Positions 1 to 64,000 of a DNA stretch of 64,000 nucleotides are shown here, piece after piece (the first letter of the stretch is position 1; every line of letters begins with the position of its first letter). Below the pieces are notes generated by a model that saw nothing but the letters and a program-made list of their open reading frames with translations, made no database searches and was not told the DNA's origin. This stretch comes from Desulfobacterales bacterium. Its GTDB lineage: Bacteria; Desulfobacterota; Desulfobacteria; Desulfobacterales; JAAELO01. The translations under genes and the position numbers were made by a program. The stretch spans positions 1-64,000 of the forward strand of contig JAAELO010000457.1 of NCBI GenBank assembly GCA_024226555.1, written 5' to 3'.

Positions 1-35
1 CATTTCATCCAAAATATTAATTATTAGAGGTTCCC
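1..35 (-). mobile_element. MITE copy, cut by window edge
   Basis: Only the end of an element is present: it finishes with TTATTAGAGGTTCCC, the terminal inverted repeat shared by the family described at 5278-5405. The rest lies outside the window. It is 56 bp from the stop codon of hemW. Confidence 0.8.
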
Positions 36-91
36 TATAGTATTTTTATTCTGGTTTATTAATGTTCTGGTGAGTTCTTAATCACTATAAC

Positions 92-1219
92 TTACAGATT
101 TCTAATCATATCTTCAGTGATATAATCCAGAAGAATCATACCATCTGTTGTAAGAGAACAATTAATTGAATTAAAAGTCATTAATCCTTTTTGGATAAAT
201 TTTTCAATACTACTCTTAAAAAGATCAGAAAAATCACAATCAAAATTTCTATTAAATTGATCAATATTAACACCTTTTGATTGTCTTAAACCAAGGTAAA
301 CAGCTTCAATAATTTGCTGCTCTTTAGACAAAACTTCAGTTTCAAACAGAGGGTCAATATTTTTTTTTAAATCTTTGATATATTCATTTAAATCAGATTT
401 TTTATACCATCTTTTTCCATTTTTAAAGGAGTGGGATGATGGACCAAAACCAACATATGTATCGAAATTCCAGTATTTTGAATTGTGCCTGGAATAATAG
501 TTATCCTTTGAAAAATTCGAAATTTCATAATGATTAAATCCATTTTTTGATAGATAATCAGAAGTTTCCTTAAAGAAAAGCGAAGAGATCTTTTCTTCCA
601 AAGGTATAAATTCTTTTTTAATCAGTTTCTTCTTTAATGGTGTTCCATCTTCATATGTTAAAGTATATGCTGAAATATGTTCAGGATCTAATTTTATAGC
701 CTCATTCAAATCATTGATAAGATCATATTTGGTTTGATTTGGAAGTGCGTAAATGATATCCAGACCAATGTTTTCAAAATCTGCTTTTCGAGCATATTCA
801 TAGACTTTTTTGGCCTCTTTTGAATCATGTATTCTACCTAAAAATTTTAAACAATGATCGTCAAATGTTTGAAAACCAAAGTTAATTCTATTAAAACCTG
901 ATTTCTTAAGATTAGATAATTTTTGAAAGTCAGCTGTACCTGGATTAACTTCAATAGTTATTTCAGTGTCGGAACTGATTTTGTTATTTTTGTAAAGAGA
1001 ACCTAATATTTTATCCAGCATGTTAACAGATAGAATAGAAGGTGTTCCACCACCAAAATATATTGTGTCAGAGGTCTCGACAACATCTTTGTATATTTCG
1101 ATCTCTTTTAATAATGCACTTAAGAAAGGCTGAAAAAGCTTTGAGTCAGTTTCCGAATAAAAATCACAGTACTCACATTTTTTTATACAAAAAGGAACAT
1201 GTACATAAATTCCCTTCAT
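92..1219 (-). CDS. hemW: Radical SAM heme chaperone HemW
   Basis: This is a HemW/HemN-like radical SAM protein of 375 residues, the normal HemW length. The N-terminus carries the cluster motif CIKKCEYC (C11, C15, C18; CX3CX2C) inside HVPFCIKKCEYCDFYS, followed by YFGGGTPS, the glycine-rich SAM-binding loop. HemW delivers heme to target proteins and is not itself the coproporphyrinogen dehydrogenase HemN, which has a different N-terminal extension. The gene starts 1 bp after the stop of the upstream radical SAM gene, so the two are probably co-transcribed. The assignment of HemW rather than HemN rests on length and on the cysteine context; substrate specificity is inferred. Confidence 0.88.
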   Translation of the reverse strand: MKGIYVHVPFCIKKCEYCDFYSETDSKLFQPFLSALLKEIEIYKDVVETSDTIYFGGGTPSILSVNMLDKILGSLYKNNKISSDTEITIEVNPGTADFQKLSNLKKSGFNRINFGFQTFDDHCLKFLGRIHDSKEAKKVYEYARKADFENIGLDIIYALPNQTKYDLINDLNEAIKLDPEHISAYTLTYEDGTPLKKKLIKKEFIPLEEKISSLFFKETSDYLSKNGFNHYEISNFSKDNYYSRHNSKYWNFDTYVGFGPSSHSFKNGKRWYKKSDLNEYIKDLKKNIDPLFETEVLSKEQQIIEAVYLGLRQSKGVNIDQFNRNFDCDFSDLFKSSIEKFIQKGLMTFNSINCSLTTDGMILLDYITEDMIRNL

Positions 1220-1220
1220 A

Positions 1221-2369
1221 TTAAATAAACCTTTTTATAAGCTCATCTATAGCCTGATCAACTGAATTTGGAGTGATATCATAATGTTCACAGGTTTTAC
1301 GAACATGTTCAACTTTTTCAGGATTGTTCATGTCTGAAACAGATCTAAATACACCAGTTCGTCTTCCAACCTGATAGATCATCTGTGAATCCTTAGAAAA
1401 ACCAAGAAATATTTTAACAATATCTATCATTTTATCTTTGTCTTCAGGTAATTTACCTTCAATATCCTCAAACAGATTAAGAATATGGTCACTTTTTATC
1501 GTGCTTGTTATTCCATCAAGATTTTCAAGTAAAATAAGTATTTCATTTGCAACTTCAAAATCGGTGCATTTTTCAAATTTTCCTGATTCAAAATCTTTAT
1601 AAAGTTCAACATGGTTCGGTATTGCAAGCGATCTTAATCTTATAAAATCAGGATTAATCTGATTTAAAGTATCGGCTGTTTCAAGTGCATGTTCTTCTGA
1701 AAATTTGCGTCCACCTAAACCTGGCATAACATATTCTGAGAGCTCCATTCCTGCATTTTTAACTTTTAAACCGGCCTTAATGTGACCTTCTTTGGTAATG
1801 CCTTTTTTAACATACTCAAGAACTTTATCAGAGCCTGATTCAAGTCCAATATGAATTCTATTCAAACCCGATTCTGAAATTTCTTTTAATAAATCATCTT
1901 TTATTCTGTTGATTGTATGTGATCTTGCATAGGATGTAACTCTTTGAACCTGAGGAAAGCATTTTTGTATATGTTTCAGGATTATAACAAGATCGTTCGG
2001 TTTAATTATAAGGCTATTGGCATCCTGAATAAATATAGACTTCATTCCACCGGAAATCCAGTTAAGAGCGGTATGAAATGCAAGGTAATCATTACTTTTT
2101 ATTTTTTTCTTTGCATCAAAAAGCTGGGTTTGTGAAATAGTTCCATTATCGTCCTTAAGAGATAAAATGGTATCAACACTTTCTTTAATTGCGTCAATAT
2201 CAAATATAATATGTTTGAGTTCTCTTAAAGAAAAATCACTTCCTTTGTAAACCGGACAAAATGTACATCTGTTCCATGGGCAATTTCTTGATATTCTTAT
2301 TAAGAGGCTTTCTGATTCACTTGGTGGCCTTATAGGTCCTTGTTCAAATCCGCTATAATTATTATCCAT
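1221..2369 (-). CDS. Radical SAM protein, CX4CX2C variant
   Basis: A 382-residue radical SAM protein of the COG1032 type. The putative cluster cysteines lie in RNCPWNRCTFCPVYKG (C30, C35, C38), spacing CX4CX2C rather than the usual CX3CX2C. The middle of the protein has a TIM-barrel-like pattern (GLNRIHIGLESGSDKVLE, PGLGGRKFSEEHA), typical of this broad family. It is preceded by RPPSESESLLIR, a conserved lead-in seen in many uncharacterised members. The product acted on is unknown. It lies directly upstream of hemW on the same strand, which suggests co-expression but not a shared pathway. Confidence 0.8.
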   Translation of the reverse strand: MDNNYSGFEQGPIRPPSESESLLIRISRNCPWNRCTFCPVYKGSDFSLRELKHIIFDIDAIKESVDTILSLKDDNGTISQTQLFDAKKKIKSNDYLAFHTALNWISGGMKSIFIQDANSLIIKPNDLVIILKHIQKCFPQVQRVTSYARSHTINRIKDDLLKEISESGLNRIHIGLESGSDKVLEYVKKGITKEGHIKAGLKVKNAGMELSEYVMPGLGGRKFSEEHALETADTLNQINPDFIRLRSLAIPNHVELYKDFESGKFEKCTDFEVANEILILLENLDGITSTIKSDHILNLFEDIEGKLPEDKDKMIDIVKIFLGFSKDSQMIYQVGRRTGVFRSVSDMNNPEKVEHVRKTCEHYDITPNSVDQAIDELIKRFI

Positions 2370-2514
2370 AGTATTATCCCTTCACTGGAAATTATTTTCA
2401 TACTTTAAAAACTTTATATAAATGTAAATACGAAGAGGTTCAAGTCAAATAAAAGGACAAATTTTGTTTGCTCAAATTATTAAATTGAGTTAGCTTTGAT
2501 TTTGGTCAATTTTA

Positions 2515-2632
2515 AGGAAACTTCTTAATAATTAGAATTTTTGATTGAAACTCTTATAAACTTTCCAATTTTATAAGATACAAGGTATAAAAAAAATGTA
2601 GTTCGATTAAAAGGCAGTTATTAGAGATTCCT
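2515..2632 (+). mobile_element. MITE copy, diverged
   Basis: A degraded member of the palindromic family lies in the 325-bp space between the divergent radical SAM and mltG genes. The left end reads CTTCTTAATAATTAG and the right end GGCAGTTATTAGAGATTCC. The interior carries TTATAAACTTTCCAATTTTATAA, a form of the nested hairpin found in the longer copies. No target duplication is recognisable. The rest of this gap shows nothing else I can name. Confidence 0.75.
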
Positions 2633-2694
2633 TTATATAATTTATTAAACAACTAATTGATATTTCTGAATAACATTCAGAAATTAAAATAAAC

Positions 2695-3708
2695 ATGAAA
2701 AAATATCTAATATTTACATCTATAATTATCTCAATGTTTTTAATTCTGTTAGTTTTTCTTTATGCGAAGTTGTATTCATATGCAAATACACCCGCAGATA
2801 ACAGAAATATTCCCACACATGTTGTTGTAAAATCGGGCCAACCTTTTGCCACAACACTTAAAAAACTCTACAATAAAAAGCTTATTGTAAATCCAAGACT
2901 TTTTAAAATATATGCAAAACTATACTCCTATGAAAGTAAGATAAAGGCTGGTGAATACCTTCTTTCTCCAAATATGCCCCCTGAGAAAATACTTTCTGTA
3001 ATGGTTAGTGGTAAGGTAAGGCTTTATAAACTTATTGTTCCAGAGGGTTATAATATTTATCAGATTGGGGAGCTTGTTGAAGAATCTGGTTTTGCAATCA
3101 AAAATGAATTTGTAAGAGTTGCAAAAGATAAATTTTTTTTAAAAAGTAAAAATATTGATGCTGATTCCTTCGAAGGGTATCTGTTCCCTGATACCTACCA
3201 TTTTTCAAAGTCTGCAGATTCCAGGAAAATTATTTCTAAAATGGTTTCTAAATTTAATCTTGTTTTTAATAATGGTTGGGAAAAAAGAGCTAAAGAAATC
3301 GGTTTTACAAAGCATCAGGTTGTTATTTTAGCTTCCATAATTGAAAAAGAAACAGGCGCTGCTTTTGAAAGACCCCTTATTTCTTCAGTATTTCATAACA
3401 GACTTAAAAAGCGAATGCGTCTTGAGACTGATCCCACTGTAATATATGGTATTAAGGATTTTGATGGTAACATAAAAAAGAAACATTTAAGGCAATACAC
3501 TCCATATAATACATATAAGATAAAAGGCTTGCCCCATGGACCAATTTCAAATCCCGGTTCTAAATCAATTTATGCAACTCTCTTTCCTGCAAATACAAAA
3601 TTTTTATATTTTGTATCAAAAAAGGACACAACCCATAAATTTTCCACAAACATAAAAGATCATAACAGTGCCGTTAGAAAGTATCAGTTGAGAAGACGAA
3701 AACGCTAA
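2695..3708 (+). CDS. mltG: Endolytic murein transglycosylase MltG
   Basis: MltG (YceG family), 337 residues, cleaves nascent glycan strands in the periplasm to end peptidoglycan chain growth. Residues 4-26 form an N-terminal membrane anchor with most of the chain outside. A LysM-like segment follows (about 40-110), then the catalytic domain. The hallmark ILASIIEKETG places the catalytic glutamate at position 217, essentially where it is in the E. coli enzyme. The family motifs FEGYLFPDTY and LETDPTVIYG are present. nagZ follows 28 bp downstream on the same strand, so a cell-wall turnover operon is likely. Confidence 0.93.
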   Translation: MKKYLIFTSIIISMFLILLVFLYAKLYSYANTPADNRNIPTHVVVKSGQPFATTLKKLYNKKLIVNPRLFKIYAKLYSYESKIKAGEYLLSPNMPPEKILSVMVSGKVRLYKLIVPEGYNIYQIGELVEESGFAIKNEFVRVAKDKFFLKSKNIDADSFEGYLFPDTYHFSKSADSRKIISKMVSKFNLVFNNGWEKRAKEIGFTKHQVVILASIIEKETGAAFERPLISSVFHNRLKKRMRLETDPTVIYGIKDFDGNIKKKHLRQYTPYNTYKIKGLPHGPISNPGSKSIYATLFPANTKFLYFVSKKDTTHKFSTNIKDHNSAVRKYQLRRRKR

Positions 3709-3736
3709 AACTGTTGACGGAAACGAAAAAGGACAA

Positions 3737-4729
3737 ATGACTTTTTATTCATCTTTAGAAGATAAAGCCGGTCAAAGGATAATGGTTGGATTTGATGGCG
3801 TATCATTAAATAATGACCTGAAGTTCTTAATTAAAAATATCAGAGTTAATGGGATCATTCTATTTAAAAGAAATATAGAGAGTCCTGAACAAGTTAAAGA
3901 TTTAATAAGTGCTGCACAGGAATATGCAAAATCAAGTGGCTTACCCAAACTTTTTGTTTCAATAGACCAGGAAGGTGGAACAGTATCAAGATTGAAAGAA
4001 CCTTTTACCCAGTTTCCAGAAGGTGCTGCTGGAATCAAAACAAATGAATATGCTAAATATTTTGCGCAAGTTACAGCCAGTGAGTTAAAATCTATAGGTG
4101 TTAACATGAATATGGCACCCGTTCTTGATATCGATCCTGCAGGTTTCAATGGAATTATGAAAAAAAGAGCACTGGGAAATACACCGCAGCAAGTATCAGT
4201 GCTTGGACTTTCCATTATAAATAATCTTGAAAAAAACCGTGTTATGGCTGTTGGAAAGCATTTTCCAGGAATTGGACGAACTGTTTTAGACTCACATTTT
4301 GAACTGCCAAAACTTGATTTAACCATTGAAGAATTAAACGATTTTGAGTTGAAACCTTTTGAAGCTGCAATAAGAAATGGGGTATCAGGTTTAATGATAT
4401 CACACATTTTATATACAAAATTAGATGAGAAATGGCCTGCAAGCCTTTCTCCAAAAATTGCTAAAGATCTGTTAAGGGATAAGTTAGGGTATGATGGTTT
4501 ATTAATAACTGATGATCTTGATATGAAGGCTGTTAAGCATGACATCAGAACATCTGTTAAACAGGTTCTTAAATCTGATATTGATATACCACTGATTTGT
4601 AAAAGTGGGAAAAGGGTTGAAGAAGCATTCGATGAGATCATGAGAAATTTAAAAGATAGTAATGAGCTTGAAATATCCGGAAACAAATCCCTTGAAAGAA
4701 TTCTGAAACTGAAGAAAACATTTCTGTAA
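3737..4729 (+). CDS. nagZ: Beta-N-acetylhexosaminidase (GH3, NagZ-like)
   Basis: A glycoside hydrolase family 3 enzyme of 330 residues without a signal peptide, consistent with cytoplasmic NagZ, which removes N-acetylglucosamine from anhydro-muropeptides during wall recycling. The signature KHFPGIGRTVLDSH is present, with the Asp-His dyad of NagZ-type enzymes at D185/H187, and the nucleophile region is LLITDDLDMKAV around residue 259. One position of the signature (KHFPGHG in most members) is Ile here. Its position after mltG supports a role in peptidoglycan metabolism. A secreted glucosaminidase is less likely because no export signal is visible. Confidence 0.88.
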   Translation: MTFYSSLEDKAGQRIMVGFDGVSLNNDLKFLIKNIRVNGIILFKRNIESPEQVKDLISAAQEYAKSSGLPKLFVSIDQEGGTVSRLKEPFTQFPEGAAGIKTNEYAKYFAQVTASELKSIGVNMNMAPVLDIDPAGFNGIMKKRALGNTPQQVSVLGLSIINNLEKNRVMAVGKHFPGIGRTVLDSHFELPKLDLTIEELNDFELKPFEAAIRNGVSGLMISHILYTKLDEKWPASLSPKIAKDLLRDKLGYDGLLITDDLDMKAVKHDIRTSVKQVLKSDIDIPLICKSGKRVEEAFDEIMRNLKDSNELEISGNKSLERILKLKKTFL

Positions 4730-4848
4730 GTGGGTAGATTTATTCTAATATATGTATTATATTGAAAAGATCTGAATTGCATGTGCATGGCCTCTTTTTT
4801 TGTGCATAGTTCAGGTGTTAAATGAAACCTGTAAATAAAGGAACTATA

Positions 4849-5277
4849 ATGGCTAATGCAAAGAGCGGTGACACAGTAAGTATTCACTATACCGGAAAAC
4901 TTGAAGATGGAACTGTTTTCGACAGTTCAGAAGATAAAGAACCTTTGGTTTTTGAAATTGGAAGCGGAGCTGTTATCAAAGGCTTTGATGATGGAGTAAC
5001 AGGAATGGATCTTGGTGAGAAAAAAAGTCTTGTTATACCTCCTGAAGAAGCTTATGGGCTTGTAAACCCTGATTTATTAAGTGAAATTGCTCGTGATCAG
5101 TTTCCAGATGAAATCACACTTGAAAAAGATCTCGTGCTGCAAAGTAAAACCCCTGATGGGCATGTCGTAACTGTAGTGGTTACAGAATTAACTGATACGA
5201 CTGCAACAATTGATGCAAATCCACCTCTTGCAGGAAAAACATTGTATTTTGATGTTGAGTTAATGAAGATAGCTTAA
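4849..5277 (+). CDS. FKBP-type peptidyl-prolyl isomerase, SlyD-like
   Basis: A 142-residue FKBP with an insert-in-flap domain, as in SlyD. Visible motifs are VSIHYTGKLEDGTVFDSS and GMDLGEKKSLVIPPEEAYG, then the inserted segment (about 72-118) and the closing strand LYFDVELMKI. The histidine-rich metal-binding tail of SlyD is absent. I chose the ATG at 4849 because AAAGGA lies just upstream; an in-frame ATG at 4822 has no comparable site. The stop TAA is part of the 4-bp target duplication of the MITE that follows, and the gene's rho-independent terminator now lies beyond that element. Confidence 0.9.
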   Translation: MANAKSGDTVSIHYTGKLEDGTVFDSSEDKEPLVFEIGSGAVIKGFDDGVTGMDLGEKKSLVIPPEEAYGLVNPDLLSEIARDQFPDEITLEKDLVLQSKTPDGHVVTVVVTELTDTTATIDANPPLAGKTLYFDVELMKIA

Positions 5278-5405
5278 GGGAATCTCTAATAACTGATCTT
5301 TTTGCGAAACACAGATATAACAAAAATAAAACTGTAGTAAAATCAACCCGTTATTTTTTGTTATGCCTTGTTTTTCATCAAAAATTCTAATTATTAGAGG
5401 TTCCC
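5278..5405 (-). mobile_element. MITE copy, 128 bp, TTAA target duplication
   Basis: A well-preserved copy that serves as the type example. It starts GGGAATCTCTAATAACTG and ends TTATTAGAGGTTCCC, giving 15-bp terminal inverted repeats with one difference. A second, inner pair of inverted repeats brings the arms together again, so the whole unit can fold into a long interrupted hairpin. Perfect 4-bp direct repeats TTAA flank it (5274-5277 and 5406-5409). It has no open reading frame. The insertion lies exactly on the stop codon of the FKBP gene. Confidence 0.92.
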
Positions 5406-5458
5406 TTAAAACATTACTAAACACATAAGTACTTAAAATACGTTGCATTCCATATAAG

Positions 5459-5483
5459 ACCCGGGCACTCCCCGGGTTTTTTT
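5459..5483 (+). terminator. Rho-independent terminator of the FKBP gene
   Basis: ACCCGGG and CCCGGGT form a perfect 7-bp GC-rich stem with the 5-base loop CACTC, followed by a run of seven T. It is 180 bp from the FKBP stop codon because the 128-bp MITE and a target-site copy intervene. Confidence 0.9.
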
Positions 5484-5547
5484 ATTTATAAGTAATAAAA
5501 AGAATTGACTCACATCTAAAGTGCAACCATAATTCAAATTCATTTGA

Positions 5548-5699
5548 GGGGATCTCTAACAACTATTGAAATACAGCGTTTATAAAAGCTTTCAGTTTTA
5601 TAAAATTTCTGTATTTCCAAAAATAACGAACCGGTTTTTATAACAGTTTTTTTTGAATAACAACGTATTTCGGTTAAAAGGATTTTATTAGAAATTCCC
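5548..5699 (+). mobile_element. MITE copy, 152 bp, with nested hairpin
   Basis: The ends GGGGATCTCTAAC and TTATTAGAAATTCCC match the family termini with several changes. Inside is TTTATAAAA-GCTTTCAG-TTTTATAAA, a perfect secondary hairpin absent from the 128-bp copies. The flanking four bases do not match, so the copy is probably older. It ends 26 bp before the start codon of the DMT exporter and so forms most of that gene's upstream region. Confidence 0.82.
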
Positions 5700-5725
5700 A
5701 TTTAATATCATAAAAGGAAAAAGCA

Positions 5726-6577
5726 TTGAAAAGAGAAACGCTTATTGGAACTTTTGCAATTATAATGTCATCGATAGTATTTGCATTAATGTCGTTTTTA
5801 ATTAAAACGGCTCCTGAAATAGACCCTTATAAAACATCTCTTTTCAGATTTGCGATCGGCTTTGCAATATTAGGCACAGCTGCAATGGCAAATAAAATCA
5901 GCCTCAAATTTGTGAATAGCAAACTACTTTTTTTAAGAGGAATTTTAGGTGGTATAGCCATTTTTATTTTCTTCTACTCAATTAATAAAATAGGTATAGG
6001 TAAAGGAACATTAATTAGTTATATGTTTCCGGTTTTTGCAGTTATAGTGAGTTCTATCTTTTTAAAAGAAAAGGTAGGTCTTTATAAATGGTTGTTGATT
6101 TTAACTTCTGTTTTGGGAATATTTCTTATATCTTTTTCTAAAATTAACAGTGTATTTATTGGTTTTGATTACAACTATCTAATCGCTCTTTTTGGCGCCA
6201 TGATGGGAGGATGTGCAATCACTGTAGTTAAAAAACTAAGAGAAAATGAATCCTCATATTCAATATATTTTGCACAATGCACTATGGGTTTCTGGGTTGT
6301 TCTTATACCAGCTAACACGGTTCCTGTCTCAATAGGAATAAGTGGTGGCTTTATTCTGCTTGGAATTGGAATTACTGCAACAATCGGACAATTATTAATG
6401 ACATATTCCTATAAATATTTATCTGTATCCAAAGGGTCTGTATTAGGCATGCTTACCCCTGTTTTTAATGTGATTTTAGGAATAATCTTTTTCCAGGAAA
6501 AATTTACAATAGTGATGGCAATAGGAATGATTCTGATACTAACATCCTGTACACTTATTGGAATGAATAAAAAATAA
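5726..6577 (+). CDS. EamA/DMT-superfamily exporter
   Basis: A 283-residue inner-membrane protein with about ten hydrophobic helices and two repeated EamA halves (for example FRFAIGFAILG and the second-half SVLGMLTPVFNVILGIIFFQEK). It belongs to the drug/metabolite transporter superfamily; the substrate cannot be told from sequence. The start is TTG at 5726, preceded by AAAGGAAAAAGCA, a good ribosome binding site. The gene ends at TAA 6575-6577, which lies in the first bases of a MITE. The element 26 bp upstream of the start leaves little room for a conventional promoter. Confidence 0.85.
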   Translation: MKRETLIGTFAIIMSSIVFALMSFLIKTAPEIDPYKTSLFRFAIGFAILGTAAMANKISLKFVNSKLLFLRGILGGIAIFIFFYSINKIGIGKGTLISYMFPVFAVIVSSIFLKEKVGLYKWLLILTSVLGIFLISFSKINSVFIGFDYNYLIALFGAMMGGCAITVVKKLRENESSYSIYFAQCTMGFWVVLIPANTVPVSIGISGGFILLGIGITATIGQLLMTYSYKYLSVSKGSVLGMLTPVFNVILGIIFFQEKFTIVMAIGMILILTSCTLIGMNKK

Positions 6578-6767
6578 ATCTCTAATAACATCCTTTAATC
6601 GAACTACTTAAATTGTTTAAAAAAAACAAAACAACGGAGTCTATCACAAAAAAACTGTTAATTTTATAAACGAACCGGTTATTATTTCTAATGTAGTGAT
6701 TTTATAAACAAAAAAGCTTTTATAAACATAGAGTTTCAATCGAAATTATAGTTATTATAGGGTTCCT
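6574..6767 (-). mobile_element. MITE copy, 194 bp, longest variant
   Basis: It begins ATCTCTAATAAC and ends TTATTATAGGGTTCC. It is lengthened by two TTTATAAA-containing blocks around the centre (for example AAGCTTTTATAAAC). It overlaps the stop codon of the DMT exporter gene. No target duplication is evident, so the ends have drifted. The remaining sequence to 6949 before the marR promoter shows nothing recognisable. Confidence 0.75.
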
Positions 6768-6949
6768 TATGCCAGTCAAATAGTATATACTTCGCTCATA
6801 ATTTCCTTCAGTCATTTTACTTTTAATTGTTATAAGAATTACGGACGATATGATATTCCAATTAAAAAACAGAACTGGTGTATGCGGGGAAAATGTTTTA
6901 TTAAAAATCATTTAAAAAAGAATAATTTTGTGTGCTTTCTGGATTTTTA

Positions 6950-6997
6950 TTGACAAATTTTAATAGTTGCCACAATATTAGTTAATACAACAACTAA
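6950..6997 (+). promoter_or_regulatory. marR promoter and putative autoregulatory operator
   Basis: TTGACA (6950-6955) with 17-bp spacing to a weak -10 (CAATAT, 6973-6978). Overlapping it is the inverted repeat TTAGTT-N8-AACTAA (6978-6997), directly upstream of a MarR-family gene and therefore a likely repressor site. The decamer GTTGCCACAA (6966-6975) recurs upstream of the MFS gene at 7494-7503. Confidence 0.6.
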
Positions 6998-7004
6998 TAA
7001 GGTG

Positions 7005-7436
7005 ATGAATATGCAAATACAAAAAAATTTCGGATTTTTAATTAATAAAACAGGCTTAAAAATAAAATTAAAAATTCAAAGAATGTTTGCTGATAATGGT
7101 TATCCGATAACTACAGAACACTGGGGGCTTTTGCAGTGTTTATACGAGAGTGATGGTCTTTCCCAGGTTGAACTTTCGTCAATTTTAGAAAAGGATAAAC
7201 CGAACATCACAAGAATTCTTGATGTGATGGAGAAAAATGATTTGGTTGTAAGAAGATCCGACCCTGGAGATAGAAGAAAATTTTTGATTTTTTTGACTGA
7301 TAAATCTATGGATATTAAGGATGATTTGTTCAGACTATCAATAAAGTGCAGAGAAGATATAACTGTAGGAATTCCTGATTCAGAACTAAAGCTTTTTATT
7401 TCGATGCTAAATAAGATGAGCAAAAATATGGAATGA
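7005..7436 (+). CDS. MarR-family transcriptional regulator
   Basis: A winged-helix MarR regulator of about 143 residues. The recognition region is LSQVELSSILEKDKPNITRILDVMEKNDLVVR, followed by the wing RRSDPGDRRKFLIFLT, which is the classic family pattern. The start is ATG 7005 or 7011, both served by AAGGTG at 6999-7004. The stop overlaps an ATGA at the head of the reading frame leading into the MFS exporter. The neighbouring efflux gene and the palindromes in front of both genes suggest that it represses itself and the exporter until a toxic ligand binds. Confidence 0.88.
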   Translation: MNMQIQKNFGFLINKTGLKIKLKIQRMFADNGYPITTEHWGLLQCLYESDGLSQVELSSILEKDKPNITRILDVMEKNDLVVRRSDPGDRRKFLIFLTDKSMDIKDDLFRLSIKCREDITVGIPDSELKLFISMLNKMSKNME

Positions 7437-7485
7437 TTAGTGGTTTCCTGTTAAGTAAAATTTTTTACACATATAATTGTCATAA

Positions 7486-7503
7486 CAACAGTTGTTGCCA
7501 CAA
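7486..7503 (+). promoter_or_regulatory. Putative MarR operator upstream of MFS gene
   Basis: CAACA-GT-TGTTG (7486-7497) is a short inverted repeat overlapping GTTGCCACAA (7494-7503), the same decamer found at the marR promoter. It lies 10 bp before the MFS start codon, in the 77-bp space between the two genes. Confidence 0.45.
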
Positions 7504-7513
7504 AGGAGAATAC

Positions 7514-8935
7514 ATGGATAAATTTACTAAATGGATGATACTTGCTACGATTTCAACCGGAGCTTTTATGGCCTCTCTTGATGGAAGCATTGTTAACATA
7601 ACGCTACCAACTCTTGTAAAAACTTTTGATACCAATTTTACTGATACAAAATGGATAGTTTTGGTATACTACCTTATTGTTACATCTTTTATACTTCCTT
7701 TTGGAAGGCTTGGAGATGTAATTGGAAGAAAGAAAATATATCTGACAGGTTTTGTGATTTTTACTATAGGATCATTACTTTGCGGACTTTCAAATTCACT
7801 GCTATCTCTAACAATATCGAGAGCAATTCAGGGTCTTGGAGGAGCAATGCTAATGTCATTAGGATTTGCTATTATAACGAGTCTCTTTGGCCCAAAGGAA
7901 AGGGGAAAAGCGTTAGGTATTGTTGCTACTTCTGTATCAATAGCAATTATTACCGGGCCTGTGCTTGGAGGACTGATACTGGAATATTTTTCCTGGCGTT
8001 TCATTTTTTATATTAATATCCCGGTAGGTATATTTGGTGTTTATATGATAATTAAATATATTGAACCTGATAAGGTGAAAAATAGTAATATGTTTAATAT
8101 TAAATCCGCTGTCTCTCTTTTTTCTTTTATGATTTCACTTCTAATGGGAATTTCAAGTGCTGGTAAAACTGGTTTAAGTATTGCTACTATTATTTTATTT
8201 TCTGTATTTATAGCTTCTCTTATATTATTAATAATTTTTGAATTAAAAGCAAAGAACCCCATTATGGATTTTGGAATGTTTAAAAATCATACATTCACAA
8301 TAGGTCTTGTTTCAGGAATCTCAGTTTTTATATCTCTTTCAGGAGTTCTTGTTTTACTACCTTTTTATCTTGAAAATATTCTTGGATTTAAATCAGGAAA
8401 AGCTGGTATGTTAATTTCGATAATTCCACTTTTTATGGGCATTTCATCACCAATAGCAGGCGTTATGGCTGATAAACTGGGATCGAATAAAATAACAATC
8501 GCTGGTATTATTATGTTACTCGCCGGGTTTATTGCAGTTTCTGGTATTAGTACAAATACGACTGTTACTGAGTTTTTAACAAGACTTGTTTTAATTGGTA
8601 CAGGTATGGGCTTTTTTATGACCCCAAACAACAATGCAATAATGGGATCTGTTCCAAAAAACAGATTGGGAGTATCATCTGGAATGCTTGCATTGTCACG
8701 TACCCTTGGACAAGCGCTGGGTGTTGCAATTCTTGGAGCATTATGGACAAGAAAAACCGATATCTTTTTATCAACTGTTACTGCTGATAAACTTACTGCT
8801 AAAATGCTGGCACTTCAAAGTACATTTTCGATCGTAATTATTATTATTACTTTAATTCTAATAATAAATATCTATGCCTTTATTAGAAACAGAAAACTGG
8901 TTATAACTGAAGAATATAATTTGGGTTCTGAATAA
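7514..8935 (+). CDS. MFS drug exporter, DHA2 (EmrB/QacA) family
   Basis: A 14-helix major facilitator of about 473 residues. Family motifs are LDGSIVNITLPTL in helix 1 (motif D1), GRLGDVIGRKKIY in the first cytoplasmic loop (motif A) and GPVLGGLILEYFSWRFIFYINIPVG (motif C region), which together define proton-driven DHA2 efflux pumps. I place the start at ATG 7514, after AAAGGAGAATAC; the frame is open further upstream to 7433 but that extension is not hydrophobic and has no ribosome site. It pairs with the upstream marR gene as a regulated efflux cassette. No membrane-fusion partner (EmrA) is nearby. Confidence 0.9.
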   Translation: MDKFTKWMILATISTGAFMASLDGSIVNITLPTLVKTFDTNFTDTKWIVLVYYLIVTSFILPFGRLGDVIGRKKIYLTGFVIFTIGSLLCGLSNSLLSLTISRAIQGLGGAMLMSLGFAIITSLFGPKERGKALGIVATSVSIAIITGPVLGGLILEYFSWRFIFYINIPVGIFGVYMIIKYIEPDKVKNSNMFNIKSAVSLFSFMISLLMGISSAGKTGLSIATIILFSVFIASLILLIIFELKAKNPIMDFGMFKNHTFTIGLVSGISVFISLSGVLVLLPFYLENILGFKSGKAGMLISIIPLFMGISSPIAGVMADKLGSNKITIAGIIMLLAGFIAVSGISTNTTVTEFLTRLVLIGTGMGFFMTPNNNAIMGSVPKNRLGVSSGMLALSRTLGQALGVAILGALWTRKTDIFLSTVTADKLTAKMLALQSTFSIVIIIITLILIINIYAFIRNRKLVITEEYNLGSE

Positions 8936-8940
8936 CCTAT

Positions 8941-9083
8941 AGAAAGGGCTAACCGGGACTCATAAATAGATTTTCCAATTTTATAATATACAGAGCGTCA
9001 GAAAAAAAAATGAGGCGATTTAATAACACTTTTCTTTTTTTAATAACATCGTAATCCGGTTGAAAGGTACATATAAGATTCCC
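8941..9083 (+). mobile_element. MITE copy, strongly degraded
   Basis: The right side is recognisable: ATGAGGCGATTTAATAACA matches the element centre, then CCGGTTGAAAGG and a terminal ATAAGATTCCC. The left end is too diverged to fix, so the start is approximate. It lies just after the MFS stop codon. Confidence 0.55.
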
Positions 9084-9089
9084 TAAGTA

Positions 9090-9344
9090 TTACAAACTAA
9101 GGCTTTTTATTATACACTTTCTAATAGAGTATAAATAACCAATTGTAAGACAAAAAGCATATATAAAACCCCGTAATTTAAATGAAAAAGTTGATAAAGA
9201 AATGACTACGAACAACACAACACATGAACGAACGATAATCTTTTTGCCGGATAACTCATTAAGGCCTGCATTCCATAATAGTACTGCAAACAGGTATCCA
9301 AGAAATATGAATAATAATATGAAAAGAATAAAAGACATAATCAA
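9090..9344 (-). CDS. Small hydrophobic protein, hypothetical
   Basis: An 84-residue frame with two or three hydrophobic stretches (residues 3-24, 36-52, 58-74) and almost no charged residues outside them. The first codon is TTG, or ATG two codons later; no good ribosome binding site is visible. I recognise no family. It could be a real small membrane protein or an open frame in AT-rich spacer. Confidence 0.35.
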   Translation of the reverse strand: MIMSFILFILLFIFLGYLFAVLLWNAGLNELSGKKIIVRSCVVLFVVISLSTFSFKLRGFIYAFCLTIGYLYSIRKCIIKSLSL

Positions 9345-9406
9345 AAGATAGCACTAAAGAAAAATCGAGGCAACTTGAAAGAGCGGTATTAGAATGTTTA
9401 TCATTT

Positions 9407-9495
9407 TAGAGAACCTGAAAAGTAACTCTTTTTGAATTTTTAGAGGAAATTTATAATTTGAATTTCAATTATGATTCTAATTATTAGAGGTTTCC
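9407..9495 (-). mobile_element. MITE remnant, one clear end
   Basis: The terminus ATTATTAGAGGTTTCC and the adjacent GATTCTAA match the family; the other half is only weakly similar (AGAGAACCTGAAAAGTAAC). The left boundary is approximate. Confidence 0.5.
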
Positions 9496-9606
9496 TGTAA
9501 TAAAAGTTTGAATAATTGATGATTATCCTAAAATTTGTATTTTTTTCATTAATCTGTTTGAACAGATGGTCCAAGGTCTGGTAAAATTTTATTTTAACTA
9601 CCCTAA

Positions 9607-9734
9607 GGGAACCTCTAAATAATTAGATTTTTGATGAAAAACAAGGCATAACAAAAAATAACGGGTTGATTTTACAACAGTTTTATTTTTGTTATATCTG
9701 TGTTTCGCAAAAAGATCAGTTATTAGAGGTTCTC
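9607..9734 (+). mobile_element. MITE copy, 128 bp
   Basis: Well preserved, and almost the reverse complement of the copy at 5278 (both contain the ATAACAAAAA arms). It begins GGGAACCTCTAAATAATTAG and ends TTATTAGAGGTTCTC. The flanks are CTAA and TTAA, a target duplication with one mismatch. It ends on the stop codon of the hybrid histidine kinase gene that is read toward it. Confidence 0.9.
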
Positions 9735-12050
9735 TTAAAGAACTTTTTGTATGGATTCAATTATTGCACGCTTTGTAACTGGTTTTGAAAGGTAGGCGTT
9801 CATACCTGAACCTAAATATTTTTCTATATCACCTTCCATTGAGTCTGCTGTTATTGCAATAATTGGAATGTTTTTAGCACTTTTATCCTTTTTCTCGATT
9901 AACCTTATCTCTTCAGTTGCTTCAACACCATCAAGGATAGGCATCTGTCCATCCATAAAGATGAGATCAAAACTCTCTTCCTGAAAACTTTTTACTGCTT
10001 CCTGACCGTTGTTTACAACAGATACAGAGTGTCCCATTTTTTCAAGTAATTTTTTGGCTACTTTCTGGTCCATCTTATTGTCTTCAGCAATAAGAATAGT
10101 AAGTTTTGGAATATCTTTTAATTCAGTAATCTTTTCATCAATAGTAACTTCCGAAGTAGGGATCTGATCAGTTTTTTCAAATACTGCAGAGAAGTTAAAA
10201 AGTGTGTAAAGCCCCTCCCTACTTTCAACGTTAATAGATCCACTCATTAGTTCTGAAAGCTTTTGAGCAATGGCAAGCCCCAGACCTTTGCCACCATATC
10301 TTCTTGTATTTATGGCTTTAGTAAGTGGAAAATCCTTAAACATGGATGAATTTATCCCCTTTCTTATACTTATTCCAGCATCATATATACCAAAATCCAG
10401 CTTAATAAAATCAGCATTCTCTGATAAAATTGATACATTAGTAAACATATGGCATGTATTTGTGAACCTTACAGCATTTTCTGTTAAATTATAAAGAACT
10501 TGATAAACTCTCTTCTTATCTCCAATTAAAGAAACTGGTATCTCTTTCTGAAAAAGGTGCATAAGCTTAATTTTTTTCTCTGTGGAGTTTTGTTTAATCT
10601 CTATTTGAATATTATCAACCAACTCTTTCAAATTAAAAGGCTCTTTTTTTAACTCAATTTCTCCAGATTCTAATTTTGTAAAGTCAAGTATATCTCTCAT
10701 AGCTTCAATCATAATATCTGAGCTTAATTTAATAGATTCCACATAATCAACTTGTTCTTTAGTGAGCTCAGTCTCTTTTAACAGATCGCTCATTCCAACA
10801 ATACCATTCATTGGAGTTATTAACTCATGGCTTATGTTACCGATAAATTCGCTTTTAAGCTCATTTTTGGCTTCAGCTTCTTCTGTTCTTTTGTATGCTA
10901 ACTTTAAATTCTCATTCAATTTATAATTTTTCTCTTCTGAACTTTCTTTTTCCTCTCTCAATTGATCCATGGCCACTTTTCGCCTCTGTCCAAATGAAGC
11001 AATAAACCATGAAAAGAGAGCGATAAAGATTTCAACAATGAAAAAAAGTACTGCCAGCTTATCCTGCAACCTATTAATTTTTGTTTTTAAATCACCTGTT
11101 GAGAAGTAAGAAACAACTTTAAACTTTCTTACTTCCCTTGGATTTATTTTTATTTTACTATCTCGTCCAAGTAGAGAATAGTAAATGGTATCGAAAGTAA
11201 ATAACCCGTTAATGCTTGTAAATTGACCTTTATTTAGGTTTTGAACCCTTTTCCATTCTGTTGGATAGAAGAATTTAAAATCATAATTATTTCTGCTTTT
11301 TAGTATGTGACCATACTCGAATTTATTTGAAGGATTTGCAATAAAGAATCCATCTTTATTGATAATATTAGATTCAGCCTTATTTTCTTTTGCGATCTCT
11401 TTGAAAGACTTAAGAAGATTATCAGCTTTAAGATCCATAACTAAAATACCGTTAAATTTTTCAGTAGTCATCAGGGGTGTTGATATTTTAATTATAGGTT
11501 GTAAATTATCAGGATTTTTTGATTTTAAGTAAAAGCCTGAAATATAAACCTCTCCTTTTTCAAGTTTAATTGACTCCATATAGTATTTTTTATTCGCGAC
11601 TACGTTTAGATTTTTGTATGGCAATGAAAATGGTCTTCCATTATTTTGTAAAACAACAAGTTTTTCTTTACCGGTATTATCAATAATTTGAATTTTATCA
11701 TATATTTTCATAACCCTGGTGAATGATTTGAATTCATTTATCAGTAACTCCCTGCTTTTTACTCTTCTTTTAAGACTCTTTTTACTAAGATAAATATCAA
11801 GTTCTCCATGTGTACTTTTCACAAGAATATCTGAAACAACTTTTTTAATTGTTCCATAAATGAGCTTTTTTTGACTTTTAACTTTTTGAATTTCCTGATT
11901 CTCTATCACTTTTTTTTCAGAAATATTATAATTTGTATTAAAAGCTATAAATATTGTGAAGCACAAAATGGAAAAAGGTATGAAAACAATTGCAAACTTA
12001 ACAAGAAAAGAAAACGAGATGATGTCTGATTTTATTTTAGGTAACTCCAT
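9735..12050 (-). CDS. Hybrid sensor histidine kinase
   Basis: A membrane-bound hybrid kinase (771 residues from the chosen start; the positions here count from the first in-frame ATG at 12062). Order: transmembrane helix 22-41, periplasmic Cache-like sensor about 45-330, second helix 336-357, coiled coil 360-400, HisKA with SHELITPMN (H412), HATPase, then a receiver with D704 in IFMDGQMP. The ATP-binding domain keeps the N box (NLTENAVRF) and [10 protein letters not shown], but its G1 box reads DAGISI instead of DTGIGI. I prefer ATG 12050, which has GGGAG upstream. The stop codon lies in the target site of a MITE. It has no partner gene nearby, so its output is unknown. Confidence 0.88.
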
Positions 12051-12094
12051 TTTTTCTCCCATACAATCAATTTGAAGTTTTTACGAATTGTTTA

Positions 12095-12120
12095 TCTGTC
12101 CGTAATTATTAGAGGTTTCC
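12095..12120 (-). mobile_element. MITE remnant, one end only
   Basis: AATTATTAGAGGTTTCC is a terminal repeat with no visible partner. It lies upstream of the hybrid kinase gene, in the 329-bp space between that gene and fchA. Confidence 0.5.
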
Positions 12121-12336
12121 TATATTTAATGAACCAAGTTGAAATATTATTGGTTCAATGAAGATTTTTTTGTGAAGTTGAGATTATTTTAACAAAATGG
12201 TTTTTTAAAATCAATGAATTTGAGATGAAAATATATGGTAGTAGCTATGATGCTAAAAAAATCAGCAGGTTACAATCATATATCTGATTATAAAGGATTT
12301 GTGTCAATATTGGTTTAAATATTAACAACTTACATA

Positions 12337-12360
12337 GGCAGGTTAGTGTTTTAACCTGCC
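12337..12360 (-). terminator. Stem-loop downstream of fchA
   Basis: GGCAGGTTA and TAACCTGCC form a perfect 9-bp stem with a 6-base loop, 20 bp beyond the fchA stop codon. There is no strong T run on either side, so it may be a weak terminator or an mRNA-stabilising hairpin. Confidence 0.5.
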
Positions 12361-12379
12361 TTATAAAATCTTACTTTGT

Positions 12380-12997
12380 TTATAAATTTACATTATTTAA
12401 TATGGTTTTTTCTTTATCTATAGCTTTTTTTTCGATTTTTTCAACTTTACATGATAGTTCATTTACAAAATCCTGATCTTTAATGGAAGAGAGATTAATT
12501 TTTACATTGTAAAGAGCCCCTAAAACAGCTGTTCGTGCCATCATGCATGCTACAGCTCCATCAGTTACTGCATTTGGGTTTCCATTATTTACTACTTTTT
12601 CAGTAAGATAAATTACTTCCAGTGCTCTTTCTGCAACAGATAATGGAACCATTGCTGCATGTTTAGTAGCCTCCTGAATAGCTTCTGATCTTTTAATTTT
12701 ATCTTCTTCACTTTCCTTAGGCATTCTAAAGGCCTTTATAACATCATCATAGGAGTTGGAATCCCTGTCAATATCTTCAGTTAATAATATCTTTAGATTC
12801 TGAGATTCTTTAATAATAGTCTTCATTTCATCATCAAAAGACTCGAATCCTTTTCTTCCAAGAGTTAAGTTAGCTACCATTTCAGAAAGTGAAGCTGCAA
12901 TTGCTCCAGCCATTGCAGAGACACTGCCGCCACCTGGTACAGGATCATTTGATGCTGTTTTTTCGCAAAATTCCTTAAACTTAAGTTCTGATAACAT
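12380..12997 (-). CDS. fchA: Formimidoyltetrahydrofolate cyclodeaminase
   Basis: A 205-residue FTCD-C domain enzyme that converts 5-formimino-tetrahydrofolate to 5,10-methenyl-tetrahydrofolate and ammonia. The N-terminal signature DPVPGGGSVSAMAGAIAASL is present and the length is that of stand-alone bacterial cyclodeaminases. I start at ATG 12997 because AGAGAGGAAAAAG lies just upstream; the frame is open 34 codons further, reaching the hutI stop, without a ribosome site. It is the last gene of the hutU-ftcD-hutI-fchA group and completes removal of the one-carbon unit released by histidine breakdown. Confidence 0.9.
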   Translation of the reverse strand: MLSELKFKEFCEKTASNDPVPGGGSVSAMAGAIAASLSEMVANLTLGRKGFESFDDEMKTIIKESQNLKILLTEDIDRDSNSYDDVIKAFRMPKESEEDKIKRSEAIQEATKHAAMVPLSVAERALEVIYLTEKVVNNGNPNAVTDGAVACMMARTAVLGALYNVKINLSSIKDQDFVNELSCKVEKIEKKAIDKEKTILNNVNL

Positions 12998-13098
12998 ACT
13001 TTTTCCTCTCTGTTTTTTATCTTTTATAAGGGTAAATATAGTAAATCTAATGATCTTAGTTTGAGATGAAGTACAAGTGAGTCGCTCAAAATGTGTCA

Positions 13099-14349
13099 TT
13101 AGTGATTTCCATATACTATTTTTCCATCTTTTATTACTGTTTCCACAGTGCTTACACCAATATGATATGGAATAAATTTGTATGATGGAAATTCTAAAAT
13201 CTGAATATCTGCTTTTTTTCCAGTATCAATACTTCCAATATCTTTTTCTCTGCTAATTGCAGCAGCTGCGTTTATTGTAAGTGCTGTTATTGCTTCTTCT
13301 GTTGTAATGTCCATATACAGTGTGGCAAGAGAAAAAATCAAAGGTATTGATTCTGTAAAACAACTGCCTGGATTCATGTCTGTGGCTAAAGCAACAGCCG
13401 ATCCATTATCTATCATGTATCTGCCTCTGGCATAGGACTCTTTAAGGCTAAAAGCTGTTCCCGGTAGTAACGTTGCCACTACATTTTTCTCAGCCATAGC
13501 CTTAATTCCGGCATCTGAGGATTTTAACAGATGATCAGCTGAAACAGCTGAAAGCTCGGCAGCAAGTTCAGCCCCGCCTAACTGAATAATTTCATCTGCG
13601 TGTATTTTGGGTTTTAAACCTAAATCCTTAGCTCTTTTTAATAATTTTCTTGATTCATCCACAGAAAAAACATTCTGTTCACAAAAAATGTCACAGAATT
13701 CAGCGAGTTTTTTTTCAGCAACCACAGGAAGCACAGATTCAATAACATAATCAATATACTCAGAACTCTTTCCAATATACTCTTTGGGAACTGCATGGGC
13801 TCCTAAAAAGGTAGGTGCAATATCAACGCAATGGCTATTATTAAGGTCTTTCATTACCTCAAGTTGCTTGATCTCTGTATCAAGGTCAAGACCATAACCG
13901 CTTTTACCCTCCACCGTAGTAACTCCAAAAGAGAGCATTGAATCGAGTCTTTTTGTACCTGCTTTTAACAACTCATCTTTAGATGCTTTTCTTGTGGCAT
14001 GGACACTATTAATTATACCACCACCCTTTTCCATGATTTCCATGTAGGGTTTACCCTTAAGCCTCATATCGTATTCATCTGGTCTGTAACCTCCAAAGAC
14101 AAAATGGGTATGTGGATCAATGTATCCGGGGAGTACAGTTTTTCCAGTGGCATCAATTACGGTATAATTACTTTCATCAATATTTTTTAAAATTGATGAA
14201 TCACCAACATTTTTAATTATACCATTTTCAACAACTATTGCTCCCCCATGAAGTAATCCAATATCAGACATGGAAGATCCCTGTTTTGCAGAAAAACCAC
14301 TACATGTAACAATTTCAGATGCATTTTTTATAATTATGTTTTTCTTCAA
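13099..14349 (-). CDS. hutI: Imidazolonepropionase
   Basis: A 416-residue amidohydrolase that opens 4-imidazolone-5-propionate to N-formimino-L-glutamate, the third step of histidine degradation. Metal-site motifs are DPHTHFVFGG near the N-terminus, KIHADEIIQLGGAELA and SADHLLKSS in the middle, and ALATDMNPGS near the C-terminus with the final metal Asp. Length and motif order are standard for HutI. A 191-bp MITE sits 19 bp upstream of the start codon, between it and ftcD, so any transcript from hutU must pass through that hairpin to reach hutI. Confidence 0.94.
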   Translation of the reverse strand: MKKNIIIKNASEIVTCSGFSAKQGSSMSDIGLLHGGAIVVENGIIKNVGDSSILKNIDESNYTVIDATGKTVLPGYIDPHTHFVFGGYRPDEYDMRLKGKPYMEIMEKGGGIINSVHATRKASKDELLKAGTKRLDSMLSFGVTTVEGKSGYGLDLDTEIKQLEVMKDLNNSHCVDIAPTFLGAHAVPKEYIGKSSEYIDYVIESVLPVVAEKKLAEFCDIFCEQNVFSVDESRKLLKRAKDLGLKPKIHADEIIQLGGAELAAELSAVSADHLLKSSDAGIKAMAEKNVVATLLPGTAFSLKESYARGRYMIDNGSAVALATDMNPGSCFTESIPLIFSLATLYMDITTEEAITALTINAAAAISREKDIGSIDTGKKADIQILEFPSYKFIPYHIGVSTVETVIKDGKIVYGNH

Positions 14350-14368
14350 TTTTACTCCATTGTCTTAA

Positions 14369-14559
14369 GGGAATCTCTAATAACTATAATTTTGATCGAA
14401 ATACAGATTATAAAAGCTTTCAGTTTTATAAAACCTCTGCATTAGAAAAAATAACGAGCTGATTCGTTTATAAAAAAGCTTTAATTTTATAAACATACAA
14501 CAGTTTTTTTTTCGTAATAACAAAGTAGTTTGGTTAAAAGGCGGTTATTAGGGATTCCA
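14369..14559 (+). mobile_element. MITE copy, 191 bp, inside hut operon
   Basis: The ends are GGGAATCTCTAATAAC and GGTTATTAGGGATTCC. Two internal hairpin blocks (TTATAAAAGCTTTCAG and TTTATAAAAAAGCTTTAA) flank the conserved centre ATAACGAGCTGATT. The flanks are TTAA and TATT, so there is no perfect duplication. It fills almost the whole gap between ftcD (ends at 14562) and hutI. Confidence 0.88.
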
Positions 14560-14561
14560 TA

Positions 14562-15455
14562 TTATTCCATTATTCTCGCTTCAAGAACCTGATCCATTGA
14601 AAAATCTTCAACTCCAAGGTAGTAAACAGCAGAATCAATCAAAGCTTCCATTGGAACAAGTCCTATAACTTCACTACCGACAACATTAACACCATATCGT
14701 TTTGCTTCTATTCGTATTAGTTCAACGACTCTGTATAAAGATGTTTTTTGGTAATTTGTTAAATTCATAGATACCTGAACAATACCTCTGTCCTTTAGTT
14801 CAATTCCAATCCCTTTACAAAATCTTAATCCACCACTTATATGTCTTACTTTTTTTGCTATATCGTCTGCTATCTTAATATTAGAAGTATCAAGATTAAC
14901 ATTGAAAGCTACAAGTGGCATCCTTGTGCTGACTCCAGTAACGCCAGCTTTTCCAACTTCTATAGGTCCAAAGTCAGGTTTCCAGTGAGGATCTTTTAAT
15001 TTTTCAGCCATGCCTTCAAACTGGCCTGCCCGAATTTTGGCAAGATTTTTCCTTTCAGGAGTAGTTGCTGAATCTTCATATAGAAAAACAGGAAGATTAA
15101 ATCTTTCTGCTATCTCTTTTGCAACTTCTTTTGAGAGTTCAATGGTTTCTTCAACTGATACATTTTTAACAGGAATAAAAGGAACAACATCTGTCGCACC
15201 CATTCTTGGGTGTTGACCTGTGTGCTTTGTCATATCGATAAGCTTCGCTGCAATACCGACTGCTTCAACAACAGCTTCCTTTAAAGAGTCCGGTTCACCC
15301 ACAACAGTTACAACCATTCTGTTATGATCCTCATCACTTTGATAATCCAAAAGTTTTACTCCATCTTTACCTCTGAATGGTTCTACAATTTTATCTATTA
15401 CTTCTTTATCTCTTCCCTCACTGAAATTTGGTACACACTGGACTATTTTTTTCAT
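14562..15455 (-). CDS. ftcD: Glutamate formimidoyltransferase
   Basis: A 297-residue enzyme that transfers the formimino group from formiminoglutamate to tetrahydrofolate and releases glutamate. The N-terminus MKKIVQCVPNFSEGRD is the family signature; TKHTGQHPRMGATDVVPFIP follows at about residue 75. It contains only the transferase half; the cyclodeaminase half of the mammalian fusion is the separate gene fchA here. It starts 29 bp after hutU and so is co-transcribed with it. A MITE lies 2 bp past its stop codon. Confidence 0.93.
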   Translation of the reverse strand: MKKIVQCVPNFSEGRDKEVIDKIVEPFRGKDGVKLLDYQSDEDHNRMVVTVVGEPDSLKEAVVEAVGIAAKLIDMTKHTGQHPRMGATDVVPFIPVKNVSVEETIELSKEVAKEIAERFNLPVFLYEDSATTPERKNLAKIRAGQFEGMAEKLKDPHWKPDFGPIEVGKAGVTGVSTRMPLVAFNVNLDTSNIKIADDIAKKVRHISGGLRFCKGIGIELKDRGIVQVSMNLTNYQKTSLYRVVELIRIEAKRYGVNVVGSEVIGLVPMEALIDSAVYYLGVEDFSMDQVLEARIME

Positions 15456-15484
15456 TATTTAATTTACTCCCATTCATTAAGAAA

Positions 15485-17491
15485 CTACTTAGATTCAACA
15501 AGACCATCGATCAATTTATTATCTGGTATATATGGAATTGTAATATGATCATGATCTCTTTGATTATTATATAAAATACTTGTTTCAATAGCATTTTCGT
15601 TTCGTGCCCAGGCTCTTCTTGCAACTCCTCCCATAACATCCCAGGGAATTGCATTTTTAATGATGTTATCTATTCGCTCGCTTCCATCTAAAACCAAACC
15701 AAAACCACCATTTATAGCTTTACCGATACCAACTCCACCTCCATTATGAAGTGCCACAAGACTCATTCCCCTTGCAGCATTCCCTGCATAACACTGAACT
15801 GCCATATCTGCTGTAATATTACTACCATCTTTTATGTTTGCTGTTTCTCTGTATGGAGAATCTGTTCCACCTGTATCATGGTGATCTCGGCCAAGCATAA
15901 CAGGACCGATTTTTCCATCCCTCACCATCCCATTAAATTTCAGAGCAATTTTCATTCTTCCCATTGCATCCTGATATAGAATTCTTGCTTTTGTTCCCAC
16001 TACTAATTTATTTTTAAGAGCATCCTTAATCCAGATGTAGTTATCTCTGTCCTGAAATCTTGCATCAGGGTCAATACATTCCATTGCAGCCTTGTCTGTT
16101 TTTTCGAGATCCTCAATATCTCCGCTTAAGCAAACCCATCTAAATGGCCCATATCCATAATCAAATAGAACTGGTCCCATAATATCTTCAACATATGATG
16201 GAAAAATAAAACCATCTTTTGTATCGATTTTATTTTTGCATATTTCAACAACACCAGCATCATAAACTGCTTTTAGAAAACTATTTCCATAATCAAAGAA
16301 GTAAACACCTCTTTCAGAAAGGGTCTTTATTAGTTTGTAGTGAAGCTTCAGAGAGTCATCCACCAACTTCTTAAATTTTCCGTGGTCATTATTCAGCATT
16401 TTAGTCCTCTCATCAAAAGAGAGTCCCTGGGGGCAATATCCCCCATCATACACAACATGGCATGAGGTTTGATCACTTAGAAGATCAATTTTTTCATCTT
16501 TATCAACAGCATATTGAAGAAGATCCACAATGTTACCATGGTAGGCAATTGCAACGCCTTCCTTCTTTTGTTTATATTTGTTTGCTAAGTCAAATGCTTC
16601 TTTAGGAGTATCTGCAACTTTACTTACCCAACCCTGTTCAAATCTTGTATTTACTCTGGATTTATCAACTTCAGCTATTATTCCAACTCCATTTGCTATC
16701 TCAATAGCTTTTCCCTGTGCTCCACTCATACCCCCAAGGCCTGAAGTGATAAATAGCAAACCTTTTAAATCGTCTTTTTCAGACTTACCAAGTTCAATTC
16801 TAGCTGCATTGAGAAGTGTGCTGTAAGTTCCATGAACTATTCCCTGGGGTCCAATATACATCCACCCACCGGCAGTCATCTGTCCATAGTTTGAAACACC
16901 AAGGGCAATAGCTCTTGACCAGTTCTCCTGATCATCAAACATTCCAATTAAAAGTCCATTTGTAATTATTGCACGTGGTGACTCAGGGGTTGATTGAAAA
17001 AGACCAAGTGGGTGTCCTGATTCCATAACAAGGGTTTGTTGATCAGTCATGTTTTCAAGATACATTTTGATAAGATGATATTGCATCCAGTTCTGGCAAA
17101 CCTGACCTGTTTCCCCATATGTAACAAGTTCATATGGGTATAGTGCAATATCAAAATCAAGATTGTTATCAATCATTACCTGAAAAGCTTTACCCTCAAT
17201 ACAGTTACCTTTATATTCAACGATTGGTTTTCCATAAATTTTGGCGGTTGGCCGAAATCTGTATCCATATATTCGTCCATAGGTTTTAAGCTCATCCAAA
17301 AATTCAGGCGCAAGTTCATTGTGCCATTTTTTAGGTATGTATCTTAACGCATTTTTTAAAGAGAGTTTTATATCATCATTTGAGAGTTTAATATTTCTTT
17401 TCGGAGCTCTCCTGATACCTTCACCAAAAACTATCGGTTTTGGAAGTTTATTAAAAATATTATCCAGTTTGAATTCTGTTTTCTCACCCAT
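15485..17491 (-). CDS. hutU: Urocanate hydratase (long form)
   Basis: A 668-residue NAD-dependent urocanate hydratase, second step of histidine degradation. The length exceeds the roughly 555 residues of the common proteobacterial form and matches the long form found in many anaerobes. Recognisable blocks are YGETGQVCQNWMQYHL, ESGHPLGLF, GLGGMSGAQGKA, and the C-terminal NGGGVGIGKAINGGFG. It is the first gene of the minus-strand hut group and diverges from hutC across a 117-bp region holding a large inverted repeat. Confidence 0.93.
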   Translation of the reverse strand: MGEKTEFKLDNIFNKLPKPIVFGEGIRRAPKRNIKLSNDDIKLSLKNALRYIPKKWHNELAPEFLDELKTYGRIYGYRFRPTAKIYGKPIVEYKGNCIEGKAFQVMIDNNLDFDIALYPYELVTYGETGQVCQNWMQYHLIKMYLENMTDQQTLVMESGHPLGLFQSTPESPRAIITNGLLIGMFDDQENWSRAIALGVSNYGQMTAGGWMYIGPQGIVHGTYSTLLNAARIELGKSEKDDLKGLLFITSGLGGMSGAQGKAIEIANGVGIIAEVDKSRVNTRFEQGWVSKVADTPKEAFDLANKYKQKKEGVAIAYHGNIVDLLQYAVDKDEKIDLLSDQTSCHVVYDGGYCPQGLSFDERTKMLNNDHGKFKKLVDDSLKLHYKLIKTLSERGVYFFDYGNSFLKAVYDAGVVEICKNKIDTKDGFIFPSYVEDIMGPVLFDYGYGPFRWVCLSGDIEDLEKTDKAAMECIDPDARFQDRDNYIWIKDALKNKLVVGTKARILYQDAMGRMKIALKFNGMVRDGKIGPVMLGRDHHDTGGTDSPYRETANIKDGSNITADMAVQCYAGNAARGMSLVALHNGGGVGIGKAINGGFGLVLDGSERIDNIIKNAIPWDVMGGVARRAWARNENAIETSILYNNQRDHDHITIPYIPDNKLIDGLVESK

Positions 17492-17532
17492 TTTGTTACT
17501 CCCGAGGCTTATAATTTTTCAATTCTTGACGA

Positions 17533-17578
17533 ACTAAAACAACTTGTATATGATTGTATATACAAGTTAGGTTTTAGT
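17533..17578. promoter_or_regulatory. Putative HutC operator between hutU and hutC
   Basis: A perfect inverted repeat with 11-bp arms, AACTTGTATAT (17541-17551) and ATATACAAGTT (17558-17568), separated by GATTGT. A second pair of arms lies outside it: ACTAAAAC (17533-17540) and GTTTTAGT (17571-17578). The 12-mer TTGTATATACAA inside the right half is itself palindromic, resembling known GntR/HutC sites. Its place between divergent hut genes makes it the probable HutC binding site. Confidence 0.8.
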
Positions 17579-17608
17579 CAAATAAAAATGAATTTCAGGT
17601 GGCTGTAA

Positions 17609-18352
17609 ATGAATAAAACAGATGAGAAAATTCCACTATATCAACAGGTTAAAAATTATATAGAAGAAAAGATCGTATCAAAAAAATGGGGACCAAATAG
17701 TAAAATTCCATCTGAGAATGAGCTTCTTGCGAAATTAAACGTTTCAAGAATGACTGTAAACAGGGCACTTAGAGAACTTACTGCAGATGGATACCTTGAA
17801 AGGGTTCAGGGGGTTGGAACTTTTGTAGCAGGGGAAAAACCTCAAACCGCACTTCTGAAAATAAAAAGTATAGCAGAAGATATAAAAGATCGGGGCGGTG
17901 TTCATACAAGTGAAGTAATTCTTCTAAGAGAAGAAAAATCTGATCCTGAGCTTTCGCAGAAATTTGGAATAGTAAGTGGTTCGAATTTATATCATTCAAT
18001 TATAATTCATTATGACGGAGAGATACCAATTCAACTTGCAGACAGATATATTAATCCTGAAATCGCTCCTCTATATCTTGAGCAGGATTTTACAAAAATA
18101 ACATCAAATGAATATCTTCTGAAAGTTGCACCAATTACAGAAGTGGAGCACATTATTGAGGCTGTTATGCCAGATTTAAATGTACAAAAGCACCTTTGTA
18201 TTAAAGATAATGATCCATGTTTACTTCTAAACAGGAAGACATGGATTGAAGATATTGTTGCAACAAAAAGTTGTTTTTATTATCCCGGAATGCATTACAA
18301 AATTGGTGGACGCTTTAAGCCTTCATCAATTGCACATAGAATAATAACCTGA
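17609..18352 (+). CDS. hutC: GntR/HutC-family repressor
   Basis: A 247-residue GntR-family regulator with an N-terminal winged helix (VKNYIEEKIVSKKWGPNSKIPSENELLAKLNVSRMTVNRALREL, about 12-58) and a C-terminal UTRA ligand domain (about 90-240). The HutC assignment rests on its position: divergent from hutU and 2 bp upstream of hutH. HutC proteins bind urocanate and release hut operators; the inverted repeat at 17533-17578 is the natural target. The start ATG at 17609 has AGGTGGCTG upstream. Confidence 0.88.
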   Translation: MNKTDEKIPLYQQVKNYIEEKIVSKKWGPNSKIPSENELLAKLNVSRMTVNRALRELTADGYLERVQGVGTFVAGEKPQTALLKIKSIAEDIKDRGGVHTSEVILLREEKSDPELSQKFGIVSGSNLYHSIIIHYDGEIPIQLADRYINPEIAPLYLEQDFTKITSNEYLLKVAPITEVEHIIEAVMPDLNVQKHLCIKDNDPCLLLNRKTWIEDIVATKSCFYYPGMHYKIGGRFKPSSIAHRIIT

Positions 18353-18369
18353 GTATGGAGAATATAATA

Positions 18370-19899
18370 ATGGAAAATGTTTTATTAGGAATAGATGGAA
18401 TGACTTTAGATGATCTTGTTAAAATTTCAAGATCATATGCGAAAGTTGAAATTACTGAAGAATCTAAAAATGAGATACAAAAATCCAGAGCTCTTGTAGA
18501 AAAATGGGTTAGGGAAGAGAAAACTATATATGGTGTAACTACAGGCTTTGGTGCTCTTTCCGATGTGACAATATCACTGAAGGATACAAAACAGCTTCAG
18601 GACAATATATTGATGAGCCATGCAGCTGGCGTTGGAAATCCTCTTCCAGTTGAAGCAGTAAGAGCAATTATGGCTCTTAGAATTAAAGATCTGGCAAAGG
18701 GTAATTCAAGTGCAAGAATCGAAACAGTAAATCAGCTCACAGAACTTTTAAATAATGGAGTTTCACCGGTTATTCCTGAAAAAGGTTCTGTGGGGGCAAG
18801 TGGAGATCTATGCCCTCTATCACATCTGTCTCTTGTTCTCTTAGGGCTGGGAGAAGCCTTTTATAAAGGTGATAAAATTTCAGGTGCAGATGCACTTAAA
18901 AAATGTGGAATGAAACCACTTGAGTTAAGTTCTGGCGAGGGTCTTGCCCTTGTAAATGGAACTCAGGTAATGACAGGAATAGGAGCTCTTGCGGTTTATG
19001 ATGCTGTTAATCTTGGGAAAATGGCAGATATTGCAGCTTCAATAAGTTTGGAAGTACTTCATGGAAGTAGAACTGAGTTTGATTCAAGAATACAGGATGT
19101 AAGAGCCCATCCTGGTCAAAGGTTTTCAGCAAATAACCTTCTTAAAATTACAGAATCAAGTGAAATAATATCATCACATAAAGATTGCAAAAGAATTCAG
19201 GATGCATACACTTTAAGATGCTCTCCCCAGGTTCATGGTGCAAGTCATGATGCAATACGGTATGCAAAGGGAGTTGTGGAAACTGAGATGAACTCATCAA
19301 CCAACAATCCGCTTATATTCAGTGAATCTGAAGAGTTCCTTTTAGGTGGGAACTTCCACGGACAACCAGTAGCACTTGCCATGGATTTTATGGCAATAGC
19401 TGTTGCTGAACTTGCAAATATTTCCGAAAGAAGAATTGAAAGACTTGTTAATCCCATGTTAAGTGGTCTGCCAGCATTTCTTGTTGAAAATGGTGGTCTT
19501 AATTCCGGTTTTATGATTGCTCAATATGCAGCAGCATCTTTAGTTTCTGAAAACAAGGTTCTTGCTCATCCAGCATGTGTTGATTCGATACCAACATCTG
19601 CAAATAAGGAAGATCACGTATCCATGGGAACAATTTCTGCCAGAAAATGCAGAGATATAGTAACAAATGCAGAAAATGTTATAGCGATAGAAATGCTTTG
19701 TGGTGCCCAGGCTATGGATCTTTTCACAAACCAGAAAGCGGGTGTTGGAACCAGAGCAGCTTATAAAGTTATTCGGGAGCATATAGCCCGTCTTGATAAG
19801 GACAGAATCATTTCCAGGGATATTGAGGATATGGTAAGAGTCATGAAAGAAGGAAAAATTATCGAAGCTGTTGAAAAAGCAGTGGGAGAACTTGAATAA
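18370..19899 (+). CDS. hutH: Histidine ammonia-lyase
   Basis: HutH removes ammonia from L-histidine to give urocanate, the entry step of the pathway. The MIO prosthetic group forms from the Ala-Ser-Gly in GSVGASGDLCPLSHL, about residue 145. Other family blocks are YGVTTGFGALSD near the start and HGASHDAIRYAKGVVETEMNSSTNNPL in the middle. Length is about 509 residues, as expected. I prefer ATG 18370, which has GGAG 9 bp upstream; an ATG at 18355 right after the hutC stop is also possible. It is translationally close-coupled to hutC. Confidence 0.95.
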   Translation: MENVLLGIDGMTLDDLVKISRSYAKVEITEESKNEIQKSRALVEKWVREEKTIYGVTTGFGALSDVTISLKDTKQLQDNILMSHAAGVGNPLPVEAVRAIMALRIKDLAKGNSSARIETVNQLTELLNNGVSPVIPEKGSVGASGDLCPLSHLSLVLLGLGEAFYKGDKISGADALKKCGMKPLELSSGEGLALVNGTQVMTGIGALAVYDAVNLGKMADIAASISLEVLHGSRTEFDSRIQDVRAHPGQRFSANNLLKITESSEIISSHKDCKRIQDAYTLRCSPQVHGASHDAIRYAKGVVETEMNSSTNNPLIFSESEEFLLGGNFHGQPVALAMDFMAIAVAELANISERRIERLVNPMLSGLPAFLVENGGLNSGFMIAQYAAASLVSENKVLAHPACVDSIPTSANKEDHVSMGTISARKCRDIVTNAENVIAIEMLCGAQAMDLFTNQKAGVGTRAAYKVIREHIARLDKDRIISRDIEDMVRVMKEGKIIEAVEKAVGELE

Positions 19900-20083
19900 T
19901 AAAAAGTATTGTAAGAATGAAGGAATTGTTTTGTCGAAGAAAAAACTAAAACCAGAAAACAAGGCAGAATAATAGAGCGTAAATTAGAACAGGAAACGAA
20001 GCGGTTGGAAGAAAGAGTTAAATCGAAAATAAAAAGCTTTAGCAGAAACAGCAGCTTTGCTTGTTTTGAAAAAAAAGTCGATG

Positions 20084-20833
20084 TCACCCAATTGTCTCGC
20101 TACTCTCACTCGCGAATGAGGGCTCGTGTAGTGGTATTATGATATCTGCCACTTCTTTGACTTTTTCTATGATGTCGTACGCTTCATAAGTATTGATATG
20201 AGTCCCCGGAGGAATTGAATTCATCTCCATCCCCCTGATTTCAGGAGGAGGATTGAAATTTTCTAAAATTGTACAGAACCCGGTAATTGCAGCTTTACCT
20301 TTTTCTGTATCGATAAGCACAGTAAGCCCTCCTTCAGTATGTGCAGGAGTGTTCATCACGCTTATTCCAGGAACTATTTCCATATCTTCTTTTACTTCTA
20401 TGATCTGACCATTTTCTTCTATCTCTTCAATATAGTCCTCAAGATACCTGAAATCAAGTGGATGTGGATCTTTTACTCTTTGAAGTTCTTTTTCGTGAAT
20501 ATAAAACTTAGCATTGGTACATTTATAATCATTCTCACAATGGTCATTATGAAGGTGAGTATGTATTACAATATCAATATTTTCAGGTGTTAAACCGTAT
20601 TTCTTAAGACCATCTTCAAAGGTATAGATTTTTCCATTGATAGCTTCTTCTCTATCCTTAGAAATTAACGGTTGCATTTCACCCGTATCAACCAGGATCT
20701 TCTTATCAGATCCTTCAATATACCATGTATAAACCGGGATGGTATAACTCTCACCGGCTCCATACTGATATGTCATCATGGTTTTATCAAATATTTTTGT
20801 ACCATTTACTATAGGATGTATTTTATATTTCAC
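20084..20833 (-). CDS. Metallo-beta-lactamase-fold hydrolase
   Basis: A 249-residue MBL-fold protein with the zinc motif HTHLHNDH (about residue 91) and later NTPAHTEGG and PLHEPSF, which supply further metal ligands. The overall pattern resembles the N-acyl-homoserine-lactonase-like subgroup, but the substrate cannot be inferred. It lies 12 bp downstream of purB on the same strand, so it is probably co-transcribed. The 184 bp between it and the convergent hutH hold no recognisable gene or terminator. Confidence 0.85.
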   Translation of the reverse strand: MKYKIHPIVNGTKIFDKTMMTYQYGAGESYTIPVYTWYIEGSDKKILVDTGEMQPLISKDREEAINGKIYTFEDGLKKYGLTPENIDIVIHTHLHNDHCENDYKCTNAKFYIHEKELQRVKDPHPLDFRYLEDYIEEIEENGQIIEVKEDMEIVPGISVMNTPAHTEGGLTVLIDTEKGKAAITGFCTILENFNPPPEIRGMEMNSIPPGTHINTYEAYDIIEKVKEVADIIIPLHEPSFASESSETIG

Positions 20834-20845
20834 TTTAAATTCCTC

Positions 20846-22222
20846 TTAAAGATCTATATTATATTCCTTAAAATACTCGTCAACAAGCTCTTCTGCAAGT
20901 CCAACATAGCTTTCAGGAGTTAGTTTTTTCATTCTTTCTTTTACTTCATCAGGAACTTTTGTAAGACGATCAATAAAATTATCAAGAACTTCCTGTGTTA
21001 TTTTAACACCTCTTGTTAGTTCTTTAAGCTTTTCATAGGGATTTTCCTCTTCATAGACTCTCATAACAGTCTGGATTGGTTCTGCTAAAAGCTCCGGGTT
21101 CTTTTCAAGATCTTCAGATAACATATCTGTATTTGTTATTATTTTTCCAAGACCTCTTAAAGTACTTCTTATACCTATTAAAAAATATCCAAAAAGTGTT
21201 CCCATGTTTCTAAGAACAGTACTATCTGTTAGATCCCTTTGAAATCTTGAATTCAGAAGCTTTACGGAAAGATGCTCCATCATAGAAATTGCTATACCAA
21301 GATTACCTTCACTATTCTCAAAATCTATGGGATTTACTTTATGCGGCATTGTTGAAGATCCAACCTCACCCTCTTTAGTTTTCTGCTTAAAGTAACCGTG
21401 TGAAATATATCCCCACATATCTCTGTCAAGGTCTATCATAATGGAAGCTGAACGAATCAGAGTATGAAGTAGTTTAGATATATAGTTATTTGGATTTATT
21501 TGAGTTGTTAGTGTTAAAGGCTCTATTTCCAGATAATTCTTAATAAAATTACGACTTGCTTTGATCCAGTCAATTTCAGGGAAAGCAAAATAATGTGCAT
21601 TAAAATTACCAGTTGCACCATTCATCTTGCCTTCGATAGCAACATCATTTAAATTTTCATTTTCAACTCTTATTCTATAGGCAAAATTTATAAACTCTTT
21701 CCCAACTGTTGTTGGTGATGCTGGTTGCCCATGTGTTCTTGACATCATTGGAATCTTTTTATTCTCTAATGCAAGCTCTTCAACTCTTTTCAAAAGCTCA
21801 TCAAGGTTTTCACTGATATATTTTTTCCCTTCCTTAAGCATTAAAGCATAGGCGGTATTATTAATATCATCTGAAGTACAGGCAAAATGAACCCACTCCT
21901 TAATATCAGATAGACCTTTTCTCTCTAACTCTTCTTTTATATAATATTCAACAGCTTTTACATCATGGTTGGTTGTTGATTCAATCTCTTTAACTCTTAA
22001 AGCTGATTGCTCATTAAAGTCGGATAGTACGGATTCAATCTTTTTAATATCTTCGCTTGAAATCTTCGCAAATTTCAGTTCTTTAGCGATAAAAACAAGC
22101 CACTTTATTTCAACAATAGTTCTGTATTTAATTAAGCCATATTCTGAAAATATATCATTCAAATCTTTTGTAACTTTTTTATAACGACCATCAAGAACAG
22201 TTAATGCTCTTACTTCACTCAT
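20846..22222 (-). CDS. purB: Adenylosuccinate lyase
   Basis: A 458-residue enzyme of the fumarase/aspartase superfamily that cleaves SAICAR and adenylosuccinate in purine synthesis. The superfamily signature GSSTMPHKVNPIDFENSEGN is present; MSRTHGQPASPTT and the N-terminal LTVLDGRY are typical of the E. coli-type long PurB. purA lies 23 kb away, so the purine genes are dispersed. The 563-bp upstream region separates it from the ubiD-like gene. Confidence 0.94.
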   Translation of the reverse strand: MSEVRALTVLDGRYKKVTKDLNDIFSEYGLIKYRTIVEIKWLVFIAKELKFAKISSEDIKKIESVLSDFNEQSALRVKEIESTTNHDVKAVEYYIKEELERKGLSDIKEWVHFACTSDDINNTAYALMLKEGKKYISENLDELLKRVEELALENKKIPMMSRTHGQPASPTTVGKEFINFAYRIRVENENLNDVAIEGKMNGATGNFNAHYFAFPEIDWIKASRNFIKNYLEIEPLTLTTQINPNNYISKLLHTLIRSASIMIDLDRDMWGYISHGYFKQKTKEGEVGSSTMPHKVNPIDFENSEGNLGIAISMMEHLSVKLLNSRFQRDLTDSTVLRNMGTLFGYFLIGIRSTLRGLGKIITNTDMLSEDLEKNPELLAEPIQTVMRVYEEENPYEKLKELTRGVKITQEVLDNFIDRLTKVPDEVKERMKKLTPESYVGLAEELVDEYFKEYNIDL

Positions 22223-22785
22223 GATTTTCTCCCATATAAATATTTAAATAGCACTCTTAAGTTTCTTTTTTTATTATTAAAAAATGGATTTTACAAGAGT
22301 TCATTCAATATCACTATGATAAAGAGTAACTCCCAACCATTTTAAAAAATCATTTATTTCTTTACAATATCTGAAAATATAGTCCTTTTTTAGAAAATTT
22401 CAAATATTATTATTTGATGCTATCTCAAAAACACTAAAAATAAATGCTTTTTTGTTGGAGATAGCATGAATTCCTGACTCAAATTTGGTTTGAAAAGGCA
22501 AAACCAAAAAATCTCGGTAATGACGACCAGTCTTATTTTTAAAATAGTAGCGTTCTGGTATGACGTGTTCGTTATGTTTTTGATTTTTTTAAACCTATTT
22601 GTTAAACCCAAAATAAAAATGTTGTTGTTTAATATTTTTATGAGCCCTCTTTGAATATTTGTATTTGAGGAAAGTCGAATAAAAAACGTTTTTATTTTTA
22701 TGCAATCCTTTTTGAATCAAAAGTTTACCTCTCGGGAGAGCTGCCGGAGGCGTTTTTTTCTCCCTTTTTATTTTTGAGATGTCTT
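22223..22785. other. 563-bp gap without a recognisable gene
   Basis: This AT-rich spacer holds a perfect 10-bp inverted repeat, ATGCTATCTC (22417-22426) and GAGATAGCAT (22458-22467), enclosing 31 bp. There is also an imperfect GC-rich stem followed by a T run (about 22729-22760, CCGGAGGCGTTTTTTT) that reads on the plus strand, where no gene ends. A 63-codon frame here shows no family resemblance or ribosome site. Confidence 0.5.
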
Positions 22786-24612
22786 CTAAATAATACCTTC
22801 AAGGGGGCCACCCTTAATTGCCAACTGGTTCACTTTTTCTGTAATTTCAGGATCTTCAACAAGGGGTTTTGCATGATGCGTTTTTAACCTTGCATCTATT
22901 ATTAATGAGCCCCGGCATCCCCAATGTTTAAATTCTGTAAAGCTTTCACAACCATAAATATCATGGGAAGGGTTTGACCTTGTAAAAGTTGTCCAGAGAA
23001 AATTATTGATATTCCGGGCTGTAAATTCGCTATCATCAACAACTAAAATCAGAGGAAATTTATCATACAGCTCTTTAGGAATTTGAGTTTTAAGCTCCTC
23101 AATCTCTTTCTTTGAATCATCATAGCTTTCAAACTCTTTTCCTTCAATTGCTAAAATACCAGGTATAACCATTAAAGGTTTTTTAAATGATCCTTTTAGA
23201 TTTATATCTGGTATTTTATAACCTAGATCTCGTATCGGTTTTCCAGCAGCTGCAATTATCAACTTCGAACCTTCATTGAGATCGGTGCCTGAGTAGTCCA
23301 GGGTATCAATGGTTGTCATTGTTTGAAAGTGCAGGTCTCTTGTAAAATCGACTCTTTCAAGAATATGTGTAAAATAATCAACAATATTATTAATATCAAG
23401 TTCGGGATTATCTTCATAAGCACTAATAAAAAGATACTTTGCAAGTGTGCAATGATTAAAACCAAGGATTGAGTTTGCAACTGCTAAAATTTCTTCAGGT
23501 TTTCTCTCTTTATATGGAGTGTAACGTTCATTTCCTATTGCCAATAAAAGAGGGTGAACACCTGCTGCATCAACGGCATGCAACGATTTTAAACCACTTA
23601 CAGACTTTGGAACCATGGGGCCTGTCAGCTCATGAATCAACTCACCAAAACTTGTATCTTCCTGGGGGGGTCTGCCCACAACAGTAAATGGCCATATGGC
23701 ATCATCCCTGTGATAAACATTTTCAACTTCTAAATATGGAAAATCATGGGTCAGACTGTAGTAACCAAGATGATCACCAAAAGGACCTTCTGGTTTGATT
23801 TTATCTGGGTACACAGTTCCTGTTATACAGAAATCGGCATCTGATGAGATTGTATATCCGTTTTTCTTTGTATATCTGAAGTTTCTTCCGGCAAGTCCTC
23901 CTGCAAAATATACTTCCGGCAACTCGCTGGGAAGTGGCATTACAGATGAAAATGTATGTGCTGGAGGCCCACCTACAAAGATAGATATTTTAAGGGGTTC
24001 ACCTTTTTCAATTGCGTTTGCATGGTGAATTCCGATATCTCTTCGAATTTGATAATGCAAACCACATTCTTTATTATTAATATAGTCATTACCTGAAATC
24101 TGTATTCTGTACATACCCATATTTGAGTTTAGAAAACCCTTCTTTAGTGGATCTTCCGAGTAAACCTGAGGTAAGAGCACAAATGCTCCGCCATCATCAG
24201 GCCAGCACTTTACCTGTGGAAGCATATCGAGGGTCGTTCTGTTTTTAGTAACTTTCGGATTTATTGATTTCAAAGGTAATATATTAAATGCTATTTTACT
24301 AACGCCAGCAGTTTTTAGAGGATTCTTAAAAATGAGTGATGGATCTGCCTTTAATGATATCAAATGTTCAACACATTTAAGAGTTGATCTGAAAATAAAT
24401 TTGGATCTTTCAGTAGTTCCAAAAAGATTTGATACAGCTGGAAACGGGCTGCCTTTAACATTTTCAAAAAAAAGAGCAGGGCCTTTTGCTTCATATACTC
24501 TTCTTTGAATCTCTGCAATTTCCAGATCTGGATCAATTTCTTCTTTGATTTTTACGAGATGACCATTTCTATGGAGGTCGTTAACACACTGTTTTAAGCT
24601 TTTATATCTCAT
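22786..24612 (-). CDS. UbiD-family decarboxylase
   Basis: A 608-residue member of the UbiD (COG0043) family, prenyl-FMN-dependent decarboxylases. Typical blocks are ALFFENVKGSPFPAVSNLFGT near the N-terminus, CGLHYQIRRDIGIHHANA, GLAGRNFRYTK, GPFGDHLGYYSL and, toward the C-terminus, LILVVDDSEFTARNINNFLWTTFTRSNPSHD. At over 600 residues it is longer than E. coli UbiD (497). It could serve ubiquinone/menaquinone-type or anaerobic aromatic metabolism; no ubiX partner is adjacent, so substrate is open. I use ATG 24612; the frame extends to a TTG at 24633. Confidence 0.85.
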   Translation of the reverse strand: MRYKSLKQCVNDLHRNGHLVKIKEEIDPDLEIAEIQRRVYEAKGPALFFENVKGSPFPAVSNLFGTTERSKFIFRSTLKCVEHLISLKADPSLIFKNPLKTAGVSKIAFNILPLKSINPKVTKNRTTLDMLPQVKCWPDDGGAFVLLPQVYSEDPLKKGFLNSNMGMYRIQISGNDYINNKECGLHYQIRRDIGIHHANAIEKGEPLKISIFVGGPPAHTFSSVMPLPSELPEVYFAGGLAGRNFRYTKKNGYTISSDADFCITGTVYPDKIKPEGPFGDHLGYYSLTHDFPYLEVENVYHRDDAIWPFTVVGRPPQEDTSFGELIHELTGPMVPKSVSGLKSLHAVDAAGVHPLLLAIGNERYTPYKERKPEEILAVANSILGFNHCTLAKYLFISAYEDNPELDINNIVDYFTHILERVDFTRDLHFQTMTTIDTLDYSGTDLNEGSKLIIAAAGKPIRDLGYKIPDINLKGSFKKPLMVIPGILAIEGKEFESYDDSKKEIEELKTQIPKELYDKFPLILVVDDSEFTARNINNFLWTTFTRSNPSHDIYGCESFTEFKHWGCRGSLIIDARLKTHHAKPLVEDPEITEKVNQLAIKGGPLEGII

Positions 24613-24642
24613 TCTATTTTTTTCTCTTATCAATTTATTAGT

Positions 24643-24693
24643 GGGAATCTGATAACTGCCTTTTTACCGAAATTCTAATTATTTGAAATTCCC
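24643..24693 (-). mobile_element. Minimal MITE, 51 bp: two ends joined
   Basis: It begins GGGAATCTGATAACTGCC and ends ATTATTTGAAATTCCC, with none of the central sequence seen in full copies, so the two arms meet near the middle. It encodes the stop and last residues of the FMN-binding protein read toward it. Confidence 0.8.
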
Positions 24694-25151
24694 GGATCGA
24701 TTTCCTGCTTAAATCCAAATTCAATTGAATTATCTGTATATATAATCTTATTTGGTTTAAATACATATAGCGAAATTTTTTTATGACTAAGTTTTAAAAG
24801 TTCATTAATGTTAAACAGATCTTTTGTAAAAGGAAATTCATTTATATAATCCTTTAATACTTTTGCAGCTGTTAATAAATTGCCAACCTTGTCCTGAACT
24901 CCTGACATTTGAACACCTTTGAGTCCTGACCAATCTGAATCATTTTTGAATATACTAACTGAAATATCGGGATTAACAGTTGCGTATTCTATATGCTTTG
25001 AGATTTTACCTGATAGATAATAGAAGCTACCTTCTTTGTACAAATAAAAAACAGGTGTGGACCAGTTTACACTATCAAGTGATGTTGAAAGAGTCATCAC
25101 GTGTTCTGATTTAATCAGATTTAAATATTTTTTATGGATTTGCTGAGTCAT
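24675..25151 (-). CDS. FMN-binding split-barrel (PNPOx-like) protein
   Basis: A 158-residue protein resembling pyridoxamine-5-phosphate-oxidase-like split barrels: MTLSTSLDSVNWSTPVFYLYKEGSFYYLS covers the first strands, then HIEYATVNPDISVSIF. Such small members bind FMN or related flavins, and most are uncharacterised. The final residues GISNN and the stop codon are read from the minimal MITE at 24643-24693, so the natural C-terminus has been altered or extended. No functional partner is evident. Confidence 0.75.
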   Translation of the reverse strand: MTQQIHKKYLNLIKSEHVMTLSTSLDSVNWSTPVFYLYKEGSFYYLSGKISKHIEYATVNPDISVSIFKNDSDWSGLKGVQMSGVQDKVGNLLTAAKVLKDYINEFPFTKDLFNINELLKLSHKKISLYVFKPNKIIYTDNSIEFGFKQEIDPGISNN

Positions 25152-25189
25152 GGAGTATAAATAGAACAGTATTTATGAAAAGGGAAATA

Positions 25190-25220
25190 AAAAAAGCTGC
25201 TGTATCTCTACAGCAGCTTT
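25190..25220 (-). terminator. Rho-independent terminator of zinc-ribbon gene
   Basis: AAAGCTGCTGTA and TACAGCAGCTTT form a perfect 12-bp stem with a TCTC loop. On the minus strand it is followed by a run of T, 25 bp after the zinc-ribbon gene stop. Confidence 0.9.
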
Positions 25221-25244
25221 AAAATTACAAATTAATAGTTAACT

Positions 25245-25490
25245 CTATTTTCTAAATTGATTCTCGAATTCAGGTTCCGTAAGGATTGCCAGATCAACCT
25301 CTTCCTCAGGCACTGGTTTTCGTATTGTCTCAGTTTTAGTGTGTGCCTTTCTTTCTGTTTTTGGAACAACTCCACCTTTTCTTCTGAATTCTTTGGCACA
25401 CTCATTACAAACATGACGGTTTTTTCCATAAAACAAAACACGCTCTGTTGCGAGTCTACCACAGTCGATACATTTTCTGGGGAATTTCAT
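25245..25490 (-). CDS. Small zinc-ribbon protein
   Basis: An 81-residue basic protein with two CXXC pairs (CIDCGRLATERVLFYGK and HVCNEC) spaced as a zinc ribbon in the first 35 residues, then a charged tail. Such proteins often bind nucleic acid or ribosomes. I start at ATG 25490 because GGGAGGAAA lies 7 bp upstream; an upstream in-frame ATG at 25508 is part of that ribosome site. It is followed by its own strong terminator, so it is probably a single-gene unit. Confidence 0.75.
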   Translation of the reverse strand: MKFPRKCIDCGRLATERVLFYGKNRHVCNECAKEFRRKGGVVPKTERKAHTKTETIRKPVPEEEVDLAILTEPEFENQFRK

Positions 25491-25623
25491 ATAATAATTT
25501 CCTCCCATTAAAATAATAACAATAAAAACTTCATATTGATTTACGCAATATGAAGACTAAAATCATATCAGCAAGTTTTAAAGTGTTGTTTTAAAAGAAC
25601 AAATAATAGTTAACAAGTAAGAT

Positions 25624-25663
25624 AAAAAAAGCCGATGTTTTAGAGGATTCTAAAATTCGGCTT
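25624..25663 (-). terminator. Rho-independent terminator, minus strand
   Basis: AAGCCGA...TCGGCTT with an inner TTTTAGA/TCTAAAA pair forms a long stem; the minus strand continues with seven T. It lies about 180 bp downstream of the secreted-protein gene ending at 25841, which it may terminate. The spacer between them is extremely AT-rich and without a gene. Confidence 0.75.
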
Positions 25664-25840
25664 AAATGGTAAATTTATTTTTATTCATATATAACTACTT
25701 CAACTTTCTAATATAATTTTAAATATCTAACTTAAAATAAATTATATATAAAAGCTTTTATTTGGTCAAATTTTTATAAAAAATTAATATAAATATTTGT
25801 AATATATCAATATTTTATATTTTCTTAAGTACTTATGATC

Positions 25841-26467
25841 CTAAGGAACATTAATCATATGTCTCAAACCGCCTAATATTAGTACTGTTAAGAGAGTTTG
25901 CGTTCTAAGATCATCTTGGAACTTATATTCAGTTTCCTTCTTCTTTTTTTCTTCAAGTTCTTTTTCTTTATTTTTTTCAGCAAGACTCTGCTGTTTTTCC
26001 CTTTGAAGTTCAAGCTCTTTTTTCATTTCAGCATCTATTCCAAAAACCACTGGATCCTTAAAACTCTGAAAATCTTTAATTCTATAATCTTCACCATCAT
26101 ATTCCATTAGCGCAACAGTGATATAATATTTGCCAACCGGAGGTTCGATATAATCAACAGTTTGTTGAACATCAGTAAAATGATAATCACCATAGAGTTG
26201 ATTATCAAATGTATGCTCTCCCATTAAATATCCATAAAGACCACCACTTTCATAAAGAGACTCAGTTGCATAGATAGCAACTTTTATAGAGCCGGATTTA
26301 CCACTTTTACCCTTGTTCATTATCTTATCAGCAAAAATAGTTACTTTATCTTTAAAGAAATTATAACCTATGGATCCTCCAAATTTAAGTTCGGTGGCAT
26401 TTGAGCTAATTCCAATAAAGAGAATTGTCGAAATTATTATGAATTGTTTAATAAACTTTTTTCCCAT
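25841..26467 (-). CDS. Secreted hypothetical protein with charged tail
   Basis: A 208-residue protein with a signal peptide (residues 1-24, ending SSNA-TE). A beta-rich region follows (about 25-150), then a highly charged coiled-coil segment (EKQQSLAEKNKEKELEEKKKK region, 155-185) and a short hydrophobic end. I recognise no family. AAGGGC before the ATG is a reasonable ribosome site. It is probably periplasmic or outer-membrane associated. A MITE begins 19 bp upstream of its start codon. Confidence 0.65.
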   Translation of the reverse strand: MGKKFIKQFIIISTILFIGISSNATELKFGGSIGYNFFKDKVTIFADKIMNKGKSGKSGSIKVAIYATESLYESGGLYGYLMGEHTFDNQLYGDYHFTDVQQTVDYIEPPVGKYYITVALMEYDGEDYRIKDFQSFKDPVVFGIDAEMKKELELQREKQQSLAEKNKEKELEEKKKKETEYKFQDDLRTQTLLTVLILGGLRHMINVP

Positions 26468-26486
26468 TTTCTTGCCCTTAAATTTA

Positions 26487-26592
26487 GGGAATCTCTAATA
26501 ACTGCCTATAAAACAAAAGGCTTTAGTTTTGTTTGTTTTTATCGAACTACTCACTTGTATTTCAATAAAAATAGTAATTATTAGTGGCTCCC
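26487..26592 (-). mobile_element. MITE copy, 106 bp, TTTA target duplication
   Basis: The ends are GGGAATCTCTAATAACTGCC and AATTATTAGTGGCTCCC, with perfect flanking TTTA (26483-26486 and 26593-26596). The interior has the hairpin AAAACAAAAGGCTTTAGTTTT, shared only with the copy at 44823-44904, which defines a distinct subtype. Confidence 0.9.
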
Positions 26593-26757
26593 TTTAATGA
26601 AAAAATCTTTAGAAAAAACATTAATATTTAAAATATAATCGTCATGTTTTAAAAAAAGTTTAGAAAAAATTTCAAATATAACCCTCGAATAATTTATAGT
26701 CTATCTAAATAAAGAGTTTTTCGCAACTCAATAAGTTCTCTAATTATCTGAGTTTAC

Positions 26758-27483
26758 TTATAAATACTCCATTAGATTTTCAAGTTCCACAGTTGCTTTT
26801 CCCTTTAAAAAAATATCAGTTATATCTCTTGTAAAGGTTGAACTTTCAATATTAACTTCAATTATTTTAGCCCCATTTCTCTTAGCTAACTGCGGTATAC
26901 TCGAAGCTGGAGTAACTTCACCTGTTGTTCCAACTATAATAAAAAGATCTGATTTATCGGCTTCCAAAAATGCCTTATTTCTTGCATGTTCAGGTATACC
27001 TTCTCCAAAGAAAACAAAGTCTGGTTTTAAAAGACCACAACAGTCTGGGCATTTTGGTGGGAGTATAATCAAATCTATATTTTCAATTTTGTGTTTTTTA
27101 TAACAGTTAACACATATAAGTTTTTGTGAAGTTCCATGAAATTCAACTACATTTTTACTGCCTGATTCCTGATGAAGATTATCAACATTTTGAGTTATAA
27201 CTGTTTTAATTATTCCTGATAGTTCCATCTCTGCCAAAACATAGTGAGCTGTATTTGGTTCAGCTTCACCAAAGAAATCATAAAAGACCTCTTTTATCAT
27301 CTTCCAGGACTCAAGGGGATTGTTTAAGAAAAAGGAAATATCGGCCATTATTGGATCATACTTATTCCAAAGCCCCTCTTCTCCTCTAAAGGCTGGAATA
27401 CCTGATTCAACTGAAATGCCTGCTCCTGTGAATGCTGTTACTCTTTTAGCATTACTGATCAACTCTGCTGCCTCTTCGTACAT
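26758..27483 (-). CDS. NAD-dependent protein deacylase (sirtuin)
   Basis: A 241-residue Sir2-family protein. NAD-binding motifs GAGISVESGIPAFRG and TQNVDNLHQESG are followed by the catalytic EFHG. The zinc site is intact: CVNC and CPDC, separated by about 20 residues. It removes acetyl or longer acyl groups from lysine, cutting NAD in the process. Length and lack of extra domains point to the housekeeping CobB-like type rather than a phage-defence Sir2. The ATG at 27483 has a weak AAGGAG-like site upstream. Confidence 0.9.
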   Translation of the reverse strand: MYEEAAELISNAKRVTAFTGAGISVESGIPAFRGEEGLWNKYDPIMADISFFLNNPLESWKMIKEVFYDFFGEAEPNTAHYVLAEMELSGIIKTVITQNVDNLHQESGSKNVVEFHGTSQKLICVNCYKKHKIENIDLIILPPKCPDCCGLLKPDFVFFGEGIPEHARNKAFLEADKSDLFIIVGTTGEVTPASSIPQLAKRNGAKIIEVNIESSTFTRDITDIFLKGKATVELENLMEYL

Positions 27484-27578
27484 ATAAGCTCCGCTCCTTA
27501 ATTATCTATATGATCCAATTATATTTTTAAACAGGAGGTTTGTCAAATCTATGCTTTGCAACATTTTGTTTTATTAAA

Positions 27579-27627
27579 AGGAACTCTAATGACTTGAATT
27601 TTGATTGAAATATAACGTTTATAAAAT
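27579..27627 (+). mobile_element. MITE remnant, left half
   Basis: AGGAACTCTAATGACTTGAA with TTTTGATTGAAATATAACG and TTTATAAAA matches the left half of the long variant. It breaks off abruptly at the acyl-CoA dehydrogenase fragment. Confidence 0.65.
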
Positions 27628-27628
27628 A

Positions 27629-27939
27629 TCTGCAATCCTTGTCCTCCCCACTCAGGATCTTCCATAGTTGAGGTTAGTTCCGCATCAAGTACGACCTTCC
27701 TTGCCTTGTGAAAAGATGCAGGTGCTTTAACCTGACCGTTTTCAAATCTGACTCCGTTTTTGTCACTATCAGCAAGGGAGTATCTCCTTAATAGATAATT
27801 TCCGGGCTTCAGAAATGATCATATCAAACATCTTCTTTGAGAATCCTTCATATTTTTCATACTTTAGCAGCTCTTCAGCATCCAAAAGTTCATACAGGAT
27901 AAAATCGACCTCTTTTCTATCAGCAATAAGTTGTGCCAT
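27629..27939 (-). pseudogene. Acyl-CoA dehydrogenase, N-terminal fragment
   Basis: From ATG 27939 the minus strand encodes MAQLIADRKEVDFILYELL and KKMFDMIISEARKLSIKEIL, the start of the long acyl-CoA dehydrogenases common in sulfate reducers. A frameshift near 27783 moves the reading to the next frame, which continues with ADSDKNGVRFENGQVKAP and TMEDPEWGGQGLQ, the expected following region. The sequence then ends at a MITE remnant; the catalytic domain is missing. Both truncation and frameshift show it is dead. Confidence 0.8.
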
Positions 27940-27967
27940 TTTCAATTCCTTTACTTTAAGAATTATA

Positions 27968-28049
27968 AAGAATCTCTAATAATTACCTTTTGAACGAACT
28001 GTTATTTTTCAGTATTATCGAACAAAAATCGAATTATCAGGGTACTCCT
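27968..28049 (-). mobile_element. MITE copy, short and diverged
   Basis: GAATCTCTAATAATTACC on the left and GAATTATCAGGGTACTCC on the right, 82 bp apart, with CGAACTG and CGAACAAAAATCG as inner arms. It lies just upstream of the acyl-CoA dehydrogenase fragment's start codon. Confidence 0.6.
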
Positions 28050-28271
28050 GTAACAATGGGAAAATTAATTTATACAAATGTATAATACAATTATATAAAA
28101 TGGAAATGATTTCAATATGTATTATACCTCTGTATAAATAATAGTTAACGAAACAGAAGTCTCTTTAAGTGGGGTAAAAAGATATGCATTAAGGTGTTTT
28201 TCACCTACTCAGGTCGAGTGTAAAAAATACCGTGTTCATATAACTTTATAAAGGCCGAGAATACAACATAT

Positions 28272-28331
28272 ATGGCAAGAAATATAGAAATAAAAGCGTC
28301 ATTAAATTGTTTGAATAAAGGGAACCTCTAA
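28272..28331 (+). pseudogene. CYTH-domain protein, N-terminal stub cut by MITE
   Basis: ATG 28272 opens MARNIEIKASLNCLNK, which strongly resembles the first residues of CYTH-domain proteins (MARNIEIKA is characteristic). The frame enters the MITE at 28320 and stops after three more codons. The fragment is short, so the identification rests on one motif. Confidence 0.4.
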
Positions 28332-28453
28332 TAATTAGAAATTTGGATGAAATACAAGGTTTTATAAAGAAAAATAACGAACCCTGTATTATTAAAGCTC
28401 TTTTTTGGAAAAAACGAAGTATTTAGCCAAAAGATCAGTTATTAGAGATTCCC
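28320..28453 (+). mobile_element. MITE copy, 134 bp
   Basis: It begins GGGAACCTCTAATAATTAG and ends CAGTTATTAGAGATTCCC. The flanks TAAA and TGAA give an imperfect duplication. It interrupts the CYTH-like stub on its left and borders the helicase fragment region on its right. Confidence 0.9.
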
Positions 28454-28579
28454 TGAAGTTAGGTCACTTTCAGGATCTGATCCAGAAATAATTGAACAGG
28501 AAGACTTCCATTACAGATAGAGACATTGGTATAACCCCAAAGGATTTATTCTTAAAGAAGCAGTCCTGATAGGGAATGA

Positions 28580-28717
28580 CAAAGAAAAGAAGAAGATGTT
28601 GCAAGAAATATAGTTAGTTTATCAATGGTTCATGCAAGCAAAGGTCTTGAGTATAAAGCTGTTTTTATTGTAGGATGTGAAGAGGATATATTCCCACACC
28701 GGAAGTCTACAGAGTAA
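28580..28717 (+). pseudogene. UvrD/Rep helicase fragment
   Basis: The frame contains EEEDVARNIVSLSMVHASKG, LEYKAVFIVGCEEDIFPH and RKSTE before a stop. The first two stretches are the motif V region of superfamily 1A helicases (VHASKGLE...FIVG.EE..FPH). The ATPase motifs and the rest of the protein are absent. It lies between two MITE copies, and nearby upstream sequence carries stops in all likely frames. Confidence 0.8.
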
Positions 28718-28730
28718 TTCGGGTTTACAG

Positions 28731-28821
28731 GATGAAAGATAAATAACGAGGCGATTTTACAACAGTTATTTATTTTGAACAACGCGGTAGTTCGTTCAAA
28801 AAGCAGTTATTAGAGGTTCCC
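28731..28821 (+). mobile_element. MITE copy, left end missing
   Basis: The centre AATAACGAGGCGATTTTAC and the right end GCAGTTATTAGAGGTTCCC are well kept. The left arm is replaced by unrelated sequence next to the helicase fragment. Confidence 0.8.
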
Positions 28822-28926
28822 TATGGAACTTCATCAAGTTTTAGAAGTAGAAAAAGTACTCTAAAGGGTAGATTATTATCAGAAATACGGGATTCTTAGA
28901 TATTTTAATTTTAAAAAAGGTGAACT

Positions 28927-29544
28927 ATGGGCGATGTTACTGAATCTGAAAGAAGAAAATTGATAGTGAAGTTTGAGAGTTTAACAAGAAAATTATCTGA
29001 TGATGCAATAACTTTACTTTTAGATAATACTGATGAATTTATAAATAGTGATAAAAGAATCCATGAAAGAGAAGAATTTAAAACTGAAGTGGATTATAGA
29101 AATAACAATAAACGATGTACTGATTTTATTCAAAACTTTAGCCCTACAGGTGTTTATATTGAAACTACTGAAAATATAAAAAAAGGGACTATACTTGAAA
29201 TAGCTTTCAAACCCCCCGGAGCAAATTCAGAAATCAACATAAAATGCTTTGTAGCACGAATTGATGAACATGGTGTTGGAGTCTCTTTTATAAATGATCA
29301 GCCTGAAATAGCATATTTTAAAGGATGGCTTGCAGGACAAAGTAAACACCTTGCAACCCATTCTGAAGATTCATCTGAAAATGGTGGATATTGCTACACA
29401 AGGCCTAATGGTTATGATTATTCAGGGAAAATGGCATATCCTGTAAGTGTTGAAAAAGCATTCCAGAAAAAATGGATTACTTTTGATTCAAAAACCAGAA
29501 TGATTGGTGGTCATACGGATTGGGCTGGTTTAAGATTTGAGTAA
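28927..29544 (+). CDS. PilZ-domain protein
   Basis: A 205-residue cytoplasmic protein. The c-di-GMP-binding pattern is visible as KRIHER (RXXXR, about residue 49) followed by FSPTGVYI (the NXSXXG element as NFSPTG), with the rest of the beta-barrel to about residue 130. The first 45 residues are helical. The last 60 residues, rich in Gly, Tyr and Trp (YCYTRPNGYDYSGKMAYPV), match nothing I know. AAAGGTGAACT precedes the ATG. It may respond to the GGDEF proteins encoded at 48 and 58 kb, though this is only inference. Confidence 0.75.
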   Translation: MGDVTESERRKLIVKFESLTRKLSDDAITLLLDNTDEFINSDKRIHEREEFKTEVDYRNNNKRCTDFIQNFSPTGVYIETTENIKKGTILEIAFKPPGANSEINIKCFVARIDEHGVGVSFINDQPEIAYFKGWLAGQSKHLATHSEDSSENGGYCYTRPNGYDYSGKMAYPVSVEKAFQKKWITFDSKTRMIGGHTDWAGLRFE

Positions 29545-30192
29545 TAAAAAAGCGTAGCATTTTTATGTGCCTCTTCAATTTTGATTGATTCTGATAACGT
29601 TTTTAATAGAATATTTTATTAGTTTTTATTAATTATCGAAAAGGTAGTACATTTTTTCCAGTTGAGATATTGTCAACATGAGCGCCTATCTATTACAACG
29701 CGTCAATAGAAATGCTATTTAATGAATTGCCGATACCGTTTTAACCATAGTCCAGGCATACCTTACTATCAGTTCTTTCTCCAAGTCCATGTTGAATAGC
29801 TCCAACTGCATATGCGTTAACAGAAGGAATCTTCTTAAGTAAGTAACATAAGGGAACCTCTAATAATTAGAATTTTGGATAAAATACAAGGCATTTCAAA
29901 AAATAACGAGCCGATTTTATTACAGTTTTTTTTGGAAATAACAAAGTATTTTGCCAAAAGAACAGTTATTAGAGATTCCCATAATGCAATCCAGTTAATT
30001 AATATAAATATTCAAAGTAAACATACCCGAAAAAAAATAGGTTCAATGTATCTTTATGATTACAATTTAAAGCAAACTCTTTTCCAGATATGTGAACATT
30101 CTAATTCCAGAAGTTTTGCTGATTTTCTATTAAAACATCGGAATTATTATCAGCTAATTTTCCAACACGTTGTTAATAAAAGATGTAACTTC
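29545..30192. other. 648-bp gap with unidentified fragment and a MITE
   Basis: Apart from the MITE at 29852-29980, the stretch 29745-29850 read on the minus strand gives LLKKIPSVNAYAVGAIQHGL and ERTDSKVCLDYG before a stop. This looks like protein-coding sequence but I cannot name the family. It ends at the MITE. The part from 29981 to 30192 shows nothing recognisable. Confidence 0.4.
29852..29980 (+). mobile_element. MITE copy, 129 bp, ATAA target duplication
   Basis: It begins GGGAACCTCTAATAATTAG and ends CAGTTATTAGAGATTCCC, with perfect flanking ATAA (29848-29851 and 29981-29984). The centre AATAACGAGCCGATTTTA is the family consensus. Confidence 0.93.
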
Positions 30193-30399
30193 CTACCCTT
30201 TCATTTTTACCATCATTTCATCCATCTCAGTCATACAGTCTGCCATAGCCCGAACAAGATCCTTTTGATCAAAATCATACTTCTTTTCTTTTAACAAGCC
30301 CATCAATGAATCTTCATTTTCAACACTCGATATTATCTTTCGAAAACTATCGTTTACTTTCATTTCATCAACAAACAACTCTGCACTTTTTAAAGACAT
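30193..30399 (-). CDS. Nif11-like leader-type peptide
   Basis: A 68-residue acidic helical peptide starting MSLKSAELFVDEMKVNDSF and containing RKIISSVENEDS and KEKKYDFDQKDLVRAM. This is the Nif11 pattern (helix, short spacer, then Gly/Lys-Tyr-Asp-Phe followed by an acidic helix), the domain used as leader in nitrile-hydratase/Nif11-type RiPP precursors. I start at ATG 30399, 6 bp after GGAGG; the longer frame to 30519 lacks a ribosome site. After the domain only about 16 residues remain (ADCMTEMDEMMVKMKG), with one Cys, so a classical core peptide is not obvious, and no modification enzyme is nearby. Confidence 0.65.
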   Translation of the reverse strand: MSLKSAELFVDEMKVNDSFRKIISSVENEDSLMGLLKEKKYDFDQKDLVRAMADCMTEMDEMMVKMKG

Positions 30400-30558
30400 A
30401 CTGACCTCCATAAGTTTTAATATTAATCTCAACCTGTAAGACAACTGAAAGGATAAAAAGGTTACATTTAATTTGTTTTTCCACAGAAGGCACGAAAATA
30501 GAAAGTTAAAACTAATCAAAGCGTGAAAAATATTTTGATGAACAGGATATTAAATATA

Positions 30559-30686
30559 GGGAATCTCTAATAATTAGAATTTTTGATGAAAAACAAGGCA
30601 TAACAAAAAACAACGGATTGATTTTACTACAGTTTTATTTTTGTTATATCTGTGTTTCGCAAAAAGATCAGTTATTAGAGGTTCCC
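30559..30686 (+). mobile_element. MITE copy, 128 bp, TATA target duplication
   Basis: It begins GGGAATCTCTAATAATTAG and ends CAGTTATTAGAGGTTCCC, with perfect flanking TATA (30555-30558 and 30687-30690). Its arms (CATAACAAAAA) are those of the 5278 and 9607 copies. Confidence 0.93.
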
Positions 30687-30811
30687 TATAGAATAGGGAC
30701 AACGGAGGATGACCCTTTATTTTTTCTTTAAACTGAAAGCAATGCTTGCTTGCAAATCGAGATTGCAAGCAGCATTGACTTTTTAAATAATTATCAACAA
30801 TAATTGAAATC

Positions 30812-31717
30812 TTATGGATATGCGGATCTAATTTTCCATTGCCCTGCTTCTTTAACAAGTATACAGGGTTTCGCTGTTCCCATATTTTTCCCTTTACTTT
30901 TTATTTGAAACATATAGCACTTTGCACCTGGTTTATTTGCTCTTTTTGGATTTTCTCTAACAAAGAAGTATTCTCTTTCATATTTATTAAAAATACGCCA
31001 CCATGATCTTGAACTTGCACCTTGTGATCTTTCAGCTAATAATTGAGACCAAACAGGCTTATTTTTTTCAACACTACCAACATAGAAGAATAGCTTTGCA
31101 ACAGTTAAAGGATCAAGCCCATCAGGGATAGAAGTCAGCTTTTTTGGAATACCTGAATAAGCATCTTTTTCTTTTTTTGCCAATTCAGCATTCATTATTT
31201 CTTCGCCAACAAGTGTAACTTTATTGTTTTTAACAGTAGCACAAACGCTGCCTTTAATTCTTATAGCGACTACATCAAGGTGAACAACATTTCCCCACCA
31301 GGTATAAGCATCATCAATCTTTCCAATAATTTCCCAGTCACCTTTCAAACTTCCCATGGCAGCAGATAAAATCTGAAGTTTACTATTAATTCTCATGTTG
31401 TATTTAACTACAAAAAGATCGGTTGAGCCTTTTTCACCATAATAATAATACCTGTTACCTTTACGGTCAGTAATCATATCGCTAAAATCAATTTTAGGGA
31501 ATCTTGTTATTTTGCCCTGATATTTTTTGAAATTTCTTGTAATTTCTCTTGCACTTTTGTTTTCAACAAAATTACCTTTTGACTTATATGATTGAATTAT
31601 TTCATTCCATTTCTTATCACCCTCTTTACCAATTTTAGAAAGCGCATCACTTCCTGCAAAAACCGGACTAAAATAAATCAGCATAAAACATAGTAGTAAA
31701 TAAATAATTTTTTTCAT
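30812..31717 (-). CDS. Secreted hypothetical protein
   Basis: A 301-residue protein with a signal peptide (1-21, cleavage after PVFA). A central region about 60-190 is rich in beta strands (RYYYYGEKGSTDLFVVKY). The last 90 residues, from DPLTVAKLFFYVGSV to QWKIRSAYP, resemble the end of NTF2-like or DUF4878-type folds, but I cannot assign a family. It is probably periplasmic. Its upstream region is long and AT-rich; the ATG has a GGGAG ribosome site. Confidence 0.65.
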   Translation of the reverse strand: MKKIIYLLLCFMLIYFSPVFAGSDALSKIGKEGDKKWNEIIQSYKSKGNFVENKSAREITRNFKKYQGKITRFPKIDFSDMITDRKGNRYYYYGEKGSTDLFVVKYNMRINSKLQILSAAMGSLKGDWEIIGKIDDAYTWWGNVVHLDVVAIRIKGSVCATVKNNKVTLVGEEIMNAELAKKEKDAYSGIPKKLTSIPDGLDPLTVAKLFFYVGSVEKNKPVWSQLLAERSQGASSRSWWRIFNKYEREYFFVRENPKRANKPGAKCYMFQIKSKGKNMGTAKPCILVKEAGQWKIRSAYP

Positions 31718-32414
31718 CTTTTTCTCCCTTTGATTATAAAAAAATTGTAAATAAAATTAAATTTCAGCCAAACCTATAGAGGTTTAGCTAAATATATATA
31801 AATATATGACATTTTGTATTGAATTCTTTTTGCTATCATCATATTTATTACATCAACTATGAAATGGATCACAGCAAATTTCTTTTAAAATTTCTGTTCA
31901 GAACAAATTCCCTTAATTCCCGCTTTTATACAAGTTTTTTAAAAAAGTATGTCATCTAAAAGTAAATTTAATGTAAAATAGTTGTAAAAAGAAAGCCGAT
32001 TTCTTTACAAAATACATTTAATGTTAAGATAAATATGAAGTTATTTTGTTTTTCAGTGAATTGTTTTAATGGAATCTCTAATAACTGCTCTTTTGGCGAA
32101 ATCCTTTGTTATTTCCAAAAAAAACTGTAATAAAATCGGCTCGTTATTTTTGGAAATGCCTTGTATTTCATCCAAAATTCTAGTTATTAGAGGTTCCCTT
32201 AATAGATCTGATTTGTCTTTACCTCAAAGGGCAAAGGCAGATTTGCTCCTATGACATTTCTCAGATGTGAACGATTTCATAAGCTTACACTTAAAAGGAT
32301 GATAAATGCATTTGCGGGATTTAAGGATGATGAAAGAATTCTATTATCCCACCCGTTTTTTAATAGAAAGTAAATACCGACCAATTAATCAGGTTCGGTA
32401 ATAAAAGGAATACC
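31718..32414. other. 697-bp gap with MITE and unidentified fragment
   Basis: AT-rich spacer, then the MITE at 32070-32198. Immediately right of the element, two overlapping frames look protein-like: RSDLSLPQRAKADLLL, then about 32251-32372 RFHKLTLKRMINAFAGF and DDERILLSHPFFNRK ending in a stop. This may be a decayed gene end; I do not recognise the family. Confidence 0.35.
32070..32198 (-). mobile_element. MITE copy, 129 bp, TTAA target duplication
   Basis: The first base is T instead of G (TGGAATCTCTAATAACTGC) and the right end is TTATTAGAGGTTCCC. The flanks are TTAA at 32066-32069 and 32199-32202, a perfect duplication. Nearly the reverse complement of the copy at 29852. Confidence 0.9.
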
Positions 32415-34724
32415 ATGCCATATTCAGAAAAATCATATGTTACTATTGTTTCAGCTGCTGTCACCTGCCAGTCGTACCTGGATCATAAAAAAGTCGAGAG
32501 TGAAAATCCTGATATCAGCTTTCAACAACTGGAAAAAATGCTGGAAATAATTGAAAACGAGCATCTGGGTTATCACAGAAGCTCATTTCCCATTGAAATT
32601 GAATTCCAGTCTGAAACACATGAAGAGAACTTAAAACCGATTTTTTACAAAATAGCAGAAATGCTGGACCTGATCTCAATAGCTGGTAAAACAGTTTATG
32701 AGGATGATCCTGAAAATCTACTCCGATATATTCTCTGTGATGCACCCAATGGTGCAATGTTTTTAACTCTTGCAGACTTCCCGGAAGGGCCGGAAAATGT
32801 CCATATAATGCATCTGGGAGATATTCCCCGTGACATCTTTGAAGATGAGGTGGCGGGGCTTGAAACGTGTAAAAATCTTCACTCTCTTTCTTTATTTTCA
32901 GTTTATATTAATGAAACAGATGTGGAAAACATTCCGATCGGGGAACTGAAAACTCTTCGATACCTTGACCTTGGACACAATGAGATGAGTGATATACCTG
33001 AAAATGTGTTTGGCCTTGAGAAATTGGAATGGCTTGATCTGAGTAAGAACAGTTTTAATCACATTCCAGAAAAACTTAGAGAGATGAAAAATCTCCGATA
33101 CCTGAATCTTACGGGAAACAGCATTCCAGGCAATGAGCTGCTTGAATTGAAAAAAGCATTACCGGAATGTATGATTAAAGGGGTTCCGGAAATTGCTGAA
33201 GAACCAATAACAAAAACACCGGGAGCTAACATTTCTGACCATAATGACGACGTACTGGAAACGGCCTATGCTTATATGTCCAATGAGGTCATTCTCTATA
33301 CAGCATCCACTTTTCACAGCTTCATAAAGCATGATTACATCGAAAGAGCAAACCCGGAAATCAGTTTTGACCGTCTGGACAAACTGATGAAAACCGTTGA
33401 AGATGCCGGAGTTGGATATAAGAACTTCTCATTCCCCTACAAGGTAAATTTTGAAAACCATAATCAGGCGGAAGAACTGGCACCTGTGTTCCGTGAAATG
33501 GGACAAATTCTGAACCAGATTGCGCAAACAGGGCAAAAGGTATTTGCGGATGATCCTGAAAAAGTTTTTGAACATGTAGTGTGCAGTGTTCCTGTTGGCG
33601 CTATGTATATGGGAATGGACGATTTTCCGGTTCCAAAGGACACAGTCTATGCTATGGATTTTGGGGATATGCCCAATGATATGGCAGACCCGGATCTGAG
33701 AAAACTGGATGAGACACCGAACCTCGAAGCACTTGTGATGTTCGCTATTTATGTGGATGAAACAGATGTTGCTGAATACCCAATCGAAAAACTAAAAAAT
33801 CTGAGAGCATTGGATATATGTCAGAATGAACTCTGTGATATTCCTGATAATATTCTGGGCCTCAAAAAACTTGAGTGGCTGGACCTTGCCCGTAACAATC
33901 TTAATTATATTCCTGAAGAACTTAAAAGGATGAAAAGCCTCCGGTATCTCAATCTTGCAGGAAACAACATAGATGAAAGTGAGATTCGGGAACTGAAAAA
34001 GGCACTTCCTGATTGCATCATCAATGGAAAAAAAAGAAAAAACCTCTATATCCGTTATCATGTTCCCTTTCATAAAGAACAGCTCAATTGTAAGCACTCA
34101 TCATCAATTATAAAGCATGTTGAAAAACATGTGGGGAAAATTGATCGCAAATTTATTCCGGTAAAACATTCAGAGCATGCAGTTAACATACTTCATGTAA
34201 AACCTAATGAAAAAAACAGGTTCCACACTCTGGTTACCAGTGGTATGAGCAGCATCCCTATGAACCCAAGGAAAGGGTTTGAAGGTGCGGAATTTATGGA
34301 GCTTGCTATTCTTCTTCATGAAGACTGGCCTGTAGAAAAAGATACATTTTCGGATATGGACAATTACTGGGCTTTTGAGCAGCTGGTTATTAACTCCCAG
34401 TTTCCGTTTAAAAATGATAGATGGATATGGGGTGGCATGACCATGATGTCCGGGAGTGATGAAGATAATCGACCTATCCCATTTAAAACTGTAGATTACA
34501 CAGGTATGATTATAGAGAACTTCCAGTCCCTGCCTGTAGGCTTCAATACTCTGAAAGCAGGCTGGAATAAAAGAATCTACTTTTTTGTACTGGTTCCGGT
34601 TTTTCAGGAAGAGATAGATTTCAAAAATTCACAAAAAATTGATGCAGAAAAGCTTCTGGAACATATAAAAGAAAGCGGTTTTTCAGATGTCATTCTGAAA
34701 AACCGTAAAAATACATGCCTGTAG
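32415..34724 (+). CDS. Duplicated leucine-rich-repeat protein with SUFU domain
   Basis: A 769-residue soluble protein in three parts. Residues about 5-270 and 283-548 are two diverged copies of one module: an acidic helical region (DISFQQLEKMLEIIE and EISFDRLDKLMKTVE) and then leucine-rich repeats (TLRYLDLGHNEMSDIPE; LEWLDLARNNLNYIPEEL). Residues about 550-745 form a SUFU (suppressor-of-fused-like) domain, with NRFHTLVTSGMSSIPM, ELAILLHEDWP and a tryptophan-rich centre. SUFU proteins in bacteria are often predicted immunity proteins of polymorphic toxins; here no toxin gene is visible. AAGGAATACC precedes the ATG. Base composition is less AT-rich than the surroundings, suggesting transfer. 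Confidence 0.8.
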   Translation: MPYSEKSYVTIVSAAVTCQSYLDHKKVESENPDISFQQLEKMLEIIENEHLGYHRSSFPIEIEFQSETHEENLKPIFYKIAEMLDLISIAGKTVYEDDPENLLRYILCDAPNGAMFLTLADFPEGPENVHIMHLGDIPRDIFEDEVAGLETCKNLHSLSLFSVYINETDVENIPIGELKTLRYLDLGHNEMSDIPENVFGLEKLEWLDLSKNSFNHIPEKLREMKNLRYLNLTGNSIPGNELLELKKALPECMIKGVPEIAEEPITKTPGANISDHNDDVLETAYAYMSNEVILYTASTFHSFIKHDYIERANPEISFDRLDKLMKTVEDAGVGYKNFSFPYKVNFENHNQAEELAPVFREMGQILNQIAQTGQKVFADDPEKVFEHVVCSVPVGAMYMGMDDFPVPKDTVYAMDFGDMPNDMADPDLRKLDETPNLEALVMFAIYVDETDVAEYPIEKLKNLRALDICQNELCDIPDNILGLKKLEWLDLARNNLNYIPEELKRMKSLRYLNLAGNNIDESEIRELKKALPDCIINGKKRKNLYIRYHVPFHKEQLNCKHSSSIIKHVEKHVGKIDRKFIPVKHSEHAVNILHVKPNEKNRFHTLVTSGMSSIPMNPRKGFEGAEFMELAILLHEDWPVEKDTFSDMDNYWAFEQLVINSQFPFKNDRWIWGGMTMMSGSDEDNRPIPFKTVDYTGMIIENFQSLPVGFNTLKAGWNKRIYFFVLVPVFQEEIDFKNSQKIDAEKLLEHIKESGFSDVILKNRKNTCL

Positions 34725-34755
34725 GAAAAGCTTATTATACAGGTAAACACTATAT

Positions 34756-34783
34756 AACCCGGGAGAAATCAGACTCCCGGGTT
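34756..34783 (+). terminator. Stem-loop after LRR-SUFU gene
   Basis: AACCCGGGAG and CTCCCGGGTT form a perfect 10-bp stem with an 8-base loop, 31 bp after the stop codon. The T tract after it is weak (GACTTTG), but the stem is strong. Confidence 0.7.
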
Positions 34784-34810
34784 GACTTTGTCTATTCTTT
34801 TGGAGCACAA

Positions 34811-35416
34811 ATGAAACAAAATTTTAAATTTTTTATACTAATTTTATTAGCCGTAGCTTTTTGTAATGCATGTGGAAACAAACAGGAAAAGCATCCTAAA
34901 AAAACTGATATATGGCAATTTGTCGACCAGATCTTTCCAAAGGAAGATTTGGAAGCATTGCACTCCCATCGTTACAAACTGATCAAAAAAGAAAGTCTTG
35001 TTATACCGAACATTCCTAATAACCCTTATCAAGATCTTTACAAGTGGGATATTGCTGATGACAGGATAAAGTCTCTTCAAAAATTGGGTGTCAAAAGTTA
35101 CGCAGCATTGTGGTTCAGAAAACCTAACAGGGATAATTCGATCTATTTTGAAATAGCTGTTTTAGATAAGGTTCCGGATATCAACATAAAAAAGGCAATT
35201 ATGGGTGGTTATGTTCATGCATACCAGCACATCGAACCTCATTTCTATAAAAAAATATCAGAAAATCTGTATTATTCCGATCATTACTCACATTATTTTT
35301 ATGCGGACGGCAAGTATATGTTTAACCTTCAAAGTGAAGGGGATCAAGTTCACGAATTACTTAAAATTGTCCTAAACTACATAAAGGGAACCTCTAATAA
35401 TTATAATTTTTATTGA
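34811..35416 (+). CDS. Putative lipoprotein with MITE-encoded C-terminus
   Basis: A 201-residue exported protein. The N-terminus MKQNFKFFILILLAVAFCNAC is a signal sequence ending in cysteine residues that could be a lipobox, though the match to the consensus is loose. I use ATG 34811, with GGAG 8 bp upstream, just after the stem-loop at 34756. No family is recognised. The last residues (GTSNNYNFY) are read from the MITE at 35386. Removing the element and one target copy restores NYIKTY then a stop, so the insertion swapped two residues for nine. Confidence 0.7.
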   Translation: MKQNFKFFILILLAVAFCNACGNKQEKHPKKTDIWQFVDQIFPKEDLEALHSHRYKLIKKESLVIPNIPNNPYQDLYKWDIADDRIKSLQKLGVKSYAALWFRKPNRDNSIYFEIAVLDKVPDINIKKAIMGGYVHAYQHIEPHFYKKISENLYYSDHYSHYFYADGKYMFNLQSEGDQVHELLKIVLNYIKGTSNNYNFY

Positions 35417-35515
35417 AATACAAGGCGGGAGAAAAAACAATGAGGCGATTTTACAAAAGTTTTTTTTTAGAAACAACGCAGCAGTTCGATCAAAAGGCAG
35501 TTATTAGAGATTCCC
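35386..35515 (+). mobile_element. MITE copy, 130 bp, TAAA target duplication
   Basis: It begins GGGAACCTCTAATAATTAT and ends CAGTTATTAGAGATTCCC, with perfect flanking TAAA (35382-35385 and 35516-35519). It supplies the C-terminal codons and stop of the preceding lipoprotein gene. Confidence 0.93.
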
Positions 35516-35560
35516 TAAAAACATATTAAATTAGTATCTTTTCCATCAACCGGAGCTTAA

Positions 35561-36160
35561 ATGAGAAATATATTATATCTTTTAACTTTAATTTTAATTT
35601 TTAATACTGCCAGTTTATGGGCAAATACTAATAACCAAATTAATAAGATAAGAAAACTATATAATCAAGCAGAAGAATTGAATAAACTAACATATTCCCA
35701 CCATGAAGTTACCTTGAATACAATGCTTCCAGCAGTGGGTCACATCAAAATAAAAGTACGGTTTATTTTTTCCTCCTCACAAAATGATCCTGAGAAAGAT
35801 CCATATCTTCTTAGTTATTCTTTAAAAAAAGTTGTAGTAGAATATAATGTTGCTGCAAGAGAGAAGCATCACTTTGAATATCTTTATAATGAGAAAAATG
35901 CGCTTGTGTTTGCATATCATAATATTGATGGTTCAGATGGTAAATTTGAATATCGTTACTATTACGATAAAAATCATCTTATAAAAGTAATAGCGCTTGA
36001 AAATCCGTTTAAAAACAATCCTGAAGAGAAACTAATCAAACGTCAGGCTCTTAATAATTTCAATAGAAAAGACAAAACGGATGCAGATGTTATTAAAAAG
36101 AAAGCTCAAAATTATTTAGCTTTTTTTCAAAACCTTAAAAACCTTGGTGAAATTAAATAG
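35561..36160 (+). CDS. Secreted hypothetical protein
   Basis: A 199-residue protein with a signal peptide (1-21, ending SLWA-NT), then a mixed, Tyr/His-rich region. Features such as KFEYRYYYDKNHLIKVI suggest a beta-rich fold. No family is recognised. It follows the lipoprotein and its MITE by 45 bp and has a GGAG-type site before the ATG. The two may be related in location or function, but nothing in sequence shows it. Confidence 0.65.
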   Translation: MRNILYLLTLILIFNTASLWANTNNQINKIRKLYNQAEELNKLTYSHHEVTLNTMLPAVGHIKIKVRFIFSSSQNDPEKDPYLLSYSLKKVVVEYNVAAREKHHFEYLYNEKNALVFAYHNIDGSDGKFEYRYYYDKNHLIKVIALENPFKNNPEEKLIKRQALNNFNRKDKTDADVIKKKAQNYLAFFQNLKNLGEIK

Positions 36161-36730
36161 AAGTCCAGGAAATCCCTATGGGAATCTCTATAATACTGTT
36201 ACTTCTGTCTCTGGATTATTCTCACAATCATATTATTCCAGATCTGTTTTTATTATTTCTGTCGTTCAAATACTACAATAGTCATACTGGAGTAAATTAT
36301 ACCCAACTTGTCTATGGTATTTGTTTTTGATAATTGCCAATATTACTCTCTACCTCCTACATTATCTCTATCAAACAGGCCTTAGAAATATTTTTATTCA
36401 TTATATTTTCTATTCTTTTACTTCTTACTCTGTATTATGGAAACATAGTACTTCCATATGAGGATTGGATGCAAAGAGGTATGCCCTGAGTCAATGTATG
36501 GGTGATGGTAAGAGGGTTAAATCAAATATTTTCAACTTTCTTTCTGAAATATTGAAACGGAAAAAAAGAATGCCTGAATATCCAAATATTTATAAAAAGG
36601 GTTAATCATAAATTTTATTATTATTAGAAAGCAACAACGGACTAGACCTTTATTTTTCTTATTTAAAAATGTTTTACCGTGGTCCGCAAACTGATCCTGT
36701 TTAAAATCTTGTCAGACAATAAAATAATAG
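36161..36730. other. Gap with a weak MITE end and a coding-like fragment
   Basis: GGGAATCTCTATAATACTG at 36180-36198 resembles a MITE end, without a partner. At 36480-36605 the plus strand reads ALSQCMGDGKRVKSNIFNFL and SEILKRKKRMPEYPNIYKKG before a stop; it looks like the end of a lost gene of unknown family. Confidence 0.35.
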
Positions 36731-36780
36731 TTGACATGGAAACTATATCGTTTTATTATAGTTGAAATGGAAACTATAAT
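36731..36780 (+). promoter_or_regulatory. Promoter with overlapping MarR-type operator
   Basis: TTGACA (36731-36736), 17-bp spacer, TATTAT (36754-36759). The -10 is overlapped by a perfect inverted repeat ATTATAGTT-N8-AACTATAAT (36755-36780). The stretch ATGGAAACTATA also occurs twice (36736-36747 and 36767-36778). This fits autorepression of the MarR gene that starts at 36803. Confidence 0.75.
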
Positions 36781-36802
36781 AATTACATGAAAGAATCTAC
36801 AA

Positions 36803-37246
36803 ATGAATCAAAAAACAACAAATCCTCCAACTAATTTTATTCGATTATTGTTGAAATGTGGGACATTTCTCCAACGGGAAGGTAATCGCATGGCCCGCGA
36901 CTACGGTATTAAACAACAACAGTTTGTTGTACTAAATGAAATAGTAATAAATGGACCTGTTAATCAAAAAAAAATAATAGGTGAACTTCTTTTTGAAAAG
37001 TCAAATGTCTCAAAAATAATCAAAGTTCTGTTAAAAAAAGAGATGATTAAAGTAGAACAATCTAAAACAGATAGTCGTGTTACGCTTCTTACTTGTACAT
37101 CACAAGGGTATAAAGTCTGGCAAAACTGCATTAACGATATGGACAAATGGAGCAAATCATTTACTTCGGACCTATCAAAAGAAGAAATAACACATTCTAT
37201 TCAGATACTTGAAAAACTCTTAACGATGACTAATGTGAACTTCTAA
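36803..37246 (+). CDS. MarR-family transcriptional regulator
   Basis: A 147-residue MarR protein. The DNA-binding part is INGPVNQKKIIGELLFEKSNVSKIIKVLLKKEMI, with the wing VEQSKTDSRVTLLTCT. The promoter just upstream has a 9-bp-arm inverted repeat over the -10, the usual design for self-repression. The last three residues and the stop codon come from the end of a MITE remnant that begins at 37235. The next gene encodes a secreted YciI-like protein, a plausible target, but two MITE sequences lie between them. Confidence 0.85.
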   Translation: MNQKTTNPPTNFIRLLLKCGTFLQREGNRMARDYGIKQQQFVVLNEIVINGPVNQKKIIGELLFEKSNVSKIIKVLLKKEMIKVEQSKTDSRVTLLTCTSQGYKVWQNCINDMDKWSKSFTSDLSKEEITHSIQILEKLLTMTNVNF

Positions 37247-37277
37247 TAATTAGAAATTTGGATAAAATACAAGGTTT
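37235..37277 (+). mobile_element. MITE remnant, left end
   Basis: GTGAACTTCTAATAATTAG and GATAAAATACAAGG match the left arm. It stops 7 bp before the next copy begins, so the second element may have inserted into or recombined with it. Confidence 0.75.
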
Positions 37278-37284
37278 GATTAAA

Positions 37285-37414
37285 GGGAACCTCTAATAAT
37301 TAATATTTTGATGAAATACAAGGCATTTCTAAAAATAACTAGCCGATTTTATTACAGTCCTTTTTTAGAAAAAAAAGCAGTATTTCAACAAAAGGGCAGT
37401 TATCAGAGGATCCC
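37285..37414 (+). mobile_element. MITE copy, 130 bp
   Basis: It begins GGGAACCTCTAATAATTAA and ends CAGTTATCAGAGGATCCC. The flanks are TAAA and TTAT, with no duplication, as expected if it arose by recombination with the remnant on its left. Confidence 0.88.
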
Positions 37415-37465
37415 TTATAAAGAGAAATTGAATAATTATTTAATATTTTAAATATGGAGGATACA

Positions 37466-37828
37466 TTGATAAAGCTATTTACTATTTTGTTTGCACTATT
37501 ACAAATTTCAGGATTGTTTGCTACAGCGAACGCTCAGGCAACAACAATTAAAAAAGGAGAAACATCAATGTTAAAACAATACGCTTTTTTTTATTTCATG
37601 AAAGAAAACTCACAACAAATACCTAAGCTTATTCCAGAGCACATTAAATATTGGAATACTGAAAACCCGATTGATTATTCAGGTGGTCCTTTTAATGACA
37701 GAAGTGGTGGATTGATACTATTTAAAGCAAAAACTATTGAATCAGCAAGGGAGATAACTGCTAATGATCCATTTGTTACAGGAAACGTACTTCAACAAAA
37801 ATGGATAAAAGAGTGGATATCAAATTAA
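37466..37828 (+). CDS. Exported YciI-like protein
   Basis: About 120 residues: a signal peptide (about 1-24, ending ATANA-QA) and then a domain matching the YciI/YCII family (KQYAFFYFMKENSQQIPKLI, GGPFNDRSGGLILFKA, ANDPFVTGNVLQQKW). YciI domains are ferredoxin-like and usually cytoplasmic, so the export signal is unusual. I start at TTG 37466 because GGAGG ends 5 bp upstream; an ATG at 37454 overlaps that site. The stop codon is at the left edge of a truncated MITE. Confidence 0.75.
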   Translation: MIKLFTILFALLQISGLFATANAQATTIKKGETSMLKQYAFFYFMKENSQQIPKLIPEHIKYWNTENPIDYSGGPFNDRSGGLILFKAKTIESAREITANDPFVTGNVLQQKWIKEWISN

Positions 37829-37942
37829 TTAAAATTTTGGAAGAAATACAAGGCATTTCAAAAAATAACGAGCCGATTTTATTACAGTTTTTTTTGGAAA
37901 TAACAAAGTATTTCGGCAAAAGAGAGGTTATTAGAGGTTCCC
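37824..37942 (+). mobile_element. MITE copy, outer left end missing
   Basis: The left arm starts inside the family sequence (ATTAATTAAAATTTTGG) and the right end GGTTATTAGAGGTTCCC is intact. The centre AATAACGAGCCGATTTTA is identical to the copy at 29852. The first bases overlap the YciI stop codon. Confidence 0.88.
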
Positions 37943-38017
37943 TATAATTTTTACCCTTGGAAAAAGTATTGACATTTTTATAAAAGTGTTTATGGTGATT
38001 TTTTAGTAAAAGAGTCA

Positions 38018-38214
38018 TTGATTGAAATTATGAAAGATGTAGATTATCTTTTTCATGTGGCTGCTGTATTTAAACACTGGTCAAAAAATGAAGAAAAAGA
38101 TATTATTGAACCTAATAAAATAGGAAGTGAAAATATAATTGAGGCTGCAGCTGAAGCAAAAATAAAAAAAATAGTTTATGGGAACAGTGGTTTTCTTTTT
38201 AATTTATGCTGTTA
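38018..38214 (+). pseudogene. Extended SDR / dihydroflavonol-reductase-like fragment
   Basis: The frame reads MKDVDYLFHVAAVFKHWSKN, then IIEPNKIGSENIIEAAAEAK and KIKKIVYGNSG. This is the middle of an NAD-dependent epimerase/dehydratase of the dihydroflavonol-4-reductase type (DVD.LFHVAA.. EPN..G..N.LEAA). The Rossmann glycine motif and the catalytic YXXXK are missing on either side, so it is an internal remnant. A MITE lies 75 bp to the left. The region from 38215 to 38474 shows no further gene that I can identify. Confidence 0.75.
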
Positions 38215-38474
38215 TTTTCAACTGGATCTACGATATCATAAGATCTTTAATTTCACCTTACAATTCCCAGGTTTCTGAGGATTGCAATGTGTTTTTCATC
38301 TTCTTTAGGTCATCAACGCTGGGAAAACCATCAAATATAATTTTGCGCTTAACATAGAAATAGCTCAGCTTTCCACTTTTAACACTCGAAATGGAAAGGA
38401 GCCATGGTGATATTAGTTAACCAGGAGACTGCTACATAATATTTGGCGTCGTCATTAGATATATTTATCAGTTT

Positions 38475-38508
38475 GGCTCAACAATTCTGAATTTGTTTGA
38501 GCCTTTTT
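38475..38508 (+). terminator. Rho-independent terminator, plus strand
   Basis: GGCTCAA and TTGAGCC form a stem followed by TTTTT. It reads on the plus strand and overlaps the bioD stop codon, so it blocks readthrough from the left into the biotin genes. Confidence 0.65.
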
Positions 38509-39172
38509 ATAATATCGTAAAATCGTTTTCAATTTTATTGAAATTATCAATTTTCCCTATTTTGTTTGCTTTAATACCTGAAAAAACCTCAATAACCTCA
38601 ATATTTTCATCTATCATGCTCAGATCAGTGCTACCGTCCTTATCAACAAGGACGATTCGGGCTGGTTTCATTCCTCTTGAAATGAGGGCTTCTATGGATA
38701 GTAGGGTATGGTTAATTGTACCAAGTCCTGCTCTTCCTGCAAGTACCACTTCACAATCAAGCTCATTTATAAAATCTGCAACCAGAATTTTATCTGTTAT
38801 TGGGACAAATATCCCCCCGGACATCTCTATAACAGAGTGTGTAAAGTCTTTAGTTAAATCGTTAATGGATTTAATACTGTTTTTAATATCTATTACTTCA
38901 TTGTCATCTCTTGCAGCAAAATAGGGTGCTTTTGGATTTTTATTACAATTTATTACAGACTTTGAGATATCCCAATCTTTGATATTAAGGTTTTCATATA
39001 TAAAAAGTGCATCTGAATCTGTATCATAAACATCTTTGCAGCCTGTCTGGAATGGTTTTACATATACAGGTTTATCTCCATTATTAATCAATTGTTTCAT
39101 AAGAATTAACGAAACAACTGTTTTTCCAATTTCAGTGTCAGTTCCTACTACTACATAATGCTTACATTGCAT
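38507..39172 (-). CDS. bioD: Dethiobiotin synthetase
   Basis: A 221-residue enzyme that carboxylates 7,8-diaminopelargonic acid with ATP to dethiobiotin. The P-loop GTDTEIGKTVVSL is at the N-terminus, and PFQTGCKD, EMSGGIFVPI and LAGRAGLGTINHTLLSIEAL are typical family blocks. It is the last gene of the minus-strand biotin operon and overlaps bioF by 22 bp, which implies translational coupling. Confidence 0.93.
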   Translation of the reverse strand: MQCKHYVVVGTDTEIGKTVVSLILMKQLINNGDKPVYVKPFQTGCKDVYDTDSDALFIYENLNIKDWDISKSVINCNKNPKAPYFAARDDNEVIDIKNSIKSINDLTKDFTHSVIEMSGGIFVPITDKILVADFINELDCEVVLAGRAGLGTINHTLLSIEALISRGMKPARIVLVDKDGSTDLSMIDENIEVIEVFSGIKANKIGKIDNFNKIENDFTIL

Positions 39173-40308
39173 TTATCAAAACTCCTTTTTAGTTCCGCAA
39201 TTAGTTTTTCAAGATCCTCTTCGTTGTGTAGAGCTGTCATCCCAATTCTTAGAATTGCTTTACCTTTATGAACTGTTGGATATCTTGCAGGGAAAATTAA
39301 TAATCCTGATTTTAGCATCATTGATGAAATTTGAGTCGCTCTTTCTTCATCACCAACAAAGATAGAGATAATGTGGGCATCACCTTCTACTTTAAAACCA
39401 GCTTTCGTAAGCTCGGCCTTAAGTAATGTACACATCCTTTTTAGATGATCTCTTCTTTCATCACTATTTTCTATAATTTCAAGGAATTCCAGAGCTGAAG
39501 CTGCATGGGCTTCAGGAAGTGTTGTTGAATAAATAAGAGGTGAGGAAAAATTTAGTAAATACTCTTTTATAAGCGAGGGGAGTAACACAAAAGCACCAAA
39601 CAGACCAAATGCTTTTCCAAAGGTTCCAACCGCAACATCTGAAACACCCTTGGCAACACCCTTTCCTTTGTCACCTAAAACCCCGAAAGCGTGTGATTCA
39701 TCAACAATTGACAGAAAATTGTACTTTTGTTTTAAAACATTTAGTATACCAACATCCAAAATATCACCATCCATGCTGAAAAGAGACTCAGTAACAACAG
39801 CTTTATTTTGAGCATCGTTTTTTGATAGTCTTTTTTCAAGATGTGAAAATGAGCTGTGATTGTAGCTTGTAAGCTTTGCTTTTGAACCTTCAAGGCCTTT
39901 TACAGCGCTTGCATGTATGTGTTTATCAAAAAAAACACTATCTGAACTGTCAAATAGAGATGATAGAAGTCCAAGATTTGCCTGATAACCACTTGGGTAA
40001 AAAATAGCTGATTCAAAACCAAAATATGATGCATATTCATCTTCAGCCTGGTTTATAATTGAGTAGTTCCCGGATACTAATCTTGATGATGATGATGATG
40101 TGCCGTACTTTTTGAAATTTCTGCCAACAATATCTTTTGAAATATCAAGTTCAGATATACCGAGATAATCATTTGATGCAAAACTTAATATCATCGCACC
40201 ATTAATTTGAGCAAATTTACCAAATCTATTTTCTATTATTACCGGATCTCTATATAAACCCTGCTCTTTTTTGATATTCAGCTTTCTTTTGAATTTTTCG
40301 TCAAACAT
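39151..40308 (-). CDS. bioF: 8-amino-7-oxononanoate synthase
   Basis: A 385-residue PLP enzyme that joins pimeloyl-thioester and L-alanine. Motifs: ASNDYLGIS near residue 45, FYPSGYQANLGLLSSL, VDESHAFGVLGDKGKG, and the PLP lysine in VGTFGKAFG. The gene overlaps both bioD (downstream) and the hotdog gene (upstream, by 31 bp). Its pimeloyl substrate is presumably supplied on the ACP encoded two genes upstream. Confidence 0.93.
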   Translation of the reverse strand: MFDEKFKRKLNIKKEQGLYRDPVIIENRFGKFAQINGAMILSFASNDYLGISELDISKDIVGRNFKKYGTSSSSSRLVSGNYSIINQAEDEYASYFGFESAIFYPSGYQANLGLLSSLFDSSDSVFFDKHIHASAVKGLEGSKAKLTSYNHSSFSHLEKRLSKNDAQNKAVVTESLFSMDGDILDVGILNVLKQKYNFLSIVDESHAFGVLGDKGKGVAKGVSDVAVGTFGKAFGLFGAFVLLPSLIKEYLLNFSSPLIYSTTLPEAHAASALEFLEIIENSDERRDHLKRMCTLLKAELTKAGFKVEGDAHIISIFVGDEERATQISSMMLKSGLLIFPARYPTVHKGKAILRIGMTALHNEEDLEKLIAELKRSFDKCNVSIM

Positions 40309-40718
40309 TGAAACACCTTCTTATAATGGGAGTTACTATTCTCTTTTTTCTCTATGCTATCAAAATCTGTAACACCGAAAACCATCTCACCAAAAAAGGC
40401 TCTATTCTTGTCTTCAGCTTTTAATTTGTATGAATATGCACCACGACTGTTAGCAATCAGATTACCAGTGATATTAAATGTACCATTTGGAAAATCCGGT
40501 AAACTAAAACTATTAATTTTTAGAAGAAAAACAAACCTCTCAAAATCGGTCAGATATCTAACGTGCAGGGCTCCTAACTGTGCTAAAGACTCCATTGCAG
40601 TAAAACTATTCTCAGATTTAATTGTGTAAGCCCCTTTAATGTGTTTATCTGAAATCTCAGAGATTCTATCGATACAAAGAAAACTCTTTAAGCCTGTATT
40701 TATTTCTATTCGTTCCAT
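40278..40718 (-). CDS. FabZ-like hotdog protein lacking the HFPG loop
   Basis: A 146-residue hotdog-fold protein resembling 3-hydroxyacyl-ACP dehydratases. FLCIDRISEISDKHIKGAY aligns with the first FabZ strands, and FTAMESLAQLGALH with the central helix that carries the catalytic Glu (the E in MESLAQ). The segment between them, which in FabZ holds the catalytic His in HFPGXPVXPG, is missing. The complementary protein at 43149 has that segment but Lys instead of Glu. Together they could form a mixed active site. It overlaps the KAS gene by 13 bp. Confidence 0.75.
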   Translation of the reverse strand: MERIEINTGLKSFLCIDRISEISDKHIKGAYTIKSENSFTAMESLAQLGALHVRYLTDFERFVFLLKINSFSLPDFPNGTFNITGNLIANSRGAYSYKLKAEDKNRAFFGEMVFGVTDFDSIEKKENSNSHYKKVFQCLTKNSKES

Positions 40719-41893
40719 TTTTTTATAATGAGGGCGCAGTTTTGCCCACCAAATCCAAAATTTTGAAGTGCCACAGTTTCAATACTTTCATCTGTATTTT
40801 TAAGGTTAAAGTTGATATCTGAAATCGGATTTTTAAGTCCTCTTATTTTTGGAATAAATGAGCTTCTCATAAAATCAATACTGAGGGAAGTTTCTAAGGC
40901 ACCACAGGCAGTTGAGAGATGTCCGCTCCAGGATTTTATGGAAATTGCTTTTGACTGTTCCCCATATACCCTTTTTATTAGATCAGCCTCAACATCATCA
41001 TTAAGGTTTGTTCCTGTTCCATGTGATGAAATAAGGTCAACGCTTGAAGGTGTAATATTTGCTTCAGACAGCGCATTTCTCATGGATCTTTCAGCATAAA
41101 TACCAGTGGGATCAGGAGCAGTTAAAGAAGTATTATCTAAGGAGAGAGAAAAACCTTTTACTTCTGCAAAAATATTTGCAGATCGTTTTTGTGCATGTGA
41201 AAGCTCTTCAAGCATAAGAAAAGCACCACCCTCACCAGAAATAAATCCATCCCTTTCATGATCAAATGGCCTGTGGATATTTGATTTACTTAAGGCTCCT
41301 GCCATTTCATAGGCAAGAAGACCTCCATAACTAACCCGTGAATCACCTCCACCTGTCAGGGCTACATCAAGGTATCCATCTTTAATTTTACGAAATGCTT
41401 CCCCTATTGCATTTAAAGAAGATGCGCAAGCAGTGCTTACTGTTGAATTCTCACCATGAAAGCCGGTCCTCGAAGCTATGACAGATGTTGCAGTATTTGG
41501 CAGAAATCTCAAAAGCCAGAGTGCATTCAGATCTTTTTTAGATATAGTTCCATTAGATACTGAATTTATCTCTCCTCCAATATCAAGGTTCGGTCCAAAG
41601 CTGGTTATTAAACCTGCCTTTTCTATGTTCTTATCAATCCCGGAATTTACAAAAGCCTTAAGGGCTGCTGCAACTCCAAACTGAGCCCCCCGGTTAAGGT
41701 ATTTCACTTTTTTATCCCGACCTGTAAAATCCTTAACATTAAAAGCATCTACAACTCTAACTTTAACATCTCTTTCTAAGGATATAGAACTCTCATTAAT
41801 ATTATCATTTTTGATATTATCAATTACATCAGATATATTATTTCCTATTGCTGAAAAATATCCGGTGCCTGTTATTACTACTCGTCGTTTCAT
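40706..41893 (-). CDS. Beta-ketoacyl-ACP synthase of the biotin operon
   Basis: A 395-residue FabF-like condensing enzyme. The catalytic triad is complete: Cys156 in VSTACASSL, His291 in SSHGTGT and His325 in SWSGHLSTACGA, with Lys320 just before. It should extend an acyl chain with malonyl units on the ACP encoded next to it. Its place among bio genes suggests that it makes the pimeloyl chain rather than ordinary fatty acids. It lies 5 bp from the ACP gene. Confidence 0.88.
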   Translation of the reverse strand: MKRRVVITGTGYFSAIGNNISDVIDNIKNDNINESSISLERDVKVRVVDAFNVKDFTGRDKKVKYLNRGAQFGVAAALKAFVNSGIDKNIEKAGLITSFGPNLDIGGEINSVSNGTISKKDLNALWLLRFLPNTATSVIASRTGFHGENSTVSTACASSLNAIGEAFRKIKDGYLDVALTGGGDSRVSYGGLLAYEMAGALSKSNIHRPFDHERDGFISGEGGAFLMLEELSHAQKRSANIFAEVKGFSLSLDNTSLTAPDPTGIYAERSMRNALSEANITPSSVDLISSHGTGTNLNDDVEADLIKRVYGEQSKAISIKSWSGHLSTACGALETSLSIDFMRSSFIPKIRGLKNPISDINFNLKNTDESIETVALQNFGFGGQNCALIIKKWNE

Positions 41894-41898
41894 TTTTA

Positions 41899-42264
41899 TT
41901 ATTTCTTATAGAAGTTTATATAACTTACCAGGTCTTTAATTTTAATTATATTCCCGCTCTTTATATCTGAAAGCATCTCATCAACTCTATAGGAACTTAA
42001 AAATTCATATTTTTTGCATAGTAATGAATTTATATTTAAACCATTTTCTTCAGCTTCAGCCATATATTCCTGAAAGTTTCTTAAAAAGATGAAATCATCC
42101 TGAACCTCAAAACCGAAAACTTCTGAAAATGAAAGCGCCATCTCTAAAAAATCAACAGATTCCGCATCAAGCTCTCTTATTAAATATGATTCTTCTGCAA
42201 TTTCACCTTTTTCAATATCAAGTACTTCTGATATAATTTCTTTTATCTCTTCCAATACGTTCAA
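41899..42264 (-). CDS. Acyl carrier protein with C-terminal extension
   Basis: A 121-residue acidic helical protein. The first 80 residues match ACP, with the phosphopantetheine serine at S36 in ELDAESVDFLEM (AES in place of the usual DSL). About 40 extra residues follow. It is clearly a specialised carrier rather than the housekeeping AcpP. It lies between the KAS gene and a MITE that separates it from the SDR gene. Confidence 0.83.
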   Translation of the reverse strand: MNVLEEIKEIISEVLDIEKGEIAEESYLIRELDAESVDFLEMALSFSEVFGFEVQDDFIFLRNFQEYMAEAEENGLNINSLLCKKYEFLSSYRVDEMLSDIKSGNIIKIKDLVSYINFYKK

Positions 42265-42295
42265 TTAAAACACCTCAAAATTCCAAATCTTTAAA

Positions 42296-42422
42296 GGGAA
42301 TCTCTAAAAACTGCACTTTGACCGAACTACAGCGTTCGAAATAAAAAACTGTTGTAAAATCGCCTCGTTATTTATTTCTTACCCTTGTATTTCAATCAAA
42401 TTTCTATTTTCTAGAGGTTCCC
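42296..42422 (-). mobile_element. MITE copy, 127 bp, TAAA target duplication, inside bio operon
   Basis: It begins GGGAATCTCTAAAAACTGC and ends TTTCTAGAGGTTCCC, with perfect flanking TAAA (42292-42295 and 42423-42426). The last base of the element is part of the TAG stop codon of the SDR gene read toward it; removing the insertion leaves TAA at the same place. Confidence 0.92.
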
Positions 42423-43159
42423 TAAAATGATTTTCCAAAGGAAAATCCACCATCTATAGTTAAATCCGTTGCATTAAAACCAAGGCTCTCATCGGATAGA
42501 AAAAAAACGATGGTATTTACAAACTCTTCTGCCTCAAGGATTTTTCTGCTTGGTATCTGCTTAATTATCTTTTCTTTAAATTTTCCAATAAAACTTTCAG
42601 CCCGACCTGCATTGATGTATCCTGGTCTAAGCACAATTGATGTTACACCCTTTTTTCCAAGTTCATGGCCAATAGACTTATATAATGATTCACAGGCTAA
42701 TTTTGATGAAGCATAAAACCCCTGCCCATGATTTGGTCTATGGGCTGCAATTGAGGATATATATATTAATCTCCCAAATCTGTTTTTTACCATTAGCCTT
42801 GAGATCTCTTTCATTAGAACAATTCTGGATATAACATTTTCTTCATAATACTCTTTGGTTTTATCAAGATCAGCATTTGCAACTATTGTCTCCATATTTC
42901 CATGGACAAGATCAACCAGATAATCAATTTTAGAAAAACTTTTTAAACTATCTGAAATTACTTCAGGGTTTTTAAAATCAAGCATTAATGTCTCATAGAA
43001 CTTTTCATCTTCTAAAGATTCCTTAATCTTTGTAAGACCATTATCATTTCGATAAGTTAATATTGGAAATAACCCCTTTTCCATTGAAGCTTTAGCAAGT
43101 CCAAGGCCTATTTTTGAGCTACCACCAGTAATTAGAATTTTTTTTCCACTAAATTTCAT
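42422..43159 (-). CDS. FabG-like short-chain dehydrogenase of the biotin operon
   Basis: A 245-residue SDR. The nucleotide-binding motif is ITGGSSKIGLGLAKA (TGXXXXIG) and the catalytic site SSIAAHRPNHGQGFYASSK (Ser and YXXXK). The position between the hotdog and ACP genes marks it as the probable 3-ketoacyl-ACP reductase of the pimeloyl pathway. It overlaps the upstream hotdog gene by 11 bp. Its stop codon is formed by the insertion site of a MITE. Confidence 0.88.
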   Translation of the reverse strand: MKFSGKKILITGGSSKIGLGLAKASMEKGLFPILTYRNDNGLTKIKESLEDEKFYETLMLDFKNPEVISDSLKSFSKIDYLVDLVHGNMETIVANADLDKTKEYYEENVISRIVLMKEISRLMVKNRFGRLIYISSIAAHRPNHGQGFYASSKLACESLYKSIGHELGKKGVTSIVLRPGYINAGRAESFIGKFKEKIIKQIPSRKILEAEEFVNTIVFFLSDESLGFNATDLTIDGGFSFGKSF

Positions 43160-43439
43160 TTAAGGATTCTCCGGATTTTATGATGCCTTTTGCATAGGTT
43201 ATATTTCCGCTATATATCTTGCAGTAGTAAATGTTTTCCTTCTGGTCTATAATATATGAACAAGACCCAGGTGTCAGAAATTTTCTAAAGGTGAAATTTT
43301 CAACTCTAAGGTTTGACTCTCCCAATAAATCTATAAATGCCTTTATTATAACTGTTCCAGGTACAACAGGATTACCCGGGAAATGTTCCCTGTAAATTTC
43401 GTCTTTTGGATCGAAATAAAAATCTCCTGTTCTCTTCAT
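43149..43439 (-). CDS. FabZ-like hotdog protein with HFPG motif
   Basis: A 96-residue hotdog protein: DEIYREHFPGNPVVPGTVII carries the FabZ catalytic-His loop, and FRKFLTPG the later strand. In the following helix the usual catalytic Glu (VLMIEA) is Lys (VIIKAF). It is much shorter than FabZ (about 145 residues) because the N-terminal strand is missing. I start at ATG 43439, 8 bp after AAGGG; an upstream ATG at 43463 lacks a site. It is the first gene of the minus-strand biotin operon, next to the BirA operator. Confidence 0.8.
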   Translation of the reverse strand: MKRTGDFYFDPKDEIYREHFPGNPVVPGTVIIKAFIDLLGESNLRVENFTFRKFLTPGSCSYIIDQKENIYYCKIYSGNITYAKGIIKSGESLNEI

Positions 43440-43492
43440 AATTAGGCCCTTATTAAAATTCATTTGATTTTAATATCAAGATATGGCAATTA

Positions 43493-43525
43493 TTGTCAAC
43501 CCATTATGATATTTAAGGTTTACAT
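43493..43525. promoter_or_regulatory. BirA (biotin repressor) operator
   Basis: TTGTCAACC (43493-43501), a 15-bp spacer and GGTTTACAT (43517-43525) match the widespread bacterial BirA operator TTGTNAACC-N15-GGTTNACAA with single-base deviations. It lies between bioA and the divergent hotdog gene, so it can control both transcripts. Confidence 0.9.
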
Positions 43526-43539
43526 TAGATGAGGAAATA

Positions 43540-44820
43540 ATGAATAGGTACAGTAACAAAGATCTTTTAGCTTTCGATAAAGAGCATATCTGGCATCCGT
43601 ATACATCCATGACAAACCCTCTGCCTGTTTATGAAGTGGTCAAGGCTGATGGGTGTACCATAACATTAAAAGATGGTACAAAACTGATTGACGGCATGGC
43701 TTCATGGTGGTCAGCTATACACGGTTATAACAATCCGGTTTTAAATGATGCTGTTAAAAGCCAACTAAATGATTTCTCCCATGTGATGTTTGGAGGATTG
43801 ACCCATAAACCAGCTGTTGAACTTTCATCATTGCTTGTTAAGATCACACCAAAGCCCCTTGAAAAAGTTTTTTTATCTGATTCCGGTTCAGTTTCTGTGG
43901 AAGTTGCAATAAAAATGGCTCTTCAGTACCATCATGCAAAAGGAAAACCTGAAAAACATAAACTTCTTACAATAAGAAATGGATATCATGGTGATACATT
44001 TGCTGCAATGTCCGTATGTGACCCGGTTACAGGTATGCATGGTCTATTCGAAGGTGCTTTACAGAAGAATTATTTTGCTGATGCTCCGAAAATTAAATTC
44101 CATGAAAAGTGGGATGAATCGGATATTGAAAGTTTCAAATTTCTGATTGAAAGTCACAACAATGAACTTGCAGCTGTTATTCTTGAACCAATTGTTCAGG
44201 GAGCAGGAGGGATGCGCTTCTACTCTCCGGAATATCTGAAAACTGTCAGAAAGCTATGTGACAAACATGATGTACTGCTAATATGTGATGAGATTGCAAC
44301 CGGATTTGGAAGAGCTGGTGAGCTTTTTGCTTCAGAATTTGCGGGGATTTCACCAGATATAATGTGCCTTGGCAAGGCTCTTACAGGCGGTTATATGACA
44401 CTGGCTGCAACTATAACCACAAAAGATATTGCTGAGACTATATCAAAAAGTGGTGGAGTTTTTATGCATGGTCCAACTTTTATGGGCAACCCGTTAGCAT
44501 GCTCAACTGCCATTGCAAGTATCAACCTGCTTCTATCCTTTAACTGGAAAGAGAATATAAAAAGAATTAATGATCTTATTGTAAAGAAATTCAATGCACT
44601 GAAAGGTCATTCTAAAATTGCAGATATTAGATCACTTGGAGCTATCGGTGTAATAGAGATGAAAGAAAACGTAGACGTTGGTGAGATTCAGAAAAAATTT
44701 ATTAAAAATGGTGTTTGGGTAAGACCTTTTGGGAAACTTATCTATATTATGCCACCCTATGTGATAACAGATGAGGAACTTGATTTTCTCTTAGATGGAA
44801 TGATTGCAACCATCGATTAA
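43540..44820 (+). CDS. bioA: Adenosylmethionine-8-amino-7-oxononanoate aminotransferase
   Basis: A 426-residue class III PLP aminotransferase that makes 7,8-diaminopelargonate. The N-terminal HIWHPYTSM is a BioA signature, followed by [15 protein letters not shown]. Motifs for cofactor binding are [20 protein letters not shown] and the PLP lysine in [11 protein letters not shown]. It is transcribed away from the other bio genes and begins 14 bp after the BirA operator. AGGAAATA is the ribosome site. A truncated MITE starts 2 bp past its stop codon. Confidence 0.95.
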
Positions 44821-44822
44821 TT

Positions 44823-44904
44823 TGTTTATATGAAATAACACTGTAGTTCGATCAAAACAAACAAAACTAAAGCCTTTTGTTTTATAGGCAGTTATTAGAT
44901 TCCC
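44823..44904 (+). mobile_element. MITE copy, left end missing
   Basis: The right part, with the hairpin AAAACAAACAAAACTAAAG and the end GGCAGTTATTAGATTCCC, is nearly the reverse complement of the copy at 26487. The left terminus is lost at the end of bioA. Confidence 0.82.
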
Positions 44905-44963
44905 TATAGAGAATAAATATGTTATTGAAAAGTTTTTATAGATAACAATAAATAAGGTTATAA

Positions 44964-45623
44964 ATGGATTTACAAGCTCTAAAATATATAAATTATGCAA
45001 CCTCAATAGTACTAAGACATCTGATTTTATTAATTTTGCCTATAGTTGTCGGATATTTCATATTTATAGAAGATCCTGAAAAAGTTGATGTATTGAGTTA
45101 CTTTTACTCATTAGTACTGCTGTTTCTTTATACACCAGTAGCTTTTGGTTATTTTTTTGAAATTGTAGTAAATAAACAGCGATTATCTCTCTTTGAGATC
45201 TTTAAAAAACACTGGTTAAACGTAACAATTATACTTTTGTTAATCGGTTTATCATGTGTGTTTTTAATTTTTCTTCTTGCATCAATTATTGATCCAAACC
45301 TACTGATTGGATTCTTTGTAATTTCAATAAATATAATAACCCTATACATTATTCCTTTGGTTTTCTATATGGGAAGGGATGTAAAAACAATATCTCTTGG
45401 TTTGAAGTGTCTTTTTGGAAATGTAGCCTTCAATTCACCACTTATTATTCTCTCAATGGTGCCTATAATTTTGAATGTTTTAATTTATAAAATCACTGGC
45501 AAAGAGGTTAACTCCATTGAAATACACATGTTTAAATGGGTTTGGCTTATAATAATAGATTATATTCTTTTTGTTTCAGCTTTACTTATTTTAGAGGATA
45601 AGGTTTTAAAAAAAGAGGAATAA
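44964..45623 (+). CDS. Polytopic membrane protein, hypothetical
   Basis: A 219-residue protein with about six hydrophobic helices (around 18-36, 48-68, 87-108, 112-135, 152-172, 188-210) and positively charged short loops. The pattern resembles membrane proteins of unknown function in many anaerobes, but I cannot name a family. It ends in a bidirectional terminator shared with purA. Confidence 0.7.
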   Translation: MDLQALKYINYATSIVLRHLILLILPIVVGYFIFIEDPEKVDVLSYFYSLVLLFLYTPVAFGYFFEIVVNKQRLSLFEIFKKHWLNVTIILLLIGLSCVFLIFLLASIIDPNLLIGFFVISINIITLYIIPLVFYMGRDVKTISLGLKCLFGNVAFNSPLIILSMVPIILNVLIYKITGKEVNSIEIHMFKWVWLIIIDYILFVSALLILEDKVLKKEE

Positions 45624-45653
45624 AAAAAAGGTGGATTTAAAAAATCCACCTTT
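45622..45653. terminator. Bidirectional terminator between membrane gene and purA
   Basis: AAAGGTGGATTT and AAATCCACCTTT form a 12-bp stem with a short loop. On the minus strand it is followed by eight T, a strong signal for purA; the plus side also ends in TTT. Confidence 0.9.
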
Positions 45654-45678
45654 AATAAGTTTCGATATTTTTTCTGTT

Positions 45679-46968
<1,290 letters not shown>

Positions 46969-47043
46969 TTACTCCTTCGGGTGTAAAATTTATAAATAAT
47001 CTTTACGTTTTTATTTAATTTAAAAGCTTTATTATTTTAAATG

Positions 47044-47532
47044 CTAAGCATTTGTTTTTAATATTTTTTGTTCTTTCCGCTTTGCCTTGAAAAAATTTTT
47101 AATTATATCACTGCATAAATCTTCATGAATTCCAGATATAATTTCAGGGCTATGATTTAATCTCTCATCTGAAGAAAAATCGTATAATGAACCTGCTGCG
47201 CCCCATTTTAGATCTTTCGCCCCATAAACCACTCTTTTAATCCTTGCATGGATTATTGCCCCCATACACATGATACAGGGTTCAATCGTTACATAAAGAG
47301 TCGCATCAATAAGTCTGTAATTTCCAATTTTGTCAGCTGCTTTACGTAATGCAATAATTTCAGCATGAGCTGTGGGATCATTCAAACTAATGGTGCAATT
47401 ATGAGCTGAACCAAGAATCTCACAATCATTACCCACAATGATCGAACCTATAGGAACTTCATTTTTTTGTCCAGCTTTTTCAGCCTCTTCCAAAGCAAGC
47501 TTCATAAATTTTTTTTCATTTTTATAATTCAT
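47044..47532 (-). CDS. tadA: tRNA-specific adenosine deaminase
   Basis: A 162-residue zinc deaminase that converts adenosine 34 to inosine in tRNA-Arg(ACG). The catalytic HAE is in DPTAHAEIIALRKA, and the second zinc motif is EPCIMCMGAIIHARI (PCXXC). This is the full TadA pattern. The tRNA-Arg gene with an ACG anticodon, its substrate, lies 161 bp away on the opposite strand. I use ATG 47532; a TTG three codons upstream is possible. Confidence 0.93.
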   Translation of the reverse strand: MNYKNEKKFMKLALEEAEKAGQKNEVPIGSIIVGNDCEILGSAHNCTISLNDPTAHAEIIALRKAADKIGNYRLIDATLYVTIEPCIMCMGAIIHARIKRVVYGAKDLKWGAAGSLYDFSSDERLNHSPEIISGIHEDLCSDIIKNFFKAKRKEQKILKTNA

Positions 47533-47647
47533 TTTTTTCAACGTCCTACCAGTTATAAAATGAAGAGGATTATAACTATTTAAGGTTTTTTATTTCTTAA
47601 TCCTTTTTCCTTTTATAATAAATATTTTAAAAAAGTAAAAACAAATA

Positions 47648-47676
47648 TTGACATAATAAACTGCTTGGAATAAAGA
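47648..47676 (+). promoter_or_regulatory. Possible tRNA promoter
   Basis: TTGACA (47648-47653) is a perfect -35. A 17-bp spacer leads to TAAAGA, a poor -10, 16 bp before the tRNA. The assignment is tentative. Confidence 0.4.
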
Positions 47677-47692
47677 TAGGCCAAATTGATGT

Positions 47693-47769
47693 GCGCTCGT
47701 GACTCAGCTGGATAGAGTACCTGACTACGAATCAGGAGGTCGCAGGTTCGAATCCTGCCGAGCGTACCA
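47693..47769 (+). tRNA. tRNA-Arg (ACG anticodon)
   Basis: A 77-nt cloverleaf with an encoded CCA end. The acceptor arms are GCGCTCG and CGAGCGT, the anticodon stem CCTGA/TCAGG encloses CTACGAA (anticodon ACG), and the T arm is GCAGG-TTCGAAT-CCTGC. The wobble A is the target of TadA, encoded next door. Integrase remnants begin 22 bp after its 3' end, which suggests use as an attachment site. Confidence 0.95.
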
Positions 47770-47790
47770 TCCTCACCGCAGCAATAACAA

Positions 47791-48069
47791 TCATTTACAT
47801 ACTTTTAACAAAATCACTTTCTTCGAGCTTTTTTTTCTGTGTGGGAATCTGTGTGGGACTTTTTTAATTTTTGAGATTTTTCTCTGGCATTTTCATATCT
47901 CATCATTGCCTAACGCTCTTGATCCCCAATACTATGTAAATAAATCTCTGTGGTTTACCTGTTTTAATGCCCTAATATCTTTGAACAGATCCTATTGGTA
48001 CATTTTCAAAATTCCATTATCTGAAGTATATTACACCAGCTTTATCACAAAGAGATTTCATAAGATCTC
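47791..48069 (-). pseudogene. Tyrosine recombinase (integrase) remnant
   Basis: The minus strand reads, with frame changes, LMKSLCDKAGVIYFR, then NVPIGSVQR and GIKTGKPQRFIYIVLGI in one frame, then GDQER and AMMRYENAREKSQKLKK followed by SHTDSHTEKKSS in another. These pieces follow the order of the C-terminal part of phage-type tyrosine recombinases (VPIGSIQRILGH.. IYLHSIGDQER). Internal stops and shifts show decay, and the N-terminal half is absent. It lies just past the tRNA-Arg gene. Confidence 0.7.
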
Positions 48070-48072
48070 ATA

Positions 48073-48231
48073 AGAGAAAGAACGCTTGCTGGTTTATCAG
48101 CCATTCGGGCAAGAGGAAAAAAAGGAGGTCGAAAAATTATAACTGCAAAAAAATTACAAGCCGATAAAGCAATATCTATTGATGATATTTGCAACACTTT
48201 GGCTATTATAAGGGCACAAACCCTTTACTAA
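48073..48231 (+). pseudogene. Serine recombinase (resolvase) C-terminal fragment
   Basis: A 52-codon open stretch ending at TAA reads RERTLAGLSAIRARGKKGGR, then ITAKKLQADKAISIDDICNT. This is the C-terminal arm and helix-turn-helix of Tn3-type resolvases (RERT.AGL.AARARG.KGGR..., then ...IAEIC..L.ISR.TLY). The catalytic domain is missing. Together with the integrase remnant it marks a former mobile-element junction. Confidence 0.8.
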
Positions 48232-48255
48232 CCGATGTTAAAGGATAAATAAACT

Positions 48256-48269
48256 CATGACAGATTCCC
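48256..48269 (+). mobile_element. MITE end fragment
   Basis: CATGACAGATTCCC resembles the terminal 14 bases of the family (CAGTTATTAGATTCCC with an internal loss). The stop codon TAG of the GGDEF gene overlaps its edge. It is the last trace of the family in the window. Confidence 0.35.
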
Positions 48270-50656
48270 TAAATGCTTAATGGAACTTTGGCTATTCTCT
48301 CAGCCACTATTTTTTTTGCATTATCAATTTTCAGCAAGGGGATATCAAGAAGATTTTTGTCTGAAATAAGCTCTAAAAGAGTCATTACAATTTCAGGATC
48401 ATAATGGGAACCAGCTTGCCTGGCAAGCTCCAGCACTGCCTGCTCATTGGTTAATTTTTTCCTGTGCGGTCGATCCGATGTCATGGCAACCAGAACTTCT
48501 GAGATGGATAGAATCTTTGATACAAGGGGGATTTCATCGGCTTTTTTTCCTTTAGGATAACCTGTTCCGTCATGATTTTCACGAATAGCTCCCACTATTT
48601 TTTTTTCCTCACTGAAAAAATCAAGCAGATCTTTGTCCTGGAACTGCATTAAAGGAAGCTTTTTTATCTTTATATTTGCTTTTTTTGATAAATCTTTCTT
48701 TTTTAATAAGATCTCCTCTCCAAGTAATGTTTTAAACCAGTTGTATAAAGAAGCAGCATTTTTAATTGATGTAACTACTCTTTCCGGAAGCCCATATTTT
48801 TTGCACAAAAGGGATGAATATTCTTTTATTCGATCAGCTTCGTTCTCAAATCTTGGGTCGCTGATCCGACGACTAAGAGATTCAAGAGATTTCATAAGTT
48901 CTTTTCGGTTGCTCATAATAGTCTTGGGAAACTGTTCCTCAAAATAATCAGCTCCTTTATGTTCACTCTTATTTGTGATTGAAGCTGTTATATCATCACT
49001 TTTCCCTTGATAGACTTTTATACAATTTCGGCCGCTCTCCTTTGCCTGATATAAAGCCTGGTCAGCAAAATCCACAAATGACTGGCAGGTTTCAGGCTTA
49101 CTATCCTTAAATGACGCTATACCACCACTGACACATACTGTTAGGCTGTTTGTATTATATTTAAATGGCGTTTCATGCATAATACACCTGATATTTTCTG
49201 CGAGATTTTGAGCACCTTTTGTATTGGTATTGGGCAATAACAGAAGAAATTCTTCACCACCATAGCGAAATGCAAAGTCAGAATCGCGTTTTTGTTGACG
49301 CAGCCTTGCGGCAAATTCAGTCAAAACTGCATCACCACAAGCATGACCATAGGTATCATTGATTTTTTTAAAAAAATCAAGATCAAAAAGAATGCATGAT
49401 AGATCAAATTTATAACGTCTGGCCCGGGACAATTCCTGCTCCATAATATCCTCCATATGCCTTCTGTTAAAAAGAGAGGTAAGTTCATCCCGGATAGCAA
49501 GGCTTGCCATTTTCTTCATGGCTTTATACATATCCTGCTTCAGTTGATATTTTTCAAGAACATTTTTGATTGTCCTGAAAAGAAGATTCTCATTTAATTC
49601 TGATTTGGACAGATAGTCATCAACTCCATCTCGCAAAAGAGAGGCAGCCAGATTTTCATTGCCATAACCTGTAATGCAGACTATAGGAGTAGAAATATTC
49701 TGATTTTCCAATCCTTTTAAAAAGTCATGCCCTGTCCCATCCGGCAGAGAATAATCCATCAAAATAATATCAAAATTGTCTTTATCAAGCTTTTTTAAGG
49801 CAGATGAAATAGATTTCTCTCTTGAGAGTATCATATTTGAGGTGGTTTGAATAATGGAAGAAATATTGTTAAAGTCAGAATCACTGTCTTCAAGTGCAAG
49901 TATTCGGATCTGGTTGTTTATATTCAAAATATAGGTTGTTTCATTATAATTTTTAGTCTTATACTTATCCATATCCTGTATTTTTTTAACTGTATTAGAT
50001 AGTTTTTGAGCAGCCATTTTAATCTGTGGAATAGATTCCTTTAATGTATCAGGCTCATAATTATCCATTTCCAGAAGATCAACATGTCCTAACAATAACA
50101 TCAGGGGTTGATTGAGTTCATGGGCAGCAGCACCTGCCATCTGCAACACAACCTTCAGGCGTTCCTGTTCAACAAGTGATTTTTGCTGGGATAATATCTT
50201 TTTGTTGGCTTCATTGATTTTTTTATAAGCCTTTGTAACATTACTTTTTTGCCTGTGAAGTTCGACAAAGACTCTTACTTTACTGTTCAAGGAGTGAGGG
50301 TCAAGCGGTTTAAATATATAATCAACAGCTCCTGACTCATATCCCTTAAAGATATGTCTGGCTTCTTTGTTAATGGCTGTTACAAAAATTATAGGGATCT
50401 GTTTTGTGTCATTATTACTTCTAATCATTTCTGCTGTTTCAAACCCGTCCATTCCTGGCATTTGAACATCAAGAAGGATCAAACCAATATTATGCAGTAG
50501 TACCATACGAAGCGCTTCTTCTCCAGATGTGGCTTTAATGATATTTATATCAGGGTTTTCTAAAATCGCCTCAAGAGCAACAATATTTTCTGGTCTGTCA
50601 TCAACAACAAGGATATTTATTGACTCCAAAGTTTCTTTAATATTGTGCCCTATCAT
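48269..50656 (-). CDS. REC-HisKA-REC-GGDEF-degenerate HD-GYP protein
   Basis: A 795-residue cytoplasmic signalling protein. Order: receiver 12-130 (D63 in LLDVQMP), a HisKA-like helix pair 160-230 with AAAHELNQPLMLLLGH (H179) but no ATPase domain, second receiver 250-370 (D301 in LMDYSLPDG), GGDEF domain 385-550 with active GGEEF (466-470) and the inhibitory RXXD site (457-460), then an HD-GYP-like region 605-780. The last keeps DGTGYPKG and a TSDRPHR block but has lost the HD metal motif. It should make c-di-GMP under double receiver control, without hydrolysing it. It is the last gene of the signalling group and a paralogue of the gene at 58777. Confidence 0.88.
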   Translation of the reverse strand: MIGHNIKETLESINILVVDDRPENIVALEAILENPDINIIKATSGEEALRMVLLHNIGLILLDVQMPGMDGFETAEMIRSNNDTKQIPIIFVTAINKEARHIFKGYESGAVDYIFKPLDPHSLNSKVRVFVELHRQKSNVTKAYKKINEANKKILSQQKSLVEQERLKVVLQMAGAAAHELNQPLMLLLGHVDLLEMDNYEPDTLKESIPQIKMAAQKLSNTVKKIQDMDKYKTKNYNETTYILNINNQIRILALEDSDSDFNNISSIIQTTSNMILSREKSISSALKKLDKDNFDIILMDYSLPDGTGHDFLKGLENQNISTPIVCITGYGNENLAASLLRDGVDDYLSKSELNENLLFRTIKNVLEKYQLKQDMYKAMKKMASLAIRDELTSLFNRRHMEDIMEQELSRARRYKFDLSCILFDLDFFKKINDTYGHACGDAVLTEFAARLRQQKRDSDFAFRYGGEEFLLLLPNTNTKGAQNLAENIRCIMHETPFKYNTNSLTVCVSGGIASFKDSKPETCQSFVDFADQALYQAKESGRNCIKVYQGKSDDITASITNKSEHKGADYFEEQFPKTIMSNRKELMKSLESLSRRISDPRFENEADRIKEYSSLLCKKYGLPERVVTSIKNAASLYNWFKTLLGEEILLKKKDLSKKANIKIKKLPLMQFQDKDLLDFFSEEKKIVGAIRENHDGTGYPKGKKADEIPLVSKILSISEVLVAMTSDRPHRKKLTNEQAVLELARQAGSHYDPEIVMTLLELISDKNLLDIPLLKIDNAKKIVAERIAKVPLSI

Positions 50657-50725
50657 TTTTTACTCCTCCTTGAACCAGGGTTATAAAATTTTATCATATT
50701 TACATTTTTATATTGGATAAAAAAT

Positions 50726-52423
50726 TCAAAGCTGTCGTTCCATGGAAGAAAACAGTTCAGTGAGATTGATTGGTTTTGATATATATTGATCAGCACCAGC
50801 CTTAATGCATTTTTCACTATCACCTTCCATTGCCTTTGCCGTTACTGCTATAATCGGCAGATTTTTATACTTTTCCTGCTTTCTTATCCTCTTTATTGCT
50901 TCATAACCGTTCATCTCCGGCATCATTATATCCATAAGCACCAAATCAATATCAGATTCTACCTTAAGAAGGTCAAGTGCCTGTCTGCCGTTTACAGCCT
51001 TAAAGACAACTATATCATGATCCTCAAGAATACCGGACAGAGTAAAAACATTACGCATATCATCATCAACAAGAAGTATTTTTTTGCCCGATATGGTTTC
51101 CAGCACAGCGTCAGAAATGTGTGATGTTTCATAATTTACGCTCTTTATAGCTGTCTTGTTGGGTGGTTTGGCTCTTTCTTCTTCTTTCGCTCTTTCAGAT
51201 GATTCAAGTTGTTCCGGAATATATATTGTAAACCGTGATCCTTTTCCAGGCACACTTTCCATCTCAATCACACCGTTGATGAGCCTTGTGAAATTTAAAG
51301 AAATAGACAGTCCCAGGCCTGTACCTCCATAATGACGTGATGTACTGCCATCAACCTGTCTAAAGGCATCAAATATTGTCTCCTGACATGCCAATGGTAT
51401 CCCTATACCTGTATCTGATACTGAAAAAGCAACAATTTGATCATGGTCTAATGGTTCATCAAAACCTGGTAAAATGATCGGAGCTGCTCCCGGCATAGGT
51501 CGCCCAAAGTCAATGGTAACATTTCCCTGACTTGTGAATTTAATGGCATTTGCCAACAGGTTTCTTAAAATCTGTATCAGTTTTTGCTGATCAGTTATTA
51601 TGCTTTCGGGCATATTTTCTGTAATATTGCTGATAAACTCAATCCCTTTATCTTTTGCAAGGGGTTTGTAAATACTTTTTAAGCTGTCTGATAGTTCTGC
51701 AATAAAGGCCTGGCTTATATAAACGTCCATTTTACCGGATTCTACCTTGGAAAGATCAAGAATATCATTAATAAGTTCAAGAAGGTCATTACCGGACTTA
51801 TGGACCACTTTTATACGTTTGATCTGCTTTTCAGTAAGATTTTTTTCTCTGTTTTTTGAAAAATCTTCAGAAAGAAGAATAATACTGTTAAGTGGACTGC
51901 GGAGCTCATGGGACATATTTGCAAGAAATTCACTCTTGAGATGATTTGCCTGTTTAGCCTCTTTTAACGCCTCTTTTAGTTCCATTTCATATTCCGCTTT
52001 GTCTGCCAGTGCTTCATAAAGTTCACGTTTCTGCTGATCAAATTCCAGAAAAAGTTTTACTTTATTTCGCAGCACATGGGGTTCATATGGTTTGAACAGA
52101 TAATCCGTAATACCCTGATCATGTCCTTCAAATTTTTGTTTTTGATCCTCTGACAAGGCAGTTACAAAAATAATGGGAATATCACGGGTCAATTCATTTA
52201 TTCTTAAAAGCTCGGCAGTTTCAAACCCGCTCATGCCAGGCATCAACACATCAAGAAGAATTAATGCAAAATGATGATCCATAACAAGGGTCAATGCCTT
52301 TTCCCCGGAGGTGACCGTATGAAGTTCAGCATTGATATTTTTCAGGCTGGTTTTCATGGCCACAATATTTTCATGCATATCATCAACAATTAGTATTTTC
52401 TGCTGGTTTGGAATTTTGTTCAT
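50726..52423 (-). CDS. REC-histidine kinase-REC hybrid
   Basis: A 565-residue soluble hybrid kinase: receiver 8-125 (D58 in LILLDVLMPG), coiled coil, HisKA with FLANMSHELRSPLNS, complete HATPase (NLLANAIKFT, DTGIGI, GGTGLGLSIS), and a C-terminal receiver with LMDIMMPEMNG. There is no sensor or membrane part, so it must be driven by phosphate from another kinase or by partner proteins. Its start overlaps the cheB stop codon by 4 bp, showing translational coupling. Confidence 0.9.
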   Translation of the reverse strand: MNKIPNQQKILIVDDMHENIVAMKTSLKNINAELHTVTSGEKALTLVMDHHFALILLDVLMPGMSGFETAELLRINELTRDIPIIFVTALSEDQKQKFEGHDQGITDYLFKPYEPHVLRNKVKLFLEFDQQKRELYEALADKAEYEMELKEALKEAKQANHLKSEFLANMSHELRSPLNSIILLSEDFSKNREKNLTEKQIKRIKVVHKSGNDLLELINDILDLSKVESGKMDVYISQAFIAELSDSLKSIYKPLAKDKGIEFISNITENMPESIITDQQKLIQILRNLLANAIKFTSQGNVTIDFGRPMPGAAPIILPGFDEPLDHDQIVAFSVSDTGIGIPLACQETIFDAFRQVDGSTSRHYGGTGLGLSISLNFTRLINGVIEMESVPGKGSRFTIYIPEQLESSERAKEEERAKPPNKTAIKSVNYETSHISDAVLETISGKKILLVDDDMRNVFTLSGILEDHDIVVFKAVNGRQALDLLKVESDIDLVLMDIMMPEMNGYEAIKRIRKQEKYKNLPIIAVTAKAMEGDSEKCIKAGADQYISKPINLTELFSSMERQL

Positions 52424-53004
52424 TTTATTCTCCCTAATTCCTTAAGAAACGGTCCAATCCCGGTTAACGGCAAAATATGGTCTGCACCGGCAATTTCTAT
52501 GGCAGAAGAAGGCATCGCTTGTGCTTCAGCAGTGTCAGGCTTCTGGACAATTGCAAGCCCTCCTTTTTTTCTTATTTTTTTTAATCCCTTTGAACCGTCA
52601 ATGTTTGCACCCGTCAAAACAACACCAATCAGACTTTGTCCATAGGCATCTGCTGCCGTCTCAAACAAAACATCAATGGACGGCCTGGAATAACAAACAG
52701 GGGGGTCCACTGTTAAAGACAAGGTGAAGTCACGCTCTATCAATAGGTGATAACCTGGTGGTGCAATATAAATAGATCCTGATTTTAATGAATATTTTTC
52801 TTTCGCTTCCAAAACATTTAGACGACATTTTCTATTAAGATATTCAGGCAGATAATTATCACCATCTTCTTTCATATGCTGTACAACTGCAACAGCCATT
52901 GAAAAATCCTGTGGCAGAGCAGGAAGGATCGTGGAAAGCGCCTCCAGTCCCCCTGCTGATACACCGATGACTATTGTTTTATAGTTTTTTTCCTGCTGTG
53001 TCAT
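52420..53004 (-). CDS. Stand-alone CheB-type methylesterase
   Basis: A 194-residue protein consisting only of the CheB catalytic domain. The serine-histidine-aspartate triad is visible: S16 in IGVSAGGLEAL, H43 in VVQHMKED and D136 in TGANIDGSKGL. The usual N-terminal receiver is missing. It removes methyl groups from glutamates of receptor-like proteins. Here it accompanies cheR and two hybrid kinases, with no CheA, CheW or methyl-accepting protein nearby. Confidence 0.9.
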   Translation of the reverse strand: MTQQEKNYKTIVIGVSAGGLEALSTILPALPQDFSMAVAVVQHMKEDGDNYLPEYLNRKCRLNVLEAKEKYSLKSGSIYIAPPGYHLLIERDFTLSLTVDPPVCYSRPSIDVLFETAADAYGQSLIGVVLTGANIDGSKGLKKIRKKGGLAIVQKPDTAEAQAMPSSAIEIAGADHILPLTGIGPFLKELGRIK

Positions 53005-53031
53005 TATCCCTTTTAGCTTTGCTTATAATTT

Positions 53032-53883
53032 TTACTTTTTTCTAAAAATCTTCTGTTTTACCAATTCTTTTTTATAGAGAGGTTCCAGCGAAGAAAACTC
53101 CAGGGACTCCCGGGTTCCAAGACATAAGAATCCACCATTGGCAAGACTTTCATTAAAAAGTGTGAATACACGGTTCTGGAGTATCTGATTAAAGTAAATA
53201 AGAACATTACGGCAGAGAATAAGATTCATTTCGCCAAACACACTGTCAGATACCAGATTGTGGTGGGAAAATACTATCTTTTCCCGTATCCCTTTATGCA
53301 GTTTCACAAAATTGTACCTGGCATGGTAGTAATCACCAAAGATTTTGTTTCCACCTGCCTTATTATAATTTGTAATAAACTGCTTCATTTTGTCCAAGGG
53401 GTATTGACCGTTTTTAGCAATGTCCAGAGAGTTTGTATTATAATCAGTGGCATAAATCTGGCACCGGTCGTATAATCCTACTTCCTTTAAAATAATTGCA
53501 AGGGAGTAAACCTCTTCACCAGTGGCACAGCCGGCACACCAGATTTTGATATATGGCAAAGCGGCAAAATTGGGGATGACCTGGGTTCTAAGGGCTTTAA
53601 AAAAGTGAGGATCACGAAACATATCTGTTACAGTGATGGACATATTTCTTAAGAAAGAGTCAAAGGTCGCATCGTCATATAGCATATAGGGTATCAGCTC
53701 TGAAATATACTTGAGCCCGAAACTATCCATTTGAGTGCGCACCCGCCTTTCAAGAGATGCCCTGGCATAATTTCGAAAATCATATCCCCGCTGCCTGTAA
53801 ATTGTTTCAAGAAGCATATCAATTTCTATCTGTTCTGTTTTGTCAGGGTTTTTCATTGGTTTCCTTTTAGGTACTTCAGGCAA
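53032..53883 (-). CDS. CheR-type methyltransferase
   Basis: A 283-residue SAM-dependent protein-glutamate methyltransferase. The N-terminal CheR helices (about 20-75) are followed by the SAM-binding motif KIWCAGCATGEEVYSLAII, the motif LILCRNVLIYFN and a C-terminal LGTRESL. No TPR or PAS domains are present. It overlaps the upstream kinase gene by 8 bp. Its substrate is unknown because no receptor gene is present; the kinase's own coiled coil is one possibility. Confidence 0.9.
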   Translation of the reverse strand: MPEVPKRKPMKNPDKTEQIEIDMLLETIYRQRGYDFRNYARASLERRVRTQMDSFGLKYISELIPYMLYDDATFDSFLRNMSITVTDMFRDPHFFKALRTQVIPNFAALPYIKIWCAGCATGEEVYSLAIILKEVGLYDRCQIYATDYNTNSLDIAKNGQYPLDKMKQFITNYNKAGGNKIFGDYYHARYNFVKLHKGIREKIVFSHHNLVSDSVFGEMNLILCRNVLIYFNQILQNRVFTLFNESLANGGFLCLGTRESLEFSSLEPLYKKELVKQKIFRKK

Positions 53884-56800
53884 AAAGCCAGACTTTCAGC
53901 ATAGACAACAGCTTGTCTCTGTCCACGGGTTTGGCAAGGTAATCACTCACCCCTGCCTGAAGGCATTTTTCCCGATCTTCGAGCATGGCTTTTGCCGTTA
54001 GGGCAATGATAGGCAATTTTTTATACTCTTTTTGAGCTCTTATCCTTCGGGTTGCTTCGTACCCGTCCATTTCCGGCATCATAATGTCCATGAGCACAAT
54101 ATCAAATTTTTGCTCCTTGATTTTTTCCAGAGCCTTTTTCCCATTATCAGCCATGGTGACCTTAAGGCGGTATTTCTGCAAAAGACCTGTCATTGCATAG
54201 ATATTACGCATATCATCATCAACAAGAAGCACCTTTTTCTCTTTGAACAACTCGTTATCGTCATGCAGCATCTTGAGCATATGCCGCTGCTCTCTGGGAA
54301 GAGCTGATTCAACACTATGCAGAAAGAGAGAAACATCATCAAGCAGTCTTTCCTCACCACCAGGTCCCTTTAACACCACACGTCTGGCATACAAAAGAAT
54401 CTGATCCTGTTCCTCTTTGGTCAGATCCCGTGATGTATAAACAACAACAGGGGGCAATGGAACACCTTTAATTTTTTCAGTGAATTGGGTCAGCACGTCA
54501 AGGCCGCTGATATCAGGAAGATTCAAGTCCAGAACCACACAGTCATATACAACTTCTCCCATGATTTTAACAGCATCATGGCCGTTTTCCACACAATCAA
54601 TCTCAATGTTCTTTCCGGATAACAAGTGCTTGACATGGTCTTGATATACCTTTTCATCCTCTACCACGAGAATCTTTTTAACAGCATCATCAAGAAATGT
54701 TTCTACCTTTTCCAATACTGTATCAATCGCCTCTTTATCCACCGGTTTAAGCCAATAGCTAACAGCACCTTTTTTCAAAATATCATCCTTTTGATCCCGA
54801 CCGGAAATAACATGCACAGGGATATGGCGGGTTGCAAAATTTTGCTTTAAGCCGTCAAGCACAAGGGCACCATCGATATCCGGCAAACCAAGATCAAGTA
54901 CGATTCCTTTGGGCCGATACTCCTGGGCTAAAAGAAGTCCTTCCCGCCCGGTTTTCGATAGCAGTGTCATATACCCTTTTTTAATCGCCTTTTGTTGAAT
55001 AAGCATGGCAAAAGCAGGATCATCCTCTATAATCAGCAGGGCTTTATCCTCCTCAACTCGAATTCTATCACGATCATCAGACGGAGATGATCCTTCTAAT
55101 CTTACCAAAGGTTTTATATCTGCTGCTGATATTATTTGTCTCTGCCGGATCTGTTCAGCCGGTATTGTTTGAACCGGGATCAAAGGTTCAAGTTGTTTTT
55201 CAATCTTGTCTTTTCGCCGGTCAGTTCCGGCAAGGGGCAGATATAAAGTAAATGTTGAACCCTGACCTTCCTTGCTTTCCAGGGTCAATTCACCTCCAAG
55301 AAGATCAGCAAACCTCCGGGAAATAGTCAGTCCGAGACCTGTGCCGCCGTACTTTCGGACAGTGGAACCCTCAGCCTGGATAAAGGCCTCAAAAATTGCA
55401 TTTTGCTTCTCTTTTGCTATCCCAATACCGGTATCAACCACTGCAAACCCAATGGTGTTTTTATAAGACATGTTTTGTTGTTGAAAATTTGTCTTTTCTG
55501 CCGGCACCACAGCCTTGAGTGTCACAGATCCCTTTTTTGTAAATTTTACAGCATTGCTGATAAGATTTCTAAGTATCTGAATGACTCTAATACTGTCAGT
55601 TATTAATGTTTTCGGCACATTGGGATCAATCTGAGATATAAATGTAATCTCTTTTTTATTGGTAAGTATCTGAGACTGTTCTTCTATCTGTTTCATTAGA
55701 GACGCAAGCTCAGTTTTTTCATGGATAATGTCCATGCGACCTGCCTCTATCTTGGACAGATCAAGGATATCATTGATAAGATGCAATAGATCTTTTCCGC
55801 CCTTATGGATGATCCCTGCGGACTCCACCTGCTCTTTGGTCAGGTTGCCATCATCATTGTCAGCAAGATTTTGTGATAAAATTAAGAGGCTGTTTAAAGG
55901 ACTTCTAAGCTCATGGCTCATGTTGGCAAGAAATTCAGATTTATATTGACTGGCCTGTTCAAGCTGTCCGGCTTTTTTCTCTATTTCCTGCCGGGCCTCT
56001 TCCACTTCAGTCTGCTGTTTATGAAGATATTCTGTTTTTTCAGTAAGTTCTTCATTGGACGCCTGCAACTCTTCACCCTGAACTTTAAGTTCCTCCTCAG
56101 AAGCTTTGAGCGCCATGGTCTGTTCTTCAAGCTCCTCATTGGAACTTTTCAGCTCTTCCTGCTGGGATTGGAGCTCTTCGGTCTGACTCTGGGATTTTTC
56201 CAGTAGCACATTTACCTGCATATTGGAAAGAATGGTTTGAAATGAAATAGCAATACTGTCTGAGACAAGGTCAATAAATGCCAGTGCTTTTTCAGAGAAC
56301 GGTTCAAAACAACCCATCTCTATAACACCGATAACAACATTGTTAAGGACAAAGGGTTTGACAAGAATAGCGGCTGGTATGGATTCTCCTATGCCGGACT
56401 GAACCGCAATATAGTCATCTGGGACATAGGTTAACACAATACTTTCTTTTTCAAGGGCAGCCTGGCCTACGACGCCCTTTCCAAATTCAAACTCACTGGA
56501 GAATCGCTTCCGGGTTGTAAATGAATAACTAGCAGTAAGTTTGAGCCGGTCGTCATCGTGAACAAGGTAGAGAGCACCAATGTCGGCTGAAATATATTTA
56601 CAAAGATAGGTTATCACAGATTTGCAGGCATCAGAAAGATTGGAAATACCAGCAATCTTTTTAATCATCTCCATCTGGCCTGTCTTGTACCAGTCCTCAA
56701 GGGCATTATTCTCATGGCTGTTTTTGAGGGACTGAGTCATATTATTAAAGGAATTCGCAAGATCACCAATCTCATTTTTTGTGACAATTACAATGGGTTG

Positions 56801-57949
56801 AGAAAAATCACCCTGCTCGACTCTTTTTACACCTGAAGAGAGCTCAAGTACAGGGTTTACAATTCGCCTGACTATGGTAAAGGTAATCAAAAGAATTACA
56901 AATATTGTTGCACCAAGCATGATGAGTATGGTCTGTTTTAGTTTATCTGCTTCAATAAATGCTGCTTTTGTCGAGATTTCCGCCACCACCCAGAAGGTCA
57001 CATCCTGGATTTTAAGGGGTAGGTGAATACCGAGAACTGTTTGACCGTCGTGATTCTGATATATAAAGGCATCCTGCTCTTTGTATTTGACGCTCCCTTT
57101 TTTGTCGATATGCGCTTGTATTAGTTCTGACTGAGCCGTCAAAATTTTATCGTCAAGCATTTTTTTTTCTTTGTCCATCAAGGATTGTGAACGTAATGTA
57201 AGATCTGATCCTAAAAGATACAAATCAGATGTTTCTCCAAGTCTGGTTTTTGCCTGCATGATACGGTTAATGGAATTAATGGTAAACTGAAAAGCCAAAG
57301 CCCCAATTCTGTCTCCGACTTTATTTATAACTGGATAACAGATAAACCCGCTAACAAGATCGTTGGATGGTGCATATCTCTCATAATCTGAAAAAGAAAG
57401 CACGCCTGACTCAATGGATTGACGAGCGGCTGTTGCAAATTTTTTATAACGGGTTTGACTGGTAAAAAGGTTAGTACCAAGGTCTTCTTCACCTGCAACT
57501 GAAAAAAGAATATCACCACTTTGACTGATTAGAAAAATATCATAATAATCAAATGCTTTTCTGAATTTTTTAATATCCGGAGCAAACTGGTCAACAATTT
57601 TTGCCCATTTATAGGAGTTGACAAAAGCGCCAAGGTCTTTCCCGGATGATTGATAAGACTTTATAAGCTTTTCAAGCAGTTTTGTATTTGTGTTTGTCTC
57701 AGCCTGGTATCTCAAGTCTTCCAGCATCGTGTTAAAATAAGCATGAATTTCGTTTGTTCTTGATGTTGCCGCAATTTTTAAAGTCATCTCCGTCTCTTCT
57801 TTCAGAATGGAGTACGCATTTTTATAACTGATCCAGCTGAGCAACCCTGCCGGGACCAGAGAAAGAACCAAAAAAGCAAGGGTCAGAGTTCTCCCAATGC
57901 CAGTTAACCAGCTTGTTTTTTGATGATTGGGGATTAAATCATGTTTCAT
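53876..57949 (-). CDS. Large hybrid sensor kinase: Cache-HAMP-GAF-HK-three REC
   Basis: A 1357-residue membrane kinase. Order: transmembrane helix 22-42, periplasmic double-Cache sensor 45-325, second helix 338-361, HAMP 362-412, GAF 437-580, long Glu/Gln-rich coiled coil 583-665, HisKA with NMSHELRSP (H679), HATPase 785-905 (NLISNAVKFT, DTGIGI, GGTGLGL), and three receivers with D1019, D1141 and D1288. It is the only protein of the island with a periplasmic sensor, so it is probably the input unit. The Glu/Gln-rich coiled coil resembles a methylation helix bundle, which could explain the CheR and CheB genes; that is an inference. GGAGACCGAAT precedes the ATG. Confidence 0.9.
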   Translation of the reverse strand: MKHDLIPNHQKTSWLTGIGRTLTLAFLVLSLVPAGLLSWISYKNAYSILKEETEMTLKIAATSRTNEIHAYFNTMLEDLRYQAETNTNTKLLEKLIKSYQSSGKDLGAFVNSYKWAKIVDQFAPDIKKFRKAFDYYDIFLISQSGDILFSVAGEEDLGTNLFTSQTRYKKFATAARQSIESGVLSFSDYERYAPSNDLVSGFICYPVINKVGDRIGALAFQFTINSINRIMQAKTRLGETSDLYLLGSDLTLRSQSLMDKEKKMLDDKILTAQSELIQAHIDKKGSVKYKEQDAFIYQNHDGQTVLGIHLPLKIQDVTFWVVAEISTKAAFIEADKLKQTILIMLGATIFVILLITFTIVRRIVNPVLELSSGVKRVEQGDFSQPIVIVTKNEIGDLANSFNNMTQSLKNSHENNALEDWYKTGQMEMIKKIAGISNLSDACKSVITYLCKYISADIGALYLVHDDDRLKLTASYSFTTRKRFSSEFEFGKGVVGQAALEKESIVLTYVPDDYIAVQSGIGESIPAAILVKPFVLNNVVIGVIEMGCFEPFSEKALAFIDLVSDSIAISFQTILSNMQVNVLLEKSQSQTEELQSQQEELKSSNEELEEQTMALKASEEELKVQGEELQASNEELTEKTEYLHKQQTEVEEARQEIEKKAGQLEQASQYKSEFLANMSHELRSPLNSLLILSQNLADNDDGNLTKEQVESAGIIHKGGKDLLHLINDILDLSKIEAGRMDIIHEKTELASLMKQIEEQSQILTNKKEITFISQIDPNVPKTLITDSIRVIQILRNLISNAVKFTKKGSVTLKAVVPAEKTNFQQQNMSYKNTIGFAVVDTGIGIAKEKQNAIFEAFIQAEGSTVRKYGGTGLGLTISRRFADLLGGELTLESKEGQGSTFTLYLPLAGTDRRKDKIEKQLEPLIPVQTIPAEQIRQRQIISAADIKPLVRLEGSSPSDDRDRIRVEEDKALLIIEDDPAFAMLIQQKAIKKGYMTLLSKTGREGLLLAQEYRPKGIVLDLGLPDIDGALVLDGLKQNFATRHIPVHVISGRDQKDDILKKGAVSYWLKPVDKEAIDTVLEKVETFLDDAVKKILVVEDEKVYQDHVKHLLSGKNIEIDCVENGHDAVKIMGEVVYDCVVLDLNLPDISGLDVLTQFTEKIKGVPLPPVVVYTSRDLTKEEQDQILLYARRVVLKGPGGEERLLDDVSLFLHSVESALPREQRHMLKMLHDDNELFKEKKVLLVDDDMRNIYAMTGLLQKYRLKVTMADNGKKALEKIKEQKFDIVLMDIMMPEMDGYEATRRIRAQKEYKKLPIIALTAKAMLEDREKCLQAGVSDYLAKPVDRDKLLSMLKVWLFA

Positions 57950-58129
57950 ATTCGGTCTCCTTACTTCTCGGTAATCCGGGTGAAAAAACTTTCATCGGCC
58001 AAACAGGAAGGAATGGCACATTCAACTTCACAGTCATGCTTCATTTCAAATTTACTGAATGTAGGAGCAACCTTTTCATCGGGTTTCCTTTTTAATTTAT
58101 CATCCGAAATTGAATTTATTCATTCATAA
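57950..58129 (-). other. Coding-like stretch upstream of the large kinase
   Basis: One minus-strand frame, ending at a TAA about 11 bp before the kinase start, reads KVAPTFSKFEMKHDCEVECA, then IPSCLADESFFTRITEK. The composition (four Cys, mixed residues) looks protein-like, but no start codon is visible in frame. It may be the end of a lost gene or a small leader protein. I do not recognise it. Confidence 0.3.
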
Positions 58130-58577
58130 TTAATTACAAGGGCGTTTCCATCTCTGTGAATCAGGTCGAAGCATCGAAAATCAGGCTTTTTGGCAAACAT
58201 ATGACCATAGGACCCGGCAGCAGCAAAAGCTGATAATCCGCAGAATCCATCTCGCTGCGATATTTTTTAAAAGCAACAAATCCTGTAGTCTGTCAGAGAA
58301 ATCCCAATCGCTTTAATCCTGATTTTTGATTCGCAAATGGATGAATTAACTTTTGCAAAACAAATCATCACGCATGCTCAATACGATAATCTGCCTTTTT
58401 CATCTTGCCTTTATACTTTTCATACGCCACAATACCAGGATAATGATCAGCCAGAGGAATATAAATAGCTGTAATGATCTTTTTTTCTTCAGCCCAGGAC
58501 ACACTGTGTAAAAATAAGGTTATTAACACAATGTAAATTACTTGCTTAAAACTTTGCATGAATAATGTTCTTTTCAT
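58130..58577 (-). pseudogene. ABC transporter substrate-binding protein (NMT1/TauA-like), broken
   Basis: The ATG at 58577 opens a signal peptide (FKQVIYIVLITLFLHSVSWA) and ITAIYIPLADHYPGIVAYEK, the start of NitT/TauT-type binding proteins. The frame stops after residue 69. Further along, another frame gives MFAKKPDFRCFDLIHRDGNA and LVINYE, which belong to the following part of the same family. Stops and shifts lie between, and the rest is missing. Confidence 0.65.
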
Positions 58578-58619
58578 TGTTTTTTCCTTTGACAGATAAA
58601 GAAAGTTCAGGTTATAAAA

Positions 58620-58755
58620 TCAATGTCTTAAGCAAATTTTTACTATGTCACCTGTTGTGCAATCAGGATCTGCTATTATCCGCAGCAATTTTGTAACCAA
58701 AGCCGGGAGCGGTGGAAATCCCTTGTTTTTGCTATTATTGCTAAAGTTGATTTAT
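58620..58755 (-). pseudogene. HDOD-domain fragment
   Basis: A short minus-strand frame reads GFPPLPALVTKLLRIIADPD, then CTTGDIVKICLRH before a stop. This matches the first helices of HDOD domains (LP.LP..V.KLL.L..DPD.....L..II). There is no start codon and no continuation, so it is a remnant. Confidence 0.5.
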
Positions 58756-58776
58756 TATCCATTATTCCAAGTTTTT

Positions 58777-61131
58777 CTAGTTAATTTGTCCAATCTCTGT
58801 TTTTGCCTTATCAATCATGTTTTTTGAAACTTTGAGTAATTTGTTTTCAGCAATAATATCAAGAAAACAGGTAACCAGCATTGGATCAAACTGAGTTCCT
58901 GCATTGTTAACGATCTCAGATACAATAATTTTATCTTTCAGTTTATTCCGGTAGGGCCGATCCGATCTCATGGCGACAGCTGCGCTGGCAAGGGATAATA
59001 TCCGTGCACCAATGGGAATTTCATCCGCCTCAAACCCATTTGGATATCCATTGCCGTCATACCATTCATGATTGTGCAAAAGAACTGATTTTTCGTTTGT
59101 AAAAAAATCAAAGAGATTTGCCAGTTCAATTTGCATATGAGGCAAACTTTCAAGCATATTTTTGTCTTTCAGGGTAAGACCCCCTGATTTTTGGAGCAGC
59201 TCTTTTCCAAGAAGAATTTTAAAACATCCATTCAAAGATGCTGCCAGAGTGATTGACTTAATAATAGGATAAGGCAGTGAAAGCTTTTTACATAATAAAT
59301 TGATGTATTCAATGATTTGCCTTGTCTCTTGCTCAAGTTGAGCTCCACCAAGATCCTTGATTAAAAGTTCAAGAGATCTCACTGAAGCCTGTCTTGTTTT
59401 TTCCAGAATAAAAGCCATTTGCTCTTTTAAATATATAATCCCTTTTTCACCATATATCTCTTTTTCAGGGAGTATCTCTTCAGCAACATGCCTTTCAAAT
59501 TCGCGAATACAGTTTCGCCCATCAGCTTTTGCTCTGTACAATGCTTTATCTGCAAATTGCACAAGATCATTTCCTTTGCTTGCCTTGCAATTTTGAACAG
59601 AGGAAATTCCAATGCTGACAGTAATTTTAATTGGGTGTGTTTTATAATGAAATTCATTATTTTCACAAGCCTTTCGAATATTTTCAGCAAAACTTTGTGC
59701 CCCTTTGGCATTCGTCTGGGGGAGCAGCACTAAAAATTCTTCTCCACCGTATCGGAATATGTAATCAGACGATCTTTTATGATGAAGTAGAATATGGGCA
59801 AATTTCTGTAAAACATAGTCGCCGCAATCATGCCCATAGTTATCATTAATGCTTTTAAAAAAATCAAGATCCAAAAGCAGGCAGGACATGCTATTCTCAT
59901 AGCGTATTGTACGGTTGAACTCCTGCTCTAAAACATCGTTCATATATCGCCGGTTATATAGGCCAGTCAGCTCATCTTTTGTAGACATGGCAGCCATTCT
60001 TTTCAGGGCAGTGTCTATGTCTTGTTTTAATCTATATTTCTCGAGTACATTTTTGATGGTACTCAAAAGGAAGCCAAGACCTGTTTCTGATTTGGTAAGA
60101 TAGTCATATGCACCCTTGCGAATGGTTCTTGAAGCAATGATTTCATCGCCCTGGCCTGTAAGAAAGATTACAGGCGTTTTATTTTTCTTCAGATTCATAC
60201 TTTTTAGCACATCAAGACCAGTCCCGTCGGGAAGAGCAAAATCCAGTAAAATAACATCAAACTTCTCTTTATCAAGACGTTGAAGTGCAGATTCTACAAT
60301 CTTTTCACGAAAAAGCGTCATACCATCGCCTTTTTCAAGAATTAAAGCAATCTTGTTAAAATCTCTGTCATCGTCTTCCACAGATAGTATCTTGATTTTT
60401 CTGCCAAGGTTCAGAACCTGTGCTTTCCGGTTATGGGCTATAGCTTCTTCATGGTCAAAAATGTGAATCTTGTTAACTGTTTCAGATAATCTTTGTCCGG
60501 CTTCTTTAATTTTTGGTATATATTTTAAAACTTTTTTCGGATCATCAGTATCCATTTCTATAAGCTCAATATTTCCCAGTAACACCATAAGGGGCTGGCT
60601 GAGTTCATGGGCAGCAGCCCCTGCCATTTGGAGTACAACCTTTAAACGTTCATCTTCTATAAGCGCCCCTTGTTGTTTCAATATCTTCAGGTTGGCATCA
60701 TTTAACTTTTTATTTTGATTTTTAATAATTTGATTTTGGTTATACAGATCCAGAAATATAGACACTTTTCTTTTTAAAATTTCTGGTTCAAGGGGTTTGA
60801 AAAGATAATCCACTGCACCTGAATCATATCCTTGAAAAATGTTTTGTTTTTCCTTGCTGATGGCTGTAATAAAAATAATTGGAATATGGCAAGTGTCGGC
60901 GTTACTGCGCAACAACGTAGCCACCTCATACCCATCCATTTCGGGCATCTGGACATCCAACAAGATAAGAGCAATCTCATGGTTAAGAACTTTTAGAAGA
61001 GCTTCCTTTCCAGAACCAGCTTTAATAATTTTCGTTCCTTTAAGAATGACCTCAAGTGTGTATAGGTTTTCCGGCCTGTCATCAACGATAAGAACGTTAG
61101 CGGTTTGATTAATTGGAGTATCTATAATCAT
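58777..61131 (-). CDS. REC-HisKA-REC-GGDEF-degenerate HD-GYP protein (paralogue)
   Basis: A 784-residue protein collinear with the one at 48269. Receiver 1 has D59 in LILLDVQMP. A HisKA-like segment reads AAAHELSQPLMVLLGN, without an ATPase domain. The second receiver has LLDFALPDG. The GGDEF domain has YGGEEF with an RSSD inhibitory site five residues before it. The C-terminal part keeps WYDGNGYPNG and MRSDRPYRN but no HD motif. Like its paralogue it should synthesise but not degrade c-di-GMP. It lies at the upstream edge of the island, separated from the large kinase by pseudogene fragments. Confidence 0.88.
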   Translation of the reverse strand: MIIDTPINQTANVLIVDDRPENLYTLEVILKGTKIIKAGSGKEALLKVLNHEIALILLDVQMPEMDGYEVATLLRSNADTCHIPIIFITAISKEKQNIFQGYDSGAVDYLFKPLEPEILKRKVSIFLDLYNQNQIIKNQNKKLNDANLKILKQQGALIEDERLKVVLQMAGAAAHELSQPLMVLLGNIELIEMDTDDPKKVLKYIPKIKEAGQRLSETVNKIHIFDHEEAIAHNRKAQVLNLGRKIKILSVEDDDRDFNKIALILEKGDGMTLFREKIVESALQRLDKEKFDVILLDFALPDGTGLDVLKSMNLKKNKTPVIFLTGQGDEIIASRTIRKGAYDYLTKSETGLGFLLSTIKNVLEKYRLKQDIDTALKRMAAMSTKDELTGLYNRRYMNDVLEQEFNRTIRYENSMSCLLLDLDFFKSINDNYGHDCGDYVLQKFAHILLHHKRSSDYIFRYGGEEFLVLLPQTNAKGAQSFAENIRKACENNEFHYKTHPIKITVSIGISSVQNCKASKGNDLVQFADKALYRAKADGRNCIREFERHVAEEILPEKEIYGEKGIIYLKEQMAFILEKTRQASVRSLELLIKDLGGAQLEQETRQIIEYINLLCKKLSLPYPIIKSITLAASLNGCFKILLGKELLQKSGGLTLKDKNMLESLPHMQIELANLFDFFTNEKSVLLHNHEWYDGNGYPNGFEADEIPIGARILSLASAAVAMRSDRPYRNKLKDKIIVSEIVNNAGTQFDPMLVTCFLDIIAENKLLKVSKNMIDKAKTEIGQIN

Positions 61132-61957
61132 AATTAAATATCTTTTAAATTCATTGATTAAATAGTTTAATAGGCTTTCTTCGGCAAAAAAACAAGCTGT
61201 AGTTTATTGATACTGAAAATGATTAATATTCCGTTAAAAAGCAAGATAGTTTAATTTAAAAATCTTTTTTTAAATAAAGCCACTTCTCTCTTAAATATTA
61301 AAGATTTATTTTTTATTTATTATAATAAAATATATGATTTTTTACAATATGAAAAATCTATATTGTATTGATAGGTAAAAAATATTATTTTTCATTGGAT
61401 AAAAGATAAGGTTTTAAGTTTAATTTTATTTCTAATATTTGATCAATGAAAAAGTATTGTATTATCAGAAATAAGGAGAATACTCACAATCTGGTAACCT
61501 CTATGCCAATTCAATTATGATTAATACAGCTTGAGAAAATAAACTACAAAACAAAAATGGTTTTATTTTGTTTTCGAAGAATTAACTATTCCATAACTAA
61601 TAGAGGTTAAAATTAAACAGAGAACAAATAGGAATTTCAGGTTATAATTAAATAATACTTCATTATTCTAATTTCATTAGATTGAACTATTAAACTCATC
61701 TAATAAATTGACCTTGTAGGGGGTGACGCTTGCCACCCAATGAAAGCAACGTGTTATTCCCTAAATCCATATTCAATTGTTTCATTAGGAATGAACCATT
61801 GTAATACCTCGAATGTCTTTTAAGGAAGTATTTCATTAGAAGTTGAAATAATTGAGAGTTTGATGCAAATACAAAGCATAAAGTTATGACGCTATCCTCA
61901 CAAAAAAACATACCGCGAATAACTTTAAACGCAGTATTTGCATTAAAATTTAGATTC
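61132..61957. other. 826-bp gap, right edge of the island
   Basis: Very AT-rich from 61200 to 61700. A 91-codon minus-strand frame at 61696-61971 (with NNTLLSLGGKRHPLQGQ near its end) overlaps the hydrolase stop codon; it lacks a ribosome site and a known family, though its sequence is not obviously random. No tRNA-like direct repeat or integrase is visible that would mark the island's right end. Confidence 0.4.
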
Positions 61958-62722
61958 TCACGAGTTTTCACGGAAGAATTTTTCGATTACAGACGCAAAG
62001 AAAATAGGAGCTTCAAGCATTGGATAATGTCCTGCATTTTTACAGAGTACCATTCTGGAAAAAGGAAAATGTTTTTTAAAAAAACCCTCAAGAGTTTCTC
62101 TTCTAAAATGTGGAAGATCATGCTCTCCGGTTAATACAAGTAAAGGCAAATCAACATGGTGCATCTCATCAGCAAAATCAGTTTCTGTGAACATTTCAAT
62201 ATAACCCAATCTTGCAGCCTGAACTGAAGCATCTTTTGCTTTCTTTAGTTTATAATCTATCCAGTTTGCTGAAAGCCTGTTTCCTGTTCTATTATCAATT
62301 AAAGCCCTTGCAATGTCGTCATCTGTAACAGACTTCCTTAGTTCCTTTAGGTCAGAATCATCAAGTTTAAGTCCACATCCAGGAACAGGGGTAACTGCAA
62401 CTAAACTGTGAATAAGATCTGGTCTGTCAACGCAAATCCTTTGAGCTACCATAGCTGACATTGAGTGACCCACAAGATGAACTTTTTCATTGAAAAGTTT
62501 TTCTATAAGGCTAATTATATCTGATGTTGCTTCATGAACTGTGAATTTACCATCAAGTTTTCTTGAGAAACCATAGCCTCTTAAATCCACAAAGATATAT
62601 GTGAATGCTTCCTGATCAAGGTATGGTAGCAAATTAGTGTAATTATTATGGTCTCCTAACCATTCGTGCATAACTACAACTTTTTCACTTCCCTCTCCAT
62701 GTATTTTATAACCAAGCATCAT
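61958..62722 (-). CDS. Alpha/beta-hydrolase
   Basis: A 254-residue alpha/beta-hydrolase. The nucleophile elbow is LVGHSMSAM (G-H-S-M-S), the oxyanion region HEWLGDHNNY, the acidic residue probably in LTGEHDLPHF, and the catalytic His in CKNAGHYPMLEAP. Such single-domain enzymes hydrolyse esters or similar bonds; the substrate is not predictable. It lies 5 bp downstream of the Lrp-family gene, so the two form an operon. Confidence 0.87.
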   Translation of the reverse strand: MMLGYKIHGEGSEKVVVMHEWLGDHNNYTNLLPYLDQEAFTYIFVDLRGYGFSRKLDGKFTVHEATSDIISLIEKLFNEKVHLVGHSMSAMVAQRICVDRPDLIHSLVAVTPVPGCGLKLDDSDLKELRKSVTDDDIARALIDNRTGNRLSANWIDYKLKKAKDASVQAARLGYIEMFTETDFADEMHHVDLPLLVLTGEHDLPHFRRETLEGFFKKHFPFSRMVLCKNAGHYPMLEAPIFFASVIEKFFRENS

Positions 62723-62727
62723 TTTTC

Positions 62728-63204
62728 TTATTTCCCAGTTTCAGTTTCAAAGTAAAGCTTTGTTTCTGTTTTAACGTCATCAAGAACAAATGATGATTTT
62801 ATATTTTGAATACCTTCTATACCTGCCAGTTTTTCATTAACAAAATTTCTGTAAGCCCTTATGTTATGAAGCACAACTTTAAGAATAAAATCATACTCAC
62901 CAGAAACCTGATAGCATTCAAGAACTTCATCTAACTTAGATATCTGGTTTTTAAAAGAATCCAGAGATTTTAACTGATGTAAACCAAGTGAAACAGTTAT
63001 TATGGCAAGAAGTTCATAGCCTGTTTTTTCACGATCAACAATTGCTGAATATCTTGTAATTAATCCGGCTTTTTCAAGTCTTCTTACTCTTTCAAGCATA
63101 GCAGGAGGAGAGATACCAATAGATTCGGCAAGTTTAGCATTCGTAATTCTTCCATCATTTTGAAGAATATTTAGTATTTTTCTGTCTGTTTTATCAAATA
63201 ACAT
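62728..63204 (-). CDS. Lrp/AsnC-family regulator
   Basis: A 158-residue feast/famine regulator: helix-turn-helix ITNAKLAESIGISPPAMLERVRRLEKAGLI (about 20-50) and the RAM ligand-binding domain (about 65-150) with CYQVSGEYDFILKV. I start at ATG 63204, with AGGAATTG upstream; an in-frame ATG at 63231 has none. The divergent neighbour encodes the start of an acyl-CoA ligase, a plausible target. Tandem ATCTATA repeats lie 36 bp upstream of the start. Confidence 0.9.
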   Translation of the reverse strand: MLFDKTDRKILNILQNDGRITNAKLAESIGISPPAMLERVRRLEKAGLITRYSAIVDREKTGYELLAIITVSLGLHQLKSLDSFKNQISKLDEVLECYQVSGEYDFILKVVLHNIRAYRNFVNEKLAGIEGIQNIKSSFVLDDVKTETKLYFETETGK

Positions 63205-63239
63205 AGCAATTCCTAAGCTGTTGAATAACATTTAACCAA

Positions 63240-63267
63240 ATCTATAATCTATAATCTATAATCTGTA
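63240..63267. repeat. Tandem heptamers ATCTATA
   Basis: Three exact ATCTATA units in a row plus a fourth with one change (ATCTGTA), 36-63 bp upstream of the Lrp-type gene. Spacing of 7 bp is not a helical turn, so this may be a simple repeat rather than an operator array. Confidence 0.7.
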
Positions 63268-63449
63268 ATTTTAATTTTAATTTTTTCATTTATTGTGATC
63301 TAAACAAAATAACATTTTTTTTTAAAATATCAATAGTAATGTTGACCTGGAACTTTGACTTTCATTTGATGAACCTTTAAAATCAATATGCAGTGAAGGT
63401 CTTAATAAAAAAAACCTGCACATTCTCACTTGATCACTTATAATTAATA

Positions 63450-63463
63450 ATATAACGTTATAT
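63450..63463. promoter_or_regulatory. Palindrome upstream of the acyl-CoA ligase
   Basis: ATATAACGTTATAT is a perfect 14-bp palindrome 73 bp before the ligase start codon, in the divergent region shared with the Lrp-type gene. It may be a regulator site. Confidence 0.4.
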
Positions 63464-63535
63464 ATCATTTAATATTAATATAATAAAGTGCATAATCTAT
63501 ATAGACAATTATAATTAACATATAGGGGTTAAACA

Positions 63536-64000
63536 ATGGAGACTTCAATAAATTTTGAAAAAATAACCAGGTGCTTCGAAAATGCAGATAAACAAAAAAG
63601 GTCTTTTTTGTATGAGTTCGAAACCTACGAACTACTTAAAAATTCTGGTGCGGAGACTCCACCACCAGTTCTGTTTCTTGAAAAAGGTAAAAGGCTTGAT
63701 GACGAATATTTATCAAAAATGATTGGTAATAAAGTTGTTTTAAAAATAGTATCTCCTGAAATCATCCATAAAACAGAGGTTGAAGGGGTTAAAATCATAG
63801 AAAATTCGCCCTCTAAAATTAGATCTGCATGGCGAAGAATGATTGATGAAGTACCTGATAAATATCATACGTGGATAGAAAAAAATAGAAAATCTGCGCC
63901 TCAAAATTACAAGAAACTGAATAATAAAGAGCTTTTAAAAAAAATCTCTTCCGACATAAAAGGTGTTCTTCTCTGTAAATTCATGCCCCCGGATTCAGAT
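63536..64000 (+). CDS. Acetate/acyl-CoA ligase (ADP-forming), ATP-grasp part, truncated by window end
   Basis: An open frame of 155 codons running off the window. The sequence SGAETPPPVLFLEKGKRL, MIGNKVVLKIVSPEIIHKTE and VEGVKII matches the start of the ATP-grasp subunit of NDP-forming acyl-CoA synthetases (LK..SPEI.HKTE.GGV). These enzymes interconvert acyl-CoA and acid while making ATP, common in anaerobes fermenting amino acids. ATG 63536 has AGGGGTT 5 bp upstream. Whether the CoA-binding domain is fused downstream cannot be seen here. Confidence 0.8.
   Translation, partial: METSINFEKITRCFENADKQKRSFLYEFETYELLKNSGAETPPPVLFLEKGKRLDDEYLSKMIGNKVVLKIVSPEIIHKTEVEGVKIIENSPSKIRSAWRRMIDEVPDKYHTWIEKNRKSAPQNYKKLNNKELLKKISSDIKGVLLCKFMPPDSD

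Follow-up and report, generated by a model that had tools for sequence, protein, structure and literature searches.

The double-hotdog dehydratase domains of polyketide synthases (PKS) and animal fatty acid synthase (FAS) have one active site per two hotdogs, with the His in one hotdog and the acid in the other. In the FabZ homodimer, each chain carries both the His of the HFPG loop and a helix Glu, and there are two sites per dimer. In FabA, each site draws one active residue from either subunit, and the Glu-His dyad of FabZ is structurally equivalent (PMC2698920). Single-site heterodimers have been described for ApeI/ApeP of aryl polyene synthesis (PDB 6QSR; PMC8041823) and for the mycobacterial hotdog dehydratase HadAB, in which HadB holds the whole Asp36-His41 dyad, of the hydratase-2 type (PMC4491049).

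Rodionov et al. predicted in 2004 that the extended biotin operons of Desulfovibrio specify a new way of making the pimeloyl precursor (PMC545781). A transposon study of D. vulgaris from 2023 then identified nine clustered genes that are specifically important without biotin (PMC10102598). Its transposon data show that both FabZ-like genes of this cluster, DVU2560 and DORF42491, are needed for biotin synthesis. The authors argue for synthesis on a dedicated acyl carrier protein (ACP) without methyl esters and state that the biochemistry of the pimeloyl-ACP pathway in sulfate-reducer-type bacteria is still to be defined. Neither "catalytic" nor "heterodim" occurs in the text of that paper, and the passages and terms searched for this type of cluster yielded no discussion of a divided active site. 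Searches of the open-licence literature for such a site in biotin synthesis yielded only these two papers.

The biotin operon around the two hotdog genes

The window, which is the whole 64,000-nucleotide stretch of Desulfobacterales DNA that was analyzed, contains two FabZ-like hotdog genes, here termed H-type and E-type (Table 1). The gene order is divergent bioA, followed on the opposite strand by the H-type hotdog, a short-chain dehydrogenase/reductase (SDR), an ACP, a beta-ketoacyl-ACP synthase (KAS), the E-type hotdog, bioF and bioD. Because bio genes and a BirA-type operator are present, this run is a biotin operon with the Desulfovibrio-type route to pimeloyl-ACP. The preliminary description had overlooked this identity, but it had rightly placed both hotdog genes in a common operon, as they lie in one same-strand gene run.

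As in the D. vulgaris cluster (DVU2558-DVU2565, with DVU2560 and DORF42491), five fatty-acid-like genes (two FabZ-like, a 3-oxoacyl-ACP reductase, an ACP and a FabF-like KAS) accompany the bio genes, and there is a BirA site. The window differs from clusters of this type in having its bioB on another contig and in lacking the nitroreductase of many relatives. The 7.69-Mb genome has just two occurrences of the BirA-type pattern, one in this operon and one upstream of bioB on the other contig, and the reversed control pattern had no match there. Among proteins of other known pimeloyl routes, BioC gave no match above its cut-off and BioW gave none.

Table 1 Features of the biotin operon in the window.
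Feature	Coordinates	Strand	Description
BioD dethiobiotin synthase	38507..39172	minus	over cut-off
BioF-like 8-amino-7-oxononanoate synthase	39151..40308	minus	321 bits to TIGR00858, cut-off 426; named by best match and context
E-type hotdog ORF	40278..40718	minus	146 aa; reads ...YTIKSENSFTAMESLAQLGALHVRYL; Glu43 in MESLAQ, without HFPG loop
FabF-like beta-ketoacyl-ACP synthase (KAS)	40706..41893	minus	family matches
Dedicated acyl carrier protein	41899..42264	minus	121 aa; DAESVD phosphopantetheine site; long insert
SDR, FabG-like 3-oxoacyl-ACP reductase	42422..43159	minus	family matches
H-type hotdog ORF	43149..43463	minus	104 aa; reads ...REHFPGNPVVPGTVIIKAFIDL; His27 in HFPG loop, Lys41 at FabZ Glu position
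BirA-type operator, TTGTCAACC-N15-GGTTTACA	43493..43524	none	between bioA and H-type gene; consensus from PMC545781
BioA, divergent	43540..44820	plus	over cut-off

Several smaller features of these operons were also recorded. The dedicated biotin ACPs are about 120 aa long and have an insert of about 40 residues before the last helix, a family-wide property (window, L026, L034, L124 and L152). A nitroreductase-like gene lies between the ACP and KAS genes in 25 of 37 operons (for example L026, 5363-5995). It was considered as the enoyl reductase here and rejected, since the window lacks the gene and no clear orthologue is present elsewhere in the genome. The window has about ten long copies of a near-palindromic, MITE-like repeat of about 130 bp with ends AGGGAAYCTCTA (among them 35385-35524, 5276-5410, 32064-32202 and 9606-9741). 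One further copy of this set, at 42280-42428, separates the SDR gene of the biotin operon from its ACP gene.

Division and conservation of the catalytic residues

The preliminary description reported that the H-type protein has the HFPG His with Lys in place of the catalytic Glu, and that the E-type protein has this Glu and lacks the HFPG loop. Both observations were reproduced. The H-type open reading frame (ORF) encodes the loop HFPGNPVVPG, and Lys41 follows His27 by 14 residues, at the position where housekeeping FabZs, including the complete FabZ of the same genome (HFPGQPVMPGVLIIEALAQ), have Glu. Profile alignment of the E-type to FabZ places Glu43 on the FabZ Glu and leaves a 13-residue gap at the HFPG loop. 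The FabZ combination of His and Glu within one chain was found in neither window protein (His27/Lys41 in the H-type; Glu43 and no HFPG in the E-type). Judging from the starts of homologues, the ATG at 43439 is the likelier H-type start, which is also the boundary given in the preliminary description. The H-type passes PF07977 (26 bits, cut-off 23) and falls below the cut-off of the FabZ family TIGR01750 (20 bits, cut-off 155), and the E-type has no match in Pfam or NCBIfam, including these two families. Pseudogenes and chance resemblance were rejected in view of the intact ORFs and the conserved catalytic pattern.

Orthologues were sampled by genome searches of the order, class and phylum, together with named Desulfobacterales, Halodesulfovibrio and other contigs. 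The counts are of distinct sequences, which are kin by descent and so not independent events, and they leave out three weak matches to the E-type model (L223-L225) that are complete FabZ-like proteins outside a bio operon. His27 is invariant in all 38 H-type orthologues and Glu43 in all 56 E-type orthologues, where only two well-occupied columns, Glu43 and Arg54, are invariant. None of the bona fide E-type orthologues has the HFPG loop. In the H-types, position 41 is occupied by His (22 sequences), Glu (6), Gln (3), Ser (2), Ala (2), Trp (1), Tyr (1) or Lys (1), and its entropy of 2.03 bits is that of the median column. There is no acid at this position in 32/38 H-types, namely the window protein and 31 of the 37 other orthologues, which lack Glu. 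Wherever both genes were seen (37/37 operons), they share a strand and the H-type gene lies upstream of the E-type gene. The two are non-adjacent. No H-E fusion of the Rosetta-stone kind was found, and both half-models were matched together only by complete FabZ-like proteins.

The residue conservation and the constant gene order support a composite site, for which the His and Glu are expected to come from different chains and the opposite position to be little constrained; the separation of the two genes and the missing fusion count against a complex. We propose that the two hotdogs are probably subunits of one dedicated 3-hydroxyacyl-ACP dehydratase that serves pimeloyl-ACP, and hence biotin, synthesis with a single His27/Glu43 dyad. 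The H-type and E-type would associate as the chains of FabZ do in its dimer, setting His27 against Glu43 to form the one working dyad. The mirror site would be dead because the E-type is without the HFPG loop and position 41 of the H-type is free to drift. Together with the ACP, KAS and SDR of the operon and an enoyl reductase from elsewhere, the pair would carry out the dehydrations in two rounds of malonyl extension to pimeloyl-ACP, with 3-hydroxyglutaryl- and 3-hydroxypimeloyl-ACP as its likely substrates on a methyl-ester-free route from malonyl-ACP. The sequence split, its conservation, the gene context and the folds are observed here, and the assembly, its activity and substrates and the source of enoyl reduction are inferred. 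A single split enzyme would account for the requirement for both FabZ-like genes in cells that have a normal FabZ as well.

The complete FabZ of the same genome could also be taken to mean that this housekeeping enzyme performs the dehydration and that the pair is non-catalytic, for example a scaffold for the dedicated ACP. We regard this as extremely unlikely, as exactly complementary catalytic residues are kept across all orthologues.

A complete His/Glu pair within one chain, which the preliminary description named as one observation that would speak against its heterodimer, occurs in no E-type but does occur in six of the 38 H-types, through Glu41 (L124, L218-L220, L151 and L152). These six suggest another arrangement, in which dehydration is carried out by the H-type, either as a homodimer or with another acid, and the E-type serves it as a structural or ACP-docking partner. 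This is very unlikely: most H-types have no acid at position 41, yet Glu43 is one of the two invariant E-type columns, and it is kept even where the H-type of the operon has Glu41. In the Glu41 lineages the H-type might be active as a homodimer. Since Glu43 is retained and the His loop is missing in the E-type partners of these lineages as well, the composite dehydratase stands as the proposed reading. The heterodimer with one working site that was put forward in the preliminary description is thus the best account of the invariant His27 and Glu43 on different chains, the drifting position 41 and the constant gene order, but its qualification as "obligate" is unproven given the Glu41 H-types.

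Fold and relationship to other hotdog enzymes

Profile-profile comparison relates both chains to FabZ (E 3.8e-11 for the H-type and 2.3e-13 for the E-type), and no direct similarity between the two chains was detectable. Their AlphaFold2 models are confident hotdogs, with pLDDT values of 87.4 (H-type) and 85.6 (E-type). The best Foldseek match of the E-type model was FabZ, and a YcsD-FabZ model was also among its matches; none of the open-licence papers listed by a literature search for it names YcsD. The H-type model matched FabZ and then PKS/FAS double-hotdog dehydratases, with E-values weaker than those of the E-type.

Hotdog thioesterases, including the 4-hydroxybenzoyl-CoA thioesterase of Arthrobacter and PA1618, were also among the Foldseek matches of the E-type. 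We therefore retained the possibility of a thioesterase-like or editing role for an E-type homo-oligomer that uses Glu43 alone, with the H-type as a separate protein. Some hotdog thioesterases indeed lack the His and have only a helix Asp or Glu at the equivalent of the FabZ Glu (PMC2698920). However, the E-type profile matches FabZ, and its dehydratase-like PDB matches by sequence are all FabZ, at weak E-values of at least 0.18. There is no obvious need for a thioesterase in the pimeloyl-ACP pathway, and most H-types would be left without any catalytic acid, so that we consider this function quite unlikely.

Among described enzymes, ApeI/ApeP is closest in mechanism to the composite dehydratase proposed here. 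Both systems consist of two FabZ-like chains; ApeI/ApeP has one site, and the window pair has complementarity at the level of sequence only. The ApeI homologue 3esi carries an HF loop, and chain B of 6QSR (ApeP) has a helix E..AQ motif without the loop. The two systems differ in pathway. The window pair may work like ApeI/ApeP, but membership in that family is not supported by the profile evidence: the window H-type scores 13.5 bits against the ApeI-like PF22818 (cut-off 28.5; best E 0.0056 among members), and none of 33 E-type members matched the ApeP-like PF22817. By profile, the E-type is nearer to FabZ than to ApeP-like proteins (E 2.1e-5), the ApeP alignment being small at four sequences.

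The FabZ homodimer shares with the window pair the hotdog fold and the HFPG His and helix Glu at aligned positions, and differs from it in having both residues on each chain. In the PKS/FAS dehydratases the hotdogs are fused in one chain, whereas the window pair consists of separate chains; weak PKS_DH_N matches were seen in 7/22 H-types. HadAB is unlike the window pair because HadB carries the whole dyad. Membership in the HadAB group is not supported either, as the two residues of the window pair belong to different chains and the acid occupies the position of the FabZ helix Glu. If the composite reading is right, the pair would add to the split FabZ-type dehydratases an example from the synthesis of a cofactor instead of a pigment.

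A second divided dehydratase was observed in the same genome, in an aryl-polyene-like cluster (L136, C495:28000-42000; 4275-5414 and 8107-8550). Its ApeI-like domain is fused to an acyltransferase and has HFTEFPILPG, in which the His is followed 14 residues later by Glu. The separate ApeP-like protein has IEMMAQ.

Arg54 and other conserved E-type residues

The invariant Arg54 of the E-type lies 11 residues (about three turns) after Glu43 in the same predicted helix (residues 38-56), and from this spacing it is predicted to be on the same helix face as Glu43. His52 is near-invariant. An Arg at the spacing of Arg54 is absent from the FabZ and ApeP sequences aligned here. These residues suggest a speculative and rather unlikely purpose for the split, namely a dicarboxylate-tolerant dehydratase: the E-type helix, freed from a second site, could have evolved Arg54, with His52, to hold the free omega-carboxylate. 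If true, this would explain how pimeloyl-ACP is made without the methyl-ester disguise of the omega-carboxylate used by E. coli.

Residue 62 of the E-type (in HAFLLK) is His in 50/56 E-types. It is Phe in the window protein, and this His is therefore not a universal catalytic residue.
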